DNA of 64,000 nucleotides, taken from Chryseosolibacter indicum. Its GTDB lineage: Bacteria > Bacteroidota > Bacteroidia > Cytophagales > Cyclobacteriaceae. The DNA lies in the NCBI RefSeq assembly GCF_018598585.1, contig NZ_JAHESD010000027.1:1-64000 (forward strand), in the 5' to 3' direction. Made by a program: the position numbers and the translations under genes. This document shows, piece by piece, positions 1 through 64,000 of the stretch (positions are counted from its first letter, which is position 1; every line of letters starts with the position of its first letter). The notes under the pieces are model-generated. The model did not search any database and had not been told where the DNA came from. It saw nothing but the letters and a program-made list of their open reading frames with translations.

Positions 1-337
1 GTTAAGCGTAGAGGAAACCTCGGAAAAGGTTTCCTACACTTCGTTGCATTTCAGGCCAGATTCCCGTCTTCTCCCTATCATTGCGCCTCCTTAATTATTT
101 CGCGAAACCGCTAGTTTGATCAAAAATGCTTGGTAGGAGTAAAGGTTCCCCGGGTTCTGCACTGAAAGATAATGGTTGGACTAACTTGATTCTTAATATA
201 AAAGTCTCGATTAAGGGACAATATGTCGAAGGTGAGGAAAAGATAAACCTGATAAAAAATTCAAACAAACGATTTAAATTTGAAAAATGATATTAGTGGC
301 TTTATCAAGAACGGAATAAAGCGAGAAATAGAAGTAA
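1..337. other. Intergenic region, no supported gene
   Basis: No convincing gene is visible. There is a short perfect hairpin at 12-35 (arms AGGAAACCT and AGGTTTCCT with a six-base loop). An open frame of 54 codons at 126-290 (+) has no recognisable motif, so it is not called. Confidence 0.5.
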
Positions 338-367
338 ATAAAAAAGGGAACTGCAAAGTCCCCTTTT
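338..367 (-). terminator. Rho-independent terminator of tRNA-Phe
   Basis: On the minus strand, just downstream of the tRNA, a 9-bp stem (AAGGGGACT pairing with AGTTCCCTT, one G-U pair) with a four-base loop runs straight into a T tract. It would end the tRNA-Phe transcript. Confidence 0.75.
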
Positions 368-370
368 GGG

Positions 371-443
371 TGGTGATGGAGGGAATCGAACCCCCGACAC
401 AAGGATTTTCAGTCCTTTGCTCTACCAACTGAGCTACATCACC
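371..443 (-). tRNA. tRNA-Phe (GAA)
   Basis: The minus strand folds as a full cloverleaf. The acceptor arm GGTGATG pairs with CATCACC, followed by discriminator A. The D arm carries GCTC-AGTTGGTAG-AGC. The anticodon stem AAGGA/TCCTT encloses loop CTGAAAA with anticodon GAA, and the T arm contains TTCGATT. The length is 73 nt. The 3' CCA is not encoded, so it must be added after transcription. A terminator follows directly. Confidence 0.97.
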
Positions 444-574
444 ATTATTTCGAATGCGGTTATATCTCTCACCGGGGCCACAAAAGTATAGAAATTTATA
501 TTCGGTGCAAAATTGGTAGCTGAATTATTAATTATTGATTTTTTTAAATTAGGTTACAATCCAGAATTAATAAA

Positions 575-1882
575 ATGATAGGACAGATTGCATTTATTAT
601 CGTACTAGCTGTTTTCAGCTACCTTATATTCAAAAGAGTATCTAGAATTCGCAAAAACATCTTTTTAGGGAAAAAAATAGAGATCAACGATCATAAAAAC
701 GAAAGGTTCAAAAACCTTTTACTGGTAGCATTTGGACAGAAGAAAATGTTTAAGAGACCTGTACCGGCTTTTCTACATTTATTCATCTACTTGGGTTTTA
801 TTGTCATTAACCTTGAGGTGTTAGAATTTGTAATTGACGGTATTGCCGGCACCCATCGTATCTCTGCTCCTTATCTCGGAGGTTTTTATACTTTCTTAAT
901 GAACATTTTTGAGTTTCTTGCAGTGGCTGTTCTTGTTTCATGTATCCTTTTATTGGCGAGACGTAATGTTTTAAAATTAAAACGCTTCTGGACTTACGAA
1001 ATGAGCGGCTGGCCCAGGTTAGACGCAAACATTATCCTGCTTACTGAAATTGTTCTGATGGTTGCTATCCTCACTATGAATGCTACCGACCAGGTACTTC
1101 AAACCAGAGATACCCATTATGCTGCTACCGGAAGAATATTCTTCAGCTCGATGGTAAGCCCACTTTTTGAATCTCTGCCTACAGGTACTCTAATCTTCAT
1201 TGAACGATTCGCCTGGTGGTTTCACATTGTAGGCATCCTCGGTTTTGCGCTATATGTCACATACTCAAAGCACCTTCATATTTTCATAGGGTTTCCAAAT
1301 ACGTACTATGCCAAGGTTGATCCCAAAGGGCATATGAACAACATGCCTGTTGTTACCAACGAAGTAAAAATTATGTTGGGATTACAGGATGCAAACAATA
1401 GTGCCCCCGCTGAACCAGGCCGATTTGGTGCGAAGGATATTAATGATCTGTCTTGGAATAATTTGATGGCAGCGTATGCCTGTACCGAGTGTGGTAGGTG
1501 CACGTCAGAGTGCCCTGCTAATATTACCGGCAAAAAGCTTTCTCCAAGAAAAATAATGATGGACACACGTGACAGAATGGAAGAAGTTGGAAGATCACTT
1601 GAGAAAGGTGGCCCTGGTTTGAATGATGGCAAAACACTCTTTCATGATTACATCACGAAAGAAGAGATCAATGCCTGCACGAGCTGCAATGCCTGTGTTG
1701 AAGCTTGCCCGGTTTTAATTAATCCCCTCGAAATAATAAATGAATTAAAACGATATCAGTCCATGGAGGAGTCTTCAGCTCCTGCCTCATGGAATGCGAT
1801 GTATCAGAATGTTGAAACCAGTTTTGCACCATGGAAATTTCCTCCATCAGATCGCTTCAACTGGGCAAATGATTTAAAGTAA
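575..1882 (+). CDS. Membrane-anchored (Fe-S)-binding oxidoreductase subunit (HdrC/DsrM-like fusion)
   Basis: The N-terminal ~240 residues hold about five hydrophobic segments resembling the NarI/DsrM/HdrE cytochrome b family, with His residues such as those in YSKHLH that could ligate heme. The C-terminal part carries two ferredoxin-type 4Fe-4S motifs: CTECGRCTSECP from Cys303 and CTSCNACVEACP from Cys368. The next gene, 20 bp downstream, encodes the CCG-domain partner, so the two probably form one quinone-linked electron-transfer complex of the HdrDE/GlpC type at the inner membrane. The electron donor is not revealed. Bacteroidota commonly carry this pair without an attached dehydrogenase. 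The family assignment is firm; the substrate is unknown. Confidence 0.85.
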   Translation: MIGQIAFIIVLAVFSYLIFKRVSRIRKNIFLGKKIEINDHKNERFKNLLLVAFGQKKMFKRPVPAFLHLFIYLGFIVINLEVLEFVIDGIAGTHRISAPYLGGFYTFLMNIFEFLAVAVLVSCILLLARRNVLKLKRFWTYEMSGWPRLDANIILLTEIVLMVAILTMNATDQVLQTRDTHYAATGRIFFSSMVSPLFESLPTGTLIFIERFAWWFHIVGILGFALYVTYSKHLHIFIGFPNTYYAKVDPKGHMNNMPVVTNEVKIMLGLQDANNSAPAEPGRFGAKDINDLSWNNLMAAYACTECGRCTSECPANITGKKLSPRKIMMDTRDRMEEVGRSLEKGGPGLNDGKTLFHDYITKEEINACTSCNACVEACPVLINPLEIINELKRYQSMEESSAPASWNAMYQNVETSFAPWKFPPSDRFNWANDLK

Positions 1883-1902
1883 TAAACTTAAGTTTTAGAA
1901 AG

Positions 1903-2688
1903 ATGAATGTTCCTACAATGGCAGAAATGGCTGCTGCTGGCAAAACACCGGAGGTTCTATTTTGGGTGGGTTGTGCCGGATCTTTTGACGATCGTTATAA
2001 AAGGGTAACAAAAGCATTTGTTAAAATATTAAATGCTGTCGGCATTGATTTCGCAGTACTCGGTACCGAAGAGACATGTACCGGAGATCCAGCCCGAAGA
2101 GCTGGAAACGAGTTTTTGTTTCAGATGCAGGCCATAAACAATATCCAGGTGTTGAATGCCTATGGCATTAAAAAAATTGTTACCGCATGCCCACACTGTT
2201 TCAACACAATTAAAAACGAATATCCTGAACTTGGTGGTAGCTATGAAGTAATCCATCATTCAGTTTTTCTTCAGCAACTAATACAAGATGGGAGAATAAA
2301 ACTTGTGGGAGGGGGTACATTCAAGGGAAGAAAAATCACTTACCACGACTCCTGTTATCTTGGCCGGGCCAACAACATTTACGAAGCTCCAAGATCAGTG
2401 CTTGAAGCTTTGGATGCTGACCTTGTTGAAATGAAAAGATGTCGGACTACAGGACTTTGTTGTGGCGCTGGGGGAGGGCAGATGTTTAAAGAGCCTGAAC
2501 CCGGAAGAAAAGACATTAATGTTGAAAGAACGGAAGAAGCACTGTCTACAGGGGCATCAACAATTGCTGTGGCCTGCCCGTTTTGTATGACAATGATGAG
2601 TGATGGAGTTAAAAATAAGGAGCGGGAGGCCGATGTTAAAGTAAAAGACCTGGCAGAACTTATTGCTGAAGCTAAAGGTTTGAATTGA
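1903..2688 (+). CDS. (Fe-S)-binding protein with two CCG domains (HdrB/GlpC/LldE-like)
   Basis: This 261-residue soluble protein carries the cysteine-rich CCG (DUF3483-like) signature twice. The first is around WVGCAGSFDD ... ACPHCFNT. The second is around DSCYLGR ... LCCGAGGG (Cys186-Cys187) ... CPFCMTMM. In heterodisulfide reductase HdrB such motifs bind a noncubane Fe-S cluster. It follows the membrane Fe-S subunit by 20 bp and is probably co-transcribed, forming the cytoplasmic catalytic half of the complex. Whether it reduces a disulfide or oxidises an organic acid such as lactate or glycolate cannot be decided here. Confidence 0.85.
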   Translation: MNVPTMAEMAAAGKTPEVLFWVGCAGSFDDRYKRVTKAFVKILNAVGIDFAVLGTEETCTGDPARRAGNEFLFQMQAINNIQVLNAYGIKKIVTACPHCFNTIKNEYPELGGSYEVIHHSVFLQQLIQDGRIKLVGGGTFKGRKITYHDSCYLGRANNIYEAPRSVLEALDADLVEMKRCRTTGLCCGAGGGQMFKEPEPGRKDINVERTEEALSTGASTIAVACPFCMTMMSDGVKNKEREADVKVKDLAELIAEAKGLN

Positions 2689-2700
2689 AAATAACAGGTT

Positions 2701-3204
2701 ATGTTTATTCCTTTCGATTCAATTTCCCCCAGTTCAAAAATCTGGATATTCCAGTCGGCAATGCCGTTTACCACTGTTCAAAAGAATAACGTTTCAAATT
2801 ATCTTTTAGAATTTACACAACAATGGAACGCTCACGGGCATGAACTGAAATCGTCTTTTAAGATTGCTTTTGATCATTTTATTATCCTCGCTGTTGATGA
2901 GTCTTATATCGCAACAAGCGGCTGTTCGGTAGATGAGTCAGTAAGAGCTATTAAAACGGTTGAAGCAACAAATGGACTTGACCTCTTTGACAGAAACAAG
3001 ATTGCCTTTTTGGAAGGTGAGCAAGTTTTTTTTGTAAAAGTATCCGAATTAAAAGAAAAATTTAAATCGAATACCTTGAAAGAGTCAACATTAGCGTTTA
3101 ATAACTTGATTAGTACAAAACAGGATCTAGATACTTTGTGGCTGGTACCTGCCGGTAACACCTGGCTTAAAAGATATATACCGAAAGAAACGGTTAACAC
3201 ATAA
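2701..3204 (+). CDS. Conserved Bacteroidota protein of unknown function
   Basis: A 167-residue protein with no signal peptide or membrane segment. It starts 12 bp after the CCG-domain gene and so probably belongs to the same operon. Relatives in Bacteroidota are often labelled 'ABC transporter ATPase', but no Walker A, Walker B or LSGGQ motif is present, so that name should not be used. The pattern with FQSAMPFT near the N-terminus and WLVPAGNTWLKRYIP near the C-terminus looks like a small conserved cytoplasmic family. Function is unknown; the operon position hints at a link with the Fe-S complex. Confidence 0.7.
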   Translation: MFIPFDSISPSSKIWIFQSAMPFTTVQKNNVSNYLLEFTQQWNAHGHELKSSFKIAFDHFIILAVDESYIATSGCSVDESVRAIKTVEATNGLDLFDRNKIAFLEGEQVFFVKVSELKEKFKSNTLKESTLAFNNLISTKQDLDTLWLVPAGNTWLKRYIPKETVNT

Positions 3205-3244
3205 TCCTTTTAGAATTTGTTAGTTTTATACCATATTTAAAGAT

Positions 3245-5266
3245 ATGCGGCTCTTCTCTCCCTTCATTATTATTCTTATTCTCCTCGCTGCCTGCAGTGC
3301 TGATAAAAAAGCAACCAAAGCGTTTAGATATGGTAAGTACCAATCAGCGATCGATTTATATAAAAAGCAACTATCAGATAAAGCGAAAGCTCCTCGGGCG
3401 AACTACTTCATTGCAGAATCGTACAGGCTTTCCAACAGAATTAAAGAGGCTGAAGCCTACTATGAAAAAGCAGGTGGCAGAGGGATTAATAAGGATTCTA
3501 TTAAATTTTATTACGTTCAGGCGTTAAAGGCGAATGGTAAGTACAATGAAGCCCGCGCGCAATTGGAAGACCTTTCTAAGAATGCTGAAGAAGAAAAAGT
3601 AAGAGATCGTGCGAAGGCTGAACTTGATGGATTAAGCTACCTCGAAAATCTTAAAACAAAAGCAAGTTATTATAAAGTTAAAAACCTTGAGCTTATTAAC
3701 ACACCATCAAGTGAGTATTCTCCTGCATTTTTGAACAACGAATTATTTTTTACATCATCCAGAGGTAATGGAAAGATCTATCAGGGAAACGGTACACCTT
3801 TTACGGATATTTACAAGGTTGCATCAAGAGGTGCCAACGTTGATTTAGCCACGTTAGCACCTATGCCAGAGGGTATTAATTCGGAGAACATCAATGATGG
3901 TTGTATTACCTTCTCACCAGATGGGAAAACAATGGTGTTTGCAAAAGGTAATAGCGGAAAGAAAAAAGGCGGTGAAGATGTCGATCTCTATATTTCGCGA
4001 TTTAGAAATGGTGCATGGCAAGCGCCTGTGCCGTTAAATATAAATGATCCGGAGGCTTGGGATTCGTCTCCTTCCTTTAGCCCCGATGGCCGTACCCTTT
4101 ATTTTGCTTCCAATAGAAAGGGGCGTGGCAGAGACAAAACCGGTTATGGCGGAACAGACATTTACTCAGCGCAGATGGACTCCAGGGGAAGGTTTTCACG
4201 TGTAAAGAACCTTGGTCCTGAAATAAATACTCCGGGTAATGAGCTGTTTCCCTACGTAGCTGAAGACATGAAATTATACTTTGCTTCAGATGGCCATCCT
4301 GGTTTTGGTGGGCTTGATCTGTTTGTAGTAATGCGTCAGAAGGGAAGAACAGTGATAGAAAACCTGGGCGAGCCAATGAACTCAAGTGGCGATGATTTTG
4401 GTATTTTCCTCTTTAAAGCAGATCGCGGATTTTTTACTTCCAACAGAGAAGGAGGAAAAGGCGATGACGATATTTACACTTTCGTGAATGAAGATCCGGA
4501 TCTGAAAGTTGTTAATTACTACTTGCAGGGTATCACTTATACAAAAGACAGCGTTGATAACAATCAGATATTACCCAACACAAAAGTGTCTCTTGTTGAT
4601 GCCAATGGCGATGTACTTCAGGATTTTGTTACCGGAAATGATGGTAAGTTTTTATTCAGGATTTATGACAACGAGGATTATAATCTGATCGGACAAACCG
4701 ATGGATACCTGGTAAAACGTCAGACTTATTCTATGCGCGGTAAAGGAGTAGATCCAACTACGTTGAAAGAACTGGTTACCAACATCACGTACGATACCAT
4801 TATGATTCTTGACAGAATCGAGCTAAATAAAATCTTCGTACTCGAAAACATTTATTATAACTACGACAAGGCAGACATTAGACCTGATGCCGCTAAAGAA
4901 CTTGACAAACTTGTTCAACTTTTGGTCGACAACCCTGAAATAAAAATTGAATTGAGTTCACATACTGATAGTGTAGATACTGAAGCTTACAACCTAGACC
5001 TTTCACAGCGCAGAGCACAATCTGCAGTGAATTACCTGGTTAAAAAGGGCATTGAGTCCCAAAGGCTGGTGGCAAAGGGCTACGGAGAATCGAAACCAAT
5101 TGCACGAAATACAAACCCGGATGGAACTGACAATCCAGTTGGGCGACAGAAGAACAGAAGAACAGAATTTAAAATTCTTGCTATTGGCGTGGTTCCTAAG
5201 AAGGTAGAAGAGAGCGAGGATGAGGAATTTGACGAAGACAAATATTTCCGCGGCAGCGGTAATTAA
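3245..5266 (+). CDS. porE: PorE-like T9SS lipoprotein: TPR, PD40 propeller, carboxypeptidase-regulatory-like and OmpA domains
   Basis: Lipoprotein signal with lipobox LLAAC (Cys17). Domains in order: TPR-like helices (about 25-130), a PD40/WD40-like beta-propeller (about 145-400) with repeats such as ITFSPDGKTMVFA and PSFSPDGRTLYFAS, a carboxypeptidase-regulatory-like beta-sandwich (about 425-500), and a C-terminal OmpA peptidoglycan-binding domain (about 530-655) with SSHTDS and LSQRRAQSAVNYL. This four-domain order and the length match PorE of Porphyromonas gingivalis, which tethers the T9SS to peptidoglycan. Several paralogues of this architecture can exist in one genome, so the symbol is a best guess. 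It ends in an acidic tail and is followed by a terminator. Confidence 0.75.
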   Translation: MRLFSPFIIILILLAACSADKKATKAFRYGKYQSAIDLYKKQLSDKAKAPRANYFIAESYRLSNRIKEAEAYYEKAGGRGINKDSIKFYYVQALKANGKYNEARAQLEDLSKNAEEEKVRDRAKAELDGLSYLENLKTKASYYKVKNLELINTPSSEYSPAFLNNELFFTSSRGNGKIYQGNGTPFTDIYKVASRGANVDLATLAPMPEGINSENINDGCITFSPDGKTMVFAKGNSGKKKGGEDVDLYISRFRNGAWQAPVPLNINDPEAWDSSPSFSPDGRTLYFASNRKGRGRDKTGYGGTDIYSAQMDSRGRFSRVKNLGPEINTPGNELFPYVAEDMKLYFASDGHPGFGGLDLFVVMRQKGRTVIENLGEPMNSSGDDFGIFLFKADRGFFTSNREGGKGDDDIYTFVNEDPDLKVVNYYLQGITYTKDSVDNNQILPNTKVSLVDANGDVLQDFVTGNDGKFLFRIYDNEDYNLIGQTDGYLVKRQTYSMRGKGVDPTTLKELVTNITYDTIMILDRIELNKIFVLENIYYNYDKADIRPDAAKELDKLVQLLVDNPEIKIELSSHTDSVDTEAYNLDLSQRRAQSAVNYLVKKGIESQRLVAKGYGESKPIARNTNPDGTDNPVGRQKNRRTEFKILAIGVVPKKVEESEDEEFDEDKYFRGSGN

Positions 5267-5276
5267 ACAGTATTAA

Positions 5277-5302
5277 AGCCTCCTAAAACGGAGGTTTTTT
5301 TT
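5277..5302 (+). terminator. Rho-independent terminator after porE-like gene
   Basis: Stem CCTCC/GGAGG, extended by a G-U and an A-T pair at its base, with a six-base loop followed by eight T residues. It lies 11 bp after the stop codon. Confidence 0.8.
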
Positions 5303-5363
5303 ATTTATGTAGCGCTGCTTTACATTTTATAAACTGTCTGAAATTAATGGGGTTAAAAGTTTA

Positions 5364-5389
5364 TTGTAAAGAATACTACCCTATTTTTG
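5364..5389 (+). promoter_or_regulatory. Candidate Bacteroidota promoter for fumC
   Basis: TATTTTTG at 5382-5389 fits the -7 consensus TAnnTTTG. The upstream TTG at 5364 is only 15 bases away, short of the usual 17-23, although an overlapping TTT further left gives about 19. It lies 22 bp before the fumC start. Confidence 0.4.
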
Positions 5390-5411
5390 CCGCTAAGAAT
5401 TAAATACTATT

Positions 5412-6806
5412 ATGAGCTATCGTATAGAGAAAGATACTATGGGCGAAGTCCAGGTGCCCTCAGATAAGTATTGGGGAGCACAAACTGAACGTTCACGTAA
5501 TAATTTTAAAATCGGCCCTGAGGCGAGTATGCCCAAAGAGATCGTTTATGCTTTTGCATATTTGAAAAAAGCTGCGGCTCTTGCAAACCAGGAGCTTGGA
5601 GTTCTGTCAGCCGATAAAAAAGATCTTATTGCTAAGGTATGTGATGAAATTCTTGCAGGTAAGCTCGATGGTGAGTTCCCTCTGGTTATCTGGCAAACAG
5701 GTTCAGGTACGCAAAGTAACATGAATGTGAATGAAGTTATAGCTTACCGTGCACACGTACTCAATGGAGGAAAGCTTACAGATGAAAAGAAAGTGCTCCA
5801 TCCTAACGATGATGTAAATAAATCACAATCATCAAACGATACTTTTCCTACAGCAATGCACGTTGCCGCCTATAAACAAGTGAGCGAAGTAACCATTCCT
5901 GGTATGTTAAAACTTCGTGAAACGCTGGCTAAAAAGGCAATAGCGTATAAGAATATCGTAAAGACCGGTCGCACGCATTTTATGGATGCTACGCCGCTTA
6001 CATTAGGACAGGAAATCTCGGGATACGTTCAGCAGATTGACAACAGCATCAAAGCCATTAAGAACGCCCTTGACGCAGTTAAAGAATTGGCATTAGGTGG
6101 TACCGCTGTTGGAACAGGATTAAATACTCCTAAAGGGTATGATGTATTGGTAGCAAAAAAGATTGCTGAGTTAACAGGATATCCTTTCATAACTGCGCCA
6201 AACAAGTTTGAAGCATTGGCAGCGCATGATGCAATGGTTGAGTTGTCAGGAGCCTTAAAGCGATCTGCCGTTGCATTAATGAAGATAGCTAATGATGTGC
6301 GTATGCTTAGCTCCGGACCTCGTTGTGGAATTGGCGAGATAATTATTCCCGATAACGAACCAGGCTCTTCTATAATGCCAGGAAAGGTAAACCCTACTCA
6401 GCCAGAAGCATTGACTATGGTTTGTGCGCAGGTAATAGGAAATGACGTTGCTGTTTCTGTTGGTGGTTCAATGGGGCATTTTGAGCTAAACGTGTTTAAG
6501 CCGGTAATTGCGGCTAACGTTTTACAGTCAGCCCGGTTATTAGGCGATGCATGTGTTTCGTTTAATGACAAATGCGCTGAAGGTATTGAGCCTAACGAAG
6601 ACATGATTAAGCAACATCTTGAAAACTCGTTGATGCTCGTTACCGCATTAAACCCCCATATTGGTTACGAAAACGCCGCCAAGATTGCCAAAACAGCGCA
6701 TAAGGAAAATAAAACCTTAAGGGAGGCTGCTGTCGGATTGGGGCTTTTAACTTCTGAGCAGTTCGATCAGTGGGTTAAGCCTGAAAAGATGGTTGGAAGC
6801 TTGTAA
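5412..6806 (+). CDS. fumC: Fumarate hydratase, class II
   Basis: The 464 residues match the usual length of oxygen-stable class II fumarase, which converts fumarate and malate in the TCA cycle. Visible signatures are [13 protein letters not shown] near residue 100, the [17 protein letters not shown] stretch, and the superfamily signature [15 protein letters not shown], whose serine sits on the flexible catalytic loop. A terminator lies upstream and its own promoter candidate precedes it, so it is probably monocistronic. Nothing is unusual about it. Confidence 0.96.
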
Positions 6807-6870
6807 AATGGCCGCTTTTTAATGTTCCAAAAATTCTTTGTACTTTTATAGTTGATATAACCATTAAGCC

Positions 6871-7509
6871 ATGAATTACAGACTAATTACTATTTTTTGT
6901 CTGGCTTTAATTTTTTCAGCTTCTCAAAGTTTTAGTCAACTGTCAAAGCAAGAAAAGAAAGAGTGGAAGAAGAAAGCCAAGGAATATTCCAAGAATCCTG
7001 CAAACCTTAAGCAATTACTTGATGAAAAGGATGCAGCTCAGTCAGAAGTAGCATCTTTGAATGCAAAAGTTTCTGATCTCCAATCAAAAGTGAGTGATAA
7101 AGATGTGAAAATAGTTGAACTTGAAGATCAACTTTCACAAGCGAGGGCTCAGTTAACCGCTGCAAAAGCTGAGTTGTCACAAGCAAAAGAAACACCTGTT
7201 ATTAATCCTATGGATTTTTCTAAAGGTGTAGTTTTTAAAGTGCAGATTGGTGCTTTTAAGAATAAGGATCTTGCCAAATATTTCGAAAATAATCCGAACT
7301 TTGGCGGCGAGGTAAAAGAAAACGAACCTCAGAAAATCACAATAGGTATTTTCAGAGACTATTGGGAGGCTGATAAGTTTAAGAAGTACATGCGCGAAAT
7401 GGGAGTGAAGGATGCATGGATTGTACCTTACAGAGATGGAACTCGTGTTGAGATTAAGGATGTACTCGAAGGTGTTGTTAATGCCAAACCTGCAGAGGGC
7501 ACTTATTAA
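6871..7509 (+). CDS. Secreted coiled-coil protein with SPOR-like C-terminal domain
   Basis: Signal peptide (about 1-22, ending near SFSQ), then a lysine-rich segment and a long coiled coil (about 50-110) with heptads such as VSDLQSKVSDKDVKIVELED. The C-terminal half (about 120-200) starts with VVFKVQIGAFKNKDL, which resembles the opening of SPOR peptidoglycan-binding domains. It then reads through IGIFRDYWEADKFKKYMREMG, like a SPOR repeat. Bacteroidota homologues are sometimes named 'Ezrin/radixin/moesin family', from the coiled coil only. Probably periplasmic and associated with cell wall or division; exact role unknown. A strong terminator follows. Confidence 0.7.
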   Translation: MNYRLITIFCLALIFSASQSFSQLSKQEKKEWKKKAKEYSKNPANLKQLLDEKDAAQSEVASLNAKVSDLQSKVSDKDVKIVELEDQLSQARAQLTAAKAELSQAKETPVINPMDFSKGVVFKVQIGAFKNKDLAKYFENNPNFGGEVKENEPQKITIGIFRDYWEADKFKKYMREMGVKDAWIVPYRDGTRVEIKDVLEGVVNAKPAEGTY

Positions 7510-7530
7510 TCTTAATTAATGATTTTATAA

Positions 7531-7562
7531 AAAAGCAGTATCCCTCTGATACTGCTTTTTTC
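7531..7562 (+). terminator. Rho-independent terminator
   Basis: Perfect 9-bp stem AGCAGTATC/GATACTGCT with a five-base loop and flanking A and T tracts, 21 bp after the SPOR-like gene. The A tract on the left would let it work in both directions. Confidence 0.85.
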
Positions 7563-7846
7563 ATTATTTAAATTCTAAAGAAAATACTTAGTCCTGATTT
7601 AACATGATCATTGTTAACGCAAATAAAAGCTAAGATTAAATCGCATTTTATTAAATGGGCCCTATTGTTGTATTAAGACGATTGGTTTTGATGTCTTTAA
7701 AAATAGGAGTACTACCTTGAATAAAGACCATAGGATAAATCTTTTTGTTTATATTGTTCCATCATAATGAGATAGCGACCGAATCATGAGGAAGGAGAGC
7801 AGGACAATGATAAAAGGAATGTTTATTTGAATAATAAAAGATAGTG
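7563..7846. other. Intergenic region upstream of recJ
   Basis: Together with the terminator this gives about 337 bases without a gene. It is AT-rich, with no conserved frame on either strand and no clear riboswitch-like structure. The recJ promoter is presumably here, but no good -33/-7 pair stands out. Confidence 0.5.
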
Positions 7847-9544
7847 ATGGAGAAGCGTTGGTTCTATAAGGAGATTCCACCCCAGGAAGATATCATGTCG
7901 CTTTGTAAAGCAATTAATACAAGTGTTTTTACATCAACTATTCTTTGTCAAAGAGGTATTACCGATTATGATTCTGCAAAGAGGTTTTTCAGGCCATCTT
8001 TAAAAGATCTCCATGATCCTTTTCTTATGAAGGACATGCATCAGGCAGTACAACGATTAAAGAAAGCAATAGACAGTAACGAGCGCATTTTGATATATGG
8101 CGATTATGATGTTGATGGAACCACAGCGGTGGCCCTTGTATATAGCTATTTAAAGAAATTTTATCCCAACTGTGCTGCATACATTCCGGATAGATACGCG
8201 GAAGGATACGGCGTCTCATTAGCAGGTATAGAATGGGCAGAACAAAATGGTTACTCCCTTATCATTGCTTTAGATTGTGGTATAAAGGCTTCTGAAATTG
8301 TATCGCTGGCGCATAGAAAAGGTATTGACTTCATTATTTGTGATCATCACTTGCCAGATGATTCCATCCCGCATGCAATTGCTGTACTGGATCCCAAACA
8401 GGATGATTGTTCCTATCCGTGCCCTGATTTAAGTGGGTGTGGTCTAGGGTTTAAATTAATACAAGCCTTTGCAAGAACGCATCGCAATGAAGAAGAGGTA
8501 TTTGAATACCTCGATCTTGTTGCTGTAAGCATTGCTTCTGATATTGTTCCTATTACTGATGAGAATCGTATTCTTTGCCACTATGGTTTAAAGAAGTTGA
8601 ATGAGAATCCGCTCCCCGGTTTAAAAGCATTAAAGGATATCGCGTGTATTAAAAATGATCTTGATGTATCAGGAATAGTTTTTACGCTTGGGCCTAGAAT
8701 TAATGCTGCAGGCAGGGTAGCACATGGTAGTGCTGCTGTAGATTTGCTTATTGCTAAAACTGAAGAAGAGGCGAATGCATTAGCAGAGAAGATCAACCTC
8801 AAGAATGACTTAAGAAAAGAATTTGATTCTTCTATTACAGAGGAGGCAATTGCGATGATTGAATCTAATGCTGCGCATCGCTCTTTAAAAACAACAGTGC
8901 TGTTTAAGAACTCTTGGCATAAGGGTGTGATTGGCATAGTTGCTGCACGTTGTGTTGAAAAATATTACCGACCAACAGTAATACTAACGGAATCAAATAA
9001 TAAAATTACAGGATCCGCCAGAAGCATTAATGGCTTTGATTTATATAACGCTATTCTTGAATGCAGCGACTTACTTGAAAAATTTGGGGGTCATAAATAT
9101 GCAGCAGGGCTTACGTTAGATATCAGCAATCTTGAAGCTTTTCAACAACGATTTGAAAAAGTTGTTTCATCTACACTGACAGATGAGATGTTAATACCGG
9201 TAATAGATATTGATCTTTCCATTCCGTTGGATGCCATTACTAGCGGCTTTTTAAATGTTTTAAAACAAATAGCTCCTTTTGGCCCTGGAAACCAAAAACC
9301 TGTTTTTGAAGCACAGAATTTATATGTGTTTAATTCACTGACAAGTTTTAAAGACAGGCATATTAAATTTCTGGTAGGCCAGGAAGGAAACGACAATGTT
9401 TTTCAGGCTGTAGGCTTTGACTTATCAGAGCATTATAATCGGCTTGCAAGGCGCGATAATTTTAAAATGGCATTTACAATAGAAGAAAATACGTATAACG
9501 GAATAACATCCGTACAATTAAGAATTAAGGACATCAAGTTTTGA
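7847..9544 (+). CDS. recJ: Single-stranded-DNA-specific exonuclease RecJ
   Basis: A 565-residue protein with the DHH-family catalytic motifs in order: DYDVDGTTA (motif I), [15 protein letters not shown] (the DHH motif), then the DHHA1 motif GGHKYAAGL, with [11 protein letters not shown] between them. These residues coordinate Mn in RecJ, the 5'-3' ssDNA exonuclease of recombination and mismatch repair. The first ATG (7847) is preferred to the GTG directly before it. It ends 4 bp before lptB, so the two are probably co-transcribed. Confidence 0.95.
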
Positions 9545-9548
9545 TAAG

Positions 9549-10289
9549 ATGGTATTACGTGCTGAAAATCTTATTAAGAAATACAAGACAAGAACAGTTG
9601 TAAACAACGTTTCTGTACAAGTTTCTCAAGGTGAAATAGTAGGTTTATTAGGGCCAAACGGTGCAGGTAAGACTACTTCTTTTTATATGATCGTTGGTTT
9701 AATTAAACCAAACGAAGGAAAGATATTCCTTGAAAATGAGGAGATAACTCCTATGCCTATGTTTCAACGTGCAAAAAGAGGTATTGGTTATCTTGCTCAG
9801 GAAGCCTCTGTTTTCAGGAAGCTAACCGTAGAAGAAAATATAATGGCTGTACTCGAGATGCGCGATTTTACAAAGCAAGAACGGAAAGAAAAGGTGGATA
9901 TGCTCATTGAGGAGTTTAGCTTGCAGAAAGTGCGTAAAAACTTAGGTATGTCATTGTCAGGAGGGGAGCGAAGACGTACTGAAATAGCGAGGGCGCTTGC
10001 TGTAGATCCTAAATTTGTTTTGCTTGATGAGCCTTTTGCAGGTGTTGACCCGATAGCAGTTGAAGAGATCCAACATATTGTAGCAAAACTCAAAAACAAG
10101 AACATCGGTATTCTTATTACTGACCATAATGTTGATGAAACGCTTTCAATTACTGATCGTGCTTATCTGATGGTAGATGGGAAATTATTCAAATCAGGCA
10201 CTGCAGAAGAACTTGCCGGTGACCCTCAGGTTAGGAAGGTATATTTAGGTCAGAATTTCGAACTAAGAAGAGCGAAGATTAACCTGTAA
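9549..10289 (+). CDS. lptB: LPS export ABC transporter ATP-binding protein LptB
   Basis: ABC ATPase of 246 residues. Walker A is GPNGAGKT (35-42), the signature is LSGGERRR, and Walker B is [12 protein letters not shown], followed by ITDHNV with the switch histidine. The LSGGERRR signature and the reading [22 protein letters not shown] are typical of LptB, which powers lipopolysaccharide extraction from the inner membrane by LptFG. It is coupled to recJ rather than to lptC, and it faces recX across only 14 bp. Confidence 0.93.
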
Positions 10290-10303
10290 TTAGAAACGCG
10301 ATC

Positions 10304-10771
10304 TTAGTGGGGAAAAAGCTCTTTGATTAAACTCCAAACAAGATCTGGCTCGTAACCTTTTTGTATTACATATTTAGAAAGTTTATCGCGTCTAACAAAA
10401 AGATTAGGTTCATCAAGAGAATTTGATTTGTCTTTAACTAATTTCTCTAAAGTTTGTGTGTAGTCTCTCTCGTCTATTTCCTTCAAGGCAGACTTTATAC
10501 AGTTTTTAGAGATATGTTTTTGCTCCAGCTCATGAACAATTTTTAACCTGCCCCACTTTTTCATTCTAAACTTTCCGCCTGCAAATGCTTTGGCAAAACG
10601 TTCTTCGTTTAGAAATCCTTCCGTAATCAGGTACGTTATCAGTTCTTCAACGTCAGTTTTAAATAGCCCGAAACTGTAAAGTTTATCTCTAACTTCGCTA
10701 TGGCATCTTTCCTGATAAACACAATAGCGAAGTATTTTTTCACGTGCTTGTAAGGGAGTGAGTTTCTTCAT
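10304..10771 (-). CDS. recX: Regulatory protein RecX
   Basis: A 155-residue helical protein made of RecX three-helix repeats, with typical phrases EVRDKLYSFG, LITEGFLNEERFAKAFAGGKFRMKKWG and IKSALKEI. RecX binds RecA filaments and limits their activity. The ATG at 10771 is chosen. A longer frame from a TTG at 10795 would add eight residues that do not look like the family. Last gene of the leftward nadC-ycxB-recX run. Confidence 0.88.
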   Translation of the reverse strand: MKKLTPLQAREKILRYCVYQERCHSEVRDKLYSFGLFKTDVEELITYLITEGFLNEERFAKAFAGGKFRMKKWGRLKIVHELEQKHISKNCIKSALKEIDERDYTQTLEKLVKDKSNSLDEPNLFVRRDKLSKYVIQKGYEPDLVWSLIKELFPH

Positions 10772-10804
10772 GCTAGCTGCAAATGAGAGACTCAATAATA
10801 TGTA

Positions 10805-11281
10805 TTATTTCACCAGGCCTTTATTCTTAAGAATACTGGCCACAAATTTACGCTCGTTATCGGTATTGAAAATTTTAAAGGGCAGGTGAATAAGCTGCGC
10901 TTTGTTGACAAAAAGGGCAAAGTGATCTTTTCCTATAGATGCTCTTTTAATCTGATCCCATTTTAACGGCATACCTTCACGAGGATTTATTTTCATTAAA
11001 ATTTGCTGACTGCTAATCTCGTAAGAGAACTTCTCAAATAACATTTTTCCCTGGTCGAGTTGGGTTACACCATAAAACTGAATATACCAGAACAAAAGAT
11101 AGAGTCCTAAACCAACTACTGCGCCTATAAACCACCAGATACTAGGCACCCATATGTACATCAAACATAAGACAAAAGCTACTAAGGCAGGAATCCATCC
11201 CTGTTGTCTTAGTATACTTTTAAATGCCAGATTAATATAAGTTTTCTTATCTAGTTTGTAATTTTTTGTCTTTACAATCAT
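10805..11281 (-). CDS. YcxB-like membrane protein
   Basis: A 158-residue protein with two adjacent membrane segments at about 28-70, followed by a cytoplasmic beta-rich domain. This is the layout of the YcxB family: N-terminal LDKKTYINLAFKSILRQ, then ISSQQILMKINPREGMPLKWDQIKRASIGKDHFALFVNKAQLIHLPF, a PH-like fold pattern. The function of YcxB proteins is unknown. It lies 17 bp after nadC and 33 bp before recX, all on the minus strand. Confidence 0.75.
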   Translation of the reverse strand: MIVKTKNYKLDKKTYINLAFKSILRQQGWIPALVAFVLCLMYIWVPSIWWFIGAVVGLGLYLLFWYIQFYGVTQLDQGKMLFEKFSYEISSQQILMKINPREGMPLKWDQIKRASIGKDHFALFVNKAQLIHLPFKIFNTDNERKFVASILKNKGLVK

Positions 11282-11298
11282 ACTACGTTATGCTTCTT

Positions 11299-12159
11299 CT
11301 ACTTTATTGCTTTTAAACTTAAATCAAGACTTTTGATGGAGTGAGTTAATGCACCAACAGAGATAAAGTCTACCCCACACTCAGCTATTGGTCTTATAGT
11401 CTCTTCAGTAATACCTCCACTGGCTTCTGTTTTAAATCTTCCATTGATGAGTTTTACCGCTTCTTTCATGGTTTTTACATCCATATTATCAAGCATAATT
11501 ACATCAATCTCACCAACTTCGAGTACCTGCTTTACTTCTTCTAAATTTCTGGTTTCAACTTCAATCTTAAGTGCCTTATTTCTGGCGCGAAGATAGTCTT
11601 TTGTTCGAATGATTGCTGGTTGGACACCTCCTGCAAGGTCAATATGATTATCTTTAAGCATTATCATATCGTAAAGCCCTACTCTGTGGTTCTGACCTCC
11701 GCCTATTGCCACCGCCCATTTTTCCAACAATCGGAAATTTGGTGTTGTTTTACGGGTATCAAGCAGTTGTGCGCCTGTCCCCTTTATTAGATTTAAAAGA
11801 TGCCTTGTATAAGTAGCAATGCCACTCATCCGTTGCATTGAATTCAAGACAAACCGCTCTGTAGTTAAAAGAGAGCGGGAAGACCCACTTACAGTAAGTG
11901 CGATATCACCTTTTTTGACTTCGTCACCGTCTTTGAAAAATGTTTCTACTTTTAAGGAAGGATCAAATTGATTGAAAATACGAATAGCGAGCTCTATACC
12001 TGCAATAATGCCATTCTCCTTTATCAGTAATTTAGCTTTACCTACAGCATTTTCAGGAATAGCAGCCAGGCTGGAGTGATCTCCGTCGCCTACGTCTTCT
12101 TTCAGCGCAGTCGAGATAAACTGATCTAAAAATTGATCTGTAATGTATGCTGGTCTCAC
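11299..12159 (-). CDS. nadC: Nicotinate-nucleotide pyrophosphorylase (carboxylating)
   Basis: A 286-residue quinolinate phosphoribosyltransferase making nicotinate mononucleotide from quinolinate and PRPP in de novo NAD synthesis. Recognisable stretches are ERFVLNSMQRMSGIAT, LLDTRKTTPNFR with substrate-binding Arg/Lys/Thr residues, GGGQNHRVGLYDMIMLKDNH, and the C-terminal phosphate-binding EASGGIT. The start is a GTG at 12159; no ATG is available nearby. It lies downstream of a DUF4783 gene on the same strand. Confidence 0.95.
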   Translation of the reverse strand: MRPAYITDQFLDQFISTALKEDVGDGDHSSLAAIPENAVGKAKLLIKENGIIAGIELAIRIFNQFDPSLKVETFFKDGDEVKKGDIALTVSGSSRSLLTTERFVLNSMQRMSGIATYTRHLLNLIKGTGAQLLDTRKTTPNFRLLEKWAVAIGGGQNHRVGLYDMIMLKDNHIDLAGGVQPAIIRTKDYLRARNKALKIEVETRNLEEVKQVLEVGEIDVIMLDNMDVKTMKEAVKLINGRFKTEASGGITEETIRPIAECGVDFISVGALTHSIKSLDLSLKAIK

Positions 12160-12237
12160 AGCTACAAAAATAGACCAGTATTATAAAGATTAAAGAACAA
12201 ACTTGTTTTAAATCTTGGATAATGAAATAAAAAAAGC

Positions 12238-12639
12238 CTACTCTTTAGAGAAGCTTATTTCCTGAAGAAGTTGCTGGTTACTGGTGGCTTTTATTTTCAT
12301 AAATACCCGGTAAACATCAGCCCCGCTTTTGTATTGACCAATAGCAAAAGGTTGACCTCCTTTAGAAGATCCCTGGTGGATGATATCAAATTCAGAAGGC
12401 GGATGTTGTTTAAAGAAATCTCTGAACACAAATTCAGCCTGTGTTTTGCTATAGCTTTGAATATTACCCTCGATCGTTACATCAACATTTTGATAGAGGT
12501 ATTTAGATAGCTCTTTAGCACTACCTGCTTTGATAGTTTCTTTTACTTGACCAATAACGTCGGTTTGCCCAAAAACCCTGAAAATCTGTAAAGAAAGCAG
12601 GGTGGAAATAAGCAACGCGTTTAATCTAATACCCTTCAT
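12238..12639 (-). CDS. DUF4783 secreted protein
   Basis: A 133-residue protein with a cleavable signal peptide (ending near VFGQ) followed by a compact NTF2-like alpha/beta domain (ETIKAGSAKELSKYL ... VFRDFFKQHPPSEFDIIHQGSSKGG ... YRVFMKIK). This matches DUF4783, a small family confined largely to Bacteroidota. Its role is unknown. It lies 78 bp upstream of nadC on the same strand. Periplasmic location is inferred from the signal peptide. Confidence 0.8.
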   Translation of the reverse strand: MKGIRLNALLISTLLSLQIFRVFGQTDVIGQVKETIKAGSAKELSKYLYQNVDVTIEGNIQSYSKTQAEFVFRDFFKQHPPSEFDIIHQGSSKGGQPFAIGQYKSGADVYRVFMKIKATSNQQLLQEISFSKE

Positions 12640-12769
12640 GACAATGATCCATTAAGGCGAAAATTATGCCACTTGTGAAAGATACCAAATTTAAAGTATG
12701 AAACGACATTATATCTCATTTGTAGCGGCTGTATGTAAGATTGTTAGTCTATTTGTTTTGAAACGTAGC

Positions 12770-12777
12770 TATATTTG
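12770..12777 (+). promoter_or_regulatory. Candidate -7 promoter box upstream of gpmI
   Basis: TATATTTG matches the Bacteroidota -7 consensus TAnnTTTG. A TTTG lies 14 bases upstream, closer than normal, so the -33 element is uncertain. Confidence 0.35.
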
Positions 12778-12836
12778 CGGGCTTTTAATTCAAATACAAT
12801 AATAAACGGAAGCAACCTTAAAAACTATAGCATCAG

Positions 12837-14363
12837 ATGAATAAGAAAGTTCTGCTCATGATCCTTGATGGTTGGGGTCTGGCCACTAATAAAAAAGTAT
12901 CAGCAATTGATCAGGCAAAAACCCCTTTTGTAAGCTCATTATATGGTAAGTATGCTAACAGTAAGTTGGAAGCTTCCGGGCTCGCTGTAGGATTGCCAGA
13001 AGGACAAATGGGTAATTCGGAAGTAGGTCATATGAACATTGGTGCGGGACGAGTGGTGTATCAGGATCTTGTTCGTATTAATAAAGCAATAAAGGAAAGA
13101 GAATTAGACAATAATCCTGTATTAAAAGAGGCATTTGCCTATGCTAAAGCGAATGGCAAAAACATCCATTTTATAGGTTTGGTTTCTGATGGTGGTGTGC
13201 ATTCGCACATTGAGCATCTGAAAGGCCTCGTGTCAATTGCTAAACAAAACGATATACAAAACCTTTTTATCCATGCCTTTACGGATGGAAGGGACACAGA
13301 TCCTAAAGGTGGATTCCAATATTTACAGGACTTGCAGAACCACTTAAGTAAGACAACTGGGAAAATAGCCACCATCATAGGAAGATATTATGCAATGGAT
13401 CGTGATAAACGATGGGAGAGGGTGAAGCTCGCTTATGATTTATTAGTGAACGGCGAAGGTTTAAAAACTACAATGCCATTAGAGGCGGTTAAGAAATCTT
13501 ACGAGGAGAATATTACAGACGAATTTATAAAGCCAATTGTAGTAACAGACGTTAATCACAAACCAGTTGCTACTATTAAAGAAGGTGACGTAGTGCTCTG
13601 CTTCAATTTCAGAACTGACCGTGGAAGGCAGATAACACAAGCGTTAACACAACTTGATTTCCCTGAACAGGGAATGAAAAAACTAAAGTTGCATTACATT
13701 TCTTTAACCAACTATGACGACTCGTTTCAGGATGTTAAAGTAATCTTTGATAAGGATAACCTGGAGAATACAATAGGAGAGGTTATTGCAGCTGCAGGCA
13801 GAAAACAAATACGTATTGCTGAAACAGAAAAATATCCTCATGTAACGTTTTTCTTTTCAGGAGGTAGAGAACAAGCTTTTGCTGGCGAATCTCGTATTCT
13901 TTGTCCTTCTCCAAAAGTTGCTACTTATGATCTTAAGCCCGAAATGAGTGCCAATGATATCAAGGACAAGATTATTCCAGAACTTGAAAATAAAACGGCT
14001 GATTTTATCTGCTTAAATTTTGCCAATCCAGATATGGTGGGCCATACAGGTGTTTTCGAAGCTGCAGTTAAAGCCTGTGAAACGGTTGATATGTGCGCAC
14101 AAAAGGTGACAGAAGCTGCCCTTAAAAGTGATTATAGTGTCATTATTATTGCAGACCACGGCAACGCGGATATGATGATCAACGAAGATGGTACTCCAAA
14201 TACTGCGCATACCACAAACCTTGTTCCTTGTATTCTTGTTGATAATAACTATAAAGGGAAACTGAAGAATGGAAAACTCGGAGATCTTGCTCCTACTATC
14301 TTAACATTAATGGGTTTACCACTGCCCCCACAAATGACAGGTGATGTATTATTACAAAACTGA
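12837..14363 (+). CDS. gpmI: 2,3-bisphosphoglycerate-independent phosphoglycerate mutase
   Basis: The 508 residues match the usual iPGM length. The metal and phospho-serine region is visible: LMILDGWG (Asp11) and GQMGNSEVGHMNIGAG, where Ser61 is the catalytic nucleophile. IHAFTDGRDTDPKG and the C-terminal alkaline-phosphatase-like motif IADHGNADMM follow. It interconverts 3- and 2-phosphoglycerate in glycolysis and is Mn-dependent. Its 3' end overlaps the start of the next lipoprotein gene by 20 bp, suggesting translational coupling. Confidence 0.96.
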   Translation: MNKKVLLMILDGWGLATNKKVSAIDQAKTPFVSSLYGKYANSKLEASGLAVGLPEGQMGNSEVGHMNIGAGRVVYQDLVRINKAIKERELDNNPVLKEAFAYAKANGKNIHFIGLVSDGGVHSHIEHLKGLVSIAKQNDIQNLFIHAFTDGRDTDPKGGFQYLQDLQNHLSKTTGKIATIIGRYYAMDRDKRWERVKLAYDLLVNGEGLKTTMPLEAVKKSYEENITDEFIKPIVVTDVNHKPVATIKEGDVVLCFNFRTDRGRQITQALTQLDFPEQGMKKLKLHYISLTNYDDSFQDVKVIFDKDNLENTIGEVIAAAGRKQIRIAETEKYPHVTFFFSGGREQAFAGESRILCPSPKVATYDLKPEMSANDIKDKIIPELENKTADFICLNFANPDMVGHTGVFEAAVKACETVDMCAQKVTEAALKSDYSVIIIADHGNADMMINEDGTPNTAHTTNLVPCILVDNNYKGKLKNGKLGDLAPTILTLMGLPLPPQMTGDVLLQN

Positions 14364-14952
14364 CAGGAAAATCATACCAGCACTAATTGTGCTTACCCTC
14401 GTAGTTCTTTCATGTAATAAGAAATCTGAAGTTGCGCCACTTTATAATATTGATAGTCTGATAACATCACAGGTTGGCTATTTAAGTAAGAAGCAGGCAC
14501 AGTTACTGAAGGAGGCAAGGATAGGATCTCAACAGGATGATAGTGTTTATAAACCTAAGGATACTTTGGCCTGGGCCAATGAATTTGAAATCTTCAGGGA
14601 GTTAAGTGCGATTAATAAACCGACTAATCGCGATAGTTACATAATAGACGATAACCTTTTTGATCCTGCCAGTAATTTAACGGTTAAGGCATTCTCGCTT
14701 AAAGAAGGTTTAGAGCTGCCCGTGAAATATGTGCGTATCTTCTATTTGAGCTCCCTTCAAAAACCTAAAAAGATCGAAGCATTGTATAACGAAAAGAATC
14801 TGTTGTCAGCAAGTTCGCGCTTACTTACAATGGAATTTAAGGAGATCAGAAGTATAAACGTTCTTACATCATATAGTATCCAGGGAGGTCAAAAAATGAT
14901 TTTAGGGGATTCTGTGTCGTTCTTAATCATGGGTAAAATCATTAGCGACTAA
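14344..14952 (+). CDS. Predicted lipoprotein of unknown function
   Basis: About 202 residues. A lipoprotein signal (LIVLTLVVLSC, Cys about 24) is followed by a polar domain with no motif I recognise. The ATG at 14344 lies inside the end of gpmI, so the genes overlap by 20 bp; a GTG just before it is also possible. Content such as LTVKAFSLKEGLELPVKYVRIFYLSS suggests a beta-rich fold. It is followed after 15 bp by the ABC exporter and may be translated in the same operon. Confidence 0.65.
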   Translation: MYYYKTDRKIIPALIVLTLVVLSCNKKSEVAPLYNIDSLITSQVGYLSKKQAQLLKEARIGSQQDDSVYKPKDTLAWANEFEIFRELSAINKPTNRDSYIIDDNLFDPASNLTVKAFSLKEGLELPVKYVRIFYLSSLQKPKKIEALYNEKNLLSASSRLLTMEFKEIRSINVLTSYSIQGGQKMILGDSVSFLIMGKIISD

Positions 14953-14967
14953 TTTTTATTTGTATAT

Positions 14968-16752
14968 ATGGCTAAGCGTAATAGCGAACCAATTTCTAAA
15001 GAGGATAAGCGGGCATTGAATAAAACAAATTTGAAAACACTAATGGGTGTTTTCAAGTTCATGCTTCCTTATAAAGGGCTGTTCATTATAGGTCTGATCT
15101 CACTAGCTCTTTCCAGTGTAACTTTACTTGCATTCCCTCGACTCGCCGGAGAATTGCTTGATGTTGCTTCGGGGAAAGCAAAGTACTTTTCATCTATTAA
15201 TGAGGTTGCACTGATCCTTATTTTCATCTTATTTATTCAAAGTGTTTTCTCTTTCATTCGTGTTTACACTTTTTCAATAGTAAGTGAAAGAGGAATGGCA
15301 AATGTCAGGGAGACTGTCTATAAAAAGATCATCTGGCTGCCCATGACCTTTTTCGATAGCAGAAGAGTGGGAGAGTTGATGAGTAGGATAACAGCAGATG
15401 TCGGAACCCTTCAGGATACTTTCAGTTTCACATTGGCTGAATTGCTAAGGCAGTTGATCACACTCATATTCGGCACGGCAATACTTCTTTACCTTGCACC
15501 TACACTTACCGGTTTCATGCTTCTTACATTTCCAATTCTTGTAGTTGCAGCTTTGATTTTCGGCAAATTCATTAGGAAATTATCAAAGAAAACTCAGGAT
15601 AAACTAGCAGAAGCTAATGTAATTGTTGAAGAATCGCTTCAATCTATTTCAATAGTTAAGGCCTTTACAAATGAAGCATTTGAAATTAATAGGTATAGCA
15701 GTGCCTTGAAAGAGGTTGTTAATGTTGCTTTGCATGGGTCGCGCTATCGAGGCTTCTTCATATCCTTCATAATTTTTGCATTATTTGGAGGTATTGTTGC
15801 CGTGGGATGGTATGGAGCCAGTCTTGTACAATCTGAATCTATTACGGTAGGAGAGCTATTTTCTTTTATTTTTTATACATCCTTTATTGGTTTTTCAATA
15901 GCAGGGTTAGGAGATATTTTCACCCAGCTCCAACGTTCTATAGGCGCTTCTGAGAGAGTTTTAGAAATAATTAAACAAACCGATGAAGCACAACCGAAGC
16001 AAGATAAGATTAAGGTGTTAGGTGAAATTTCTTTTGAGAATGTGTCTTTCGCTTACCCTTCCCGAGCTGAGTATCCTGTGCTTAAAGAGCTGAATTTTAA
16101 AATCAAGGCAGGAGAAAAAATTGCTCTTGTGGGTCAGAGCGGGTCAGGAAAATCGACAATCATAAACCTGTTGATGCGTTTTTATCCGGTGACCGAAGGG
16201 GTTGTTTCAGTTGATACAATCAATATTTACGACTACAATCTTACTTCTTATCGTGAAAACTTAGGTATCGTCCCTCAGGAAGTGATTTTGTTTGGTGGAA
16301 CTATTAAAGAGAACATTCAGTACGGGAAGCCAGGAGCCACTGAAGATGAAATTCGCGAAGCGGCTAGAAAGGCAAATGCATTAGAATTCATTGAAGGCTT
16401 TCCGGAGAAGTTCAGTACCATTGTGGGAGATAGAGGTGTAAAACTTTCTGGTGGACAAAGGCAAAGAATAGCAATTGCACGGGCAATACTGAAAGATCCT
16501 TCTATCCTTATTCTTGATGAAGCTACAAGTTCGTTGGATGCACATTCTGAAGTGCTGGTTCAGGAAGCACTAGAAAAGCTCATGGAGGGAAGAACCACAA
16601 TTGTTATTGCACACAGACTAAGCACAATTAAAAAAGTAGATCGTATCTTTGTAATTAAAGAAGGTCGCTTAGCCGAAATGGGTTCACATGCTGAACTTAC
16701 CAAGCTAAGTAATGGTATTTACAGTAACTTGCTTAAGTTACAACTACAATGA
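14968..16752 (+). CDS. ABC exporter, fused permease and ATPase (MsbA/LmrA-like)
   Basis: A 594-residue half-transporter. Six membrane helices fall between about 30 and 320. The nucleotide-binding domain has Walker A GQSGSGKST, signature LSGGQRQR, Walker B ILILDEATSSLD and the switch AHRLST. The type I exporter fold is certain; the substrate (lipid A-core, lipid or peptide) is not. Its stop overlaps the start of the Fur-family gene (ATGA), so the regulator is co-transcribed. Confidence 0.88.
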   Translation: MAKRNSEPISKEDKRALNKTNLKTLMGVFKFMLPYKGLFIIGLISLALSSVTLLAFPRLAGELLDVASGKAKYFSSINEVALILIFILFIQSVFSFIRVYTFSIVSERGMANVRETVYKKIIWLPMTFFDSRRVGELMSRITADVGTLQDTFSFTLAELLRQLITLIFGTAILLYLAPTLTGFMLLTFPILVVAALIFGKFIRKLSKKTQDKLAEANVIVEESLQSISIVKAFTNEAFEINRYSSALKEVVNVALHGSRYRGFFISFIIFALFGGIVAVGWYGASLVQSESITVGELFSFIFYTSFIGFSIAGLGDIFTQLQRSIGASERVLEIIKQTDEAQPKQDKIKVLGEISFENVSFAYPSRAEYPVLKELNFKIKAGEKIALVGQSGSGKSTIINLLMRFYPVTEGVVSVDTINIYDYNLTSYRENLGIVPQEVILFGGTIKENIQYGKPGATEDEIREAARKANALEFIEGFPEKFSTIVGDRGVKLSGGQRQRIAIARAILKDPSILILDEATSSLDAHSEVLVQEALEKLMEGRTTIVIAHRLSTIKKVDRIFVIKEGRLAEMGSHAELTKLSNGIYSNLLKLQLQ

Positions 16753-17165
16753 TGAATGCAGTTTCAGAAAAGCTTCTTCGTGATTTCCGGTTGCGCTCAA
16801 CGCCTACCCGCCAGGAAATTCTTGACCTTTTTCTGAACTCTAATTACGCTTTATCGTATGGGGACATTGAAAAGGAGATCAGCGAATCCGATAGAGTAAC
16901 TGTTTATAGAACACTAAAAACCTTTCTGGATAAAGGATTAATACATAAAGTTCTGGATGATGAAGGGAGTTTAAAGTATGCCCTTTGTAATGATGCCTGT
17001 GATACCTCCGGCCATCATCACGACCACGTTCATTTTAAATGTATGAAATGTGGTCAAACTAATTGTATTAATGTTGATATTCCCGAAGTAAAATTGCCGA
17101 AGGGGTATGTAGCACAGGAAAAGAATCTATTAATTCAGGGTATTTGTGATTCTTGTGCGAGGTAA
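16749..17165 (+). CDS. Fur-family transcriptional repressor (Fur/Zur-like)
   Basis: A 138-residue protein with an N-terminal winged helix (STPTRQEILDLFL ... DRVTVYRTLKTFLDKGLI) and a metal-binding dimerisation domain. The latter is rich in His and Cys: CNDACDTSGHHHDHVHFKCMKCGQTNC, with a final CDSC pair forming a structural Zn site. Such proteins repress metal-uptake genes. The metal cannot be read from the sequence, but the two CxxC pairs and His cluster are compatible with a Zur. Targets could include the TonB receptor at 29789, which has an inverted repeat at its promoter. ATG 16749 overlaps the ABC gene stop; ATG 16752 is an alternative. Confidence 0.85.
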   Translation: MMNAVSEKLLRDFRLRSTPTRQEILDLFLNSNYALSYGDIEKEISESDRVTVYRTLKTFLDKGLIHKVLDDEGSLKYALCNDACDTSGHHHDHVHFKCMKCGQTNCINVDIPEVKLPKGYVAQEKNLLIQGICDSCAR

Positions 17166-17304
17166 CCAGCATCTTGGTAAAAAATGTTTTTACATTAAAA
17201 CAGAGGGTAAGTTTTTGAGATAAAATAATATTTGTAGTTTTGAAAGTTAGGGTATTAGGAAAATATTAATATTGAACAATTTCCGAAACTTTAATCTGTA
17301 ATTT

Positions 17305-18294
17305 TTGACCCCATTGCAATCAGGTTTGAACATACTTCTATTTTCCATTTTCAGGAACCATAGCGAAAGAGAGACTATTCTTTTCGGAATCTTTGCTATT
17401 ATCATTATCCTGTTTCTTGTGCTTGATCTAGGGCTATTCCATAAACAAGCAAGGAAGATATCAACCAAATCAGCGCTCTACCAGTCTATTTTCTGGGTTT
17501 TTATTTCAACATGTTTTGGCATTTTTATCTATGCTTATGACGACAGTGGTGCTGAAGGTGCCGTCGAGTATTTTTCGGCATATCTAACAGAGTATGCCCT
17601 GTCTGTTGATAATATTTTCGTAATCCTTTTAATTCTGAAGTACTTTCAGGTTAAGGAGGAGTATTATCATAAAATACTCTTCTGGGGTATTTTCGGAGCT
17701 ATAGTTTTTAGAGCAATCTTTATCTTCGTCGGAGCTTTACTTATCGCCAAATTTCACTGGATACTGTACATCTTTGGTGTATTCCTGATTTATTCTGGTA
17801 TCCGTATCTACCTGGAAGATGGTGACGAGAAGATAGAACCCGAAAAGAATCCGATATTAAAGTTCTGCCGCAAATATCTTCCTGTTACGAAAGGCGAACA
17901 TGGCGGAAGATTCCTGGTAAGAGAGCAGGGAAAATTAATGTTTACTCCGCTTTTCCTGGTTATCATCTTGATTGAAACTACTGATCTGATTTTTGCAGTA
18001 GACTCAATTCCTGCAGCTTTTGCGATTACTCAAAACGAGTTTCTTATCTATACCTCCAACATTTTTGCGGTAATGGGCTTAAGGGCGATGTTCTTTTTAC
18101 TCGCTGGCATTATTGACAAGTTTTACCTGCTTCAAAAAGGACTTTCAATTATCCTTTTCTTTATCGGTGCGAAAATGTTGCTGGATATATGGCACATAGA
18201 GGTGAATGTGTACCTCTCCTTTACGGTAATTATTGCAACACTGATCCTTTCGATAGTCTTTTCGGTAATTATTCCCCGCAGAGCTGACGATTAG
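17305..18294 (+). CDS. TerC/Alx-family metal transporter
   Basis: About 329 residues with some nine hydrophobic segments. Family signatures are YLTEYALSVDNIFVILLI and IETTDLIFAVDSIPAAFAIT, whose acidic residues line the ion path in the TerC/Alx (LysE-like) superfamily; Alx and related proteins export Mn. There is no ATG near the N-terminus. TTG at 17305 is used here and TTG at 17326 (starting MNILLFSIFRNH) fits as well or better. It lies 139 bp after the Fur-type gene. Its stop overlaps the convergent LETM1-related gene by 4 bp. Confidence 0.85.
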   Translation: MTPLQSGLNILLFSIFRNHSERETILFGIFAIIIILFLVLDLGLFHKQARKISTKSALYQSIFWVFISTCFGIFIYAYDDSGAEGAVEYFSAYLTEYALSVDNIFVILLILKYFQVKEEYYHKILFWGIFGAIVFRAIFIFVGALLIAKFHWILYIFGVFLIYSGIRIYLEDGDEKIEPEKNPILKFCRKYLPVTKGEHGGRFLVREQGKLMFTPLFLVIILIETTDLIFAVDSIPAAFAITQNEFLIYTSNIFAVMGLRAMFFLLAGIIDKFYLLQKGLSIILFFIGAKMLLDIWHIEVNVYLSFTVIIATLILSIVFSVIIPRRADD

Positions 18295-19556
18295 TCAGCA
18301 TCGGGAATAATGTTCTTTGGTAATATTTTAAGCAGAATAGGAAGTGTAAGAAACTTCTGAGGCAAAGAAATAATAACAAAGGTGGGTATAGTCTTGAGAA
18401 TAGCAATCAAATCAGTTCTTGCTTTCTCCTTTTCCTCTACTGTTAGCGAATCTGACTTTGCTTTGCTGAGGAGTTCCATAACATTGTCACTCCCTTGAAT
18501 TTCCTTAAAAAGTGTTTTCTTATTCTTCTCAGCAATTCTGGCTACCCGGTTTATAAACTGTTCGCTAACTTCATCGTAATCCTGCTTATCCTGTAGGTGC
18601 CCGAGCTGTTTCCAATGCTCAAGCACAAATCCTTCTATAGCAAGTAAACTGTTCTCAAGATCATCATCCGTAAAGCCGAGTTGTTTTGCGAATGCTTCTA
18701 TAAACTCCATCTCACCTTCTTCAACCTTCTTGTCGGCCCAGATAGTAAGAATAGCCATCTCCAAAAAATATTTCCTTAAAATCCAGGAGTTTTCAGAAGG
18801 AAGATTAATTTCTTCAATTCTAACACCGGTCTCAAATATTCGTAATGCCTCTTTTCTTTTCTCTGCAGGGAGGTTAGTACTGTGAATAAAAAACTCAACT
18901 AATTTTTTCTCTTCGTAAACTACTTCCTTATTGGCATGCGCAGCAGCAGCTATTACTTTAACTACAGAAAATCGCAGCTCATCACGTTCATAGCGGAAAA
19001 AGTCCGCCACTATTCTGTCTGCGTTGGTATGAATCCACTGCCCAAAGATGAATATATCAAGAAAGAGTAGACTATTGTGAAAGAAATGACTCCAGAAGTT
19101 CCCTTCAAACTCTGCTGTGTGTTCAATCCGCTTGTCTAGTATCTTCTCTGCGATTTCAAGGGGCGTGCGCTTTTTTCCGAAAATAGTTTTTGATGGTGTA
19201 GCAATTTCCGGAAATATATTATTGTAAAAGTTACCAATATTCTTAAGTGTGTTAAAGATAACTTTTGACAGTTCATCAGGGGTGGTGACTGGCTTGTCAT
19301 TGAAAAGGAGAGAGCTGCTTATTAAGCTCTCAGCCAACAAAATTTTCATCTTGTCCTTCTCATTCCAGTTCTCTAATTGTAAATTCTCAATATTACCTAC
19401 GGTTTGGCCATACATTAAACCTGTGGGCTGTATGATACGGTAGAGAGATTGTTCAGGATGACCTTGCTTATGATTGGAATCAGTGCCAATGTCCTTCAAT
19501 AGCTCCTGGCGAAACTCCAGATATTCTTTTAGCCAACCTTTTTCATTAGGATTCAT
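18291..19556 (-). CDS. LETM1-related, TerB-like domain protein
   Basis: A 421-residue protein resembling the 'LETM1-related biofilm-associated protein' of Bacteroidota. It has an N-terminal helical part, a central TerB-like helical domain (VVKVIAAAAHANKEVVYEEKKLVEFFI ... MAILTIWADKKVEEGEMEFIEAFAKQLG), and a C-terminal hydrophobic LETM1-like tail (PTFVIISLPQKFLTLPILLKILPKNIIP). LETM1 proteins of mitochondria affect cation exchange, but no function is established for the bacterial relatives. ATG 19556 is preferred over a TTG 48 bp further out. Its convergent overlap with a TerC-type transporter is suggestive. Confidence 0.75.
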   Translation of the reverse strand: MNPNEKGWLKEYLEFRQELLKDIGTDSNHKQGHPEQSLYRIIQPTGLMYGQTVGNIENLQLENWNEKDKMKILLAESLISSSLLFNDKPVTTPDELSKVIFNTLKNIGNFYNNIFPEIATPSKTIFGKKRTPLEIAEKILDKRIEHTAEFEGNFWSHFFHNSLLFLDIFIFGQWIHTNADRIVADFFRYERDELRFSVVKVIAAAAHANKEVVYEEKKLVEFFIHSTNLPAEKRKEALRIFETGVRIEEINLPSENSWILRKYFLEMAILTIWADKKVEEGEMEFIEAFAKQLGFTDDDLENSLLAIEGFVLEHWKQLGHLQDKQDYDEVSEQFINRVARIAEKNKKTLFKEIQGSDNVMELLSKAKSDSLTVEEKEKARTDLIAILKTIPTFVIISLPQKFLTLPILLKILPKNIIPDAD

Positions 19557-19613
19557 TGAAGAAAAAATGGTAGGAGTATAAGATACGCGATTTTGTCTCA
19601 GCAACGAAATCCA

Positions 19614-20129
19614 TTACTTCAAAGCGGACCTCCATCCTTTTGAAAGGATGTTTTCTGCGTCGGTTTCTACTTTTTCGCCAAGTGATTTCTTATATGCGTC
19701 CAACCTTTCAGCTATTTTTTCATCGCTACTGCCTAATATTTGTGCAGCAAGTATACCTGCATTTTTTGCACCGTTTAAAGCTACAGTCGCTACAGGCACC
19801 CCGCCTGGCATTTGTAGTATAGAGAGTACAGAATCCCAGCCATCAATAGAGTTTGATGATTTAACAGGAACGCCAATAACAGGAAGAGACGTTAGCGATG
19901 CCACCATACCGGGAAGATGGGCAGCACCGCCCGCACCAGCTATTATAACTTTTATTCCCGCTTGGCGCGCACCCTGTGCATAGTTAACCATGCGAAGCGG
20001 GGTTCTGTGAGCAGAAACAATGGTTAGCTCATAAGCAATGCCAAATTCATTTAATATTTCTGCTGCCTCTTTCATCACCGAGAGATCAGACTGGCTGCCC
20101 ATTATAATACCTACAACCGGCTTGTTCAT
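19614..20129 (-). CDS. purE: 5-(carboxyamino)imidazole ribonucleotide mutase
   Basis: A 171-residue class I PurE. The active-site loop GSQSDLSVM near the N-terminus, SAHRTPLRM, and the [11 protein letters not shown] substrate loop are all present. It converts N5-CAIR to CAIR in purine synthesis and works with PurK, whose gene overlaps it by 4 bp on the same strand. Confidence 0.96.
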
Positions 20130-21268
20130 GCTGCTATAACCTTTAAAGTTTCTTTAACAAAAATTGCCTTCTTCTTTAGGTTTTCGACATCCTCATCTAC
20201 AATGGTAACATGTCCCATTTTCCTAAACGGCTTAGTTAGCTTTTTGCCATAAAGATGAACATGTACACCTCTCTCACGGATTACTTCTTCAAAACCTTTA
20301 TATACTGCTGGACCCGAATATTCTGGCTCACCAAGTAGGTTTACCATGGCGCTAGGTATCACCAAAGATGTATCACCCAAGGGCCAGTTGAGTATGGCGC
20401 GCAGGTGTTGTTCATACTGAGAGGTAATATTTGCTTCAATAGTTTGATGCCCACTGTTATGTGGCCGCGGCGCAACCTCATTAACAAGCACCTTACTATC
20501 TTTTGTTACAAACATTTCAACAGCAAGAAGACCTACCATATCTAATTTTCTAATAATGTCTTCTGCTATATTATTTGCTTGCTTAATAACGTCAGATGAT
20601 AGTTGCGCCGGAGCAAACAAATATTCTACAAGATTATGCGTAGGATGAAAAACCATTTCTACAACAGGAAATGTTTTTATTTCACCTTTTTCATTTCGTG
20701 CTACGATAACAGAGATTTCTTTTTCAAAATCTATCAACTTCTCAAGAAGACCGGGCGCATCAAATGCTTTTGAAAGTTCTTGCTCTGTTCTTATAATTTG
20801 AACACCGCGCCCATCGTATCCTTCTTTTCCAAGTTTGTTTACAGCAGGAAGAAAAGTTTTATGTTTAAGCACATCTTGCGCATTTTCAGTAAGCACAAAA
20901 TCCGCCGTGGGGATGTTGTGTTCTTTATAGAAAGTTTTCTGAACTCTTTTATCCTGTATTAGCTCTATAACCTCTGGCTGAGGAAACACCTTTTTTCCTT
21001 GTTTAACAAGTTGTTTAAGGGCTTGTGTGTTTACGTTCTCAATCTCTATTGTAATAATGTCGCAGTGACTGCCAAATTGCATCACAGTATCAAAATCAGT
21101 AAGCTTTCCTGATTTAAACTGAGCAAGGGTTGAGCACGGTGCCGATGGGTCTGGATCAAGCACAGTAAAATCAATGTTAAAATCAATACCTGATTGAATT
21201 AACATACGTCCTAGCTGACCGCCTCCTAAAATACCTAATTTAAAATGTTGATTGAATGACTGACTCAA
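20126..21268 (-). CDS. purK: 5-(carboxyamino)imidazole ribonucleotide synthase
   Basis: An ATP-grasp enzyme of 380 residues making N5-CAIR from AIR, ATP and bicarbonate. The N-terminus reads [13 protein letters not shown], the standard PurK opening, followed by [13 protein letters not shown] and the catalytic [18 protein letters not shown]. The start is a TTG at 21268, since the next Met would cut the dinucleotide-like motif. The purEK overlap implies translational coupling. Confidence 0.95.
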
Positions 21269-21344
21269 GATCTAAATGTTTTGACTGCAATTTAGACAGC
21301 CTTAATGAATACTAATAGTATTAAATTTAATTAGCAATTCGGTT

Positions 21345-23267
21345 TTACTTTGACTTGGCAATCTCTACGTCTGTGATTACGTCACCAACCTCAATACGAT
21401 GTACCAAGTCCATTCCCTCAACAACTTCTGCAAAAATTGTATATCGGCCGTCTAAATGGGGTGTTGGAGAATGGGTTATAAACCATTGTGTTCCCTCGGT
21501 ATCCTTTCCGGCTGAGGCCATGCCGACACTTCCTGTTTTGTATTTACGTGTGGTAAACTCTGATCTTATAGAATAGTCTTCACTTCCCCAACCATCACCG
21601 CGATTGCAGCCTCCCTGGATTACAAAGTTTGGAACTACACGATGGAAGGGCTTTCCGTCAAAGTAATTGCTTTGCGCAAGCTTTACAAAGTTAGCTACAG
21701 AACCTGGGGCTTCATCTGTTAGCAATTGTATTCTTACATTTCCTTTTGTGGTTTTTACTATTGCTTCCTGATTGTTCTTGATGTTCTTAATGAAGTCCCA
21801 ATCAATGGGGTGGTTAAACTCATTTACAACAGGTTTCGCCTTTCTTCTTTCAAAATACGCTATCGCTTTCTCGACGGGCTGAAGTGCTTCGTTATCTTTT
21901 GGAAGGCTTAATTTTTTAGCCCCCTCAGCCAAAAAAGAAAAGTCCTTTACAGTGCTCCTGTAATTATTTAAAGAATCAGCAAGGGGTTCAGCAAGAATGC
22001 CTATCACTGCAGCGTCAACCTTTTGTTTTAACATCTCCTCTTTACAAACTTCGGCATACTTTGCTTTCAGGCTCTGATTAAAATCTTTTTGTTGATGCAA
22101 ATTTGCAAGAGCACTGGCAGCAGATGTGCGAACAACAGCTGTGTCAGCCGAAAGTTTTTCTTGGATAAAATCAAAAGCAGAAATTGAATTCTGTAAAGAA
22201 GAAATTAATGAAGCTTGAGCATATGGATTGATGCTTTGATTTATCGATTGTTTTACTTCTTCGATAAGCGATTTGTTGTCACTAACTTTAATCGCAGCTT
22301 CAAATAGGTTCGCTTTAATTCTCCAGTTTTCAATTCTCCCTGTTAAATTAGAAAGTTCAATCCAGTTATCTTTTGTTGCTACTGCTTTAATCACTTCAGA
22401 TGCCGCAATTCCAACATTGGGGTTGTTATTGTAAAGGGCAGCATATAAGATGGATTTTGTATTTTCTATAGGAAAGCTCCTAAGGGCATATAAAGCATTT
22501 ACCTTAACCCTGAAGTCGCGTTCAGAATCAATAATCTCTTTTAGTGTCTTTACAACAGCAGGATCTTTAGCTTTACGCAGCGCTGATGCCGCCGCCATTC
22601 TTACTTCAGCAGAACGATCATTTAACGCAGATTGTGAAATTGATTTCGTGTATATACCGAGATCTTTTGCTCCTCTTGCAAAATAGTGCGCTGCAATTAA
22701 GCGTACAGATTCATTCAGATTTTCGCTTAAAAGAATAGAAGCAATCCTGTTGGCTGTAGTATCTGTCTTCCCATTTAATCCTGCCCGGTAAATAGATAAG
22801 GATAACCCCTCGTTTCCATTTGTGTCTTTTAACAATGTGGGCTGAATGAGCTCCCACTTAACGGTTCTTTTGCCGTAAGCTTCAAGTAATTCATTCAGAA
22901 CAACATTGTTCTTTTCTTTCATTATTGCTCCAAGCAATATTCTTTCACTTTCTTTTGAAGGTGTTTGCCCTATAGCAAAAGCAGCTGCTTTTCGCACCGA
23001 AGTAGAGGGTTCGTTAAATAGAAGCTTGCCAATATGATGTAACGCTGCACTGTCTTGAATTGAACCAAAAGCGAGTACGGCTTCTTTTCGATAAGTAGAA
23101 TCTTCCTGGCTAAAATATCGGTATAAACTGTCCGAAAGTCTCTTGTCTTTGTAGTCGTAAATTTTCTTTATCTCGGTGTCCGAGAACTTATTTACACCAT
23201 CAGATTTTTTACCACAAGCAATAACCAGGCTGAGCAACAGCAGCAGGGGAAAGAACTTTTTAAACAT
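21345..23267 (-). CDS. Lipoprotein with HEAT repeats and C-terminal cyclophilin-type peptidyl-prolyl isomerase
   Basis: Lipobox LLLLSLVIACGK (Cys about 18). Residues about 45-450 form HEAT-like alpha-hairpin repeats (RKEAVLAFGSIQDSAALHHIGKLL, VRMAAASALRKAKDPAVVKTLKEI and others). The last ~160 residues are a cyclophilin domain with FHRVVPNFVIQGG, GSVGMA, TQWFITHSPTPHLDGRYTIFAEV and VHRIEVGD. Several catalytic residues of the family (the FHR arginine, Gln-Gly-Gly, the TQWFI equivalent of SQFFI) are recognisable. It is probably anchored in the periplasm or outer membrane as a folding factor, with HEAT repeats as the docking platform. Confidence 0.88.
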   Translation of the reverse strand: MFKKFFPLLLLLSLVIACGKKSDGVNKFSDTEIKKIYDYKDKRLSDSLYRYFSQEDSTYRKEAVLAFGSIQDSAALHHIGKLLFNEPSTSVRKAAAFAIGQTPSKESERILLGAIMKEKNNVVLNELLEAYGKRTVKWELIQPTLLKDTNGNEGLSLSIYRAGLNGKTDTTANRIASILLSENLNESVRLIAAHYFARGAKDLGIYTKSISQSALNDRSAEVRMAAASALRKAKDPAVVKTLKEIIDSERDFRVKVNALYALRSFPIENTKSILYAALYNNNPNVGIAASEVIKAVATKDNWIELSNLTGRIENWRIKANLFEAAIKVSDNKSLIEEVKQSINQSINPYAQASLISSLQNSISAFDFIQEKLSADTAVVRTSAASALANLHQQKDFNQSLKAKYAEVCKEEMLKQKVDAAVIGILAEPLADSLNNYRSTVKDFSFLAEGAKKLSLPKDNEALQPVEKAIAYFERRKAKPVVNEFNHPIDWDFIKNIKNNQEAIVKTTKGNVRIQLLTDEAPGSVANFVKLAQSNYFDGKPFHRVVPNFVIQGGCNRGDGWGSEDYSIRSEFTTRKYKTGSVGMASAGKDTEGTQWFITHSPTPHLDGRYTIFAEVVEGMDLVHRIEVGDVITDVEIAKSK

Positions 23268-23423
23268 TTATTGTCAGATTAGAGAGGGTTCTGTCATTGC
23301 AACACGAGCTACTTCGTAATTCGATGGTGAATAGAAGAAGTGGTTTTTCTTTTACTGCATACGACTATCTGCCTCAGATAATTTCCTGTAAAGATAATAA
23401 AGTTATTGGAGCAATTCGGATGC

Positions 23424-25544
23424 TTATGATAACAGCTGGTAAACAGCAAAGGCAGATAGATATGCCAATGCAGTCATATATAGGAGTTGAAGCAAAGGCC
23501 ATTTCCATCCTTTTGTTTCCCGATACACCACAGCCAATGTGCTCATGCATTGCATGGCGAAAGTATAGAATATCAGTAATGAAAAACCTGTTGCAGGTGT
23601 AAAGCGAGGATTACCTGTTTCCGGATCTACCTCTTTGGCTAACCGCTCTTTAATTGTATCCTGATCGTCTTCATTTACACTTCCTATACTGTATATCGTG
23701 GCGATGGTTCCAACAAAAACTTCCCTTGCAGCAAAAGAGGTTAAAAGTGCAATTCCGATTTTCCAATCGTAACCAAGCGGTTTAATCACCGGCTCTATTG
23801 CTTTTCCGATTACACCCGCGTATGAATTCTCAAGCTTATACGCTGCAACCCTATCTTCAAGCCCTTGCTCTGTTAACCTTAAATTAGCTGATTGTGAAAG
23901 CACTGTTTCTCTTGCATTCTCTAATCTATCACCAGGGCCGTAGCTGGCTAGTACCCATAGAACAATTGAGATAGCAAGTATTACTTTACCAGCTTCAAAT
24001 ACAAATGCTTTTGTTTTTTCGACAATTGTATAGCCAACGTTTGACCACCGTGGTACGCGGTAGGCAGGTAGCTCCATGATTAAGAAGCTTCTTTCTTTAA
24101 CCTTAATAAGCAATTTCATAACCCAGGCAGATCCTATTGCAGCAACAAATCCTAACAGGTAAAGTCCCATAAGTGCAAGACCCTGTAGATTAAAAAAACC
24201 AATAGCCCTGTCGGGAGGAATAATTAAAGCGATGAGAATAGTAAAAACCGGAAGCCTGGCCGAACAACTGATAAGAGGCGTTACGAAAATAGTGATTGTT
24301 CTTTCCTTCCAGTTATCGATGGTACGGGTTGCCATAATAGCAGGAATTGCGCATGCAACGCCCGACATTAAAGGCACTACACTCTTCCCATTTAAACCAA
24401 ATTTTCGCATGATCTTATCCATTAGAAATACCACGCGTGCCATGTACCCTGATTCTTCCAGAATCGCGATAAACGCAAACAGAATGGCAATCTGCGGAAT
24501 AAAGATTAGTATACCGCCAATACCAGGAATAATACCTTCAGCAATTAAACTTGTAAGCGGACCCTCAGGCAATGCGTTCTTAACAAAACCACTAAAATCC
24601 GCAAACAATGTATCGATCATATCCATCGGCAACGTTGCCCAGGCAAAAATTGATTGGAAGATCAAAAACAGAAGTCCGAAGAAGATAACATAACCCCACA
24701 CTTTATGTGTAAGTATCTTATCAAGCTTGTTGGAATATTGCTTCCATGAATTATCACCTTGTTTTAGCGTTACCTGGTTCAGAAGATCCTGTATAATACT
24801 GTAACGCTGGATGGTCTCCGCTCCCTGAAATTTTCCGGGGAAGAAATTATATCCAGTTCTTATTGCACCAACTACATGTTGGTCTGAAGCTGACAGAAAT
24901 TTTAGCGACTTTGGTTGTTCAAGAAATTGGTAGGCTTCATAATCGTTATCTACCTTCAATTTCTCACGTAGTTCCTGTACGGCAGGTTTAGCGTCATCCC
25001 ATACTGAAAAAATAGGCTTTGGTGAGGGCGCTAAAGGCTGAAGGAAGGCACGTTTAAGTTCTTCTAATCCTATTCCGTTTCTCGCATTTATAGGAATAAC
25101 AGGAATACCAAGTTTAGAAGATAGCGCCTTTAGGTCATAGCTGATGCCTGACTTCACAGCCAGATCCATCATGTTTAATGCAAGAATTACGGGCAGGCCG
25201 ATGTCTATTATCTGCGTAACAAGTAAAAGACTTCTTTTAAGATTGGTGGCATCAGCAATGACAACGATCTTGTCGGGCGTCGATGCCGAATGATGGTCGA
25301 GCAGAATTTCAGCAACTATTTGCTCGTCTAAACTCCTGGGATAAATGCTGTAAATGCCGGGAAGGTCTACAATCTCAACAATGCTTTGATCTGGCAGCGA
25401 ACAAATACCCGATTTCTTATCGACTGTTACCCCTGGAAAATTGCCAATCTTCTGATTAAGACCAGTCAAATGGTTAAAGAGAGATGATTTTCCTGCATTG
25501 GGATTCCCGAGCAATGCAATTTTCTGCCGCTTTATCTCTGACAT
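23424..25544 (-). CDS. feoB: Ferrous iron transport protein B
   Basis: A 706-residue protein. The N-terminal G domain has G1 GNPNAGKSS (13-21), G3 DLPGIYS and G4 NMMD, followed by a helical GDI-like spacer. The membrane part contains the Gate motifs, including GVACAIPAIMATRTI with the conserved Cys and PLISCSARLPVFTILI. It imports Fe(II). FeoA is encoded directly upstream, with the feoA stop and feoB start overlapping by one base. Confidence 0.96.
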   Translation of the reverse strand: MSEIKRQKIALLGNPNAGKSSLFNHLTGLNQKIGNFPGVTVDKKSGICSLPDQSIVEIVDLPGIYSIYPRSLDEQIVAEILLDHHSASTPDKIVVIADATNLKRSLLLVTQIIDIGLPVILALNMMDLAVKSGISYDLKALSSKLGIPVIPINARNGIGLEELKRAFLQPLAPSPKPIFSVWDDAKPAVQELREKLKVDNDYEAYQFLEQPKSLKFLSASDQHVVGAIRTGYNFFPGKFQGAETIQRYSIIQDLLNQVTLKQGDNSWKQYSNKLDKILTHKVWGYVIFFGLLFLIFQSIFAWATLPMDMIDTLFADFSGFVKNALPEGPLTSLIAEGIIPGIGGILIFIPQIAILFAFIAILEESGYMARVVFLMDKIMRKFGLNGKSVVPLMSGVACAIPAIMATRTIDNWKERTITIFVTPLISCSARLPVFTILIALIIPPDRAIGFFNLQGLALMGLYLLGFVAAIGSAWVMKLLIKVKERSFLIMELPAYRVPRWSNVGYTIVEKTKAFVFEAGKVILAISIVLWVLASYGPGDRLENARETVLSQSANLRLTEQGLEDRVAAYKLENSYAGVIGKAIEPVIKPLGYDWKIGIALLTSFAAREVFVGTIATIYSIGSVNEDDQDTIKERLAKEVDPETGNPRFTPATGFSLLIFYTFAMQCMSTLAVVYRETKGWKWPLLQLLYMTALAYLSAFAVYQLLS

Positions 25545-25774
25545 TACTGAACGATTGAAATGGTTGCTGCCTCCTCAAGTCTTAAAGACAGCTCATAACC
25601 AGATACACTGATGCAAATAGGATCGCCAAACGGAGCAGTAAAATTAAATCGAACAGGTACACCAGGAAGGCATCCCATCTCCATCAACTTCACGGAAATG
25701 TATTCGTCTTTGAAACCAGCAATTATTGCTACTTCACCTGGCTTCATTTGCGCGACACTTTTGGTTGAACTCAA
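25544..25774 (-). CDS. feoA: Ferrous iron transport protein A
   Basis: A 76-residue SH3-like FeoA domain: SVAQMKPGEVAIIAGF, LKLMEMGCLPG-like reading VKLMEMGCLPGVPVRF, and SGYELSLRLEEAATI at the end. It assists FeoB in Fe(II) uptake. The start is a TTG at 25774. An ATG at 25747 would remove the conserved leading strand, so the TTG is preferred. It leads the feoAB operon. Confidence 0.92.
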   Translation of the reverse strand: MSSTKSVAQMKPGEVAIIAGFKDEYISVKLMEMGCLPGVPVRFNFTAPFGDPICISVSGYELSLRLEEAATISIVQ

Positions 25775-26179
25775 TTCTGGTTATTTAGATTAATTACAAA
25801 CAAGGCAAAGATATGGGTGGTTCCATTCACAAACAATGATTTTTATCAAAGGATTCTACTTTAGCGTAGATATTGTGTAGCATTAGTTAATACAAGAAGA
25901 GTCCTATGCTTACTCGTACAGGTACCATGGGGAATCAGTATGGGGACCGAGTAGCTTTCATGGTGATAGGGTAATGATAGGGTGGTCGTTCGGTGGAACA
26001 AGGGAAAAAGGGCCCTTTTACGGTTAAAAACCGTATTTAGGCTGAAAAAAGGCTGAATCTGCACTGATTATCCATAGAACCTGTACTGAACGCAGACTAG
26101 TCTGCCATGGTAGATCACTGATAAGTCATTTAGAAGGTTTTAAAGGGATTGAAAGAATTAATAGTTTTAAAAGTAACTT
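25775..26179. other. Palindrome-rich non-coding region
   Basis: About 405 bases between the divergent feoA and microprotein starts, without a credible gene. It contains a 14-bp palindrome AAAAGGGCCCTTTT (26006-26019), a hairpin TACGGTT/AACCGTA with a three-base loop (26019-26035), and another 14-bp palindrome GCAGACTAGTCTGC (26092-26105). Pairing between ACTCG near 25910 and CGAGT near 25950 is also possible. It could hold a structured RNA, a repeat or regulatory sites for feoAB; this is inference. Confidence 0.4.
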
Positions 26180-26350
26180 ATGGAAAAGAAAGAAAAAGAG
26201 GAGAATGATGCTCCGAAATCTGAAAAGCATCAGAAAGAGGTGGAAGAGAAAAAACAAGAAAAACAGAATGATGCCGATGAAGGAGAAAATCCTTTCGACT
26301 TCGGAGGTATGCCTCAACGCGATTTAAAGAAAAACCTGGGCTGTGGATAG
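26180..26350 (+). CDS. Small highly charged protein (56 aa) ending in LKKNLGCG
   Basis: This frame encodes a Lys/Glu-rich N-terminal two-thirds followed by a distinct hydrophobic end: ENPFDFGGMPQRDLKKNLGCG. The change from charged to patterned sequence and the terminal Gly-Cys-Gly make it look like a genuine conserved small protein. I believe similar tails (FGG-P-RDLKKNLGCG) occur in other Bacteroidota small proteins, but this is from memory. No signal peptide. It converges on murF-alr, whose stop is 14 bp away. Confidence 0.6.
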   Translation: MEKKEKEENDAPKSEKHQKEVEEKKQEKQNDADEGENPFDFGGMPQRDLKKNLGCG

Positions 26351-26364
26351 AGCAGAAAAAAACT

Positions 26365-28803
26365 TTAGATTCCTTCAGCTACAAATACTCTTTTCACGCG
26401 CTCGCTCGTGCTTGTGAGAATTTCGTATGGGATGGTATTGATACGATTGGCTACATCATGTATCGAAAACTCCTTTCCAAAGATAATCACCTCATCTCCT
26501 TCACGTGCATCTATACCAGTAACATCAACCATTGTCATATCCATACATACATTGCCAACCACTGATGCCATTTTCCCATTTATTAAAACCTTTCCGATAC
26601 CGCGGCTAAATGCGCGGCTAAAACCATCGGCATATCCAATGGCAATGGTGGCAATCCTCATTTCTTTTTCTGCATTTCCTCTTCTTCCATAACCAATAGA
26701 TTCACCTGCAGGAATGGTCTTAATTTGCGATATAAACGTTTTTAATGTTGCTACAGGTTTTAGCGCTCCAATTCTTTCTTGTGTTGGATCTACACCGTAA
26801 AGCCCTATGCCTAATCTAACCATGTCAAACTGCATTTCCGGAAGTCTGAGGATACCCGGAGAGTTTAAAAGATGATACAAAGGCTTAGCAGGCAAAATGG
26901 AAGAAACGTCATTTGCTAATCTGAAAAACTTTTCTCCTTGCTGCTTTGAGAATTGATCATGCATGGCTTCATCAGCGCCTGCCAAGTGGCTGAATATGCT
27001 GGCCACTGTTATATTCTGGTGTTTAATCAGAAGGCCTTTTAGTTCTTCAATGTCTCCCTCATCAAAACCAAGACGGTGCATGCCCGTGTCTAGTTTTAAA
27101 TGAATTGTACTTTCTCTCCCATCAAGAAAGTTTAAGTAGGAATGAAAAATCTTAAAGCTATAAATCTCAGGTTCCAGGTGGTGACCAATAAGTTTGTTGA
27201 AACTATCTTCAGAAGGATTCATTACCATAATGGGTAAAGAAATATTATTCTTTCTTAGTTCTATTCCTTCATCTGCATAGGCAACACCCAGGTAATCTAC
27301 TTTATGAAACTGCAGGAGGTTGGCTATTTCAGTGCTTCCGCTTCCATAAGCAAAGGCTTTAACCATCACCATAATTTTTGTAGATGGCTTAATGCGTGAC
27401 TTAAAAAAATTCAGATTATGAACAACGGCGTTCAAATCAATCTCCATCACAGTGCCATGCACTTTGCGTTGCAGCTTATTGACAATCTTTTCGAATTGGA
27501 AAGGCCTTGCTCCCTTAACCAGTATAATTTCGTTTTGAAGTTTGGTCTCATCAAAGTCTGTAAGAAAGGCCTCCGTACTTTCAAAGAAAGTAGAGGAGGA
27601 GGGAAAGTACTTCTTATGCTTGCTTAGTAATTCACCTATTCCTACAAAGAAGTCTACTTTTCTACGTGCGATTACTTCTGCAATCTTTTTTACTAGATCT
27701 TCATCAGGCAAGCCCGATTGTAGTACATCGGATAATATTATGCGCTTTGTTTTCTTTTGATGCTGATTAGCCAGAAACTCCGTGCTGATTTGCAAACCCG
27801 CCAGGTCGTTATTATAAGTATCGTCAATAATCTGGCACTGGTTGATCCCTTCTTTCAATTCCAGACGCATGGGAATCGAGCGAAGCATAGCAATGCGATT
27901 ATTAATTTCTTTTAAATCAAACTTCAAATAAATCAACAATGCGACGCAATGCAGGCAATTCTCAACCGATGCGCTATCTGTAAAAGGAATAGTAATGCGT
28001 TCCTGTTCATTTTGATAACTGATCAGAAAGTAATTACCATCTTTACGAATGATTATATCTGCATTGTTGCTAAAGCCCCAGCTCAGTAGCTTTTTATTTG
28101 ATCGAACGGCAACCTCATCAATCAATAGATGGTCCTTGCAATAAATTACGATTGTGGAGTTTTCGAATAACTTGAATTTTTCTTCAGCTTTTTGCTTTCG
28201 GCTTTCAAAACCTTCGTCATGTGCCGACCCTAGATTCGAGAATATACCTACGGTTGGTTGTATAATTTTTGCAAGTTTTTCCATCTCCGCAGGCTCTGAA
28301 ATACCGGCTTCAAATAAGCCTAATTGATGATATGGTTGCAGTTGCCATACCGATAAAGGAACACCCAACTGTGAGTTATAGCTACCAGGGTTCTTGGCAA
28401 TCTTGTAATCAGGCGATAATAACTGATAGAGCCATTCTTTAATGATTGTTTTTCCATTACTGCCTGTGATTCCTACAACAGGGATGTTGTAATTGCTTCT
28501 ATGCGCTGAAGCAATAGCCTGAATTGCATGAATAGAAGATTCTACCAAGAGGATGTTGCAACCCGCAAGTGTACTTAACCCTGCTATTTCACATTCTATT
28601 ACAAATTGTCTTATCCCTTGATTGTATAGATCTTTGATGTATAAATGACCATCGTGATGAGGGCCCTTTATTGCAAAGAAGACAGAGCCTTCTACATTGC
28701 TTCCTTTCCTGCTATCTGTAATAAGATTGGTGATAAGCTGGTTCTGATCCATGGATAAAACGGAACCATTTGTTAAAGCAGGAAGATCTGAAAACCAAAT
28801 CAT
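26365..28803 (-). CDS. murF-alr: Bifunctional UDP-MurNAc-tripeptide:D-Ala-D-Ala ligase / alanine racemase
   Basis: An 812-residue fusion. Residues 1 to about 440 are MurF, with ATP-binding GITGSNGKT (111-119). Residues about 450-812 are a PLP-dependent alanine racemase: VMVKAFAYGSG with the PLP lysine at about 482, LKLDTGMHRLG, and the AIGYADGFSRAF tyrosine region. One polypeptide thus makes D-alanine and also attaches D-Ala-D-Ala to the peptidoglycan precursor. This fusion is known across Bacteroidota and is not a sequencing artefact. In the MurF half the nucleotide loop is intact. The preceding gene ends only 12 bp upstream. Confidence 0.94.
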   Translation of the reverse strand: MIWFSDLPALTNGSVLSMDQNQLITNLITDSRKGSNVEGSVFFAIKGPHHDGHLYIKDLYNQGIRQFVIECEIAGLSTLAGCNILLVESSIHAIQAIASAHRSNYNIPVVGITGSNGKTIIKEWLYQLLSPDYKIAKNPGSYNSQLGVPLSVWQLQPYHQLGLFEAGISEPAEMEKLAKIIQPTVGIFSNLGSAHDEGFESRKQKAEEKFKLFENSTIVIYCKDHLLIDEVAVRSNKKLLSWGFSNNADIIIRKDGNYFLISYQNEQERITIPFTDSASVENCLHCVALLIYLKFDLKEINNRIAMLRSIPMRLELKEGINQCQIIDDTYNNDLAGLQISTEFLANQHQKKTKRIILSDVLQSGLPDEDLVKKIAEVIARRKVDFFVGIGELLSKHKKYFPSSSTFFESTEAFLTDFDETKLQNEIILVKGARPFQFEKIVNKLQRKVHGTVMEIDLNAVVHNLNFFKSRIKPSTKIMVMVKAFAYGSGSTEIANLLQFHKVDYLGVAYADEGIELRKNNISLPIMVMNPSEDSFNKLIGHHLEPEIYSFKIFHSYLNFLDGRESTIHLKLDTGMHRLGFDEGDIEELKGLLIKHQNITVASIFSHLAGADEAMHDQFSKQQGEKFFRLANDVSSILPAKPLYHLLNSPGILRLPEMQFDMVRLGIGLYGVDPTQERIGALKPVATLKTFISQIKTIPAGESIGYGRRGNAEKEMRIATIAIGYADGFSRAFSRGIGKVLINGKMASVVGNVCMDMTMVDVTGIDAREGDEVIIFGKEFSIHDVANRINTIPYEILTSTSERVKRVFVAEGI

Positions 28804-28815
28804 AGATCACTATAG

Positions 28816-29145
28816 TCAAAATAATTTAGCGCCGTCAGGTACCGGCTTATCTGGAGTACAAAGAACTACGTTTCCTTTCTCATCAGGAAACCCCGTAACG
28901 AGTACCTCTGACATAAAGTTGGCAATTTGCTTGGGAGGAAAATTGGTAACACAGACTACTTGTTTGCCTACCAGGCCTTCAGGATTGTAATGTGTTGTTA
29001 TTTGAGCACTGGATTTTTTAACTCCCATTTCCCCTAAATCTATCCACAGCTTAATGGCTGGTTTTTTTACTTCAGCAAATATCTCTGCTTTAATTACTGT
29101 ACCGATTCTGATATCTATTTTTGAAAAATCTTCCCAAGAGATCAT
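28816..29145 (-). CDS. CsaA-like tRNA-binding domain protein
   Basis: A 109-residue OB-fold protein of the EMAPII/CsaA type: [66 protein letters not shown]. CsaA proteins bind tRNA as dimers and have been linked to chaperone activity. It lies upstream of murF-alr on the same strand with a 12-bp gap, so the two may share a transcript. Confidence 0.88.
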
Positions 29146-29245
29146 ACTGCTTTAAATAACGGACGAAAAGTAGTCAGAAACATGCGAAATGCAATTTAAA
29201 GTGCTCTTAACTACCTGATTTCGATAGTTTAATCAATAAATAATG

Positions 29246-29274
29246 TTTGTATTACCGCTTTATTTCGTACTTTG
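29246..29274 (+). promoter_or_regulatory. Candidate promoter upstream of the 29321 gene
   Basis: TTTG at 29246-29249, then 18 bases, then TACTTTG at 29268-29274. This is close to the TTTG ... TAnnTTTG Bacteroidota promoter, with one base missing in the -7 box. Confidence 0.4.
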
Positions 29275-29320
29275 CTGAAACAAAAAACAAAATGCTGGTG
29301 TTTAAACAATTTACCGAATA

Positions 29321-29722
29321 ATGAAGGTTCAGCTCTCATATATCGTTTCATTGCTTTTCTTAAGTTCCTTAAGCAGCTTTGTGTATGCACAAGACGGTGG
29401 AATGCAGGATATTGAAATGACGGTTGAGGTAGTAGACAGAGATCGCATTATATCTTCTTCTTCCGGTGAATCTGGTTCTCGTTATACGCCCAGAACTTCT
29501 TATTCTTCCAATAAAGATTCTGTTGGTTCAAACTCACAAAACAACGCCCCCTCATCACCCGTTACGCCAGCACCAGCAACTAACAATAAAGCTCAAAAGC
29601 CAGCCGCTAACCAAAAAGCGCCCGCCGACAAGCACGCAAAAGAGAAAGATGACTCTATCCTTTCTTTTAATTTTCTCTATTATATAATTGAGAAGTACAA
29701 ACTTCAGGACATCGTAGACTAA
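29321..29722 (+). CDS. Small secreted low-complexity protein
   Basis: A 133-residue protein with a signal peptide (SSFVYAQ cleavage region). The middle segment (about 45-110) is rich in Ser, Asn, Pro, Ala and Lys and probably disordered. The C-terminus ends in a short hydrophobic-charged motif, SFNFLYYIIEKYKLQDIVD. No domain is recognised. The ordered tail after a disordered linker might be a binding peptide. A promoter candidate precedes it. Confidence 0.55.
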   Translation: MKVQLSYIVSLLFLSSLSSFVYAQDGGMQDIEMTVEVVDRDRIISSSSGESGSRYTPRTSYSSNKDSVGSNSQNNAPSSPVTPAPATNNKAQKPAANQKAPADKHAKEKDDSILSFNFLYYIIEKYKLQDIVD

Positions 29723-29762
29723 CATTTATTGTTAGCTACAGAGGTTTATTTATTTCCTTTTC

Positions 29763-29770
29763 TATATTTG
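29763..29770 (+). promoter_or_regulatory. Candidate -7 box of TonB receptor gene
   Basis: TATATTTG fits TAnnTTTG and lies 18 bp before the start codon. A -33 TTG is not obvious at the right distance. The box overlaps the inverted repeat annotated next. Confidence 0.45.
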
Positions 29771-29783
29771 CAACACAGTTGCA
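29769..29783 (+). promoter_or_regulatory. Candidate metal-repressor operator (TGCAAC-N3-GTTGCA)
   Basis: A perfect inverted repeat of six-base arms with a three-base centre overlaps the end of the -7 box and the likely transcription start of the TonB receptor. Position and symmetry fit a repressor such as a Fur/Zur protein. No binding motif was computed. Confidence 0.45.
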
Positions 29784-29788
29784 TTTAA

Positions 29789-32167
29789 ATGAAGAGGCTC
29801 TTTTTAATTTTTATTTTGATTTTGTCTTCTGATTTGTTGCCTGGGCAACCTTGCAATAAACGTATTGAAGGCGAAATACTGTCTGATGAAGGTAAGTTCT
29901 TGCCTCAGGCTACTGTTAAGATCGTTAATACAGAACAAACTGTGCTTACCGCTGATGACGGGAGTTTTATTTTCGATCATTTATGCCAGGATAGAGTTCA
30001 AATCCTGGTGTCGTACGTTGGTTTCAGTAATATAACCATAACGCTCGACCTACCCATTAAAAGAAAAATCAACATTATACTTCAACGGGCGCAAAAAGTT
30101 TTAGATGATGTTATTGTTGAAGGCGAACAACTTCGGAGGGGCGCATCTCAGACTTCTGCTATTTTGAGTAGAGAAGATTTAGCCGGTCTTCATGGCAAAC
30201 CCCTGGGTGAGTCGTTAAAAGAAATACCAGGAGTAAATGCACTTCAAACTGGTCCGGCAATATTTAAACCTGTAATTCATGGCTTGCACAGTCAACGGAT
30301 AATGGTGTTAAATAATGGCATTCGCCAAGAAGGTCAGCAGTGGGGTGTTGAACATGCACCGGAAATTGATCCGTTTATTGCATCAGAAATTGAAGTTGTT
30401 AAGGGATCTGAAACTGTAAGATATGGCTCCGATGCCATTGGAGGAGTTATCATAGTTAATCCCCCGGCTTTGCATCCTACAGAAAAAATAGGAGGTGAAT
30501 TTAATGTTGGCCTTGTAAGCAATAACCGGATGGGTGTGTTTTCAGGAATGATGGAAGGAGGTATCAAGCCTTGGAGACATTGTAGCTGGCGTGTTCAGGG
30601 CTCGTTTAAAAAGGGTGGCGACTATCATACACCTGACTATAACTTATCTAACACTGGCATTGAAGAGTATAACTTTTCTGCCGCATTAGGCTTTGAGCAC
30701 GATCATCATGGAGGTGAAATCTACATAAGTAGTTTTAATACCGCAATTGGTATACTTCGCGCAGCACATACAGGAAATAACGAAGATCTACAACGTTCTA
30801 TAGTAAGTGAACGCCCATGGTATATTAAAGATTTTACCTACGATATTAATAATCCACGTCAAAACATAAGGCACTATCTTGTTAAAGTTAAGGCGTACGA
30901 ACAGATACGAAATTTAGGAAGACTGAATATTCAATATGGCGGGCAGTTCAATCAACGTGAAGAGTTTGATATCAGAAGAGGTGATAACAACACAAGACCC
31001 GCGCTTTCACTGGGCCTTTTTAGCAATGTTGTTGATGTTACACTGGATCATGAGAAGGGGCACCACAGCGGGAGCATCGGCATAAATGGAACTTTGAAGT
31101 CTAATAAAAATGATACGCAAGAAACAGGTATTGTAGCTTTGATACCAGATTATAATCAACTCGCTTCAGGTATTTTTGTATTCGAAAAGTTGAAGTTTAA
31201 TAAATGGGTTTTGGAAGCTGGAGGAAGGTATGATTATCAACATCTACTTGTTAAGACATTTCAGAACAGAACGCTTCTAAAACCTGAATTTAATTTTCAT
31301 TACTTCTCTGGCAACTTAGGCGCCACTTATAATTGGACACCATCATGGAGAATTATTGTTAACGCTGGCTATTCTACCAGGCCACCACATGTAAGTGAAC
31401 TTTACAGTGAAGGACTTCATCATGGCACAGCTTCAATTGAAGAAGGGCTTATGTTAAAAGAGGGTGTAAAGATCACGGACCACTCGCACGTTAAAGAAGA
31501 GATTTCAAAAAAGATAATAGGAACATTGCAGCATACAAAGGAGAACCTCTCACTAGACTTTTCTTTGTACTATAACGATATTGATAACTATGTTTATTTG
31601 CGTCCTTACGAAACACGTCTTACCAACCGGGGAAACTTCCCAGCCTTTCAATACCGACAAAACAACGCTGTATTAACAGGAAGTGATGTTAGTCTGAAGT
31701 ATACATTTAGTGAGAAAATAACTTACAAGTTAAAAGGGTCTTATCTGTACGCCAAGGATAGAGATAACGACGACGTTTTGCCTTTTATTCCTCCAGCTCA
31801 AATTGAAAATGGTGTAAGCTTCAATGTTAACTCAAATAGGATTAAAGATTTAATCATCAGTGTTAATCTTCCCTATACGTTTAAGCAAATACGTGCGCCA
31901 AAGGTTGTATACCCATTGGACCTGGATTCTGAAACTGTACAGGGTAAAAATTTTGATTTTGCTCCTGCACCTGCGGGCTACTTGTTGGTAAACGCATCAG
32001 TTTCATTTAAAATTCCTGTAAAAGAAAATACCCTAACGTTCTCGTTATCCACTGAAAATGTTTTCAATGAAGTATATCGTAACTATATGAATAGATTGCG
32101 ATACTACAGCGATGAGATAGGCAGGAATTTTTCTTTACGGTTGTCTTATAACTTCTTACAACATTAA
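29789..32167 (+). CDS. TonB-dependent outer-membrane receptor, possibly for zinc
   Basis: A 792-residue receptor. It has a signal peptide, an N-terminal carboxypeptidase-regulatory-like domain (about 22-105: EGEILSDEGKFLPQATVKI), a plug (about 115-230) and a 22-strand barrel ending in an aromatic final strand (RNFSLRLSYNFLQH). The plug reads IHGLHSQRIMVLNNGIRQEGQQWGVEHAPEIDP. This resembles ZnuD-type zinc receptors, and the extracellular parts are rich in His (EHDHHGGE, KGHHSGS, GLHHGTAS). Zinc or another metal is therefore the inferred substrate. It is followed 21 bp later by a lipoprotein gene, probably in the same operon. Confidence 0.85.
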   Translation: MKRLFLIFILILSSDLLPGQPCNKRIEGEILSDEGKFLPQATVKIVNTEQTVLTADDGSFIFDHLCQDRVQILVSYVGFSNITITLDLPIKRKINIILQRAQKVLDDVIVEGEQLRRGASQTSAILSREDLAGLHGKPLGESLKEIPGVNALQTGPAIFKPVIHGLHSQRIMVLNNGIRQEGQQWGVEHAPEIDPFIASEIEVVKGSETVRYGSDAIGGVIIVNPPALHPTEKIGGEFNVGLVSNNRMGVFSGMMEGGIKPWRHCSWRVQGSFKKGGDYHTPDYNLSNTGIEEYNFSAALGFEHDHHGGEIYISSFNTAIGILRAAHTGNNEDLQRSIVSERPWYIKDFTYDINNPRQNIRHYLVKVKAYEQIRNLGRLNIQYGGQFNQREEFDIRRGDNNTRPALSLGLFSNVVDVTLDHEKGHHSGSIGINGTLKSNKNDTQETGIVALIPDYNQLASGIFVFEKLKFNKWVLEAGGRYDYQHLLVKTFQNRTLLKPEFNFHYFSGNLGATYNWTPSWRIIVNAGYSTRPPHVSELYSEGLHHGTASIEEGLMLKEGVKITDHSHVKEEISKKIIGTLQHTKENLSLDFSLYYNDIDNYVYLRPYETRLTNRGNFPAFQYRQNNAVLTGSDVSLKYTFSEKITYKLKGSYLYAKDRDNDDVLPFIPPAQIENGVSFNVNSNRIKDLIISVNLPYTFKQIRAPKVVYPLDLDSETVQGKNFDFAPAPAGYLLVNASVSFKIPVKENTLTFSLSTENVFNEVYRNYMNRLRYYSDEIGRNFSLRLSYNFLQH

Positions 32168-32188
32168 CACTTAATAAACCTGATAAAA

Positions 32189-32794
32189 ATGAACTCACAA
32201 AAAACACAACTTATTATGCCTACTCCAAAACAGATTTTGGCTTATATTTTTCTATTTGCAACATTGTTGCTCTCGTGCAGTGATGATGATCCGGAGCCAG
32301 TGAATGAAGAAGAGTTGATCACTACAGTAGTATTGGTTTTTCAACCGCTCAATGCAACAGGAAATCCTGAAGGAAATGCTTCCGTATTTTCATGGATAGA
32401 TAGAGATGAGGACGGACCTATTGTACCTGTAATCAGCGATATCACGTTGTCATCAAACACTACTTATAAGTTAACTGTTCAATTATTAAATGAATCTGTA
32501 AATCCGGCCGTAAACATCAGCGAGGAAGTGTTAGAGGAGGGAACAGAACATCAATTCTTTTTTGGGAGAAGCAACGGTCTCAATCTTAACGTAACATATG
32601 CAGACAACGACAAAGATGGTTTACCCGTAGGATTAACTAACAATGCTACTACTGGCAATGCAAGTACCGGAGAGTTTACTGTTACTTTAAGACATGAGCC
32701 GCAAAAAAATGCATCTGGAGTAAAAAGTGGAGACATTACCAATGCAGGTGGTGAAACGGATGTACAGGTAAGTTTTCCAGTAACAATTAATTGA
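32189..32794 (+). CDS. Lipoprotein partner of the TonB receptor
   Basis: A 201-residue protein with lipobox LLLSCSDDD and an acidic start, followed by a beta-sandwich-like domain (EELITTVVLVFQPLNATG ... LSSNTTYKLTVQLLNESV ... GEFTVTLRHEPQKN). It resembles a Bacteroidota family mislabelled 'type 1 periplasmic binding fold'. Such lipoproteins often follow TonB receptors of this class. It probably sits at the outer membrane and helps capture the ligand. If ATG 32216 were used the signal would be shorter (starting MPTPKQILAYI), which also works. Confidence 0.7.
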   Translation: MNSQKTQLIMPTPKQILAYIFLFATLLLSCSDDDPEPVNEEELITTVVLVFQPLNATGNPEGNASVFSWIDRDEDGPIVPVISDITLSSNTTYKLTVQLLNESVNPAVNISEEVLEEGTEHQFFFGRSNGLNLNVTYADNDKDGLPVGLTNNATTGNASTGEFTVTLRHEPQKNASGVKSGDITNAGGETDVQVSFPVTIN

Positions 32795-32833
32795 ATGTTC
32801 TGTTAATTAATTTTTAAATACGTTGTGAAGTGT

Positions 32834-32867
32834 AAGAGGCTGTCACTATAAAAGTGCAGCCTTTTTT
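32834..32867 (+). terminator. Rho-independent terminator
   Basis: The stem AGGCTG-CACT/AGTG-CAGCCT carries one bulged T and a five-base loop, and is followed by six T residues. It closes the TonB receptor-lipoprotein transcript. Confidence 0.75.
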
Positions 32868-33095
32868 AATCGGAATTAAAATCGTCTACGATCGTAATCG
32901 AGTAGATCTACCTTTTTTTGAATCAGTTATTAGAGGTTCTTCTTTATAGCAAGAAGTGGGTTGAATAGTTATTGTTACAACGCGAGTTTTGTTCTTGCTC
33001 CAACACAAAAACTGATATGATTAATTTACTTCGATGTGATATGGAGATAAACACAATTTGTTTCTCAATTTTGTTATTCATATTTTATTTCATCT
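32868..33095. other. Intergenic region upstream of the acyltransferase-like gene
   Basis: With the terminator this makes about 300 bases without a gene. Apart from a short GTAGATCTAC palindrome near 32905, nothing notable is visible and no open frame is credible. Confidence 0.4.
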
Positions 33096-34322
33096 ATGTC
33101 TAGTGTAGCTATTCACGTTGTTCCTTCTTCTCAAACTGTGTTGGGCCAAAAGCAATTGAACCGCGTTCAATCTATTGATTTACTTAGAGGTGTGGTGATG
33201 ATAATTATGGCACTGGATCATGTGCGTGATTACTTTCATGCAGATGCCTTTTTTTACAATCCATTAGATCTGGAAAAGACAAGTATCGCACTGTTTTTTA
33301 CAAGATGGATCACACACTTATGTGCTCCCGTATTTGTTTTTTTGGCGGGTACTTCTGCTTTTCTTGTTGGTAATAAAAAAGGTAAGGCAGAGCTATCAGC
33401 ATTTCTATTGAAGAGAGGCTTGTGGCTGATTGTGCTTGAGTTTACTGTTATAAATTTTGCATGGTTCTTCAATGCTGAGTTTCCTTTGCTAGCACTTACA
33501 GTTATTTGGGCATTGGCAATTGGAATGATTGTATTAAGTGTTGCTATCTATATTCCCTTTAAACTTCTCCTCGCGTTAGGATTTGTGTTAGTAGCAGGGC
33601 ATAATTTCCTTGATAGCATTCACATTAAAGAAGGCTTTGGTAGTTCTTTAACCTGGTCATTACTCCACGAACAAGGAGGCTTCGCGTTGGGCCACTTCTT
33701 TGTTTTTGTAGGTTACCCCATCATACCATGGACTGGCATAATGATTCTTGGTTATTGCTTTGGTAATTTTTACAAGCCTACTTTTGATGCAACACGAAGA
33801 AAGAGACTACTCTTGACTATCGGATTACTCATGATAGTTTCATTTTGCATACTTCGTTTATTAAATGTCTATGGTGATCCTTTTCCATGGCAAAGTCAGG
33901 GTAATGTTCTTTACACATTTCTGTCTTTTCTAAACGTAACAAAGTATCCACCTTCACTTTTGTATACACTTATTACACTTGGGCCTGCTTTTATTTTTCT
34001 TTCTTTTTCTGAGAATTATAATGGTAGGATATCACAATATGTGATCTCACTTGGAAGGGTTCCAATGTTTTACTACATCACTCACTTGTATCTGATTCAC
34101 ATTATAGCTGTAGTCGCTGCCCTTGCCACTGGCTTTGATATTTCTGATATGGTATTTAATACATGGGTTACAGATTCACCTAACCTAAAAAGGTATGGGT
34201 TTAATCTGGGTGTTGTATACTTTGTTTGGATAGCCGTAGTTCTATTGCTGTATCCATTATGTCTATGGTACGACAGGTATAAAATTGCAAACAAAGAAAA
34301 GTGGTGGCTAAGCTATCTTTAA
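33096..34322 (+). CDS. Polytopic membrane protein, DUF1624/heparan-alpha-glucosaminide acetyltransferase-like
   Basis: A 408-residue protein with ten or so membrane helices. The N-terminal motif RVQSIDLLRGVVMIIMALDHVRDYF is typical of the DUF1624/HGSNAT-like and related YeiB families, in which the conserved Asp-His (ALDH) sits near the acyl-transfer centre. These proteins probably transfer acyl groups across a membrane to sugars, but for this branch that is inferred. It is flanked by a terminator on the left and convergent HisA-like gene on the right, so it is probably monocistronic. Confidence 0.75.
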   Translation: MSSVAIHVVPSSQTVLGQKQLNRVQSIDLLRGVVMIIMALDHVRDYFHADAFFYNPLDLEKTSIALFFTRWITHLCAPVFVFLAGTSAFLVGNKKGKAELSAFLLKRGLWLIVLEFTVINFAWFFNAEFPLLALTVIWALAIGMIVLSVAIYIPFKLLLALGFVLVAGHNFLDSIHIKEGFGSSLTWSLLHEQGGFALGHFFVFVGYPIIPWTGIMILGYCFGNFYKPTFDATRRKRLLLTIGLLMIVSFCILRLLNVYGDPFPWQSQGNVLYTFLSFLNVTKYPPSLLYTLITLGPAFIFLSFSENYNGRISQYVISLGRVPMFYYITHLYLIHIIAVVAALATGFDISDMVFNTWVTDSPNLKRYGFNLGVVYFVWIAVVLLLYPLCLWYDRYKIANKEKWWLSYL

Positions 34323-34342
34323 TAAAGAAAGGGGAAGGGGGG

Positions 34343-35086
34343 TTAGGCCTCCTTCTTGACCAGGAATTGTTCAAGGTCTTTAAGGTTAAGTACTCCTTCG
34401 TAATAGGCTTTACCAAAAATAACAGCAAAAATCCCCATGTCGTTTAAGCGTTTGATATCATCAACCCCACGCACGCCGCCGCTGGCTAGTACTGAGATTT
34501 GTGGAAATCTTTTTAAGATATCTTCATAGAAATCGAAGGCCGGCCCTTCGAGTACACCATCACGTGAAACGTCAGTTGACTTTACGTATTTTAAACCACG
34601 AGAATAGAAGTAATCAAGATGGTCGAATAGAGTGAGCTCTGCTTTTCGTTGCCAACCTCTGAATAACAATTCTTTTGAGTCTTTGTTAATAACATCAGCA
34701 CCTAAGGTCATTTTTTCCCTGCCATACGAAATAATCCATGAAGCAAATAATTCCGGATCAGTAACAGCAACACTCGCTGCTGTAATATAATCTGCACCGT
34801 ATTCAAAAGCCTTACTAATGTCTCCGTCAGTTGAAATACCTCCAGTAAAATCAATTTTTAAATCGGTATGGCCACGTATCGCTTCTAATACATGCCAGTT
34901 TACCGGGCCTCCTTTTTCAGCTCCGTCAAGATCAACTAAATGAACTACTTCAATACCATGGTCTTCAAATCGCTTTGCTAGATCAAGTGGATTTTCGTCA
35001 TAAGCCTTCTCACTCGTAGGATCTCCTTTTCGCATTTTTACAACGTTACCCTTACGAATGGCAATGGATGGTATAACCTGAATCAT
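34343..35086 (-). CDS. HisA-like TIM-barrel protein, possibly not a standard ProFAR isomerase
   Basis: A 247-residue (beta-alpha)8 barrel clearly related to HisA: VVHLVDLDGA, IDFTGGIS, TDVSRDGVLEGPAFDFYEDI and ASGGVRGVDDI, the last being one of two phosphate-binding sites. In HisA the first strand reads PAIDL, with the Asp acting in catalysis. Here it reads PSIAI, with Ala9 at that place. The second catalytic Asp (Asp131 in LGADVINKD) is present. It is alone, away from any his operon. Such Bacteroidota homologues are annotated HisA, but the missing acid-base residue suggests an altered reaction or a sensor role. Confidence 0.8.
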   Translation of the reverse strand: MIQVIPSIAIRKGNVVKMRKGDPTSEKAYDENPLDLAKRFEDHGIEVVHLVDLDGAEKGGPVNWHVLEAIRGHTDLKIDFTGGISTDGDISKAFEYGADYITAASVAVTDPELFASWIISYGREKMTLGADVINKDSKELLFRGWQRKAELTLFDHLDYFYSRGLKYVKSTDVSRDGVLEGPAFDFYEDILKRFPQISVLASGGVRGVDDIKRLNDMGIFAVIFGKAYYEGVLNLKDLEQFLVKKEA

Positions 35087-35231
35087 CTGAAGTAGATTTT
35101 AGAACAGCTAAATTAAAATACAAAGTCTAAAGATGCATTGAAAACCAGAAAACTAGAAAATAATTTGGATCAAAAGTTGATTATTCATGCTCTTACAATT
35201 TATCCGTACCTTTGTATAATCCCGCAATCGT

Positions 35232-36818
35232 ATGAAGTATTTATTTCTTGTATTCGGCCTTTACTTTTCAGCTTTTTATGCAAATGGACAGGCACAAACG
35301 CGAAAGTTGTCTTCCAGCATTAATCATCCCTCACTTAATTTGTACTCGCCCTATCTCAGTGCAGACGCTAACGCATTAGTGTTTATCTCCGATAATGCCG
35401 AAGATGGTGTATTAACTCCGTTTTATACGTTTCGGGAAGTTAGCGACTGGCGCGAACCTCAGCTGTTTCCAAAACATATACAATCGCGTTTAAATTTTTT
35501 ACGTGGTTATTCACTCAGTGCGGACGGAAAACGGCTTTACTTCACAACTTTAAAAGGTCCTGGAGTAGGAGGGTTTGACATTTGGTATAGTGATCTGAAA
35601 GGAACATCATGGTCAGAGCCAGGAAATTTTGGCTTACCACTCAATACAAAAGCGCATGAAGGCTGTCCAACTTTTACTACGGATGGTAATACAGTTTACT
35701 TCATGCGATGCGAAAAGATGGACCAGAATAAAGGTGAAAATTGCAGGATCTTAAAAAGCACAAAAAAACCGAATGGCCAATGGGAAGAACCTGTAGAGTT
35801 GCCATCGAATATTAATACCGGAAATTCTCAGACACCAAGAATCATGGCGGATGGAGAAACACTATACTTCTCATCAGATAAATTATCTCCCAAAAAGGGA
35901 GGAATGGATCTATATGTTACCAGGCTCGTGAATGGAAAGTGGACAGACCCGAAGCCCCTCGATTTTATTAACACCGACAAAGATGATCAGTATATCAGCG
36001 TAGCTGCATTAGGAAGATATATTCTAAAAGATACACAAGGCCCGCGTAAAAATGAGTTGGTTGAATTTCTGATACCTGAATCCCTTAGGCCAAAGGGAAT
36101 AATGAAGGTAGAGGGGAGTGTTACCGATCCTGCTGGTAAGGCGGTATCCGCTTATATTTCGGCTTTTGATGTTTCGAATAATAAAAGGGTTTATAATGCT
36201 AAACCAGCTGCTGATGGATCGTTTTATTTATATCTGAAAGAAGGAAGTAGATATGAAATATCGTTCGATCCGGAGCAAAATAATCTCACCTACTATTCTA
36301 GAATCTTTGATTTGAACAATAGCGACAAGATTCCCCAGGTTGAAAAACTAAAAGCAACACTAAAAGCTCTGGTAATTGGCGATGAACTCAATCTGGATAG
36401 AGTGCAATTTAATCCTTCTTCAAGTGAACTGATGCTAACAGAGGGGGTAAGCGAATGGAAGCGTTTAGTAAGAGTAATTAATGGAAACCCAAGCTTTAAA
36501 TTTGATATACAGGTATTGCAAACAGGTTATCTTGAAGATACTATTCCCTCAAACCCTGATTTAACGGAGGCAATTTATGATTCAGTTACCACTCAATATG
36601 ACGACATTGACTCACTTGGTCAGCTCTATAAAAGAGATACGATAATCGTTAAGACGATCTACCATAATAATCGCACAACCAAACAGGCTAAAGCAATTGC
36701 TGATTATCTTATTTCCTTAGGTGCAAGTAAAGATAGGATTAGCTACTTTGGAAATTCTATTCCTGCAACATCTCCAGATAATAGGAGACTTGTTATCAAA
36801 GCAGTGGTAAAGAAATAG
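35232..36818 (+). CDS. Secreted PD40 beta-propeller protein with degenerate OmpA-like C-terminus
   Basis: A 528-residue protein with a signal peptide (ending near ANGQ). Residues about 30-290 form PD40 propeller blades: GYSLSADGKRLYFTTL, CPTFTTDGNTVYFMRC, PRIMADGETLYFSSDK. A carboxypeptidase-regulatory-like domain follows (VEGSVTDPAGKAVSAYISAFD). The C-terminal ~130 residues read FDIQVLQTGYLE and KAIADYLISLGASKDRISYFG, echoing an OmpA fold but without its usual peptidoglycan-binding Asp/Arg. It has no lipobox, unlike the PorE-like protein at 3245. Probably an envelope protein related to T9SS/PorE paralogues. TACCTTTG at 35207 may be its -7 box. Confidence 0.7.
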   Translation: MKYLFLVFGLYFSAFYANGQAQTRKLSSSINHPSLNLYSPYLSADANALVFISDNAEDGVLTPFYTFREVSDWREPQLFPKHIQSRLNFLRGYSLSADGKRLYFTTLKGPGVGGFDIWYSDLKGTSWSEPGNFGLPLNTKAHEGCPTFTTDGNTVYFMRCEKMDQNKGENCRILKSTKKPNGQWEEPVELPSNINTGNSQTPRIMADGETLYFSSDKLSPKKGGMDLYVTRLVNGKWTDPKPLDFINTDKDDQYISVAALGRYILKDTQGPRKNELVEFLIPESLRPKGIMKVEGSVTDPAGKAVSAYISAFDVSNNKRVYNAKPAADGSFYLYLKEGSRYEISFDPEQNNLTYYSRIFDLNNSDKIPQVEKLKATLKALVIGDELNLDRVQFNPSSSELMLTEGVSEWKRLVRVINGNPSFKFDIQVLQTGYLEDTIPSNPDLTEAIYDSVTTQYDDIDSLGQLYKRDTIIVKTIYHNNRTTKQAKAIADYLISLGASKDRISYFGNSIPATSPDNRRLVIKAVVKK

Positions 36819-36838
36819 TGATAAAGAAACAGATTAAG

Positions 36839-37411
36839 TTATTCTGAGGACATTTGTTTAAAGGTGATGGGAAGAGCCACAAGGGTTTTATCCCACGCGA
36901 GTACCATCTCAAGATCTTCACCTGTTTTTTCGAAGGAGATAGTAAACTGTTCAAAAATTTGGTCCTGTTGTACAGAAGAAACATCAATACTCAATACATC
37001 CTTTTCAGGTTGCCTGTTTGCTTCTCCCTTTGAATTTATGCCCCATTGGCCATATTCGGAATTAAAAATGACAGTCCAGATTTCTTGTCGTGGAATGGTC
37101 CAGAGAGAGTATTTGCCTGCTTTTAAGGTTTTACCTTCAATAATCAGGTCTTTATTGGTTTCAAAAGTAGTGGCTTCATTTGCCCCGGTTCTCCAAACTT
37201 TATCATAAGGTACAAGCGCTCCAAATACCTGCCGCTCTTTTTTATAAGGTCTATTGTAAAAAACTTTTATAGAGAGATCATCTTGGGAATAAACAATATT
37301 GTCTTCCGGAGAGAAGGATTTTGTTTTTCTTAATTGAACGTATATGACTATAACTGCCAGCACGCCGATGACTGCAATACCTATTAAACTATAAATTACA
37401 AACTTTTTCAT
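36839..37411 (-). CDS. DUF2911 family protein with N-terminal membrane anchor
   Basis: A 190-residue protein with one hydrophobic segment at 5-25, then a DUF2911 domain with its hallmarks: LSIKVFYNRPYKKERQVFG, LVPYDKVWRTGANEATTFETNKDLIIEGKTLKAGKYSLWTIP. DUF2911 proteins of Bacteroidota are secreted or periplasmic and of unknown function. It converges on the PD40 gene with a 20-bp gap. Confidence 0.85.
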   Translation of the reverse strand: MKKFVIYSLIGIAVIGVLAVIVIYVQLRKTKSFSPEDNIVYSQDDLSIKVFYNRPYKKERQVFGALVPYDKVWRTGANEATTFETNKDLIIEGKTLKAGKYSLWTIPRQEIWTVIFNSEYGQWGINSKGEANRQPEKDVLSIDVSSVQQDQIFEQFTISFEKTGEDLEMVLAWDKTLVALPITFKQMSSE

Positions 37412-37529
37412 GGCCCCGAATAAACTAAACTATTGCTTATCAAGAAATTAAACTTAAAAACATTTTTTTAAGTTTCTAATAAAAATTAGTCCAATACACC
37501 CTATTTTTACAACTCTAAAATTTAGAAAT

Positions 37530-37652
37530 ATGGATTTTGCTTCTTGGTGGCCTTTTTACGTTGTTATTGCTCTTTTTATCCTTGCTATCGTTTCACCATG
37601 GATATTCCCAAATAAAATGGTGAGCAAAAACAAGCACGACAACAAGTTCTAA
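37530..37652 (+). CDS. Small single-span membrane protein (40 aa)
   Basis: An ATG frame of 40 codons encodes a protein with one strong membrane helix (PFYVVIALFILAIVSPWIF) and a basic tail (KMVSKNKHDNKF). This is the topology expected of small membrane proteins. It lies alone in the 450-bp gap between divergent genes, with TATTTTTA upstream at a promoter-like distance. The closeness to a -7-like box and clean start support it; no family is recognised. Confidence 0.55.
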   Translation: MDFASWWPFYVVIALFILAIVSPWIFPNKMVSKNKHDNKF

Positions 37653-37841
37653 ATATCATCTGATTCTATTGCCAAACAACCTATTCTATATAGGTGGCGT
37701 GAGCAAGTTGTTAGTACTCCATAACAATGGAGTAACTTAAGCTGGCCTTTACAATATCTCTTTATCTGTTCTTAGATCGCCAGGAGAAGGTATACATAGT
37801 TTATACTAACCGCTGCTGCAGGCGCCCTTTCTTTGATATCA

Positions 37842-37869
37842 TAACCTATTAAAAAATTTATCTATATTG
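37842..37869 (+). promoter_or_regulatory. Candidate promoter of the aspartic protease gene
   Basis: TTTG at 37842-37845, 17 bases, then TATATTG at 37863-37869, near the TTTG ... TAnnTTTG consensus. It overlaps a TTG that would otherwise serve as an upstream start, which supports ATG 37888 as the true start. Confidence 0.4.
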
Positions 37870-37887
37870 AGTGGTGTGTCAGACATT

Positions 37888-39120
37888 ATGACTCGCCTAT
37901 ACACTTTTCTAATAGTAATCATTTTTGCTTGCACCAAAGGCTTTTCGCAGGTGCTCGGTTTTTCTTTGGCGGAAGGAAGAACTAAGGTTCAAATACCAAT
38001 TGAGATTAATAACAATCTCGTTGTAGTCCCGATAGTTTTAAATGGTGCCCTACCTCTTAAATTCATTCTTGATACGGGCGTACGAACAGCAATTCTCACA
38101 CAGAAAACCTTTAGTGACATTTTAAATCTCTCTTACTCGAGAAAGTACAGTATCGCAGGCCCTGGAGGAATAAAGGTTGTTGATGCTTATATAACGAATA
38201 ATGTTTCTCTTGAACTTCCTGGTGTACTTGGCAGGGGCCATGCACTCTTAGTTCTTGATCAGGACTACCTGGAGCTCAGAAATTACCTGGGCACAGACGT
38301 GCATGGAATTTTGGGTTATGAGTTATTCAGCAGGTTTATTGTTAAAATCGATTATGAAAAAAAGATTTTAACATTAATGCTTCCGGAAAGATTTAAGCCG
38401 AACAAGAAGTATCAAGCGTTGCCTATTCGTATTGAAGATACAAAACCTTACCTCACCACGCCGGTAATATTGGCTGATGGAACCCAACTGACAGCAAAGC
38501 TTCTGGTAGATTCAGGCGCAAGCCATGGCCTTATGCTCGATCCCGCATCAGATTCAAGAATTTCTGTTCCGGAAAATACAGTGAGCAGTGTAATTGGAAG
38601 AGGTCTGGGCGGAGAAATAACTGGCAGGGTAGGCAGAATAGATAGACTCATACTTGGCAACTTACAACTCCACGGACCCATTACAAATTTCCCTGATCCC
38701 AATAGCTACTTCGATAGTTTAAAAGTGGGCTCAGCCCAAAGAAACGGAGCGATTGGAGGTGAAGTCCTTAGCCGTTTTACCGTTGTCTTTAATTTTCCTA
38801 AGGAACAAATTTACCTCAAGAAAAATAGTGCCTTTAAAAAGGACTTCCATTACAATTTAAGCGGAATAACAATTAAAGCTAAAGGATCTCGATTAAATGT
38901 ATTTGAAGTAACAGAAGTCAGAAGACAATCGGTTTCTGATAAAGCTGGGGTTGCCTCTGGTGATATTATTCTTACTGTAAATGGAATTTCTGCATCCGTG
39001 CTTACACTAAATCTTATCAATGGATTTTTTAACAACAAACCCGGAAAGAAAATCAAACTTTTGATCGAACGGAACGGTGTAAAAATTCGTAAAGAATTTA
39101 GACTTGAAGATCAGATTTAA
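37888..39120 (+). CDS. Secreted retropepsin-like aspartic protease with C-terminal PDZ domain
   Basis: A 410-residue protein. The signal peptide ends near KGFSQ. Two aspartic-protease half-domains carry the catalytic motifs FILDTGVRTAIL and LLVDSGASHGLML; each holds Asp-Ser/Thr-Gly and they would pair inside one chain. The C-terminal ~90 residues form a PDZ domain (DKAGVASGDIILTVNGISA). Bacteroidota have many of these periplasmic aspartyl proteases, whose substrates are unknown. It faces the receiver-like gene and overlaps its end by 4 bp. Confidence 0.85.
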   Translation: MTRLYTFLIVIIFACTKGFSQVLGFSLAEGRTKVQIPIEINNNLVVVPIVLNGALPLKFILDTGVRTAILTQKTFSDILNLSYSRKYSIAGPGGIKVVDAYITNNVSLELPGVLGRGHALLVLDQDYLELRNYLGTDVHGILGYELFSRFIVKIDYEKKILTLMLPERFKPNKKYQALPIRIEDTKPYLTTPVILADGTQLTAKLLVDSGASHGLMLDPASDSRISVPENTVSSVIGRGLGGEITGRVGRIDRLILGNLQLHGPITNFPDPNSYFDSLKVGSAQRNGAIGGEVLSRFTVVFNFPKEQIYLKKNSAFKKDFHYNLSGITIKAKGSRLNVFEVTEVRRQSVSDKAGVASGDIILTVNGISASVLTLNLINGFFNNKPGKKIKLLIERNGVKIRKEFRLEDQI

Positions 39121-39587
39121 GAGAATGCCAGTAATGATTTCTTTCTTTTTTGATAGGCTTGAATCAAATATTGCTGTGCTCGCCTAACATGAAGAGAATT
39201 GCGTAATGCGCTGTGTAACACTTCTGCTGAAAGATTATTCTTTAGTAGATAATCTAGAATGCCAGATGCACCAAAAGACTCCTGGTAGTTCGAATTTTTC
39301 AAAACCGTAATAGGTACGTCTTTTGTTTTATTACTCTGAGAAAGAGCCTGAATAGTTTGTGATAATTCTGCTTTACCAATATTATCATCAATTAAAATAA
39401 AATTAGGCTTGAAGCGAATCAAGCGGTCTAATATGCTTTTAACATCAAAAGCGATTTCTGTTACTATCTTTTTCGTTCTAATCTGCTTAAGCTTTGTAAG
39501 TACTCCGCTCATTTCTATCGGATTATTGCCTATAAGCAAAACATGAAGTGGCTCAGCACTTTTCGGAATTGTAAACTTTGTATTCAT
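39117..39587 (-). CDS. Orphan response-regulator-receiver-like protein
   Basis: A 156-residue CheY-like fold without an output domain: HVLLIGNNPIEMSGVLTKL (strand 1), NFILIDDN with a possible phospho-acceptor Asp, VPITVLKN with the conserved Lys at strand 5. The acidic pair expected after strand 1 is replaced by Asn-Asn (GNNP), so phosphorylation may be impaired. The C-terminal ~30 residues are helical and basic. No kinase gene is nearby. Divergent from the FAD-dependent gene of the polyketide locus. Confidence 0.6.
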   Translation of the reverse strand: MNTKFTIPKSAEPLHVLLIGNNPIEMSGVLTKLKQIRTKKIVTEIAFDVKSILDRLIRFKPNFILIDDNIGKAELSQTIQALSQSNKTKDVPITVLKNSNYQESFGASGILDYLLKNNLSAEVLHSALRNSLHVRRAQQYLIQAYQKRKKSLLAFS

Positions 39588-39638
39588 ACCAACTAATACT
39601 GTATATAACGTATTCCAGGGTTAAAAGAGATTCCTTTT

Positions 39639-39666
39639 TTTGAAATTTTTTACGCTTTTATATTTC
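39639..39666 (+). promoter_or_regulatory. Candidate promoter upstream of the FAD oxidoreductase
   Basis: TTTG at 39639-39642, 16 bases, then TATATTTC at 39659-39666, one base off TAnnTTTG. The predicted start at 39710 is 43 bp further on. Confidence 0.35.
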
Positions 39667-39709
39667 AGTTATAAGGTTACCTTTAATAACCATATAATTA
39701 TTTCGAAAA

Positions 39710-40819
39710 TTGAAGAACATCGCAATCGTAGGTGGAGGTTTAGCGGGTCTTGTTTCAGGTATCCAGTTAGCAAAAAAAGGAGTGCCATGTGCAATTTTTG
39801 AGCGGAAGGATTACCCTATAAACCGCGTTTGCGGAGAATACATTAGTAACGAAACGCTTTCTTTTTTAAAACAAAATAATTTATACCCCGAAAATTTTAA
39901 TCCTCCGCAAATTTCTTTTTTGCAACTATCATCTGTTAGTGGACATTCTGCCACAATGCTGCTTGACCTCGGTGGCTTTGGTATAAGCAGATACGCTTTT
40001 GATCATTTTTTATACAAAAAAGCCGTGGAGGCTGGTGTAAAGATTCACACAAATACTGAGGTATTAGATGTAGTTTACAACAACACTAAGTTTAACATTG
40101 AGCTCGAATCTTCAACACACAGTGCTAATCTTGTAATTGGCACATTTGGCAAGCGATCACGGCTGGATACACAACTCAGGAGAAAGCACCTAACGCGAAG
40201 GTCTCCCTATGTTGGAATAAAATATCATGTTAAGAGTAATCATCCTGAAAATGTAATAGCACTTCACAATTTTTCTGGGGGGTATTGTGGCGTAGTAAAT
40301 GTTGAGAATGGTATTACAAACATATGTTACCTTGTTCATCGTGATGTAGTAAGAAGGTTTAAGAACATCTCAGAAATGGAAAAGCATGTTCTTTTTAAAA
40401 ATCCAAATTTAGAGAAACTATTTAAGGAGGCGGTTTTTACAGATAACAAACCCCTTGTGATAAATGAAATTTCATTTGCGACGAAAGGGCCTGTTGAACA
40501 CCATATGCTGTTGGCGGGTGATGCTGCAGGTATGATAACACCACTGTGTGGCAATGGTATGGCTATGGCAATTCGTAGTGGGAAGTTGATTAGTGAAATC
40601 TCTTTTAAATTTTGTGAGGATAAAATAACAAGAGACAAGCTCGAGACTGATTACAGAAAAGCATGGTCTAAATTGTTTTCACAACGGCTTATGTTAGGAA
40701 GAATAGTGCAGAAATTATTCGGTAACTCTTTCACATCTGATTTTGCTGTGAAGCTTATGCTTCACTCTTCTTCAATAGCCCAATTAATTGTTAGGAATAC
40801 ACATGGCAAACCGTTTTAA
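39710..40819 (+). CDS. FAD-dependent oxidoreductase of the polyketide locus (geranylgeranyl reductase/UbiH-like)
   Basis: A 369-residue flavoprotein. IAIVGGGLAGLVSGIQLAKKG (split by a typical Rossmann turn) begins at residue 4. VCGEYIS follows the first helix, as in geranylgeranyl reductase-type enzymes, and LLAGDAAGMITPLCGNGMAMA is the second FAD motif. The start is TTG at 39710, placing the Rossmann motif at the N-terminus. In phenolic-lipid pathways flavoproteins of this kind hydroxylate the ring; alternatively it could saturate a prenyl chain. It is convergent with the UbiA-type gene and lies beside the type III PKS. Confidence 0.82.
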   Translation: MKNIAIVGGGLAGLVSGIQLAKKGVPCAIFERKDYPINRVCGEYISNETLSFLKQNNLYPENFNPPQISFLQLSSVSGHSATMLLDLGGFGISRYAFDHFLYKKAVEAGVKIHTNTEVLDVVYNNTKFNIELESSTHSANLVIGTFGKRSRLDTQLRRKHLTRRSPYVGIKYHVKSNHPENVIALHNFSGGYCGVVNVENGITNICYLVHRDVVRRFKNISEMEKHVLFKNPNLEKLFKEAVFTDNKPLVINEISFATKGPVEHHMLLAGDAAGMITPLCGNGMAMAIRSGKLISEISFKFCEDKITRDKLETDYRKAWSKLFSQRLMLGRIVQKLFGNSFTSDFAVKLMLHSSSIAQLIVRNTHGKPF

Positions 40820-40824
40820 TGTTA

Positions 40825-41715
40825 TTACAAAAACTGGTGTACTTGGGTAGTATTAAAAAAGAGGTAAAGAAAAAAAAGATTAAGACAAGTTGCTGAAATA
40901 TAGTTAAGCGCCATTGTGCGGCCATAGTCAGCGTTGTTTTTATTCCTCAAGACGAGCATCAGCCAGTAGAAAAAATACAATAGCACGGGTAAAACTGCCA
41001 TAAGAAAAATCATAGCGTACTTACTCGAAAAGTATAGATTTAAGTAAAGTAGAAAGCAAGAGAGAGCAACACCAAAAACGATGATAGAAAAATAAAATGT
41101 TCCTTTAACTCCAAGCTTTAAACTTATTGTAGTGTCTCCCCTTTTACTATCTTCCTCATGTTGATACACTTGTGTTAAGGGATAGTTGGCCCAAAGCATT
41201 AAAGACGTTAATATGCCCGGTATGATTACGTTAGGTCTTAAAGCTATAGAAATAGGGAAGTCATTCACGCCAACATAACACATGAGAAATGTAAATAACC
41301 CCTGAAAGATGCCGGTGATAACAAGACTTGTAAAGGCATATTTTTTTAATCTTATAGATGGATGACTATAAGCTTTAGATACTAGTCCATAAATTAATAA
41401 CATCACAGCAAAAGTTAAGTTTAACTTCAGATAACCTAAAATTATTGCTAAAGCATCAAGTAAAAGAGAAAGATAGTAAAGACCTGTTTTGGTAGGGGGA
41501 GGATTCTTGAGGCCGCCTATGCTTTTTTCGTCCTTATCAAAATAACTGTTGTAACCGTTGCTTGCAGGGTAAAGAAGAAAATGAATGATAAAAAAGACCC
41601 AAAACAATCTTAACTCATTTAGATTAGGAGAAATAGAAAGCGAGAATAGAAATATTGGTAATAGAAAAAAGGAAAAAGGAATGCGGAGATGGAGTAAAGA
41701 AGACTTTGAAAACAT
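40825..41715 (-). CDS. UbiA-family prenyltransferase
   Basis: A 296-residue protein with eight to nine membrane helices. The first Asp-rich motif reads NGYNSYFDKDEKS and the second QHEEDSKRGDTT, corresponding to the NxxxDxxxD and DxxxD metal-diphosphate sites of UbiA enzymes. These transfer a prenyl chain to an aromatic acceptor or quinone. Its gene is divergent from the type III PKS (47 bp between starts) and ends 5 bp from the FAD gene. The acceptor is inferred to be the polyketide product. Confidence 0.82.
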   Translation of the reverse strand: MFSKSSLLHLRIPFSFFLLPIFLFSLSISPNLNELRLFWVFFIIHFLLYPASNGYNSYFDKDEKSIGGLKNPPPTKTGLYYLSLLLDALAIILGYLKLNLTFAVMLLIYGLVSKAYSHPSIRLKKYAFTSLVITGIFQGLFTFLMCYVGVNDFPISIALRPNVIIPGILTSLMLWANYPLTQVYQHEEDSKRGDTTISLKLGVKGTFYFSIIVFGVALSCFLLYLNLYFSSKYAMIFLMAVLPVLLYFFYWLMLVLRNKNNADYGRTMALNYISATCLNLFFLYLFFNTTQVHQFL

Positions 41716-41762
41716 ATTTAAACTTTAAAACAAGTTAGTAGTTTTTCTTATAATTGATACGA

Positions 41763-42860
41763 ATGAGTTTAATAACAGCTATCGCTACGGCAACGCCCGA
41801 TAATAAATTTACACAGTCAGTCATCGCTGATTTTATGCTTCGTAAAATGACGCTGCATAACGGGGATAGCAGAAAGCTTAAAACAATATTTAAGTTAAGT
41901 GGAATATCGTACAGGCATTCAGTATTATCCGATTATGGTAAATCGGATAATTTTGAATTTTATCCTGAGGATGGAAATGCGATTTTCCCAACCACGCAGA
42001 ATAGATTAGATACATTTAGGGCGCAGGCTCTTCCACTAAGTTTACTGGCTATTGAAAAGTTATGGACTAGCGCTACGGTATCAGCAAAAGAAATTACCCA
42101 TCTGATTGTTGTAAGCTGTACGGGAATGTATGCCCCTGGTTTAGATATAGATATTGTACAGCACGCCGCATTGAACACAACAGTGCATCGTACTGCAATA
42201 ACATTTATGGGATGTTACGCTGCATTCAATGCTTTAAAAATTGGTGATGCTTTTTGCAAGAGTAACCCCAAGGCAAAGGTGTTGATTGTATGCACCGAGC
42301 TTTGCAGTATACATTTTCAAAGAGGAGCATCAGAAGACAACTTAATCGCGAATGCATTATTTGCGGATGGTTCTGCAGCCCTTATTATGGAGAGTGAAAC
42401 CACCAGCAAACTACAACTGGAGGTTGAGGGATTTCACAGTGATCTTGCGCCTAAGGGTAGTAATGACATGGCGTGGAATATCGGCGATTTCGGTTTCGAA
42501 ATGAAATTATCTGCATATGTTCCTGATATCATTCAGGGTGGTATTGCAGCATTAACACAGACGCTTCTTAGAAGTTTATCTATCAGCTTTTCAGATATTA
42601 AACACTTTGCGATACATCCGGGAGGAAAAAAAATACTTGAAGCTATAGAAAAGGAACTGGGAATAACAAAGGAGCAAAATAGGGCGGCTTATCATGTGCT
42701 GGAGAATTACGGAAATATGTCGTCTCCAACAGTGCTATTTGTATTAGAAGAATTGATCAATCGCTTGGCGCGGAATAATAAAGGTGAAAATATTTTGAGC
42801 TTTGCCTTTGGTCCTGGTCTTACGCTTGAAAGTATGATCTTAAAGATTAATTCGATTTAA
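41763..42860 (+). CDS. Type III polyketide synthase
   Basis: A 365-residue chalcone/alkylresorcinol synthase-type ketosynthase. The catalytic triad is complete: Cys119 in VVSCTGMYAPG, His285 in FAIHPGGKK, and Asn318 in ENYGNMSSPT. Such enzymes extend an acyl-CoA starter with malonyl-CoA and cyclise the chain to alkylresorcinols, alkylpyrones or related phenolic lipids. The ATG at 41763 is chosen; a TTG three codons earlier is possible. It is followed after 3 bp by the methyltransferase. Starter and ring type cannot be told from sequence. Confidence 0.92.
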   Translation: MSLITAIATATPDNKFTQSVIADFMLRKMTLHNGDSRKLKTIFKLSGISYRHSVLSDYGKSDNFEFYPEDGNAIFPTTQNRLDTFRAQALPLSLLAIEKLWTSATVSAKEITHLIVVSCTGMYAPGLDIDIVQHAALNTTVHRTAITFMGCYAAFNALKIGDAFCKSNPKAKVLIVCTELCSIHFQRGASEDNLIANALFADGSAALIMESETTSKLQLEVEGFHSDLAPKGSNDMAWNIGDFGFEMKLSAYVPDIIQGGIAALTQTLLRSLSISFSDIKHFAIHPGGKKILEAIEKELGITKEQNRAAYHVLENYGNMSSPTVLFVLEELINRLARNNKGENILSFAFGPGLTLESMILKINSI

Positions 42861-42863
42861 AGT

Positions 42864-43571
42864 ATGCCTGACTTTTCCCAGCGTTCTTACGAGGAAGAAA
42901 TTATGGATGACCTGGGTGCTTCAGGTGCAATAATTGATGTTACGTTAAAAGAGCTTGAAACAATCAACCTTTTGCTCGGTGGTAATTACGTAACGGTAAA
43001 CGGTGTAAACACTTTAATAAAGAATATTGATAGAACAAGAAAATTAAGCATTGTCGACTTAGGCTGCGGCAGTGGAGATATTCTCAGGTTGATAAGAAAA
43101 TCTCTTAATAAGAGGCAAATCAATGCAGATTTAATAGGCGTTGATGCCAATCCAAATATTATTGCTTATGCAAAAAAACACAATGCAAAAGAATCAGGAA
43201 TTCATTTTGAAGCACTTAATATTTTTTCAGAAGAATTTAAGACCAGACAGTTTGATATAGTTACCGCTACTTTATTCTTCCATCATTTTACCAACGACCA
43301 ACTCATCAGCTTCTTTGCTCAGTTAAAAAACCAGGTTCGCATAGGCATTGTAATCAACGACATTCACAGGCACTGGTTTGCCTACTATTCAATAAAATGG
43401 CTTACAAAGCTGTTCTCTAAGTCCACCATGGTTATTAACGATGCTCCTCTTTCGGTAATGCGCGCCTTTAAAAAGGTTGAATTGGAGAATATCCTCCAAA
43501 ATGCGGGAATTAAAAACTATAAAATTAAATGGATGTGGGCTTTTAGGTGGCAAATAATTATTTCTATTTAA
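42864..43571 (+). CDS. Class I SAM-dependent methyltransferase of the polyketide locus
   Basis: A 235-residue enzyme. Motif I is IVDLGCGSGDIL (about residue 60-71), followed by LIGVDANPNIIAYA and FDIVTATLFFHHF, so the class I SAM fold is clear. It begins 3 bp after the PKS gene and is surely co-transcribed with it. It probably methylates a hydroxyl or ring carbon of the polyketide. Confidence 0.88.
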   Translation: MPDFSQRSYEEEIMDDLGASGAIIDVTLKELETINLLLGGNYVTVNGVNTLIKNIDRTRKLSIVDLGCGSGDILRLIRKSLNKRQINADLIGVDANPNIIAYAKKHNAKESGIHFEALNIFSEEFKTRQFDIVTATLFFHHFTNDQLISFFAQLKNQVRIGIVINDIHRHWFAYYSIKWLTKLFSKSTMVINDAPLSVMRAFKKVELENILQNAGIKNYKIKWMWAFRWQIIISI

Positions 43572-43609
43572 TAATTTCTGGCTCAATTTTTCCTTTAAAC
43601 TCACTAGAT

Positions 43610-44155
43610 ATGAAATCTACTATCCCCTTTTTATTACTTGTTGCGGTTTTATCCGCGTGCTCTTCAAGTCCCTTTGGAACAAAAGTTAAAGAACCTTTTC
43701 GCGGAAATGCCTATGAGTCAAATAACCGATTTTTTAGGGCAACAGGTAAAGGAGAAAGCTCAGAAGATAATATTGCCCGCGGAAAAGCAGATATTGATGC
43801 AAAGTCAATGTTGGCCGGGCAAGTAAATACTACCATGAAACAGGTTGCTGATCAATACCTGGGTCAGACAGAGAACACTGAAGCAGCAGATGTGGCAGAC
43901 AAATTTCAAAGCCTCGTTCGGCAGGTTATGAATACCGATATCGCAGATCTGAGAAAAATAGGGGAACAGAAGTACTTTGATAAAAAGACAAATAAGTATA
44001 CCGTATTTATAGCTTACGAAATTAAAAAGAATGCCATGTTTCGTTTCATGAAGAAGCAGGCAAAAGTAGATAAGACAGTAAGCGAAAAACAACGGGCTGT
44101 TATTGAGAAATTAATAGATGAGGAGTTAGAAAAAGCGGAAGCAGAAGAAAAATAG
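43610..44155 (+). CDS. LPP20-like lipoprotein
   Basis: A 181-residue lipoprotein with lipobox LLVAVLSACSSS. The mature part has the LPP20/LpoB-like alternating pattern: FFRATGKGESSEDNIARGKADIDAKSMLAGQVNTTMKQVADQYL and KYTVFIAYEIKKNAM. LPP20-type proteins are outer-membrane lipoproteins of unclear function. ATG 43610 is chosen; the frame extends 63 bp upstream into the methyltransferase end without a signal peptide. It ends in an acidic helix and a terminator. Confidence 0.78.
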   Translation: MKSTIPFLLLVAVLSACSSSPFGTKVKEPFRGNAYESNNRFFRATGKGESSEDNIARGKADIDAKSMLAGQVNTTMKQVADQYLGQTENTEAADVADKFQSLVRQVMNTDIADLRKIGEQKYFDKKTNKYTVFIAYEIKKNAMFRFMKKQAKVDKTVSEKQRAVIEKLIDEELEKAEAEEK

Positions 44156-44173
44156 TTAGGTTTAAAATTCGAG

Positions 44174-44207
44174 AAAGCCTTCCTCATAACGAGGAGGGCT
44201 TTTTTTA
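44174..44207. terminator. Bidirectional terminator between convergent genes
   Basis: A 12-bp stem AAAGCCTTCCTC/GAGGAGGGCTTT (one wobble) with a five-base loop is followed by T7 on the plus strand. The A/T flanks let it also end the leftward PKD gene, though the minus-strand T run is weaker. Confidence 0.8.
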
Positions 44208-44211
44208 TTCG

Positions 44212-47200
44212 CTAGCGTTGAACATGTATAAAGCCTTTGTATTGCTTATCAGAACGAAAGTTGTTTTTGAATGCATAGTAGTAGATGCCTGTTGCAACGT
44301 CATCGCCCTTCCATTGGTTTTGATAATGGTTACTTTCATACACCGTTCCTCCCCACCTGTTATAAATAATTAGTTCCCAATCACTTTTCTCAAGACCGAG
44401 GATCTCGAACAATTGGTTAAAGCGATCACCGTTAGGAGTAAAGATATTCGGAATAAGGTCAATGTCTCCTTGTACAGGAACGTTCTTGGGTATTTCACTT
44501 GTACATCCTGTGGCAGGATCTGTTAATTGAAGAACCACTGGATGAATTCCTATTTCAAAAAACACTTTATTGGCTTTTGGTATACCTAAAAAAGTTTCAT
44601 CTGGAAACAACCAGTCTGCAACCAATGTTCCATTTGCCAGCGAAGTGAAAATAACTTGCTCTTCAACAAAAGGATAAGCAGGTTTAAAAGTGAAATCGCC
44701 TTCTGGTGATTTGTTTACGAGCATTTCATTTGCCTTATATCGCACAGTGCAGTTGTCAGCATTTGTTAAGGCAATAATCGGCTGAAATTTTCCAGAAACA
44801 CTATATACATGTGAAATCAGTGTATTCGTATTACTCTCAACGTTCCCATCACCAAAATCCCATTGCGCTGATACGGTATTGATGTATTCTGCCTTAAAGA
44901 GAATAGAGTCATTGGTACAATTAAATGGATTCAGCGAAGCAAACTTGCCTATAGGTCCATCAACAAAAATGAAATTTTTTATCTCCAGCGTATCGCTGCA
45001 ACCATAAGCATCTGTTACTTCCAGCGAAACATCATATTTTCCAGGGAAGTAATAGCTATTGGTAGGATGTTCTATTACGGATTGTTGCTCATCGCCAAAC
45101 TTCCAGGACCACGCAACTGCACCGATTGAAGTACTGACAAAGGGAGTAATTAAAGGCGGACAATCTGTAATAGTTTGTGATGAAGTAAAGTCTGCAACTG
45201 GTTTAATTATTTTTATAAAACTCTCCTCTTTAAATTCCTGTTCACATCCGTATAAGTCAGCGACGCGCGCCGTAAGTGCATAAGAACCTAGCGAAGTATA
45301 GCTTACAGATGGACTCCATGAGTTAGATGTTTGCCCATTTCCCAAATCCCATGCAACGCTTGCTGCGTTAGCAGGGGTAGAATTTATTTGGATGACTTCA
45401 TTTAAGCATGCCGCTGGACGTGTTGTATTAAAATTAATCTTGGGTAAGGTAAACGCAAGGCTGTCCGGCAATACAACCACACATGTGGCCACAGGGTTGG
45501 TAACCTTAAGTGTCACATAGTATTTGCCGAAAGCAGTGTAGGTTTGAGTAGGAGGCAATTTTTCATTCCCATCAATTTTATCACCGTCACCGAAGTCCCA
45601 CTCTCGGGAGACAATATCAGGAGATGCGGTGCTCTCGTCCTTAAATGTTACTTTTAACTCCTTGCAATCACTTACTGGTAAGTCGAAACTGAATTTCCCG
45701 TCAATGTCAGCTACAACAATAGGATGAGGCAGTGCAAATGTTTTTGAACATTGCGCCGAATCTTTTACTGTTAATGAAGTGGCATAACTTTGAGCAGTTG
45801 GATACGTTTTAGCAGGACTAAGTCTTTGACCATAGCCAAAAGTCCCATCTCCAAAACTCCAAACCCATTCTTTGGCATGCAAGGAACTATCTGAAAAAGT
45901 AACAGGTACATTCTTACATACTGAGTCTGGGTAAACGCCGTACCTCGCAACGAGCTCCTGAATGACCACATCTTTTGTAATAGAAAATGCAGCACAACCA
46001 TCTTTCTGTGCCGTTAGTGTTACTGGATATTTGTCCTGCAAAATAAAAGTATGTTTCGGGTTAAAATCAGTGCTTGTTTTACTGTCACCAAAATCCCAGA
46101 CACATGATGAACCAGAAGAAGTGATGTTGGTAAAACGTGGTGTGTATGGGTTGTTGCAATCTTTTTCAAAGGTGAAATCAACCAACGGCCCTTTTACTTT
46201 AATAGCGTTAGAAATTACTTTTACATTTTTACATCCGGCGTTTTTTGCGATTAAAGAAATAGTGTAAGTCCCTGGGGCCTGATAAATTTTACTAATAGTC
46301 GCAGCGCCAGATACAGTATCTCCTGGAGCAAGAACCCAACAGTAAGTATCCGCTTTAGTAGTGGAATTAAAGGTTACTACATCTGTATTTGTACAAACTG
46401 TATTTTTATCTATTGTAAAATTTGCAATAGGAGTTATATTCGAAACCTTTACCAACGCGTTAGTTGTGCTGGCACATCCAATTGAATTCTTTACTGTTAA
46501 TTTTACTGTGTAAGAGCCTTCTTTTGTATAAGTATGTTTAGGTTTTGTTAGTGTCGATTTTTGATTATCACCAAAATCCCATTCCGCATTCCAGGAGGCG
46601 TCTCCTATGCTTTCAAATTGGACATTAAAAGGGGCACATCCTGAAAGCGTAGGTTCATTAGAGCAGGAATTTTCTTTAGCAGGATAAATAGAGGCGACAG
46701 GGTTATCCGTAATTGAAATTTGCTTCTGTATCTCCGAAGGGCATTGAAGGGCGTTATAGGCAATCAATTTTACATTAAAGGTGCCCGCTGAAGCGTATAC
46801 ATGGTTAGGATTAGGTTCTGAAGAAAAAATATTATCTCCAAAATCCCATAATAAAGACGTGTTGTTCTTTGACGTATTTGTAAATGAAATAGTGCGATCA
46901 CATGCTGGCTTATAAGTAAAATTAGCACTGGCGGAATTTACAATTTCTATGAGTTTGGTCTGTTTAACAGGACAGATGTCAGTAGTCGCCGTGAGGGTAA
47001 CAGTATATTTTCCTGCTTGAACATATTGTGTCTTTGGCGTAGCATCTGTTGATGTTTTTCCATTTCCAAAATCCCAGTGATACGATTTAATGCCATTTGA
47101 TGACGGCACCGTAAACTCAATCTCACTGTTAATACAAGCCTGGTTTTTATCTGCGAAAATATCATATCCTCCTATTCCTACATTAATCGTTTTTTCAGTA

Positions 47201-47985
47201 GTGTGTTCACATCCATAATCACCTTTAACTGTAAGGTTCACTTTATAACTACCTATTTTCGTAAACGTAAATTGGCCGTTCTTCTGTGTTGATGTTCCTT
47301 CGCCGCCGAAGTCCCATGTATAGGAAAGATTACCAGGACCTATTGAATTGTTAGTAAAATCTACGTTAGCCGGAGCGTTACAAAAGAAGGTTGTAGCACT
47401 AAAGTCAGCTTTTATGGGATGGACCTTTATTATGTTATTTTTTGCTACTACACCTTGGCATCCTTGAGCATTAGTTGCCACTAACGTTACTGAAAAATCT
47501 CCCGCAGTTTTATATTCATACTTTGGGCTTACATCGTTGCTTGTATTTCCATCGCCAAAAACCCACAGATAGTTACTTATAACTGCTGCATCATCAGTGG
47601 AAGTATTGGTAAACTGCACTGGTCTTATTGGGCAACCTTCAACATAACTGAAGTTAAAATTAGCCGTAGGTTTATCATAAACAGTAATAGTATGTGTCTT
47701 GGTGCTGCTGTTATTAATAGTTAATGTAACTGTATATGTACCTTTGGTATCAAAGGTTACTGTTGGATTTTTCTCAATAGATGTGTTATTGGTAGCTTTT
47801 CCAAATGTCCAGCTCCATGAGTTAGCACTACTTGATTTATCCAGAAATTTAACTTGAAATGGAGCGCAACCTGTAAAAGATCCACTTTCTGTAGTGAAAT
47901 CTGCTGCCTGACCAAAGGAAAACGACCTAGATAGGAATAGAGTAAAGACTAAGAAAGCAAAGGCTTTCAAATAGAGGTGGGGCAT
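44212..47985 (-). CDS. Giant secreted PKD-repeat protein with T9SS type B sorting domain
   Basis: 1257 residues, start at ATG 47985. A signal peptide (ending near SFGQ) is followed by about fourteen PKD-type beta-sandwich repeats, recognised by WDFGD-like cores: WTFGKATNN, WVFGDGNTS, WDFGGEGTS, WDFGNGKTS, WDFGDNIFS, WDFGDNQKS, WVLAPGDT, WDFGDSKTS, WSFGDGTFG, WDFGDGDKI, WDLGNGQTS, WKFGDEQQS, WDFGDGNVE and WLFPDETF. The C-terminal ~85 residues (IPNIFTPNGDRFNQLF, IYNRWGGTVYES, WKGDDVATGIYYYAF) are the gliding-motility-associated (CHU_C) T9SS type B signal. It is probably exported to the cell surface as an adhesin or filament component. Confidence 0.92.
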   Translation of the reverse strand: MPHLYLKAFAFLVFTLFLSRSFSFGQAADFTTESGSFTGCAPFQVKFLDKSSSANSWSWTFGKATNNTSIEKNPTVTFDTKGTYTVTLTINNSSTKTHTITVYDKPTANFNFSYVEGCPIRPVQFTNTSTDDAAVISNYLWVFGDGNTSNDVSPKYEYKTAGDFSVTLVATNAQGCQGVVAKNNIIKVHPIKADFSATTFFCNAPANVDFTNNSIGPGNLSYTWDFGGEGTSTQKNGQFTFTKIGSYKVNLTVKGDYGCEHTTEKTINVGIGGYDIFADKNQACINSEIEFTVPSSNGIKSYHWDFGNGKTSTDATPKTQYVQAGKYTVTLTATTDICPVKQTKLIEIVNSASANFTYKPACDRTISFTNTSKNNTSLLWDFGDNIFSSEPNPNHVYASAGTFNVKLIAYNALQCPSEIQKQISITDNPVASIYPAKENSCSNEPTLSGCAPFNVQFESIGDASWNAEWDFGDNQKSTLTKPKHTYTKEGSYTVKLTVKNSIGCASTTNALVKVSNITPIANFTIDKNTVCTNTDVVTFNSTTKADTYCWVLAPGDTVSGAATISKIYQAPGTYTISLIAKNAGCKNVKVISNAIKVKGPLVDFTFEKDCNNPYTPRFTNITSSGSSCVWDFGDSKTSTDFNPKHTFILQDKYPVTLTAQKDGCAAFSITKDVVIQELVARYGVYPDSVCKNVPVTFSDSSLHAKEWVWSFGDGTFGYGQRLSPAKTYPTAQSYATSLTVKDSAQCSKTFALPHPIVVADIDGKFSFDLPVSDCKELKVTFKDESTASPDIVSREWDFGDGDKIDGNEKLPPTQTYTAFGKYYVTLKVTNPVATCVVVLPDSLAFTLPKINFNTTRPAACLNEVIQINSTPANAASVAWDLGNGQTSNSWSPSVSYTSLGSYALTARVADLYGCEQEFKEESFIKIIKPVADFTSSQTITDCPPLITPFVSTSIGAVAWSWKFGDEQQSVIEHPTNSYYFPGKYDVSLEVTDAYGCSDTLEIKNFIFVDGPIGKFASLNPFNCTNDSILFKAEYINTVSAQWDFGDGNVESNTNTLISHVYSVSGKFQPIIALTNADNCTVRYKANEMLVNKSPEGDFTFKPAYPFVEEQVIFTSLANGTLVADWLFPDETFLGIPKANKVFFEIGIHPVVLQLTDPATGCTSEIPKNVPVQGDIDLIPNIFTPNGDRFNQLFEILGLEKSDWELIIYNRWGGTVYESNHYQNQWKGDDVATGIYYYAFKNNFRSDKQYKGFIHVQR

Positions 47986-48338
47986 GATCAAAGGGATAAT
48001 TTTTTTATTGCAAATTACACGTTTTGCTCATGTGCTGTTTGGCGATGTAAGAAAGAACGCATTCTTCTGTCACAGAACTACTTATAGATGTCTAATCGCT
48101 CTAAACAATTATAAATGCCCTTTTCCCAAAACGTTGCTCAATACCTTGTTTTTCTTGAATATTAACAGTTTTAAGAGCGAGCGGCCTTTTTGTCAGTTCT
48201 AGTTTTCTGCTATTGCTCTGCTACTCGTCTCCTACTCCTGCTACTTCTGCCATTATTACAGCAACTATTACCCTGTTTTACCTTGGTAGTAACCTAAAAG
48301 AGTCGTTGTACGTCTGTGTATTAAAAACATATTATCCT
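47986..48338. other. Divergent intergenic region
   Basis: 353 bases between the starts of the PKD gene and the frameshifted gene. Frames here (for example from 48213) lack codon character and family similarity. It presumably holds both promoters; no clean TTTG/TAnnTTTG pair was found. Confidence 0.4.
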
Positions 48339-49197
48339 GTGAAAAACCTCCTTTTTGCCATTGTAATGCTTTCATTCTTTTCACTTGCCTTCGGGCAGAA
48401 TGGAGAATTCCACCTCGATAAGGAGTATAGCATAAATAAAACAGGGATGTTAGATCTCGCAGCATCCGATGCGAAAGTCTTTATTACAGGCTCTGATCGT
48501 ACCTCTGCGCATATCAGGATTAATAGGAAAATTGAGGCGAAAGGATGGACTAAGGGAGGGGAGAATTTTAAGGTAGAAGTTGAAGAGTCAGAAGGGAATA
48601 TTAAAGTCAGGGAGAAAAATAATTTCTACAAGTATTTCTTTTGGCTACTATCGTGAAGAATATAAAATTGAAATAGAGTTGCCTAAAAGTGTAAGCTTGT
48701 TGGTTAGGGGTGATGATGGCGATTACTATATAAAAAACATAAACGGCTCCATCTCTTTGAGTCTGGACGATGCGGATGCTGAACTAAGCGACTGCGGCGG
48801 TTATAGTTTTACTTTTAGATTTGATGATGGTGATTTGAAAATGAATAGAGGTAAAGGGAAAATACAACTTGATGCAGATGATTCTGATGTGAGAATTTAC
48901 GATGCAGCTTTTACTTCGATTGATGCAGACATAGATGATGGTAGTATATACCTTGAAACTTCACTAAGTGATAACGATTCTTACAGGCTTAACTCACAAG
49001 ATGGTGGAATATCCTTGGTAGTAACAGCTGGTGGCGGTGAGTTTGATATCAGCCATGACGATGCTGGCATTCGATGCGACGACTCCTTTAAAAAATTGGA
49101 AGTAAGCGAAGAACACACACGGCTCTCTCTTAACAACGGTAAAGCGAAAGTTACGATTCGTTCCGATGATGCTTCTATAAAGCTGGCCTCGAAATAA
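48339..49197 (+). pseudogene. Frameshifted secreted protein with DUF4097-like beta-strand repeats
   Basis: The gene starts at GTG 48339 with a signal peptide (NLLFAIVMLSFFSLAFGQ). The first frame runs to REKNN and ends at 48656. The rest of the protein continues in another frame: GYYREEYKIEIELPKSV and many beta-strand repeats with DGD/DDAD loops (VRGDDGDYYIK, LDADDSDVRIYD), which match DUF4097-type adhesin-like proteins. A run of five A at 48615-48619 is the likely site; with four A the frames join as REKIISTSISFGYY. This is either a real inactivating insertion or a sequencing error. Intact, it would be about 285 residues. Confidence 0.75.
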
Positions 49198-49328
49198 CAT
49201 TTATAACATGCCCTGTCCGGTGCTTTTCATATAAAAGCAATTATTTCATTTCAATTATTGTTAATTCTGGGTTAAAAGTGGTTTGTTATTGAAATATTGA
49301 TAATAAATTGCTGCAGCATCCTGGAACG

Positions 49329-50279
49329 ATGATACGTGTTTATACAGTTACAAATGGTAAAATAGATCAGTACAAGAATCCTCCTTTAGCAGAGATTCTT
49401 GAATACAATGATGTTGTTTGGGTGGATCTGCAAACGCCTACCCAGCAGGAACGTGAATTCATTGAGAAGAATTTTAAGATCGAATTTTTTACCACGCAGG
49501 AAGCCCAGGAAATTGAAAGCAGTTCGCGTTTTCTCGAAACAGAAGAGACCATAGAGATAAACCTTGGTTTTATCTCCACCGAAGGAGAATTTAATGTTCA
49601 GAACGTAACATTTATTCTCAAAGGCAGTATTCTGTTTACTTACCGGCAGGGCGATAACAAAACATTTGCAGAGACAGTAAGAAGGCTTAAGACTATGAAC
49701 GCAGAGACCAAAGCCCATGGTCTCGATATTTTTCTTACAATTCTCGAAGCAAGGATTGACGGTGATGCCGATTTGATCGAAGGAATTAATAGAAGGATTA
49801 ACCACGTCAGTCGGGCCCTTCTTTCTCAACGATCACTTAAGGAAGACCTGCTTTTAGGTATAGCACAACTTCAGGAGAACGTAATGTTGCTGCATCAAAC
49901 TATTACGGAAAAACAAAGAGTGGTTAGCTCACTCATCCGTATACCCGAGTTTAATAAACGTGAGAACGAACGACTCACAATTGTTATACGAGATATTGCC
50001 TCTCTTTTACAACACTCACAGTTCAGCTCAGAACGATTAGAGTACCTGCAAAATACTTTCCTTGGTTTGAGTAATATTGAACAGAACCAGGTCATAAAGA
50101 TTTTTACTGTAGTAACTGTGGTTTTCATGCCGCCAACGCTCATCGCTAGTATCTATGGCATGAACTTCAAATTTATGCCTGAGCTCAATTGGATGGCAGG
50201 ATATCCCTTTGCCATTGGTCTGATGATCTTTTCGTCGTTACTATTCCTTTGGTATTTTAAACGAAAGAAGTGGCTTTGA
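49329..50279 (+). CDS. corA: CorA-family Mg/Co transporter
   Basis: A 316-residue protein. A cytoplasmic alpha/beta and long helical part is followed by two C-terminal membrane helices. The pore motif GMN is present in LIASIYGMNFKFMPE, just where family members have it. CorA forms pentamers for Mg or related divalent uptake. ATG 49329 is preferred to a TTG 21 bp upstream. A positively charged end (KRKKWL) follows the last helix, as in typical CorA. Confidence 0.9.
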   Translation: MIRVYTVTNGKIDQYKNPPLAEILEYNDVVWVDLQTPTQQEREFIEKNFKIEFFTTQEAQEIESSSRFLETEETIEINLGFISTEGEFNVQNVTFILKGSILFTYRQGDNKTFAETVRRLKTMNAETKAHGLDIFLTILEARIDGDADLIEGINRRINHVSRALLSQRSLKEDLLLGIAQLQENVMLLHQTITEKQRVVSSLIRIPEFNKRENERLTIVIRDIASLLQHSQFSSERLEYLQNTFLGLSNIEQNQVIKIFTVVTVVFMPPTLIASIYGMNFKFMPELNWMAGYPFAIGLMIFSSLLFLWYFKRKKWL

Positions 50280-50303
50280 TGGCCGTCTTTTTTAATCATA
50301 ATT

Positions 50304-51185
50304 ATGAAGAAGGGTTTATTACTTGTGATCTTCTCCGTTTTTGCTTTAAACTATTTTCTTAAAGCACAACCTGCCACTGAAATTTTTCTTTTTGATCTTT
50401 CTGTTAAAAAGAACGCAGTCCAGATTTCCAACCCTGTTAATATCACAAACCGTAGGGGTTACGATAATCAACCGTATTTTCATCCTGATAAAACAATCTT
50501 ATATTATGTATCGGAAGATTCAGTGGGAAGAACAGATATTTTTCAGTACAACTACTTAACAAAACAAACAAGGCGATTAACACATACACCTGAACGGGAA
50601 TACTCTCCAACTGTAACTCCCGATAAAAGATATATTTCCTGTATCATTCAACGGGACAATGGAGCACAGGACTTAGGTAAGTACCCTATTGATGGTGAAG
50701 CTACGCCAACGATTTTAATTAGTGATCAGGTGATAGGTTATCATGCATGGGCCGATAGCCAGAATGCAGCGGTACTGGCATTGCCGAAGCCATACAGTTT
50801 ACACTTGATTAATTTTAAGACAAAAAAAGATTCAATACTCACAGACTCTGTCGGCAGGTCACTGCATAAAGTGCCAGGAGAGAATGCAATTAGCTTTGTT
50901 CAACAGTTAAAAGATAATGTCTGGATGATAAGAAAGGTAGTGTCAGAGCCAATGAAGATAAATGACATTACCATTAGTATGCTTTCAAAGGAACATGACA
51001 TGGCATGGACTCCAGACTTAAAAATTATCATGAGTAATGAGTCTAAACTCTTTTTCATCAATACAAAAGGAAAGGGAGAATGGAAAGAAGTGTCAATCGA
51101 TGGAAATATCACTGGGAAATCGTTTACAAGAATTGCAGTAAATAATAAGGGAGATAAGCTTGCATTGGTGATCAGCGAAGATTGA
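50304..51185 (+). CDS. Secreted TolB/PD40-like beta-propeller protein
   Basis: A 293-residue protein with a signal peptide (ending near FLKAQ). The following sequence is of propeller type: NQPYFHPDKTILYYVSED, SPTVTPDKRYISCIIQRD, and others. It lacks any catalytic motif. It lies 24 bp downstream of corA on the same strand, so a common transcript is possible. Probable periplasmic protein with binding role. Confidence 0.65.
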   Translation: MKKGLLLVIFSVFALNYFLKAQPATEIFLFDLSVKKNAVQISNPVNITNRRGYDNQPYFHPDKTILYYVSEDSVGRTDIFQYNYLTKQTRRLTHTPEREYSPTVTPDKRYISCIIQRDNGAQDLGKYPIDGEATPTILISDQVIGYHAWADSQNAAVLALPKPYSLHLINFKTKKDSILTDSVGRSLHKVPGENAISFVQQLKDNVWMIRKVVSEPMKINDITISMLSKEHDMAWTPDLKIIMSNESKLFFINTKGKGEWKEVSIDGNITGKSFTRIAVNNKGDKLALVISED

Positions 51186-51212
51186 ATCTTGTAAACATTA
51201 TAGCTACATTCG
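51182..51212 (+). promoter_or_regulatory. Candidate promoter of deoxynucleoside kinase gene
   Basis: TTG at 51182-51184, 20 bases, then TACATTCG at 51205-51212, one base off TAnnTTTG. It partly overlaps the preceding gene's stop. Confidence 0.4.
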
Positions 51213-51232
51213 TGGTCTAATTTTCAAGAACA

Positions 51233-51868
51233 TTGTCTAAATCTCTCAAACACATTGCTATCTGTGGCAATATAGGCTCAGGAAAAACTACGCTTGCGCT
51301 TAAACTAGCTAAACATTATGGATGGGAAGCACTGATTGAATCGGTTGATGATAATCCTTATTTGAGAGATTTTTATAATGACATGACCCAGTGGGCATTT
51401 CATGTTCAAATCTATTTTTTAAACAGCAGGTTTAAACAAATAAACACAATACGCACAAGCGAGAAAATAACGGTCCAGGACCGCACCATTTATGAGGATG
51501 CATACATCTTCGCTGCTAACCTCTTTAAGAGCGGGCACATGAGAGAACGTGATTATCGGAGCTACCTCGACATCTTTAACTCCATGATTCAATACGTACA
51601 ACCTCCCGACCTCCTTGTTTATCTGAAAGCTGATATACCAAAACTGGTGCATCAAATACAGAAAAGGGGAAGAGATTATGAAGACGCCATCAGATTAGAT
51701 TACCTCAAGCATTTGAATGCGCACTACGAAGAATGGATCAGCAGCTATAACTTGGGCAAGCTGCTTATTGTAGATGTTAATAATCTCGATTTTGTAGAGC
51801 GCGTAGATGATTTCGCTTATGTCGTGAATAAGATAGACCTGGAACTCAACAATCTATTCGACCTTTAA
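51233..51868 (+). CDS. Deoxynucleoside kinase
   Basis: A 211-residue P-loop kinase of the dCK/dGK/TK2-like family: GNIGSGKTTLALKLA (P-loop), the DRT of VQDRTIYEDAYIFA in the position of the DRS/ERS motif, and a basic lid RGRDYED. It phosphorylates deoxynucleosides for the salvage pathway; the base preference is not evident. The start is a TTG at 51233, as no ATG precedes the P-loop. Confidence 0.9.
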   Translation: MSKSLKHIAICGNIGSGKTTLALKLAKHYGWEALIESVDDNPYLRDFYNDMTQWAFHVQIYFLNSRFKQINTIRTSEKITVQDRTIYEDAYIFAANLFKSGHMRERDYRSYLDIFNSMIQYVQPPDLLVYLKADIPKLVHQIQKRGRDYEDAIRLDYLKHLNAHYEEWISSYNLGKLLIVDVNNLDFVERVDDFAYVVNKIDLELNNLFDL

Positions 51869-51962
51869 AATATTACCTTCTTTTTTTAACCACTCCCGTA
51901 AATTGGGATTGATAGCAACGTAATAAATCCTGATCTTGCTTTAACCTAAGAAATACCTGATT

Positions 51963-54900
51963 ATGAAAAAGTATATCTGCTGCATGCTACTGCTCGCCAG
52001 CTCACTCGGCTACAGTCAGCAAATGGACACACTGAAAACAAAACCCGACAGTGTCAAAAATCAAAAACAAAAGAAAAGAGAGTTTCTTCCGCTCGAAGCG
52101 GCAAGAAAAATAAAGATCTCAAGTACTGAAGGATCCTGGATGTCTCTTGATGTATCACCCGATGGTAAAACAATTGCGTTTGATTTCCTGGGAGACATTT
52201 ATCTGCTTCCTTTTACAGGAGGTAAAGCAAAACCTTTTCTTAAGGATATGTCTTTTGAATCTCATCCAAAATTCAGTCCTGACGGAAAGAACCTGCTTGT
52301 AATATCCGATAGAAGTGGTGCTGAAAACGTATGGCGCTTTTCTTTAGACAGAAAAGATTCATTGCAGATTACGAAAATGACTTCAGATTATTTTCAGTCA
52401 GCGGAATGGACTCCTGATGGAAATTATATCGTAGCATCGAAAGGGAGAAGAAATCTTAAACTATGGTTGTATCATAGAGATGGCGGAGGTGGTGCCCAGT
52501 TAATCAGCAAACCTGATAACTTAAAAACCATTGAGCCTGCTTTCGGCAATGATGGAAGACATATCTATTTTTCTCAGCGTACCGGTGCATGGAACTATAA
52601 CGCGCAGCTGCCTCAATATCAAATAGGTCTTTACGACAGAGAGACAGGCGAGGTGGATACAAGAACAGAACGCTACGGCTCAGCCTTTGCGCCAACATTA
52701 TCTCCTGATGGCAAATGGCTCGTGTATGGTACCCGTTATAATGATAAAACAGGTTTGATCATCCGGGATCTGAAATCTGGCGTCGAGAAGTGGCTTGCTT
52801 ATCCTGTTCAGCGCGATGAGCAGGAGTCAATCGCACCCATGGGCGTTCTTCCTGCTATGTCCTTCACCCCTGATAGCAAAGAAGTTGTAGCATCATATGG
52901 AGGAAAGATCTATCGTATTCCTGTAGCTGGTGGAAATGCAATAGAAATACCTTTTGAAATCAACACAGAAATAGAACTAGGGCCTAAGCTTGATTTTAAG
53001 TATCCGATTAAGGATGACAAAGACATGACAGTTACTCAAATCAGGGATGGCAAGGTTTCACCTGATGGAAAGCAACTTGCATTTACGGCATTGAACAGAT
53101 TATACGTTATGGATCTTCCAAATGGTACACCGAGGCGCGTTAGCAATTTCGATTTTACAGAAGCAATGCCTGCATGGAGTCCTGATGGAACACAACTCGC
53201 ATGGGTAAGCTGGGAGAATAATGGCGGAAATATTTATAAGATAAATGCGAAGTCAACATCGGCGCGTCCTGTTAAACTCACGTCTACACAAGCGTTGTAT
53301 ACTGAACCTGCCTGGTCGTACAAGAACAATAGAATAGTTTTCATGATTGGATCATCCCAGTTCTTTCAGGATGCCGAAGGGCCGTACGCTTTTTCAAGCA
53401 AGGAGAACCTAGCATGGATTTCAGCTGATGGCGGTGCAATTACAGTTGTTGATAAGGCTAAAGGAAGAAGCTTCCCGCATTTCGTTAAATCAGACGATCG
53501 TATTTATCTCTATCATCGCAGCAAAGGTCTTGTATCTCTGCGGTGGGATGGTACGGATGAGAAAGATCACCTGAAAGTAACAGGTATTACAACGTATGGT
53601 ACGTCATTCGAACAGCATTGCATGTTAGTGGAGTCTGCATCGGAACCACAGCGCGAACCTTCTAATGCTGAATATATCCTGATGGCACCCGATGGAGATC
53701 AGGCCTTGGCACAAATTAATAATGAAATTTATGTAGTGTCAGTGCCAAAGGTAGGTGCTGAAGCGCCAAAGATTTCTGTTTCTGATCCTTCAAATGCACA
53801 GTTCCCTTCGCGTAAGCTAACGAAGATCGGAGGCCAGTTTGCAAGCTGGAGCAACGATGGAAAGAAGGTATTCTGGTCTATCGGTAACGCCTTCTTTACA
53901 TATAACCTCGATGAAGCAAAAGCAAAAGAAGAAGAGGTTAGAAAGAAAAAAGAAGCGAAGGAGAAGGCTGAAGCGGAAAAAGAAAGAAAAGATGACGACA
54001 AGAAGAATAAAAAGGATGGCGATGAAGAGAAGAAAGAGGATACATATAAGCCAGCTGAATTACGAGTTAAGGTAAAAGTCTTAAGAGACATCCCCGACGG
54101 AAAGGCTTTGCTTATGAACGCAAGGATCATTACAATGAAAGGTGATGAAGTTATCGAATCAGGAGATGTACTTATTGAAGGCAACCGCATTAAGAAAGTT
54201 GGTCCCGCAGGTTCAATAGCAGTAGACGGCTCTGTTCAGAAGATTGATCTGCAAGGTAAGACGATAATGCCCGGCTTTGTAGACACCCACGCTCACATGT
54301 GGCCTACATGGGGCTTGCATAAAAATCAGGTATGGATGTATGCTGCCAATCTTGCTTACGGTGTAACTACAACACGTGACCCGCAAACAGGTACAACAGA
54401 TGTTCTTACTTATGCGGACCTTGTCGATGCCGGAAAAATTGTAGGTCCACGCATCTATTCAACTGGTCCTGGTGTCGGTTATTGGTCTTACAATATTAAA
54501 GACCTTGACCAGGCAAGAGATATTTTGAAACAGTACTCCGAATACTACAATACCAAATACATCAAAATGTATTTGGTGGGTAACAGGCAGCATCGCCAGT
54601 GGATCATCATGGCAGCGAAGGAGCAAGGTCTAAAACCTACTACTGAAGGTGGACTTGATTTCAAGTTAAACCTGACACAAATTATAGATGGATATCCAGG
54701 ACATGAACATTCATTCCCTATCTATCCGCTTTATAAAGATGTTTCAAAGCTTGTAGCAGAATCAAATACAGCATATACACCTACGTTGCTTGTTTCCTAT
54801 GGTGGCCCTTGGGCAGAAAATTACTATTACGCAACAGAGAATGTTAACGGTGACCCTAAACTCAATTTCTTTACACCAAAAGGTGAGTTAGACGCTAAAT

Positions 54901-55352
54901 CAAGAAGAAGAGGAAGCTGGTTCATGTATGAAGAACATGTTTTCCCTGATCATGCTAAGTTTGTAAATGATTTGATAAAAGTGGGAGGTAATGCAGGTAT
55001 TGGTTCCCACGGCCAACTTCAGGGTCTTGGTTATCACTGGGAATTGTGGTCAGTGCAGTCTGGTGGCATGTCTAACCATGATGCGCTTAAAGTTGGAACT
55101 ATTCATGGTGCTAAAGCGCTTGGACTTGATGGTGATTTAGGATCAATAGAAGCAGGCAAACTTGCTGATCTGATTGTGTTAGATAAGAATCCATTAGAGA
55201 ACATCAGAAATTCCAACACCATCAACAAGGTGATGATGAATGGAAGAATGTATGATGGTAACACGTTGGATGAAGTATATCCTATTTCAAGAAAGATAAT
55301 GAATACATGGCAACAAAGCCAGCCAATAGGCACGCCCGGAGTAAGAGAATAA
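51963..55352 (+). CDS. Secreted amidohydrolase fused to an N-terminal Tricorn/TolB-like beta-propeller
   Basis: A 1129-residue protein with a signal peptide (LLLASSLGYSQ). Residues about 45-640 form a large propeller of PD40 blades (LDVSPDGKTIAFDFLGD, PKFSPDGKNLLVISDRSG, and others). A highly charged linker of about 653-695, mostly Lys/Glu/Asp, follows. The C-terminal ~430 residues form an amidohydrolase with metal site HAH at 776-778 (VDTHAHMW), further His in GHEHSF and GSHGQ, and a final LADLIVLDKNPL segment. Such enzymes hydrolyse peptides or amides; the substrate is unknown. Confidence 0.87.
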   Translation: MKKYICCMLLLASSLGYSQQMDTLKTKPDSVKNQKQKKREFLPLEAARKIKISSTEGSWMSLDVSPDGKTIAFDFLGDIYLLPFTGGKAKPFLKDMSFESHPKFSPDGKNLLVISDRSGAENVWRFSLDRKDSLQITKMTSDYFQSAEWTPDGNYIVASKGRRNLKLWLYHRDGGGGAQLISKPDNLKTIEPAFGNDGRHIYFSQRTGAWNYNAQLPQYQIGLYDRETGEVDTRTERYGSAFAPTLSPDGKWLVYGTRYNDKTGLIIRDLKSGVEKWLAYPVQRDEQESIAPMGVLPAMSFTPDSKEVVASYGGKIYRIPVAGGNAIEIPFEINTEIELGPKLDFKYPIKDDKDMTVTQIRDGKVSPDGKQLAFTALNRLYVMDLPNGTPRRVSNFDFTEAMPAWSPDGTQLAWVSWENNGGNIYKINAKSTSARPVKLTSTQALYTEPAWSYKNNRIVFMIGSSQFFQDAEGPYAFSSKENLAWISADGGAITVVDKAKGRSFPHFVKSDDRIYLYHRSKGLVSLRWDGTDEKDHLKVTGITTYGTSFEQHCMLVESASEPQREPSNAEYILMAPDGDQALAQINNEIYVVSVPKVGAEAPKISVSDPSNAQFPSRKLTKIGGQFASWSNDGKKVFWSIGNAFFTYNLDEAKAKEEEVRKKKEAKEKAEAEKERKDDDKKNKKDGDEEKKEDTYKPAELRVKVKVLRDIPDGKALLMNARIITMKGDEVIESGDVLIEGNRIKKVGPAGSIAVDGSVQKIDLQGKTIMPGFVDTHAHMWPTWGLHKNQVWMYAANLAYGVTTTRDPQTGTTDVLTYADLVDAGKIVGPRIYSTGPGVGYWSYNIKDLDQARDILKQYSEYYNTKYIKMYLVGNRQHRQWIIMAAKEQGLKPTTEGGLDFKLNLTQIIDGYPGHEHSFPIYPLYKDVSKLVAESNTAYTPTLLVSYGGPWAENYYYATENVNGDPKLNFFTPKGELDAKSRRRGSWFMYEEHVFPDHAKFVNDLIKVGGNAGIGSHGQLQGLGYHWELWSVQSGGMSNHDALKVGTIHGAKALGLDGDLGSIEAGKLADLIVLDKNPLENIRNSNTINKVMMNGRMYDGNTLDEVYPISRKIMNTWQQSQPIGTPGVRE

Positions 55353-55363
55353 TATTTTAAAAT

Positions 55364-55447
55364 AAAGATGAGTTTGTCTCAAAAGTCGGACCGTATACTC
55401 GACGCGATGACGGAACCTATTAAGACTTTTGAGACAGCTCATCTTTT
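55364..55447. repeat. Long imperfect inverted repeat with 36-base loop, terminator-like
   Basis: Left arm 55364-55387 and right arm 55424-55446 pair as GACTTTTGAGACA/TGTCTCAAAAGTC plus CTCATCTTT/AAAGATGAG, with a small internal bulge. The loop is GC-richer. The right arm runs into TTTTATT, so it may terminate the amidohydrolase transcript, or be a short mobile repeat. It begins 11 bp past the amidohydrolase stop. Confidence 0.6.
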
Positions 55448-55521
55448 ATTACACACACAAATGAACCCGGTCTCATTTTGTAAGTAGATGAGGTCAATTA
55501 CCAGTATAGACACAAATTACA

Positions 55522-56274
55522 TTGATAGATCTTTTCTCGTTTAGCTTTTCGTTTGCTCATCTGTTGCTTTTCTTTCTGGTAGCACTTCTTATTGGCATGT
55601 CTAAAACTGGAGTACATGGTGCAGGCATGCTTGCCGTGCCATTGCTTGCCGTGGTATTTGGCGGCCAACGTTCAAGTGGTATCATGCTGCCGATTCTATG
55701 CATTGCAGATGTATTGGGTGTTTGGTATTATCATCGCCACGCATCATGGCATCACTTAAGAAGATTATTTCCATGGGCAGCTTTGGGCACCTTAATGGGG
55801 ACATTGATTGGAGGAAGCATTGATGATCACATGTTTAAGATGATCATGGCGGTCATCATTTTGCTCAGCGTAATCATTATGATCTGGCTTCAGCGCCACA
55901 AAGAAGATATCCCTGATAATTATTGGTTTGCCACCAGCGCAGGAGTTATTGGAGGATTTACTTCAATGATAGGAAATCTTGCAGGATCAGTAATGGCGGT
56001 TTATTTCCTGGCTATGCGGCTACCCAAGAACACGTTTATAGGAACAAGTGCGTGGTTCTTTTTAGTAATGAACTGGTTTAAAGTTCCATTCCACGTCTTT
56101 AGCTGGAAAACAATTACTGTCAATAGTTTCCTGCTTAACCTCTCTGCATTACCCGTAATAGCATTGGGTGCCTATTTTGGAATTATTATAATCAGGAACA
56201 TCAACGAGAAAACCTATCGCTGGTTTATTATTACAATGACTTTGATCGCTTCTTGCCTTATGCTTCTTTCATAA
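55522..56274 (+). CDS. TauE/SafE-family (TSUP) anion exporter
   Basis: A 250-residue polytopic protein. Family features are LLIGMSKTGVHGAGMLAVPLLAV near residue 25 and GGFTSMIGNLAGSVMAVYFLA about residue 145, the two repeat halves of TSUP. These carry sulfite, sulfoacetate or other organosulfur anions; the substrate is unknown. TTG start at 55522. The 3' end overlaps the convergent PLP gene by 17 bp. Confidence 0.82.
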   Translation: MIDLFSFSFSFAHLLLFFLVALLIGMSKTGVHGAGMLAVPLLAVVFGGQRSSGIMLPILCIADVLGVWYYHRHASWHHLRRLFPWAALGTLMGTLIGGSIDDHMFKMIMAVIILLSVIIMIWLQRHKEDIPDNYWFATSAGVIGGFTSMIGNLAGSVMAVYFLAMRLPKNTFIGTSAWFFLVMNWFKVPFHVFSWKTITVNSFLLNLSALPVIALGAYFGIIIIRNINEKTYRWFIITMTLIASCLMLLS

Positions 56275-57163
56275 GAGACGCAGCTCCCTGTAGCCCCCCA
56301 GTATGAATAGCAAGTAGGGTAGAGCCCTTTTCAAATTTTCCATCAGCTATTTCCTTATAGATAGCCCACATCATCTTTCCTGTATATATCGGGTCAAGAG
56401 GCAGGCCGTGTTTCGCTTTCATCGCTCTTATGAAATCTATAAGTTCTCTGTTTACCTTAGCATATCCGCCATGATCATACGCCGTTAGTAATTGAAAGTT
56501 CTTGTATTTCTTCCCGGAGAAAGCTTCTGCCATTGACAACACTTCGCCATTGAGAAACTCTCCATCTTTGAGAACAGATATTCCTATTAATTGTTTCTTG
56601 TGATCTAGCCCGCAAAGAATACCTGCCGCTGTGCCACCGGTACCCACTGGCAGTACTATGTAATCGTATGCAAGGTTCAGCAGTTCTTGTTCAGTAAACT
56701 CCTTACATCCTTTTACTGCATCTAAGTTACTTCCACCTTCCGGAACAAGATGAAAATTGCCATAGTGGGAATGCAAATAGTCAATAAAGTGTTTATCGTT
56801 CTTATTTCTGTATTCACTACGTGAAACAAAATGAAGGTCCATTCCCTTATTGGTGGCAAACTGCAATGTATTATTTAGCGGCTCTACTCGCTCACCCCTG
56901 ATGATTCCAATAGATTTTAATTGTACCTCATCACAAGCTGCTGCTGTTGCATAAATATGATTTGAAAAGGCACCGCCAAATGTCAGAACTGTTTTATGGG
57001 AAGAGGCGAGCGCCTTTTCGAGGTTGTATTTCAGTTTCCACCATTTGTTTCCGGAAATATACGGGTGGTTCAAATCTTCCCGTTTAATAAGCAAACGCAC
57101 GCCTGCCTCGCGAAACAGATCTTCTTCAATCTCTTGAATAGCGGTGTAGTTATAAAGAAGCAA
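56258..57163 (-). CDS. PLP-dependent ACC deaminase/D-cysteine desulfhydrase family
   Basis: A 301-residue fold II PLP enzyme. The Schiff-base Lys lies in SGNKWWKLKYNL, and the phosphate-binding loop reads LPVGTGGTAAG. Family members deaminate 1-aminocyclopropane-1-carboxylate or split D-cysteine to sulfide, pyruvate and ammonia. Its pairing with a TauE/SafE sulfur-anion transporter makes a sulfur role (D-cysteine) attractive, but that is inference. The TTG at 57163 is the only start that keeps the N-terminus. Confidence 0.85.
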   Translation of the reverse strand: MLLYNYTAIQEIEEDLFREAGVRLLIKREDLNHPYISGNKWWKLKYNLEKALASSHKTVLTFGGAFSNHIYATAAACDEVQLKSIGIIRGERVEPLNNTLQFATNKGMDLHFVSRSEYRNKNDKHFIDYLHSHYGNFHLVPEGGSNLDAVKGCKEFTEQELLNLAYDYIVLPVGTGGTAAGILCGLDHKKQLIGISVLKDGEFLNGEVLSMAEAFSGKKYKNFQLLTAYDHGGYAKVNRELIDFIRAMKAKHGLPLDPIYTGKMMWAIYKEIADGKFEKGSTLLAIHTGGLQGAASLMKEA

Positions 57164-57263
57164 GCTTTTTTAACAAAGATAGTTGGTTAAAGCGTTGAAT
57201 CTAAAATCTAAGTATATTAGTTTTATAACTAAATAAATTAGTCTTCAATAAAGCGGCCATTGT

Positions 57264-58316
57264 ATGGAAGAGGAATATTTTAAAGGACGAGGCGCCCAGA
57301 TAAAAACAAAGAATAAGTACTTAAAGGCGGAGTATGTTGAGGAGCACGTCGAGGGCCTTGATGAACCTTTATATTCTGCTCCTACTACACAAATCTTTTA
57401 TGAGAGTCCTAAAAAGATCGTAAACAAAGTTACAAGTCCTGACTTGTCTATGATGTATTCCATGAATCCTTACCAAGGCTGTGAGCATGGGTGTATTTAT
57501 TGCTATGCCAGAAATTCTCATGAATACTGGGGCTTTAGTGCTGGGTTGGATTTCGAAAGCAAGATCGTTGTTAAAGAGAATGCGCCTCAGCTATTAGAGA
57601 AATTTATACTTCATCCTGATTGGCATCCGGTTCCCATTTCTGTTTCCGGTAATACAGATTGTTATCAGCCCTTAGAAAGGAAGTTTGAAATCACGCGAAG
57701 GATACTTAAAGTATTTGCACAGTACAGGCATCCGCTGGGCATGATAACGAAGAACAGCCTCATCACACGTGATATCGATATATTGTCAGATCTTGCCAAA
57801 GACAATCTTGTTCATGTATACATCTCCATCACAACATTAAATGAAGACCTGAGAAGAGTTATGGAACCTCGGACAGCCAGCGGAGTAAAGAGACTCAAAA
57901 CCGTTGAGGCACTTTCTAAAGCCGGAATTCCTGTTGGCATTATGAATGCTCCTATTATCCCTGGCCTGAATCATCATGAAATACCTGATATAATAAAAGC
58001 CGCAGCAGACCATGGAGCTCTTGGCGCAGGAATGACCATAGTAAGATTAAATGGTTCAATAGGACAGATCTTCGAAGATTGGTTGCGAAAGAATTTCCCG
58101 GATCGATTTGAAAAGGTATGGAATCAAATCTGCTCCATGCATGGAGGCAATGTTAATGACTCGCAATGGGGAAGACGAATGTCAGGTGAAGGCAATTTTG
58201 CTGAAGCTATCCATCAACTCTTTAGAGTATCAAAAAAGAAATACTTTGGAGATAAAAGTCTGCCACCAATTGATCTAACCAAGTTCCGAAAAGGCGGAAA
58301 TCTCAGCTTATTCTAG
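57264..58316 (+). CDS. PA0069-family radical SAM protein
   Basis: A 350-residue protein. The SAM-cluster motif is CEHGCIYCYAR (Cys-x3-Cys-x2-Cys), preceded by MNPYQG and followed by ARNSHEYWG, as in the PA0069/SplB-like group. ISITTLNEDLRRVMEPR and GIPVGIMNAPIIPGLN are further shared stretches. Function is unproven, though relation to spore photoproduct lyase suggests DNA- or nucleoside-based chemistry. Only 100 bp separate its start from the divergent PLP gene. Confidence 0.9.
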   Translation: MEEEYFKGRGAQIKTKNKYLKAEYVEEHVEGLDEPLYSAPTTQIFYESPKKIVNKVTSPDLSMMYSMNPYQGCEHGCIYCYARNSHEYWGFSAGLDFESKIVVKENAPQLLEKFILHPDWHPVPISVSGNTDCYQPLERKFEITRRILKVFAQYRHPLGMITKNSLITRDIDILSDLAKDNLVHVYISITTLNEDLRRVMEPRTASGVKRLKTVEALSKAGIPVGIMNAPIIPGLNHHEIPDIIKAAADHGALGAGMTIVRLNGSIGQIFEDWLRKNFPDRFEKVWNQICSMHGGNVNDSQWGRRMSGEGNFAEAIHQLFRVSKKKYFGDKSLPPIDLTKFRKGGNLSLF

Positions 58317-58397
58317 GGTCACGATCTCTTATTAATTGCTCGTCTTTGCCGCAGCGAGTAATATTTGAGAGGTCATTACAGGTAACCGAACCATTCT

Positions 58398-59081
58398 TCA
58401 CAAATACACAATACCTTCAACAGTAACTTTGTACTTTCTATATTTAAACACTGCCTTCAATTTGCCGCGTTCTGATTTTTTCAAATGCTCTTTTGCATTG
58501 TAAGTAATAGTGTGAAATAATTTATTATCCCTGAATATGAATAGTTGAGTTCCGTTAAAATGGAATATATACTCCTCTACTGGCCATATAAAGGTAGCGC
58601 CGTGTTGTATTATGATACCTGACCATACCTTACTTCCTTTAGTAATCGCAAATCTGCCACTATCAACATAAAACTGTTGTTCTTGCGGATACAAAATCTC
58701 TTCAAGTATTTCGCCTGTCTTTTTAGACAAGATCAAAACGCCGTTCTTGTGAGATATAATAACTGCATTATCAGAAATATATTCCGGACATCTTAGAAAA
58801 TCTTTCTGATCATTTATATCAACAGGTGCTTTGTTAGCCTCTTTAAATTGGTGTACAAAAGTACTTAGGGCAACATGTTTTCTCATTTGCTCTGGAACAT
58901 CAATAGTCCATTGCACCTTACCTTCCTTTACATAATCCAGTGAAGCGAGATAAAATTCCTTGTATGCAGACGCAGTATCGTGAGGAACAGTCTTGTAAAC
59001 CGAATGCGCATGCCATACAAGTTCTTGTGAAAATGCATGTGTAACGCAAAATAGAAGTAAGAGGTAAACCAGGCGAAACAT
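58398..59081 (-). CDS. Secreted protein of unknown function
   Basis: A 227-residue protein with a signal peptide (VTHAFSQ cleavage region). The mature protein has segments resembling a beta-propeller or WD-like blades (AVIISHKNGVLILSKKTGEILEEILY, ITKGSKVWSGIIIQHGATFIW) but no firm family. It lies 85 bp downstream of the GH43 gene on the same strand. Confidence 0.6.
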   Translation of the reverse strand: MFRLVYLLLLFCVTHAFSQELVWHAHSVYKTVPHDTASAYKEFYLASLDYVKEGKVQWTIDVPEQMRKHVALSTFVHQFKEANKAPVDINDQKDFLRCPEYISDNAVIISHKNGVLILSKKTGEILEEILYPQEQQFYVDSGRFAITKGSKVWSGIIIQHGATFIWPVEEYIFHFNGTQLFIFRDNKLFHTITYNAKEHLKKSERGKLKAVFKYRKYKVTVEGIVYL

Positions 59082-59166
59082 GGTGTTTAAATAAGACCAT
59101 TTATTATGCCAATTGTGCGCGAAAAAGACTTAAGGTTAGTAGTTAAGTTAACGGTTTACAATTGAC

Positions 59167-60858
59167 TTATTTATACACCGAATCATTGCCTTCGTATTTC
59201 AGGTACTTAAATGATGCACTGTTTGATGTTTCTTTTCCTGATGAGGTCGCATACAATCCATAAAGGCAACCAATAAAACCTCCAGCAACATGCGTACTTA
59301 AGAATTTTGCATCAACTTTATCTTTGAGCAATACCCATTTGTTAGGTTCAAGTGCATATTCAAAGCTGTAGAAGGGTCCAGCTGCGTTAATTCGTAGCTT
59401 AACTTGTTGTGGCTCGGTTTTAAGTTGTACTTGTTCCAATAATTCCATAGTAGTGCTTTCGGTATTGCTTTTATAAAGTTGCAATACTGGTTTATGTTTA
59501 TCATCCACAGATTTGCACAGATAATAGAAATGCTTTTCATCCTGGAAAATGATCAAGCCTGCTTTTTCATGATCAGCATTGGTTGAAAACTTTAATTCCG
59601 TTTCAGCGCTGCCAAACAGATGTTGTTGCCGTTTGCCAATAAAGGATGGGTTACCATACTCCATGCAAGTTTCAGGTTTGAGCTTTAAGGTAAGGCCTTT
59701 TGCTTTGCTTAGACTGAAGGAGCTGCTGTCTACTGTGCGCATGAACAACAGGGAGGGGTCGAGTTCTTTCTCAAAGGTGAGCGTATACGCAAAGTTGCCG
59801 CTCTGTGGCAAGGCGTTTTTCTGCTTTACTTCTTTGTAGTTTACCTGGTAGAACGTTTTTATCTCTTTGCTATCGGGGTTAATAATAGGCCATTCGTCCT
59901 TCCATGCAACAGGAGCAATAAAGGTTTCTCTTCCGGTGTTGTAGTAATTATCTTCGTACGGCCTTACAGCTAAAAACACTGCATATGTTTTTCCGTCGGG
60001 CCCCTCAACAAGCTGCGCATGGCCCGCTGATGTTACCGGATGCTTTCTGTCAGCAGGTAAATCTCTTTGTGTTAAGATCGGATTGTTCTCAAAGGGAATG
60101 TAAGGACCCCAGACGGATTTACTTCTGAAAACAACTTCCGAATGATTCACCGAAGTTCCTCCTTCCGCTGCATATAAGTAATACCAATTGTTGGCTTTTA
60201 AAATATGGGGACCTTCAATCCAAACTGGCTTCTTATTAATATCAACACCACCGTTGACCAGTATCTTTTGTTCACCTGCAACCTTAAGATTTACTGGATC
60301 GAACTCATACATGCGAATAGTTCTATGTCCTGAATAGAGCGGTTTGTCATCTGGAGCGTCACTGTTGTAGATGATATAAGCTTTGTTGTCATCAAAGAAT
60401 AATGCGGGGTCGATACCCTTAACCTGCGGAAGCCAAATCGGGTTGCTCCAAGGCCCCGCTGGATCTTTGGCTGTTACTACAAAATTTCCTTCACGATCGA
60501 TCAACGTGCAAGTGACATAGTAAGTACCATCATGATAATCAATTGAAGCAGCAAACAATCCTCGCGTCATGCGATGGCCTATGAAGTTCATCTGCGATGG
60601 CCTGCTGATCACATTACCGATTTGTTTCCAGTTCTTGAGATCCTTACTCTGAAACACAGGAAGCCCCGGAAAATAAGCGAAAGTAGAGTTGATCAGATAA
60701 TAGTCAGAGCCAACCTTTACAATGCTCGGGTCGGGATAGAAACCAGAAAGAATAGGATTGACAATTGTGGTAGACTGTGCAAAGAGCGAATGAGTGATGC
60801 TGCAAAGGGTAATTAAAATACAAGTTTTAATAATCGATCTCATGTTACGGCGGTTCAT
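59167..60858 (-). CDS. Glycoside hydrolase family 43, xylosidase/arabinosidase-like
   Basis: A 563-residue secreted enzyme (signal ending near LFAQ). The N-terminal five-blade catalytic propeller contains the general base in GFYPDPSIV, the pKa-modulating Asp in GIDPALFFDD, and the general acid in VWIEGPHIL. The C-terminal ~190 residues are the concanavalin-like GH43 C2 domain (HLFGSAETELKFSTN ... HVAGGFIGCLYGLYA). The opening INPILSGFYPDPSI is typical of xylan- or arabinan-active subfamilies. Either ATG 60858 or the inner ATG 60843 can start the signal peptide. Confidence 0.93.
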   Translation of the reverse strand: MNRRNMRSIIKTCILITLCSITHSLFAQSTTIVNPILSGFYPDPSIVKVGSDYYLINSTFAYFPGLPVFQSKDLKNWKQIGNVISRPSQMNFIGHRMTRGLFAASIDYHDGTYYVTCTLIDREGNFVVTAKDPAGPWSNPIWLPQVKGIDPALFFDDNKAYIIYNSDAPDDKPLYSGHRTIRMYEFDPVNLKVAGEQKILVNGGVDINKKPVWIEGPHILKANNWYYLYAAEGGTSVNHSEVVFRSKSVWGPYIPFENNPILTQRDLPADRKHPVTSAGHAQLVEGPDGKTYAVFLAVRPYEDNYYNTGRETFIAPVAWKDEWPIINPDSKEIKTFYQVNYKEVKQKNALPQSGNFAYTLTFEKELDPSLLFMRTVDSSSFSLSKAKGLTLKLKPETCMEYGNPSFIGKRQQHLFGSAETELKFSTNADHEKAGLIIFQDEKHFYYLCKSVDDKHKPVLQLYKSNTESTTMELLEQVQLKTEPQQVKLRINAAGPFYSFEYALEPNKWVLLKDKVDAKFLSTHVAGGFIGCLYGLYATSSGKETSNSASFKYLKYEGNDSVYK

Positions 60859-61125
60859 GATTTAAGGGTTGTATTTACAAGTATATGAAAGATTCATGAA
60901 GAATACTTTCTTAAGCAATTTATGGATGAAGTGGGAAAATACAACCTTCCTTTGAATGAGTTGTTATGCTCAAGCCTGCGTTCTTAATATTGCGGCGCTG
61001 TACCGCCAGCGAGGCATCCTAAAGATACGATTACTTTATGTGGAGTGTCGTACGGCTTATTATGAAAAGCTTTTTATTGACTTTCCGTCAGGTGCTCTGT
61101 GTATAAAAATATAAAAAGGTTTGTT

Positions 61126-61488
61126 TTACCATTTCTGGATGATTATACCTATTTGCTCGTCCTTTATGGCAAATTCTCTTGCACCCCAGGGTCTTAATGT
61201 AATGACGCTTAGATTGGGATGCAGTAATTCAGGATGTGTGGCTTTCACCTTTTCGTATACCTCTTCAATGTTGTCCGTTACAAGCCTAAACTCTGGATTG
61301 TGCTCATCAGCATATTTATAGTCTTCGAATAAATTTACGCGTAAGTGGTCTTTTTCAACTACACATAAAGGATGTTTTGAATTAAGCTCATTGTAACCTA
61401 TAGTAAACTCAAGGCAGTCGACAAAGGTCTTCAAGCCAGAATTAATGTCTTTGTAAAATACGTTTGGGACAAGTCTTGTAAATTTCAT
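61126..61488 (-). CDS. VOC-family (glyoxalase/bleomycin-resistance-like) protein
   Basis: A 120-residue protein with one beta-alpha-beta-beta-beta module pair: VPNVFYKDINSGLKTFVDCLEFTIGY, KDHLRVNLFE, FRLVTDNIEEVYEKVKATHPE, and a final RPWGAREFAIKDEQIGIIIQ. It fits the VOC superfamily. The metal ligands cannot be set with certainty; the DxxGxxI-like end is typical of fosfomycin/bleomycin-type members, but resistance is not implied. Confidence 0.8.
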   Translation of the reverse strand: MKFTRLVPNVFYKDINSGLKTFVDCLEFTIGYNELNSKHPLCVVEKDHLRVNLFEDYKYADEHNPEFRLVTDNIEEVYEKVKATHPELLHPNLSVITLRPWGAREFAIKDEQIGIIIQKW

Positions 61489-61934
61489 AGCCGTATTCTT
61501 TTAAGTATTGTAGTAAGGCACATTACAAAAGTGATTCTTTTCAGATTTACTTCCTCTTGATTAAGATCAAGAAATAAGTAAGTGAGATACGGTTATCATC
61601 TATAGTCGCTTGCCATTGTAACGTTAACAATAAATGTCATCCAATTTCCAGCTATCGGTCTGAGTAGGGCTTGGTCACTTTGGTGCAATCGTCCATGTTG
61701 GTGTTCTTCACCAACATGCGAGAAGAACCGAGATAAGAAATCAAATTTCTATAGTAAGACTCAAAGTAATTTAAAAACAACTGCCTCGATTAGGCTTTTA
61801 AGATGTGTGATCCAACATTTTAAGAAGCTGTCTTATCTTGAGCAAACTTATGCCTTCTATCGAATTATTTTTGGTAATGCCCAAAGACATTAGTAGATTT
61901 TAGTAATTTAATGATAATTATATAAGAATATTTA
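61489..61934. other. Intergenic region containing repeat copy A
   Basis: 446 bases without a gene. The first ~165 bases are AT-rich with no frame. The middle holds the hairpin repeat at 61656-61785, listed separately. The remainder leads into the AT-rich orphan gene. Confidence 0.6.
61656..61785 (+). repeat. Hairpin-bearing intergenic repeat, copy A
   Basis: Contains a perfect hairpin (61694-61718; arms CATGTTGGTG and CACCAACATG, loop TTCTT). The left flank at 61658-61691 is shared with copy B (33 of 34 bases). The right flank, 61715-61785, is shared with 63714-63778. A second small hairpin, AGAAAT/ATTTCT with loop CAA, occurs in the right flank. Confidence 0.85.
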
Positions 61935-62762
61935 ATGCATAATTTTATTCTTCTAGTCCAGGCGGTGTTACTATCGATATCTGTTACTGACTTATTTGGA
62001 CAACGGATTAAGAAAACAGAGATAAAGGGTGTTGATGTTCAAATTTCTTATATAATAAAAACTGACACCAGTTTTGCAATAGGTAATGATTCCATGTTTT
62101 ATATTTTGAATTCATCATTTGAAATAACAAAATCAGTGAGCCTTTCTAGATACAATATTCATTTAATTGGTGATTATAAAGTATCTTATACCTACAATTC
62201 CTTTTTGCTCTATTGGTCTTTGAGCGATTCTACTTTTTATCGTTACGACTTCAAAAATGATGTTGTTCATAAAGGGTATATTAAAAATATTAGCGATTGG
62301 TATTGTAAAATTGACACTACTTTTAATTACTTTTTTGATAAATCATTTTTAAATACTGATTGGGCTTTTAATGAAAAAAATGATTTATGTACGCCTACTT
62401 ATAATCTTTTTTTGGATGATAAGAAGCATCTTTATTCTTTAAATTCAATTGTACTCTCGCGGTTTGACCCTAATGAAATATTTGGGCCAGTAGAGGTATT
62501 TCTTACAAATTTCTCTCCCTATGTGGATATATTGCATGTTAAGTCCAATGGCGTTTATTACTATGATCCAATAATAGATGAGGTCCAATTTTTAAATTTA
62601 AAGTCCCGGAAGCGTAAGTGTATTTATAAACTTCACGTTAAAGATGCGTTTACAAGTAATACTGTTGCTAACAGTATAAAGCCCGCATGCCGAAATGGGA
62701 ACAGTATATTAGTCTTAAACCAATTCGAGGATACATTTGAAATTATTGAGATTAGACTTTAA
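61935..62762 (+). CDS. AT-rich orphan secreted protein
   Basis: A 275-residue protein with a probable signal peptide (SVTDLFGQ). The mature part is rich in Tyr, Phe, Asp, Asn and Ser with beta-strand-like spacing (FAIGNDSMFYILNSSFEI, YRYDFKNDVVHKGYI). No family recognised. Its codon use is more AT-rich than the neighbours and it sits between repeat copies A and B, which suggests recent acquisition. Confidence 0.6.
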   Translation: MHNFILLVQAVLLSISVTDLFGQRIKKTEIKGVDVQISYIIKTDTSFAIGNDSMFYILNSSFEITKSVSLSRYNIHLIGDYKVSYTYNSFLLYWSLSDSTFYRYDFKNDVVHKGYIKNISDWYCKIDTTFNYFFDKSFLNTDWAFNEKNDLCTPTYNLFLDDKKHLYSLNSIVLSRFDPNEIFGPVEVFLTNFSPYVDILHVKSNGVYYYDPIIDEVQFLNLKSRKRKCIYKLHVKDAFTSNTVANSIKPACRNGNSILVLNQFEDTFEIIEIRL

Positions 62763-62791
62763 CAATGAGTTACTTGTCGATCACTCTCGCT

Positions 62792-62858
62792 CATGTTGGT
62801 GTTCTTCACCACATGCAAGAAGAAGTCTGAGTAGGGCTTGATCACTTTGGTGCAATCG
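62792..62858 (+). repeat. Hairpin-bearing intergenic repeat, copy B
   Basis: Hairpin at 62792-62815 with one base lost from the right arm. The block GTCTGAGTAGGGCTTG ... TGCAATCG follows at 62825-62858, near-identical to the left flank of copy A. Order of blocks is permuted relative to A. Its right part includes the doxX stop codon. Confidence 0.85.
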
Positions 62859-63249
62859 GAGCCTTCTTTGTTCTGCCCCATACAATAAAAATGGAAAGGA
62901 TTAAAAAGAAAATATTAATGCCTATCTGCGAGGCCTCTCCTCTCGTTATATGGAAAATACTAGCTGTAATCATCAATAGAATAATGCCATAAGTTGTATA
63001 GATTGTTATGTTAGGCTGGATATGAAGGAGCGCAGGGAGGACAAGCCCAAAGCCTGCAAGTAAGTCCAGTATGCCTGTGACTTTAACTAACATGCCTTGG
63101 CCTGCCGTCCATGGCCACATTTCAGCTAGTTTATCTCCTGGATGAGAAAGCTTCATATAAGCAGCCCATATAAAGCCGATAAACAAAATTAATTGTGCTG
63201 CCCAAAGGGAAAGGTTTAGTAGTTGTGATGGTTTCTTGTCACTTGTCAT
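62842..63249 (-). CDS. DoxX-family membrane protein
   Basis: A 135-residue protein with four membrane helices: SLWAAQLILFIGFIW, MLVKVTGILDLLAGFGLVLPALL, ITIYTTYGIILLMITASIF, and INIFFLILSIFIVW. The conserved GILDLLAGFGL region fits DoxX/DoxD-like proteins. ATG 63249 is used; the frame continues upstream to a TTG within the palindrome but that is unlikely. Its last residues are encoded by repeat copy B. The divergent HxlR regulator probably controls it. Confidence 0.82.
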   Translation of the reverse strand: MTSDKKPSQLLNLSLWAAQLILFIGFIWAAYMKLSHPGDKLAEMWPWTAGQGMLVKVTGILDLLAGFGLVLPALLHIQPNITIYTTYGIILLMITASIFHITRGEASQIGINIFFLILSIFIVWGRTKKAPIAPK

Positions 63250-63314
63250 GATAATGTTTTCTAAAGTTGCCGGCAAATTAAGTACCTTTACTATGCATTT
63301 GATGGCACTTTCCG

Positions 63315-63334
63315 TTTGGATAGCGCTATCCAAA
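63315..63334. promoter_or_regulatory. Perfect 20-bp palindrome, candidate HxlR operator
   Basis: TTTGGATAGCGCTATCCAAA is a perfect dyad 28 bp upstream of hxlR and 65 bp upstream of doxX. Dimeric HxlR/MarR-type winged-helix repressors bind such sites in divergent promoters. Confidence 0.6.
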
Positions 63335-63362
63335 TGGCAAGTAATGATAAAATGAAAGGCAA

Positions 63363-63701
63363 ATGCTAGCTAAAGGTGGATGTCCGAAAACTATGCTCTC
63401 TATCAGTGATGCGCTTGAAGCTGTAGAAGGAAGATGGAAGTTGCTTATACTGTTTTCTCTGTCTGAAAAGCCAAAGCGATTTAAACAAATAGCGAAGGAG
63501 GTTAATGGAATAACAGATAAGATACTATCTAAAGAATTGAAGAACCTTGAAGCGAACAAACTTATCCGAAGAGATGTGTATGATACTTCTCCACCAACAA
63601 TTAAATATTCTATAACACCGCATGGTATGTCGTTGGAAAGAGTTTTAGATGAACTTCATTTTTGGGGCCTGGCTCATAGAAAGACGATTATGGAACAGTA
63701 G
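63363..63701 (+). CDS. HxlR-family winged-helix transcriptional regulator
   Basis: A 112-residue protein: CPKTMLSISDALEAVEGRWKLLILFSLSEKPKRFKQIAKEVNGITDKILSKELKNLEANKLIRRDVY. The N-terminal Cys near residue 7 is often a redox or ligand sensor in this family, and the wing follows at TPPTIKYSITPHG-like positions. Divergent from doxX with a 113-bp gap containing a perfect palindrome. DoxX genes are common HxlR targets. Confidence 0.9.
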   Translation: MLAKGGCPKTMLSISDALEAVEGRWKLLILFSLSEKPKRFKQIAKEVNGITDKILSKELKNLEANKLIRRDVYDTSPPTIKYSITPHGMSLERVLDELHFWGLAHRKTIMEQ

Positions 63702-63713
63702 TTTTATCTATTA

Positions 63714-63855
63714 CATGGGAGAAGAACTGCGATAAGAAACCGGATTTCTACAGGAAGACTCAAGTAATTTAAAATTGCCCTCGTCCATGTTGGTGTTCTT
63801 CACCAACATGCAAGAAGAATTGAGATAAGAGATCACACTTCTATAGCACTCGTCC
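63714..63855 (+). repeat. Hairpin-bearing intergenic repeat, copy C (two tandem units)
   Basis: A hairpin-less unit (63714-63778) is followed by a full unit with the perfect hairpin at 63786-63810 and the flank CAAGAAGAA ... GAGATAAGAGATC ... TTCTATAG. It ends at a third CTCGTCC start (63849-63855). The two CATG positions lie 93 bases apart, giving the repeat period. Confidence 0.85.
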
Positions 63856-63880
63856 TTATAATTCAAAGTTTGCTCAACAC

Positions 63881-63906
63881 AAAAAAGCCGCACCTCTCGG
63901 TGCGGC
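63881..63906 (-). terminator. Terminator of the leftward gene at the right edge
   Basis: On the minus strand, stem GCCGCACC/GGTGCGGC with a four-base loop (GAGA) runs into six T residues. It lies 24 bp after the partial gene stop. Confidence 0.85.
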
Positions 63907-63929
63907 CCAAAACAAAATGGCTACTTTGA

Positions 63930-64000
63930 CTACAGTACACTTTCAAATGTTGTCACCTTTCCAGGTCTGTCTGCGGCTTTAATGACCAATTTGCTTCCGG
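63930..64000 (-). CDS. C-terminal fragment of a gene continuing beyond the window
   Basis: The minus strand reads an open frame ending in LVIKAADRPGKVTTFESVL then TAG, followed by a strong terminator at the right distance. Only about 22 codons are visible; the start lies outside. The beta-strand-rich end looks like a secreted or glycosidase C-terminus, but no family can be named. Confidence 0.6.
   Translation of the reverse strand, partial: GSKLVIKAADRPGKVTTFESVL

Follow-up and report, generated by a model that had tools for sequence, protein, structure and literature searches.

A type III polyketide synthase locus with a UbiA-superfamily prenyltransferase in Chryseosolibacter indicum: joint inheritance in Cytophagales and a proposed pathway to a phenolic lipid

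Four adjacent genes of Chryseosolibacter indicum, coding for a type III polyketide synthase (PKS), a class I methyltransferase, an FAD-dependent flavoprotein and a UbiA-superfamily prenyltransferase, occur together in most of the Cytophagales genomes examined, and the view that they work together is well supported by sequence comparison. Judging from the gene families, the fold models and the analogy with known clusters, the four genes would on balance form one pathway to a prenylated, hydroxylated and methylated alkylresorcinol, that is, a hydroquinone lipid.

Locus layout and gene families

The window is the whole stretch of 64,000 nucleotides that was analysed. Its list of open reading frames contains four long frames at 39710-43571, where the preliminary description had placed the group, and each of them matches its Pfam family above the cut-off. 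The features are as follows:

39710..40819, + strand: FAD-dependent oxidoreductase, 369 aa, TTG start (PF01494); likely ring hydroxylase for a polyketide phenol
40825..41715, - strand: UbiA-superfamily membrane prenyltransferase, 296 aa, motifs NSYFDKD and QHEED (PF01040, fold model)
41716..41762, no strand: divergent stretch of 47 bases from the UbiA start codon to the PKS ATG (sequence)
41754..42860, + strand: type III PKS, 368 aa from TTG (PF00195 and PF02797, fold model); likely start ATG 41763
42864..43571, + strand: class I SAM methyltransferase, 235 aa (PF13649); nearest curated model PRK06202

The arrangement agrees with the earlier account: the methyltransferase ATG lies 3 bp downstream of the PKS stop, UbiA is divergent from the PKS, and the flavoprotein converges on UbiA, with the two stop codons 5 bp apart.

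The PKS matches PF00195 with 98 bits and PF02797 with 91.7 bits (Pfam cut-off 27 each), and its nearest solved sequence is Pks18 (E 1.2e-49). The fold model (pLDDT 94.2) superposes on 4b0n (Z 50.0, rmsd 2.0 over 364), with Pks11 and Pks18 also near. The catalytic triad is C154-H288-N321 when counted from TTG 41754 and 151-285-318 when counted from ATG 41763. The latter is likely the true start, and the family profile match begins there too. The triad is invariant in the 39 rows of alignment A1 (the window and 38 of 43 PKS loci; L047, L052, L062, L065 and L074 left out), as well as in all 55 rows of the PKS lineage defined below. A complete Cys119-His285-Asn318 triad had been proposed, of which the histidine and the asparagine stand in ATG numbering. 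Cys119 is rejected as the nucleophile: it is the conserved C122 of VSCTG, and the residue aligned to the FMGC cysteine of Pks18 is C154 (151 from ATG).

The UbiA protein matches PF01040 with 69.4 bits (Pfam cut-off 34.2), and its model (pLDDT 94.1) superposes on 4tq4, the DMAPP- and Mg-containing UbiA structure from A. fulgidus (Z 22.8, rmsd 3.6 over 274), and on 4od5 (Z 21.9). By profile and modelled fold, rather than by its first motif, it is a member of the UbiA superfamily. The first motif, NDxxDxxxD, is incomplete (NSYFDKDEK): N56 and D60 are kept, D62 is present, and the last aspartate is replaced, position 64 being D in 3 of 26 rows. The second motif, DxxxD, has lost its first aspartate (QHEED). 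Residues N56, S57, D60, D62, Q185 and D189 are invariant both in the 26 rows of alignment A2, made of the window sequence with 25 of 26 UbiA loci (all but the partial L061), and in the 59 rows of alignment A5, where 58 of 79 full-length UbiA proteins join the window sequence. As far as alignment and model go, the protein is thus a superfamily fold with a clade-specific metal motif. Since two classical metal positions are replaced, the prenyl donor or the reaction could differ. To regard the enzyme as non-prenylating from these changes is too weak, as the fold is full and chlorophyll synthase also lacks the first aspartate of the second motif (SVEGD in the alignment). A tblastn search of 72,556 plasmid records with the UbiA protein gave no match at E 1e-3.

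The methyltransferase belongs to class I (PF13649, 54.9 bits, above the Pfam cut-off). Its nearest curated model, PRK06202 (NF004851), is matched with 129 bits, below the cut-off of 243, and this model is also the top match for the methyltransferases of four plasmid trios from other phyla. Alignment A4 comprised the window and 29/29 loci.

Joint inheritance of the four genes

Co-occurrence was assessed in an order sample of 59 Cytophagales genomes, with the PKS counted at E 1e-30 or better, and in a phylum sample of 296 genomes. The PKS is present in 43 of the 59 order genomes. UbiA is found in 41 of these 43 and in 0 of the 16 genomes without PKS; the corresponding figures are 42/43 and 0/16 for the flavoprotein and 37/43 and 1/16 for the methyltransferase, which is absent from 6/43. 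Partial sets include PKS and UbiA without flavoprotein or methyltransferase (G050) and the PKS, methyltransferase and flavoprotein without UbiA (G034). The search for the same set in other Bacteroidota, proposed with the preliminary description, recovered all four genes in 35 of the 59 order genomes, so the notion that relatives never carry them together does not hold. In the phylum sample the PKS occurs in 135 genomes and this type of UbiA in 47, all 47 of which carry the PKS (Fisher p 4.9e-19, kinship uncorrected). The joint occurrence exceeds chance, and the co-occurrence tests leave shared ancestry in. The earlier idea of one functional group is well supported by these counts.

Linkage is less strict than presence. 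UbiA is retained unlinked to the PKS in 14 of the 41 order genomes, either more than 40 kb away or on another contig, where the real distance is unmeasurable; the two genes are divergent in 25 of the 27 linked cases. Five genomes from two families outside that of the window (G091, G122, G183, G206 and G308) carry the one-strand series UbiA-PKS-MT-FAD (MT, methyltransferase; FAD, flavoprotein), and the order PKS-MT-FAD is seen in G122, G206 and G179. Among 44 clustered neighbourhoods the PKS is counted 44 times, the methyltransferase 30, UbiA 25, the flavoprotein 22 and the next gene 13. A scan of named genomes that started from UbiA found the PKS in the available flanks of 73, and all four genes in 60, of the best 80 of 579 loci, with a profile that was built from PKS-linked UbiA and favours linked cases. 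Chance clustering is rejected from the neighbourhood counts, the several arrangements and the unlinked retention. Neutral synteny, in which the genes would be neighbours by descent with no common pathway, is highly improbable. Some flanking genes are conserved in near relatives too (an aspartyl protease in 13 and a response-regulator-like gene in 10 of the 44 neighbourhoods), but these flanks fade with distance, whereas the four genes are retained in three or more arrangements, and also unlinked. Simple synteny is largely refuted by the order-sample co-occurrence and the persistence of unlinked genes.

Whether UbiA belongs to the pathway is a separate question. It could be merely co-inherited and serve another pathway, the lipid then being an unprenylated, hierridin-like phenol. 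In keeping with this, the core trio of PKS, methyltransferase and flavoprotein is found without this UbiA in other groups. Against it, UbiA never occurs without the PKS (41/41 order and 47/47 phylum genomes), though it is often unlinked, and the UbiA superfamily has five other members in the host genome, four of them with an NxxxD first motif. This alternative is decidedly unlikely, and membership of UbiA in the pathway is preferred.

Polyketide product and tailoring steps

In the proposed pathway, the PKS would condense a fatty acyl starter, probably a long-chain one, with malonyl units and close the ring by aldol reaction to give a 5-alkylresorcinol, as suggested by its family and by some residues of the active site. 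The flavoprotein would hydroxylate the ring and the methyltransferase would methylate it on oxygen or carbon, in line with the hid, planctomycete and agq relatives. UbiA, by family and fold, would prenylate the ring at an oxygen or a carbon within the membrane, and the pathway would end in a phenolic lipid of the membrane with two tails, one alkyl and one prenyl. Of the products named in the preliminary description, a prenylated or chromanol-like phenolic lipid or quinone, the prenylated phenolic lipid would fit best; nothing specific to a chromanol was found.

An alternative for the first step is that the PKS makes an alkylpyrone, which the tailoring enzymes then modify. Pks18, the solved sequence with the best score, makes pyrones (PMC6274091), and Pks11 and Pks18 are close to the model in fold. 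Seven acyl-tunnel residues of Pks18 are named in the same paper; by pairwise alignment the window PKS keeps one, Cys205 (C184), the others being replaced (Ala52 by I24, Ser143 by C122, Asn208 by H187, Ala209 by F188, His221 by N200 and Leu266 by W241). Because only 1/7 is kept, a conserved Pks18-like long acyl tunnel is not supported by residues, the proposed pathway is slightly weakened and the pyrone alternative slightly strengthened. The starter length therefore rests on kinship with the planctomycete enzymes: the Paludisphaera PKS likewise differs from Pks18 at most of the named positions, its operon is of the type described in PMC10896814, and the PKS from an operon of that type, when placed in C. 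glutamicum, produced resorcinols with a pentadecyl or heptadecyl chain.

The residue that speaks for a resorcinol is W241. Together with C184 and H187, it is invariant in 55/55 rows of the lineage, and all three, with A127, are also present in the Paludisphaera enzyme, while Pks18 has Leu266 at the tryptophan position. A tryptophan at the position of ArsB Trp281 favours resorcinols (PMC6274091), and counting off the catalytic histidine makes W241 the presumable equivalent. A second, UbiA-less PKS lineage has P, T and F at the C184, H187 and W241 positions in the two members examined. The 55-row lineage was chosen with the tree in view and consists of the 62 tree rows minus G006, G079, G021b, Streptomyces, Methylobacterium, Paludisphaera and Deinococcus, with the Psychrobacter enzyme included. 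The tree of 62 rows has a bootstrap that had not settled (0.987) and several long branches, and its 'no UbiA' labels for Psychrobacter, Deinococcus, Methylobacterium, Paludisphaera and Streptomyces come from plasmid records only. A further alignment (A6) covered the window PKS together with 49 of 70 full-length PKS proteins. Taken together, a pyrone product is unlikely, and the alkylresorcinol is retained as the proposed ring.

The flavoprotein matches PF01494 (FAD_binding_3) with 48.1 bits (Pfam cut-off 22), and G8, G10, G13, C41-G42-E43-Y44 and G270-D271 are invariant in the 22 rows of alignment A3 (the window and 21/21 loci). It had been called geranylgeranyl reductase/UbiH-like, which is fitting as a loose likeness, with both family cut-offs missed: TIGR02032 of GG-red-SF, the best curated family, gives 102.2 bits (cut-off 158.8), and UbiH TIGR01984 gives 43.1 bits (cut-off 392.2). 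A geranylgeranyl reductase-type enzyme could saturate the tail added by UbiA, a reading that is compatible with the pathway as a whole. Besides the best curated family, the dihydrogeranyl group named for the agq lipids points this way, as do genome G040, where some 3 kb separate UbiA from the flavoprotein gene and the PKS is far from both, and 3 of the best 80 of 579 UbiA loci, which have the flavoprotein and no PKS in the available flank. Nevertheless, the score falls below the cut-off of that family, and homologues stand with PKS and methyltransferase, and no UbiA match, in 42/296 phylum genomes. Plasmids from Psychrobacter, Methylobacterium and Paludisphaera also carry them beside PKS and methyltransferase; a Deinococcus plasmid locus has another flavoprotein in that place, whose top-scoring models are monooxygenases, with scores under the cut-offs. 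Because such trios exist without this UbiA in the phylum and on plasmids of other phyla, ring hydroxylation is the more likely role, and prenyl reduction is a minor possibility.

Comparison with known systems and meaning

By analogy, the window pathway most likely resembles the agq lipids in kind of product and cyanobacterial hidABC in its core trio. The preliminary description had chosen srsABC of Streptomyces griseus, which combines a PKS, a methyltransferase and a flavin hydroxylase and is not known to include a UbiA; this likeness is one of gene composition. In the agq cluster, agqB-D code for a methyltransferase, a flavin monooxygenase and a UbiA-like enzyme. The window holds the same class-level set as agq (type III PKS, methyltransferase, flavin enzyme, UbiA-like enzyme), a likeness in gene composition between hosts of different phyla. 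Of these systems, srsABC is not the nearest comparison, as hidABC and the planctomycete operon have the trio and agq adds a membrane prenyltransferase.

The agq cluster of Actinoplanes missouriensis is reported to yield alkyl-O-dihydrogeranyl-methoxyhydroquinones (Awakawa et al. 2011, ChemBioChem, via PMC7692728, PMC4044012, PMC10896814). AgqA makes alkylresorcinols that are afterwards prenylated and hydroxylated (PMC10896814, in part), the membrane prenyltransferase acts by O-prenylation of a small polyketide (PMC4044012, in part), and agqA to agqD orthologues are grouped in Phytohabitans (PMC7692728, in part). The srs pathway proceeds by oxidation to alkylquinones (excerpts of PMC10896814). 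In one actinomycete locus, the Streptomyces PKS locus L185, the UbiA, flavoprotein and methyltransferase profiles matched no neighbour.

The PKS-methyltransferase-flavoprotein trio is shared with hidABC, the cyanobacterial hierridin genes (PKS, methyltransferase and FAD oxidoreductase; PMC8086630, in part), and with the planctomycete operon of order MT-FAD-PKS (PMC10896814, in part). Profiles of the window families match an adjacent trio in the Paludisphaera, Psychrobacter and Methylobacterium loci, while in the window UbiA sits between flavoprotein and PKS. The usual clusters, as covered by these excerpts, lack UbiA, unlike the window; one hid-like cluster with a prenyltransferase has been reported, from Raphidiopsis mediterranea (same part of PMC8086630). 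The window also differs in having neither MT-FAD-PKS nor PKS-MT-FAD order on one strand, since its flavoprotein and UbiA genes converge and UbiA and PKS diverge. Micromonospora endolithica has, in its loseolamycin locus, a type III PKS gene with methyltransferase and UbiA genes close by (PMC7587189, table 1), and the named products are alkylresorcinols (PMC7587189, in part); unlike the window, an acyl-CoA dehydrogenase stands between methyltransferase and PKS, and no flavin hydroxylase is among the 25 genes listed in that table.

Within the searched literature, type III PKS loci of Bacteroidota appear only as an antiSMASH class in Marivirga (PMC11225308, in part). A search of titles and abstract beginnings outside subscription journals and preprints, with passages of PMC11225308 and PMC9864124 included, found no description of the four-gene Bacteroidota cluster. 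The proposed pathway would connect the hid and agq chemistries, and its UbiA would stand for a clade of membrane prenyltransferases whose metal motif is unusual. As PKS and UbiA are kept in 41/59 order genomes, even scattered, the product is expected to be of steady value to Cytophagales. A tentative and rather doubtful extension is that a two-tailed (alkyl and prenyl) hydroquinone or quinone may be a near-core membrane lipid of Cytophagales, serving as redox carrier or envelope protectant beside menaquinone, with UbiA as a new subfamily whose rebuilt metal site (NSxxDxD, QxxxD) would be specific for alkylphenol acceptors.

Layout and joint occurrence

The preliminary description had read four neighbouring genes as a pathway to a prenylated or chromanol-like phenolic lipid or quinone. 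All four lie together as claimed, each with a match above its Pfam cut-off.

39710-43571; strands +, -, +, + in that order; adjacent genes for an FAD-dependent oxidoreductase (flavoprotein), a UbiA-superfamily membrane protein (UbiA), a type III polyketide synthase (PKS) and a class I SAM methyltransferase (MT)

In the sequence, the flavoprotein and UbiA genes converge with stop codons 5 bp apart, UbiA and the PKS are divergent, and the MT starts 3 bp past the PKS stop. The source genome comprises 5.8 Mb in 183 contigs, and the sampled genomes include two of the window's own genus. Clustering of ORFs from 44 neighbourhoods recovered the PKS in 44, the MT in 30, UbiA in 25 and the flavoprotein in 22, with the next clusters at 13 and below; no fifth partner gene emerged at the flank distances covered. 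Two genes adjoining the cluster, encoding an aspartyl-protease/PDZ protein (37867-39120) and a small response-regulator-like protein (39117-39587), recur in 13 and 10 of the 44, less often than the four cluster genes.

The search proposed in that description, for the same four genes in other Bacteroidota, found them jointly, with the full set in 35 of 59 genomes of the order (Cytophagales) and none of the four in 15. The PKS was counted at E 1e-30 or better in the order; the cut-offs for the phylum sample of 296 genomes were 1e-20 (UbiA), 1e-30 (PKS), 1e-40 (flavoprotein) and 1e-25 (MT).

Joint occurrence with the PKS, present in 43 of 59 order genomes and 135 of 296 phylum genomes (Fisher p ignores kinship; UbiA in the phylum is of the window's type)
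Gene; order total; in PKS genomes; in genomes without PKS; Fisher p; phylum total; with PKS
Flavoprotein; 42; 42/43; 0/16; 1.5e-13; 63; 63/63
UbiA; 41; 41/43; 0/16; 1.4e-12; 47; 47/47
MT; 38; 37/43; 1/16; 1.9e-8; 102; 101/102

Exceptions among the PKS genomes of the order are G006 and G034 (no UbiA), G050 (no flavoprotein or MT) and five others (no MT). The UbiA gene is no more than 2 kb from the PKS in 27 order genomes (25 divergent, 2 same-strand) and is kept without linkage in 14 (nine on another contig, five more than 40 kb away). This retention together despite lost linkage is the strongest evidence for one shared pathway. In genome G040, the flavoprotein (547640-548749) is near UbiA (551963-552823) and the PKS is far away; at loci L088, L089 and L101, UbiA is close to the flavoprotein with no PKS in the examined flank, hinting at a direct link between these two proteins.

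Across the phylum, UbiA matches strongly in 21 genomes, of which all 21 carry the flavoprotein and 20 the MT. The remaining 26 UbiA genomes belong to a single family (f41), where the match is weaker and the gene sits on a different contig or more than 600 kb from the PKS. NSxxDKD and QxxxD are kept in all five f41 UbiA proteins examined, and three f41 PKS loci examined run PKS, MT, then divergent flavoprotein. In G091, G122, G183, G206 and G308, UbiA, PKS, MT and flavoprotein follow one another on one strand.

Named genomes were scanned with a profile built from PKS-linked UbiA proteins. Among the best 80 of 579 relatives, some with flanks cut by contig ends, 60 loci had all four genes within the flanks covered, 12 PKS, MT and UbiA, one flavoprotein, PKS and UbiA, three flavoprotein and UbiA, and four UbiA alone. 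L121 and L125, metagenome contigs named Candidatus Anammoxibacter, carry a Bacteroidota-type four-gene cluster (UbiA identity 56-57%) and are possibly misbinned Bacteroidota contigs. In L103 (MAG UBA2338), the PKS frame at 6856-7950 is split into two pieces, by either assembly error or gene decay.

UbiA protein

The predicted UbiA structure (pLDDT 94.1) resembles two solved UbiA proteins: that of A. fulgidus, bound to DMAPP and Mg, at Z 22.8 with an rmsd of 3.6 across 274 residues, and that of A. pernix at Z 21.9. Its motifs read NSYFDKDEK and QHEED, where chlorophyll synthase has NDFYDRDID and SVEGD, and N56, S57, D60, D62, Q185 and D189 do not vary across 26 rows, nor across a set of 59. Of the six UbiA-superfamily genes in the genome, this gene alone gives a strong match to the clade profile (E 9e-140, with the next at 2e-4); an NxxxD first motif is present in four of the remaining five. 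On these grounds the protein belongs to a distinct clade and is probably an active prenyltransferase, though with an altered metal site.

PKS residues, lineages and product

The PKS triad is C154, H288 and N321 counted from TTG 41754; C154 pairs with the FMGC cysteine of Pks18, the best-scoring solved sequence and a pyrone synthase. The nucleophile had earlier been given as Cys119, which is in fact C122 of VSCTG. ATG 41763 is the likelier start since the family profile match begins there, and makes the nucleophile C151.

In a tree of 62 PKS sequences, G006 groups with the f25 type (flavoprotein-MT-PKS, no UbiA), a lineage distinct from the window's. Among the 42 order genomes that carry the window's lineage, G034 is therefore the sole one lacking UbiA. 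A127, C184, H187 and W241 occur in 55 of 55 rows of the window's lineage and are common to Paludisphaera, Deinococcus and Methylobacterium PKS; in G006 and the one f25 enzyme compared, these positions are I, P, T and F. Loci L178 (G079) and L073 (G006) represent this second Bacteroidota lineage, with the order flavoprotein-MT-PKS and without UbiA. It probably differs in starter or product, because both enzymes have I127, P184, T187 and F241 (window numbering). Locus L155, on the gammaproteobacterial plasmid NZ_CP012711.1 of Psychrobacter urativorans, carries PKS, flavoprotein and MT; its PKS (50% identity to the window PKS) nests within the Bacteroidota lineage, which suggests transfer out of Bacteroidota.

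PMC6274091 names seven residues that line the Pks18 tunnel; the window PKS retains only Cys205, as C184, and the others are replaced (Ala52 by I24, Ser143 by C122, Asn208 by H187, Ala209 by F188, His221 by N200, Leu266 by W241). Long-chain starter use consequently rests on planctomycete kinship and not on a Pks18-like tunnel. Planctomycete PKS from such operons yielded pentadecyl- or heptadecylresorcinols in C. glutamicum, and the addition of the Gimesia MT and flavoprotein led to a single methylation, probably at a carbon (PMC10896814). W241 and its Pks18 counterpart Leu266 both lie 47 residues ahead of the catalytic His; by this spacing W241 would occupy the Trp281 position of ArsB, at which resorcinols are favoured by Trp and pyrones by Gly (PMC6274091).

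Flavoprotein, methyltransferase and proposed pathway

The flavoprotein scores below the curated cut-off for all 25 families listed of 64. On plasmids of Paludisphaera, Psychrobacter and Methylobacterium, its homologues adjoin PKS and MT in loci that gave no UbiA-profile match, and 42 of the 296 phylum genomes hold the trio without a window-type UbiA. In Deinococcus, the same place is filled by a flavoprotein whose best scores are to monooxygenase models, below their cut-offs. On this evidence, a role as ring hydroxylase is favoured over one as prenyl-chain reductase. The curated model NF004851 (PRK06202) is the best for the MTs of the window and of the four plasmid loci just named (Paludisphaera, Psychrobacter, Methylobacterium and Deinococcus); the window MT scores 129 bits, below its cut-off.

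The agq cluster of Actinoplanes and the window set are alike at class level. AgqA makes resorcinols that are prenylated and hydroxylated afterwards (PMC10896814), a membrane enzyme of that system performs O-prenylation (PMC4044012), and agqA-D are found together (PMC7692728). The PKS-MT-flavoprotein trio likewise resembles hidABC (PMC8086630). The literature searched yielded no published account of this Bacteroidota pathway, and in PMC11225308 the type III PKS loci of Marivirga appear solely as an antiSMASH class.

Direct support extends to the gene families, the predicted folds and the joint inheritance, and to these only. Beyond this, the PKS would convert an acyl starter and malonyl units into an alkylresorcinol; ring hydroxylation, methylation on O or C, and prenylation in the membrane, in whichever order, would complete the chemistry. 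The four genes most likely work together to produce a hydroxylated, methylated and prenylated alkylresorcinol.
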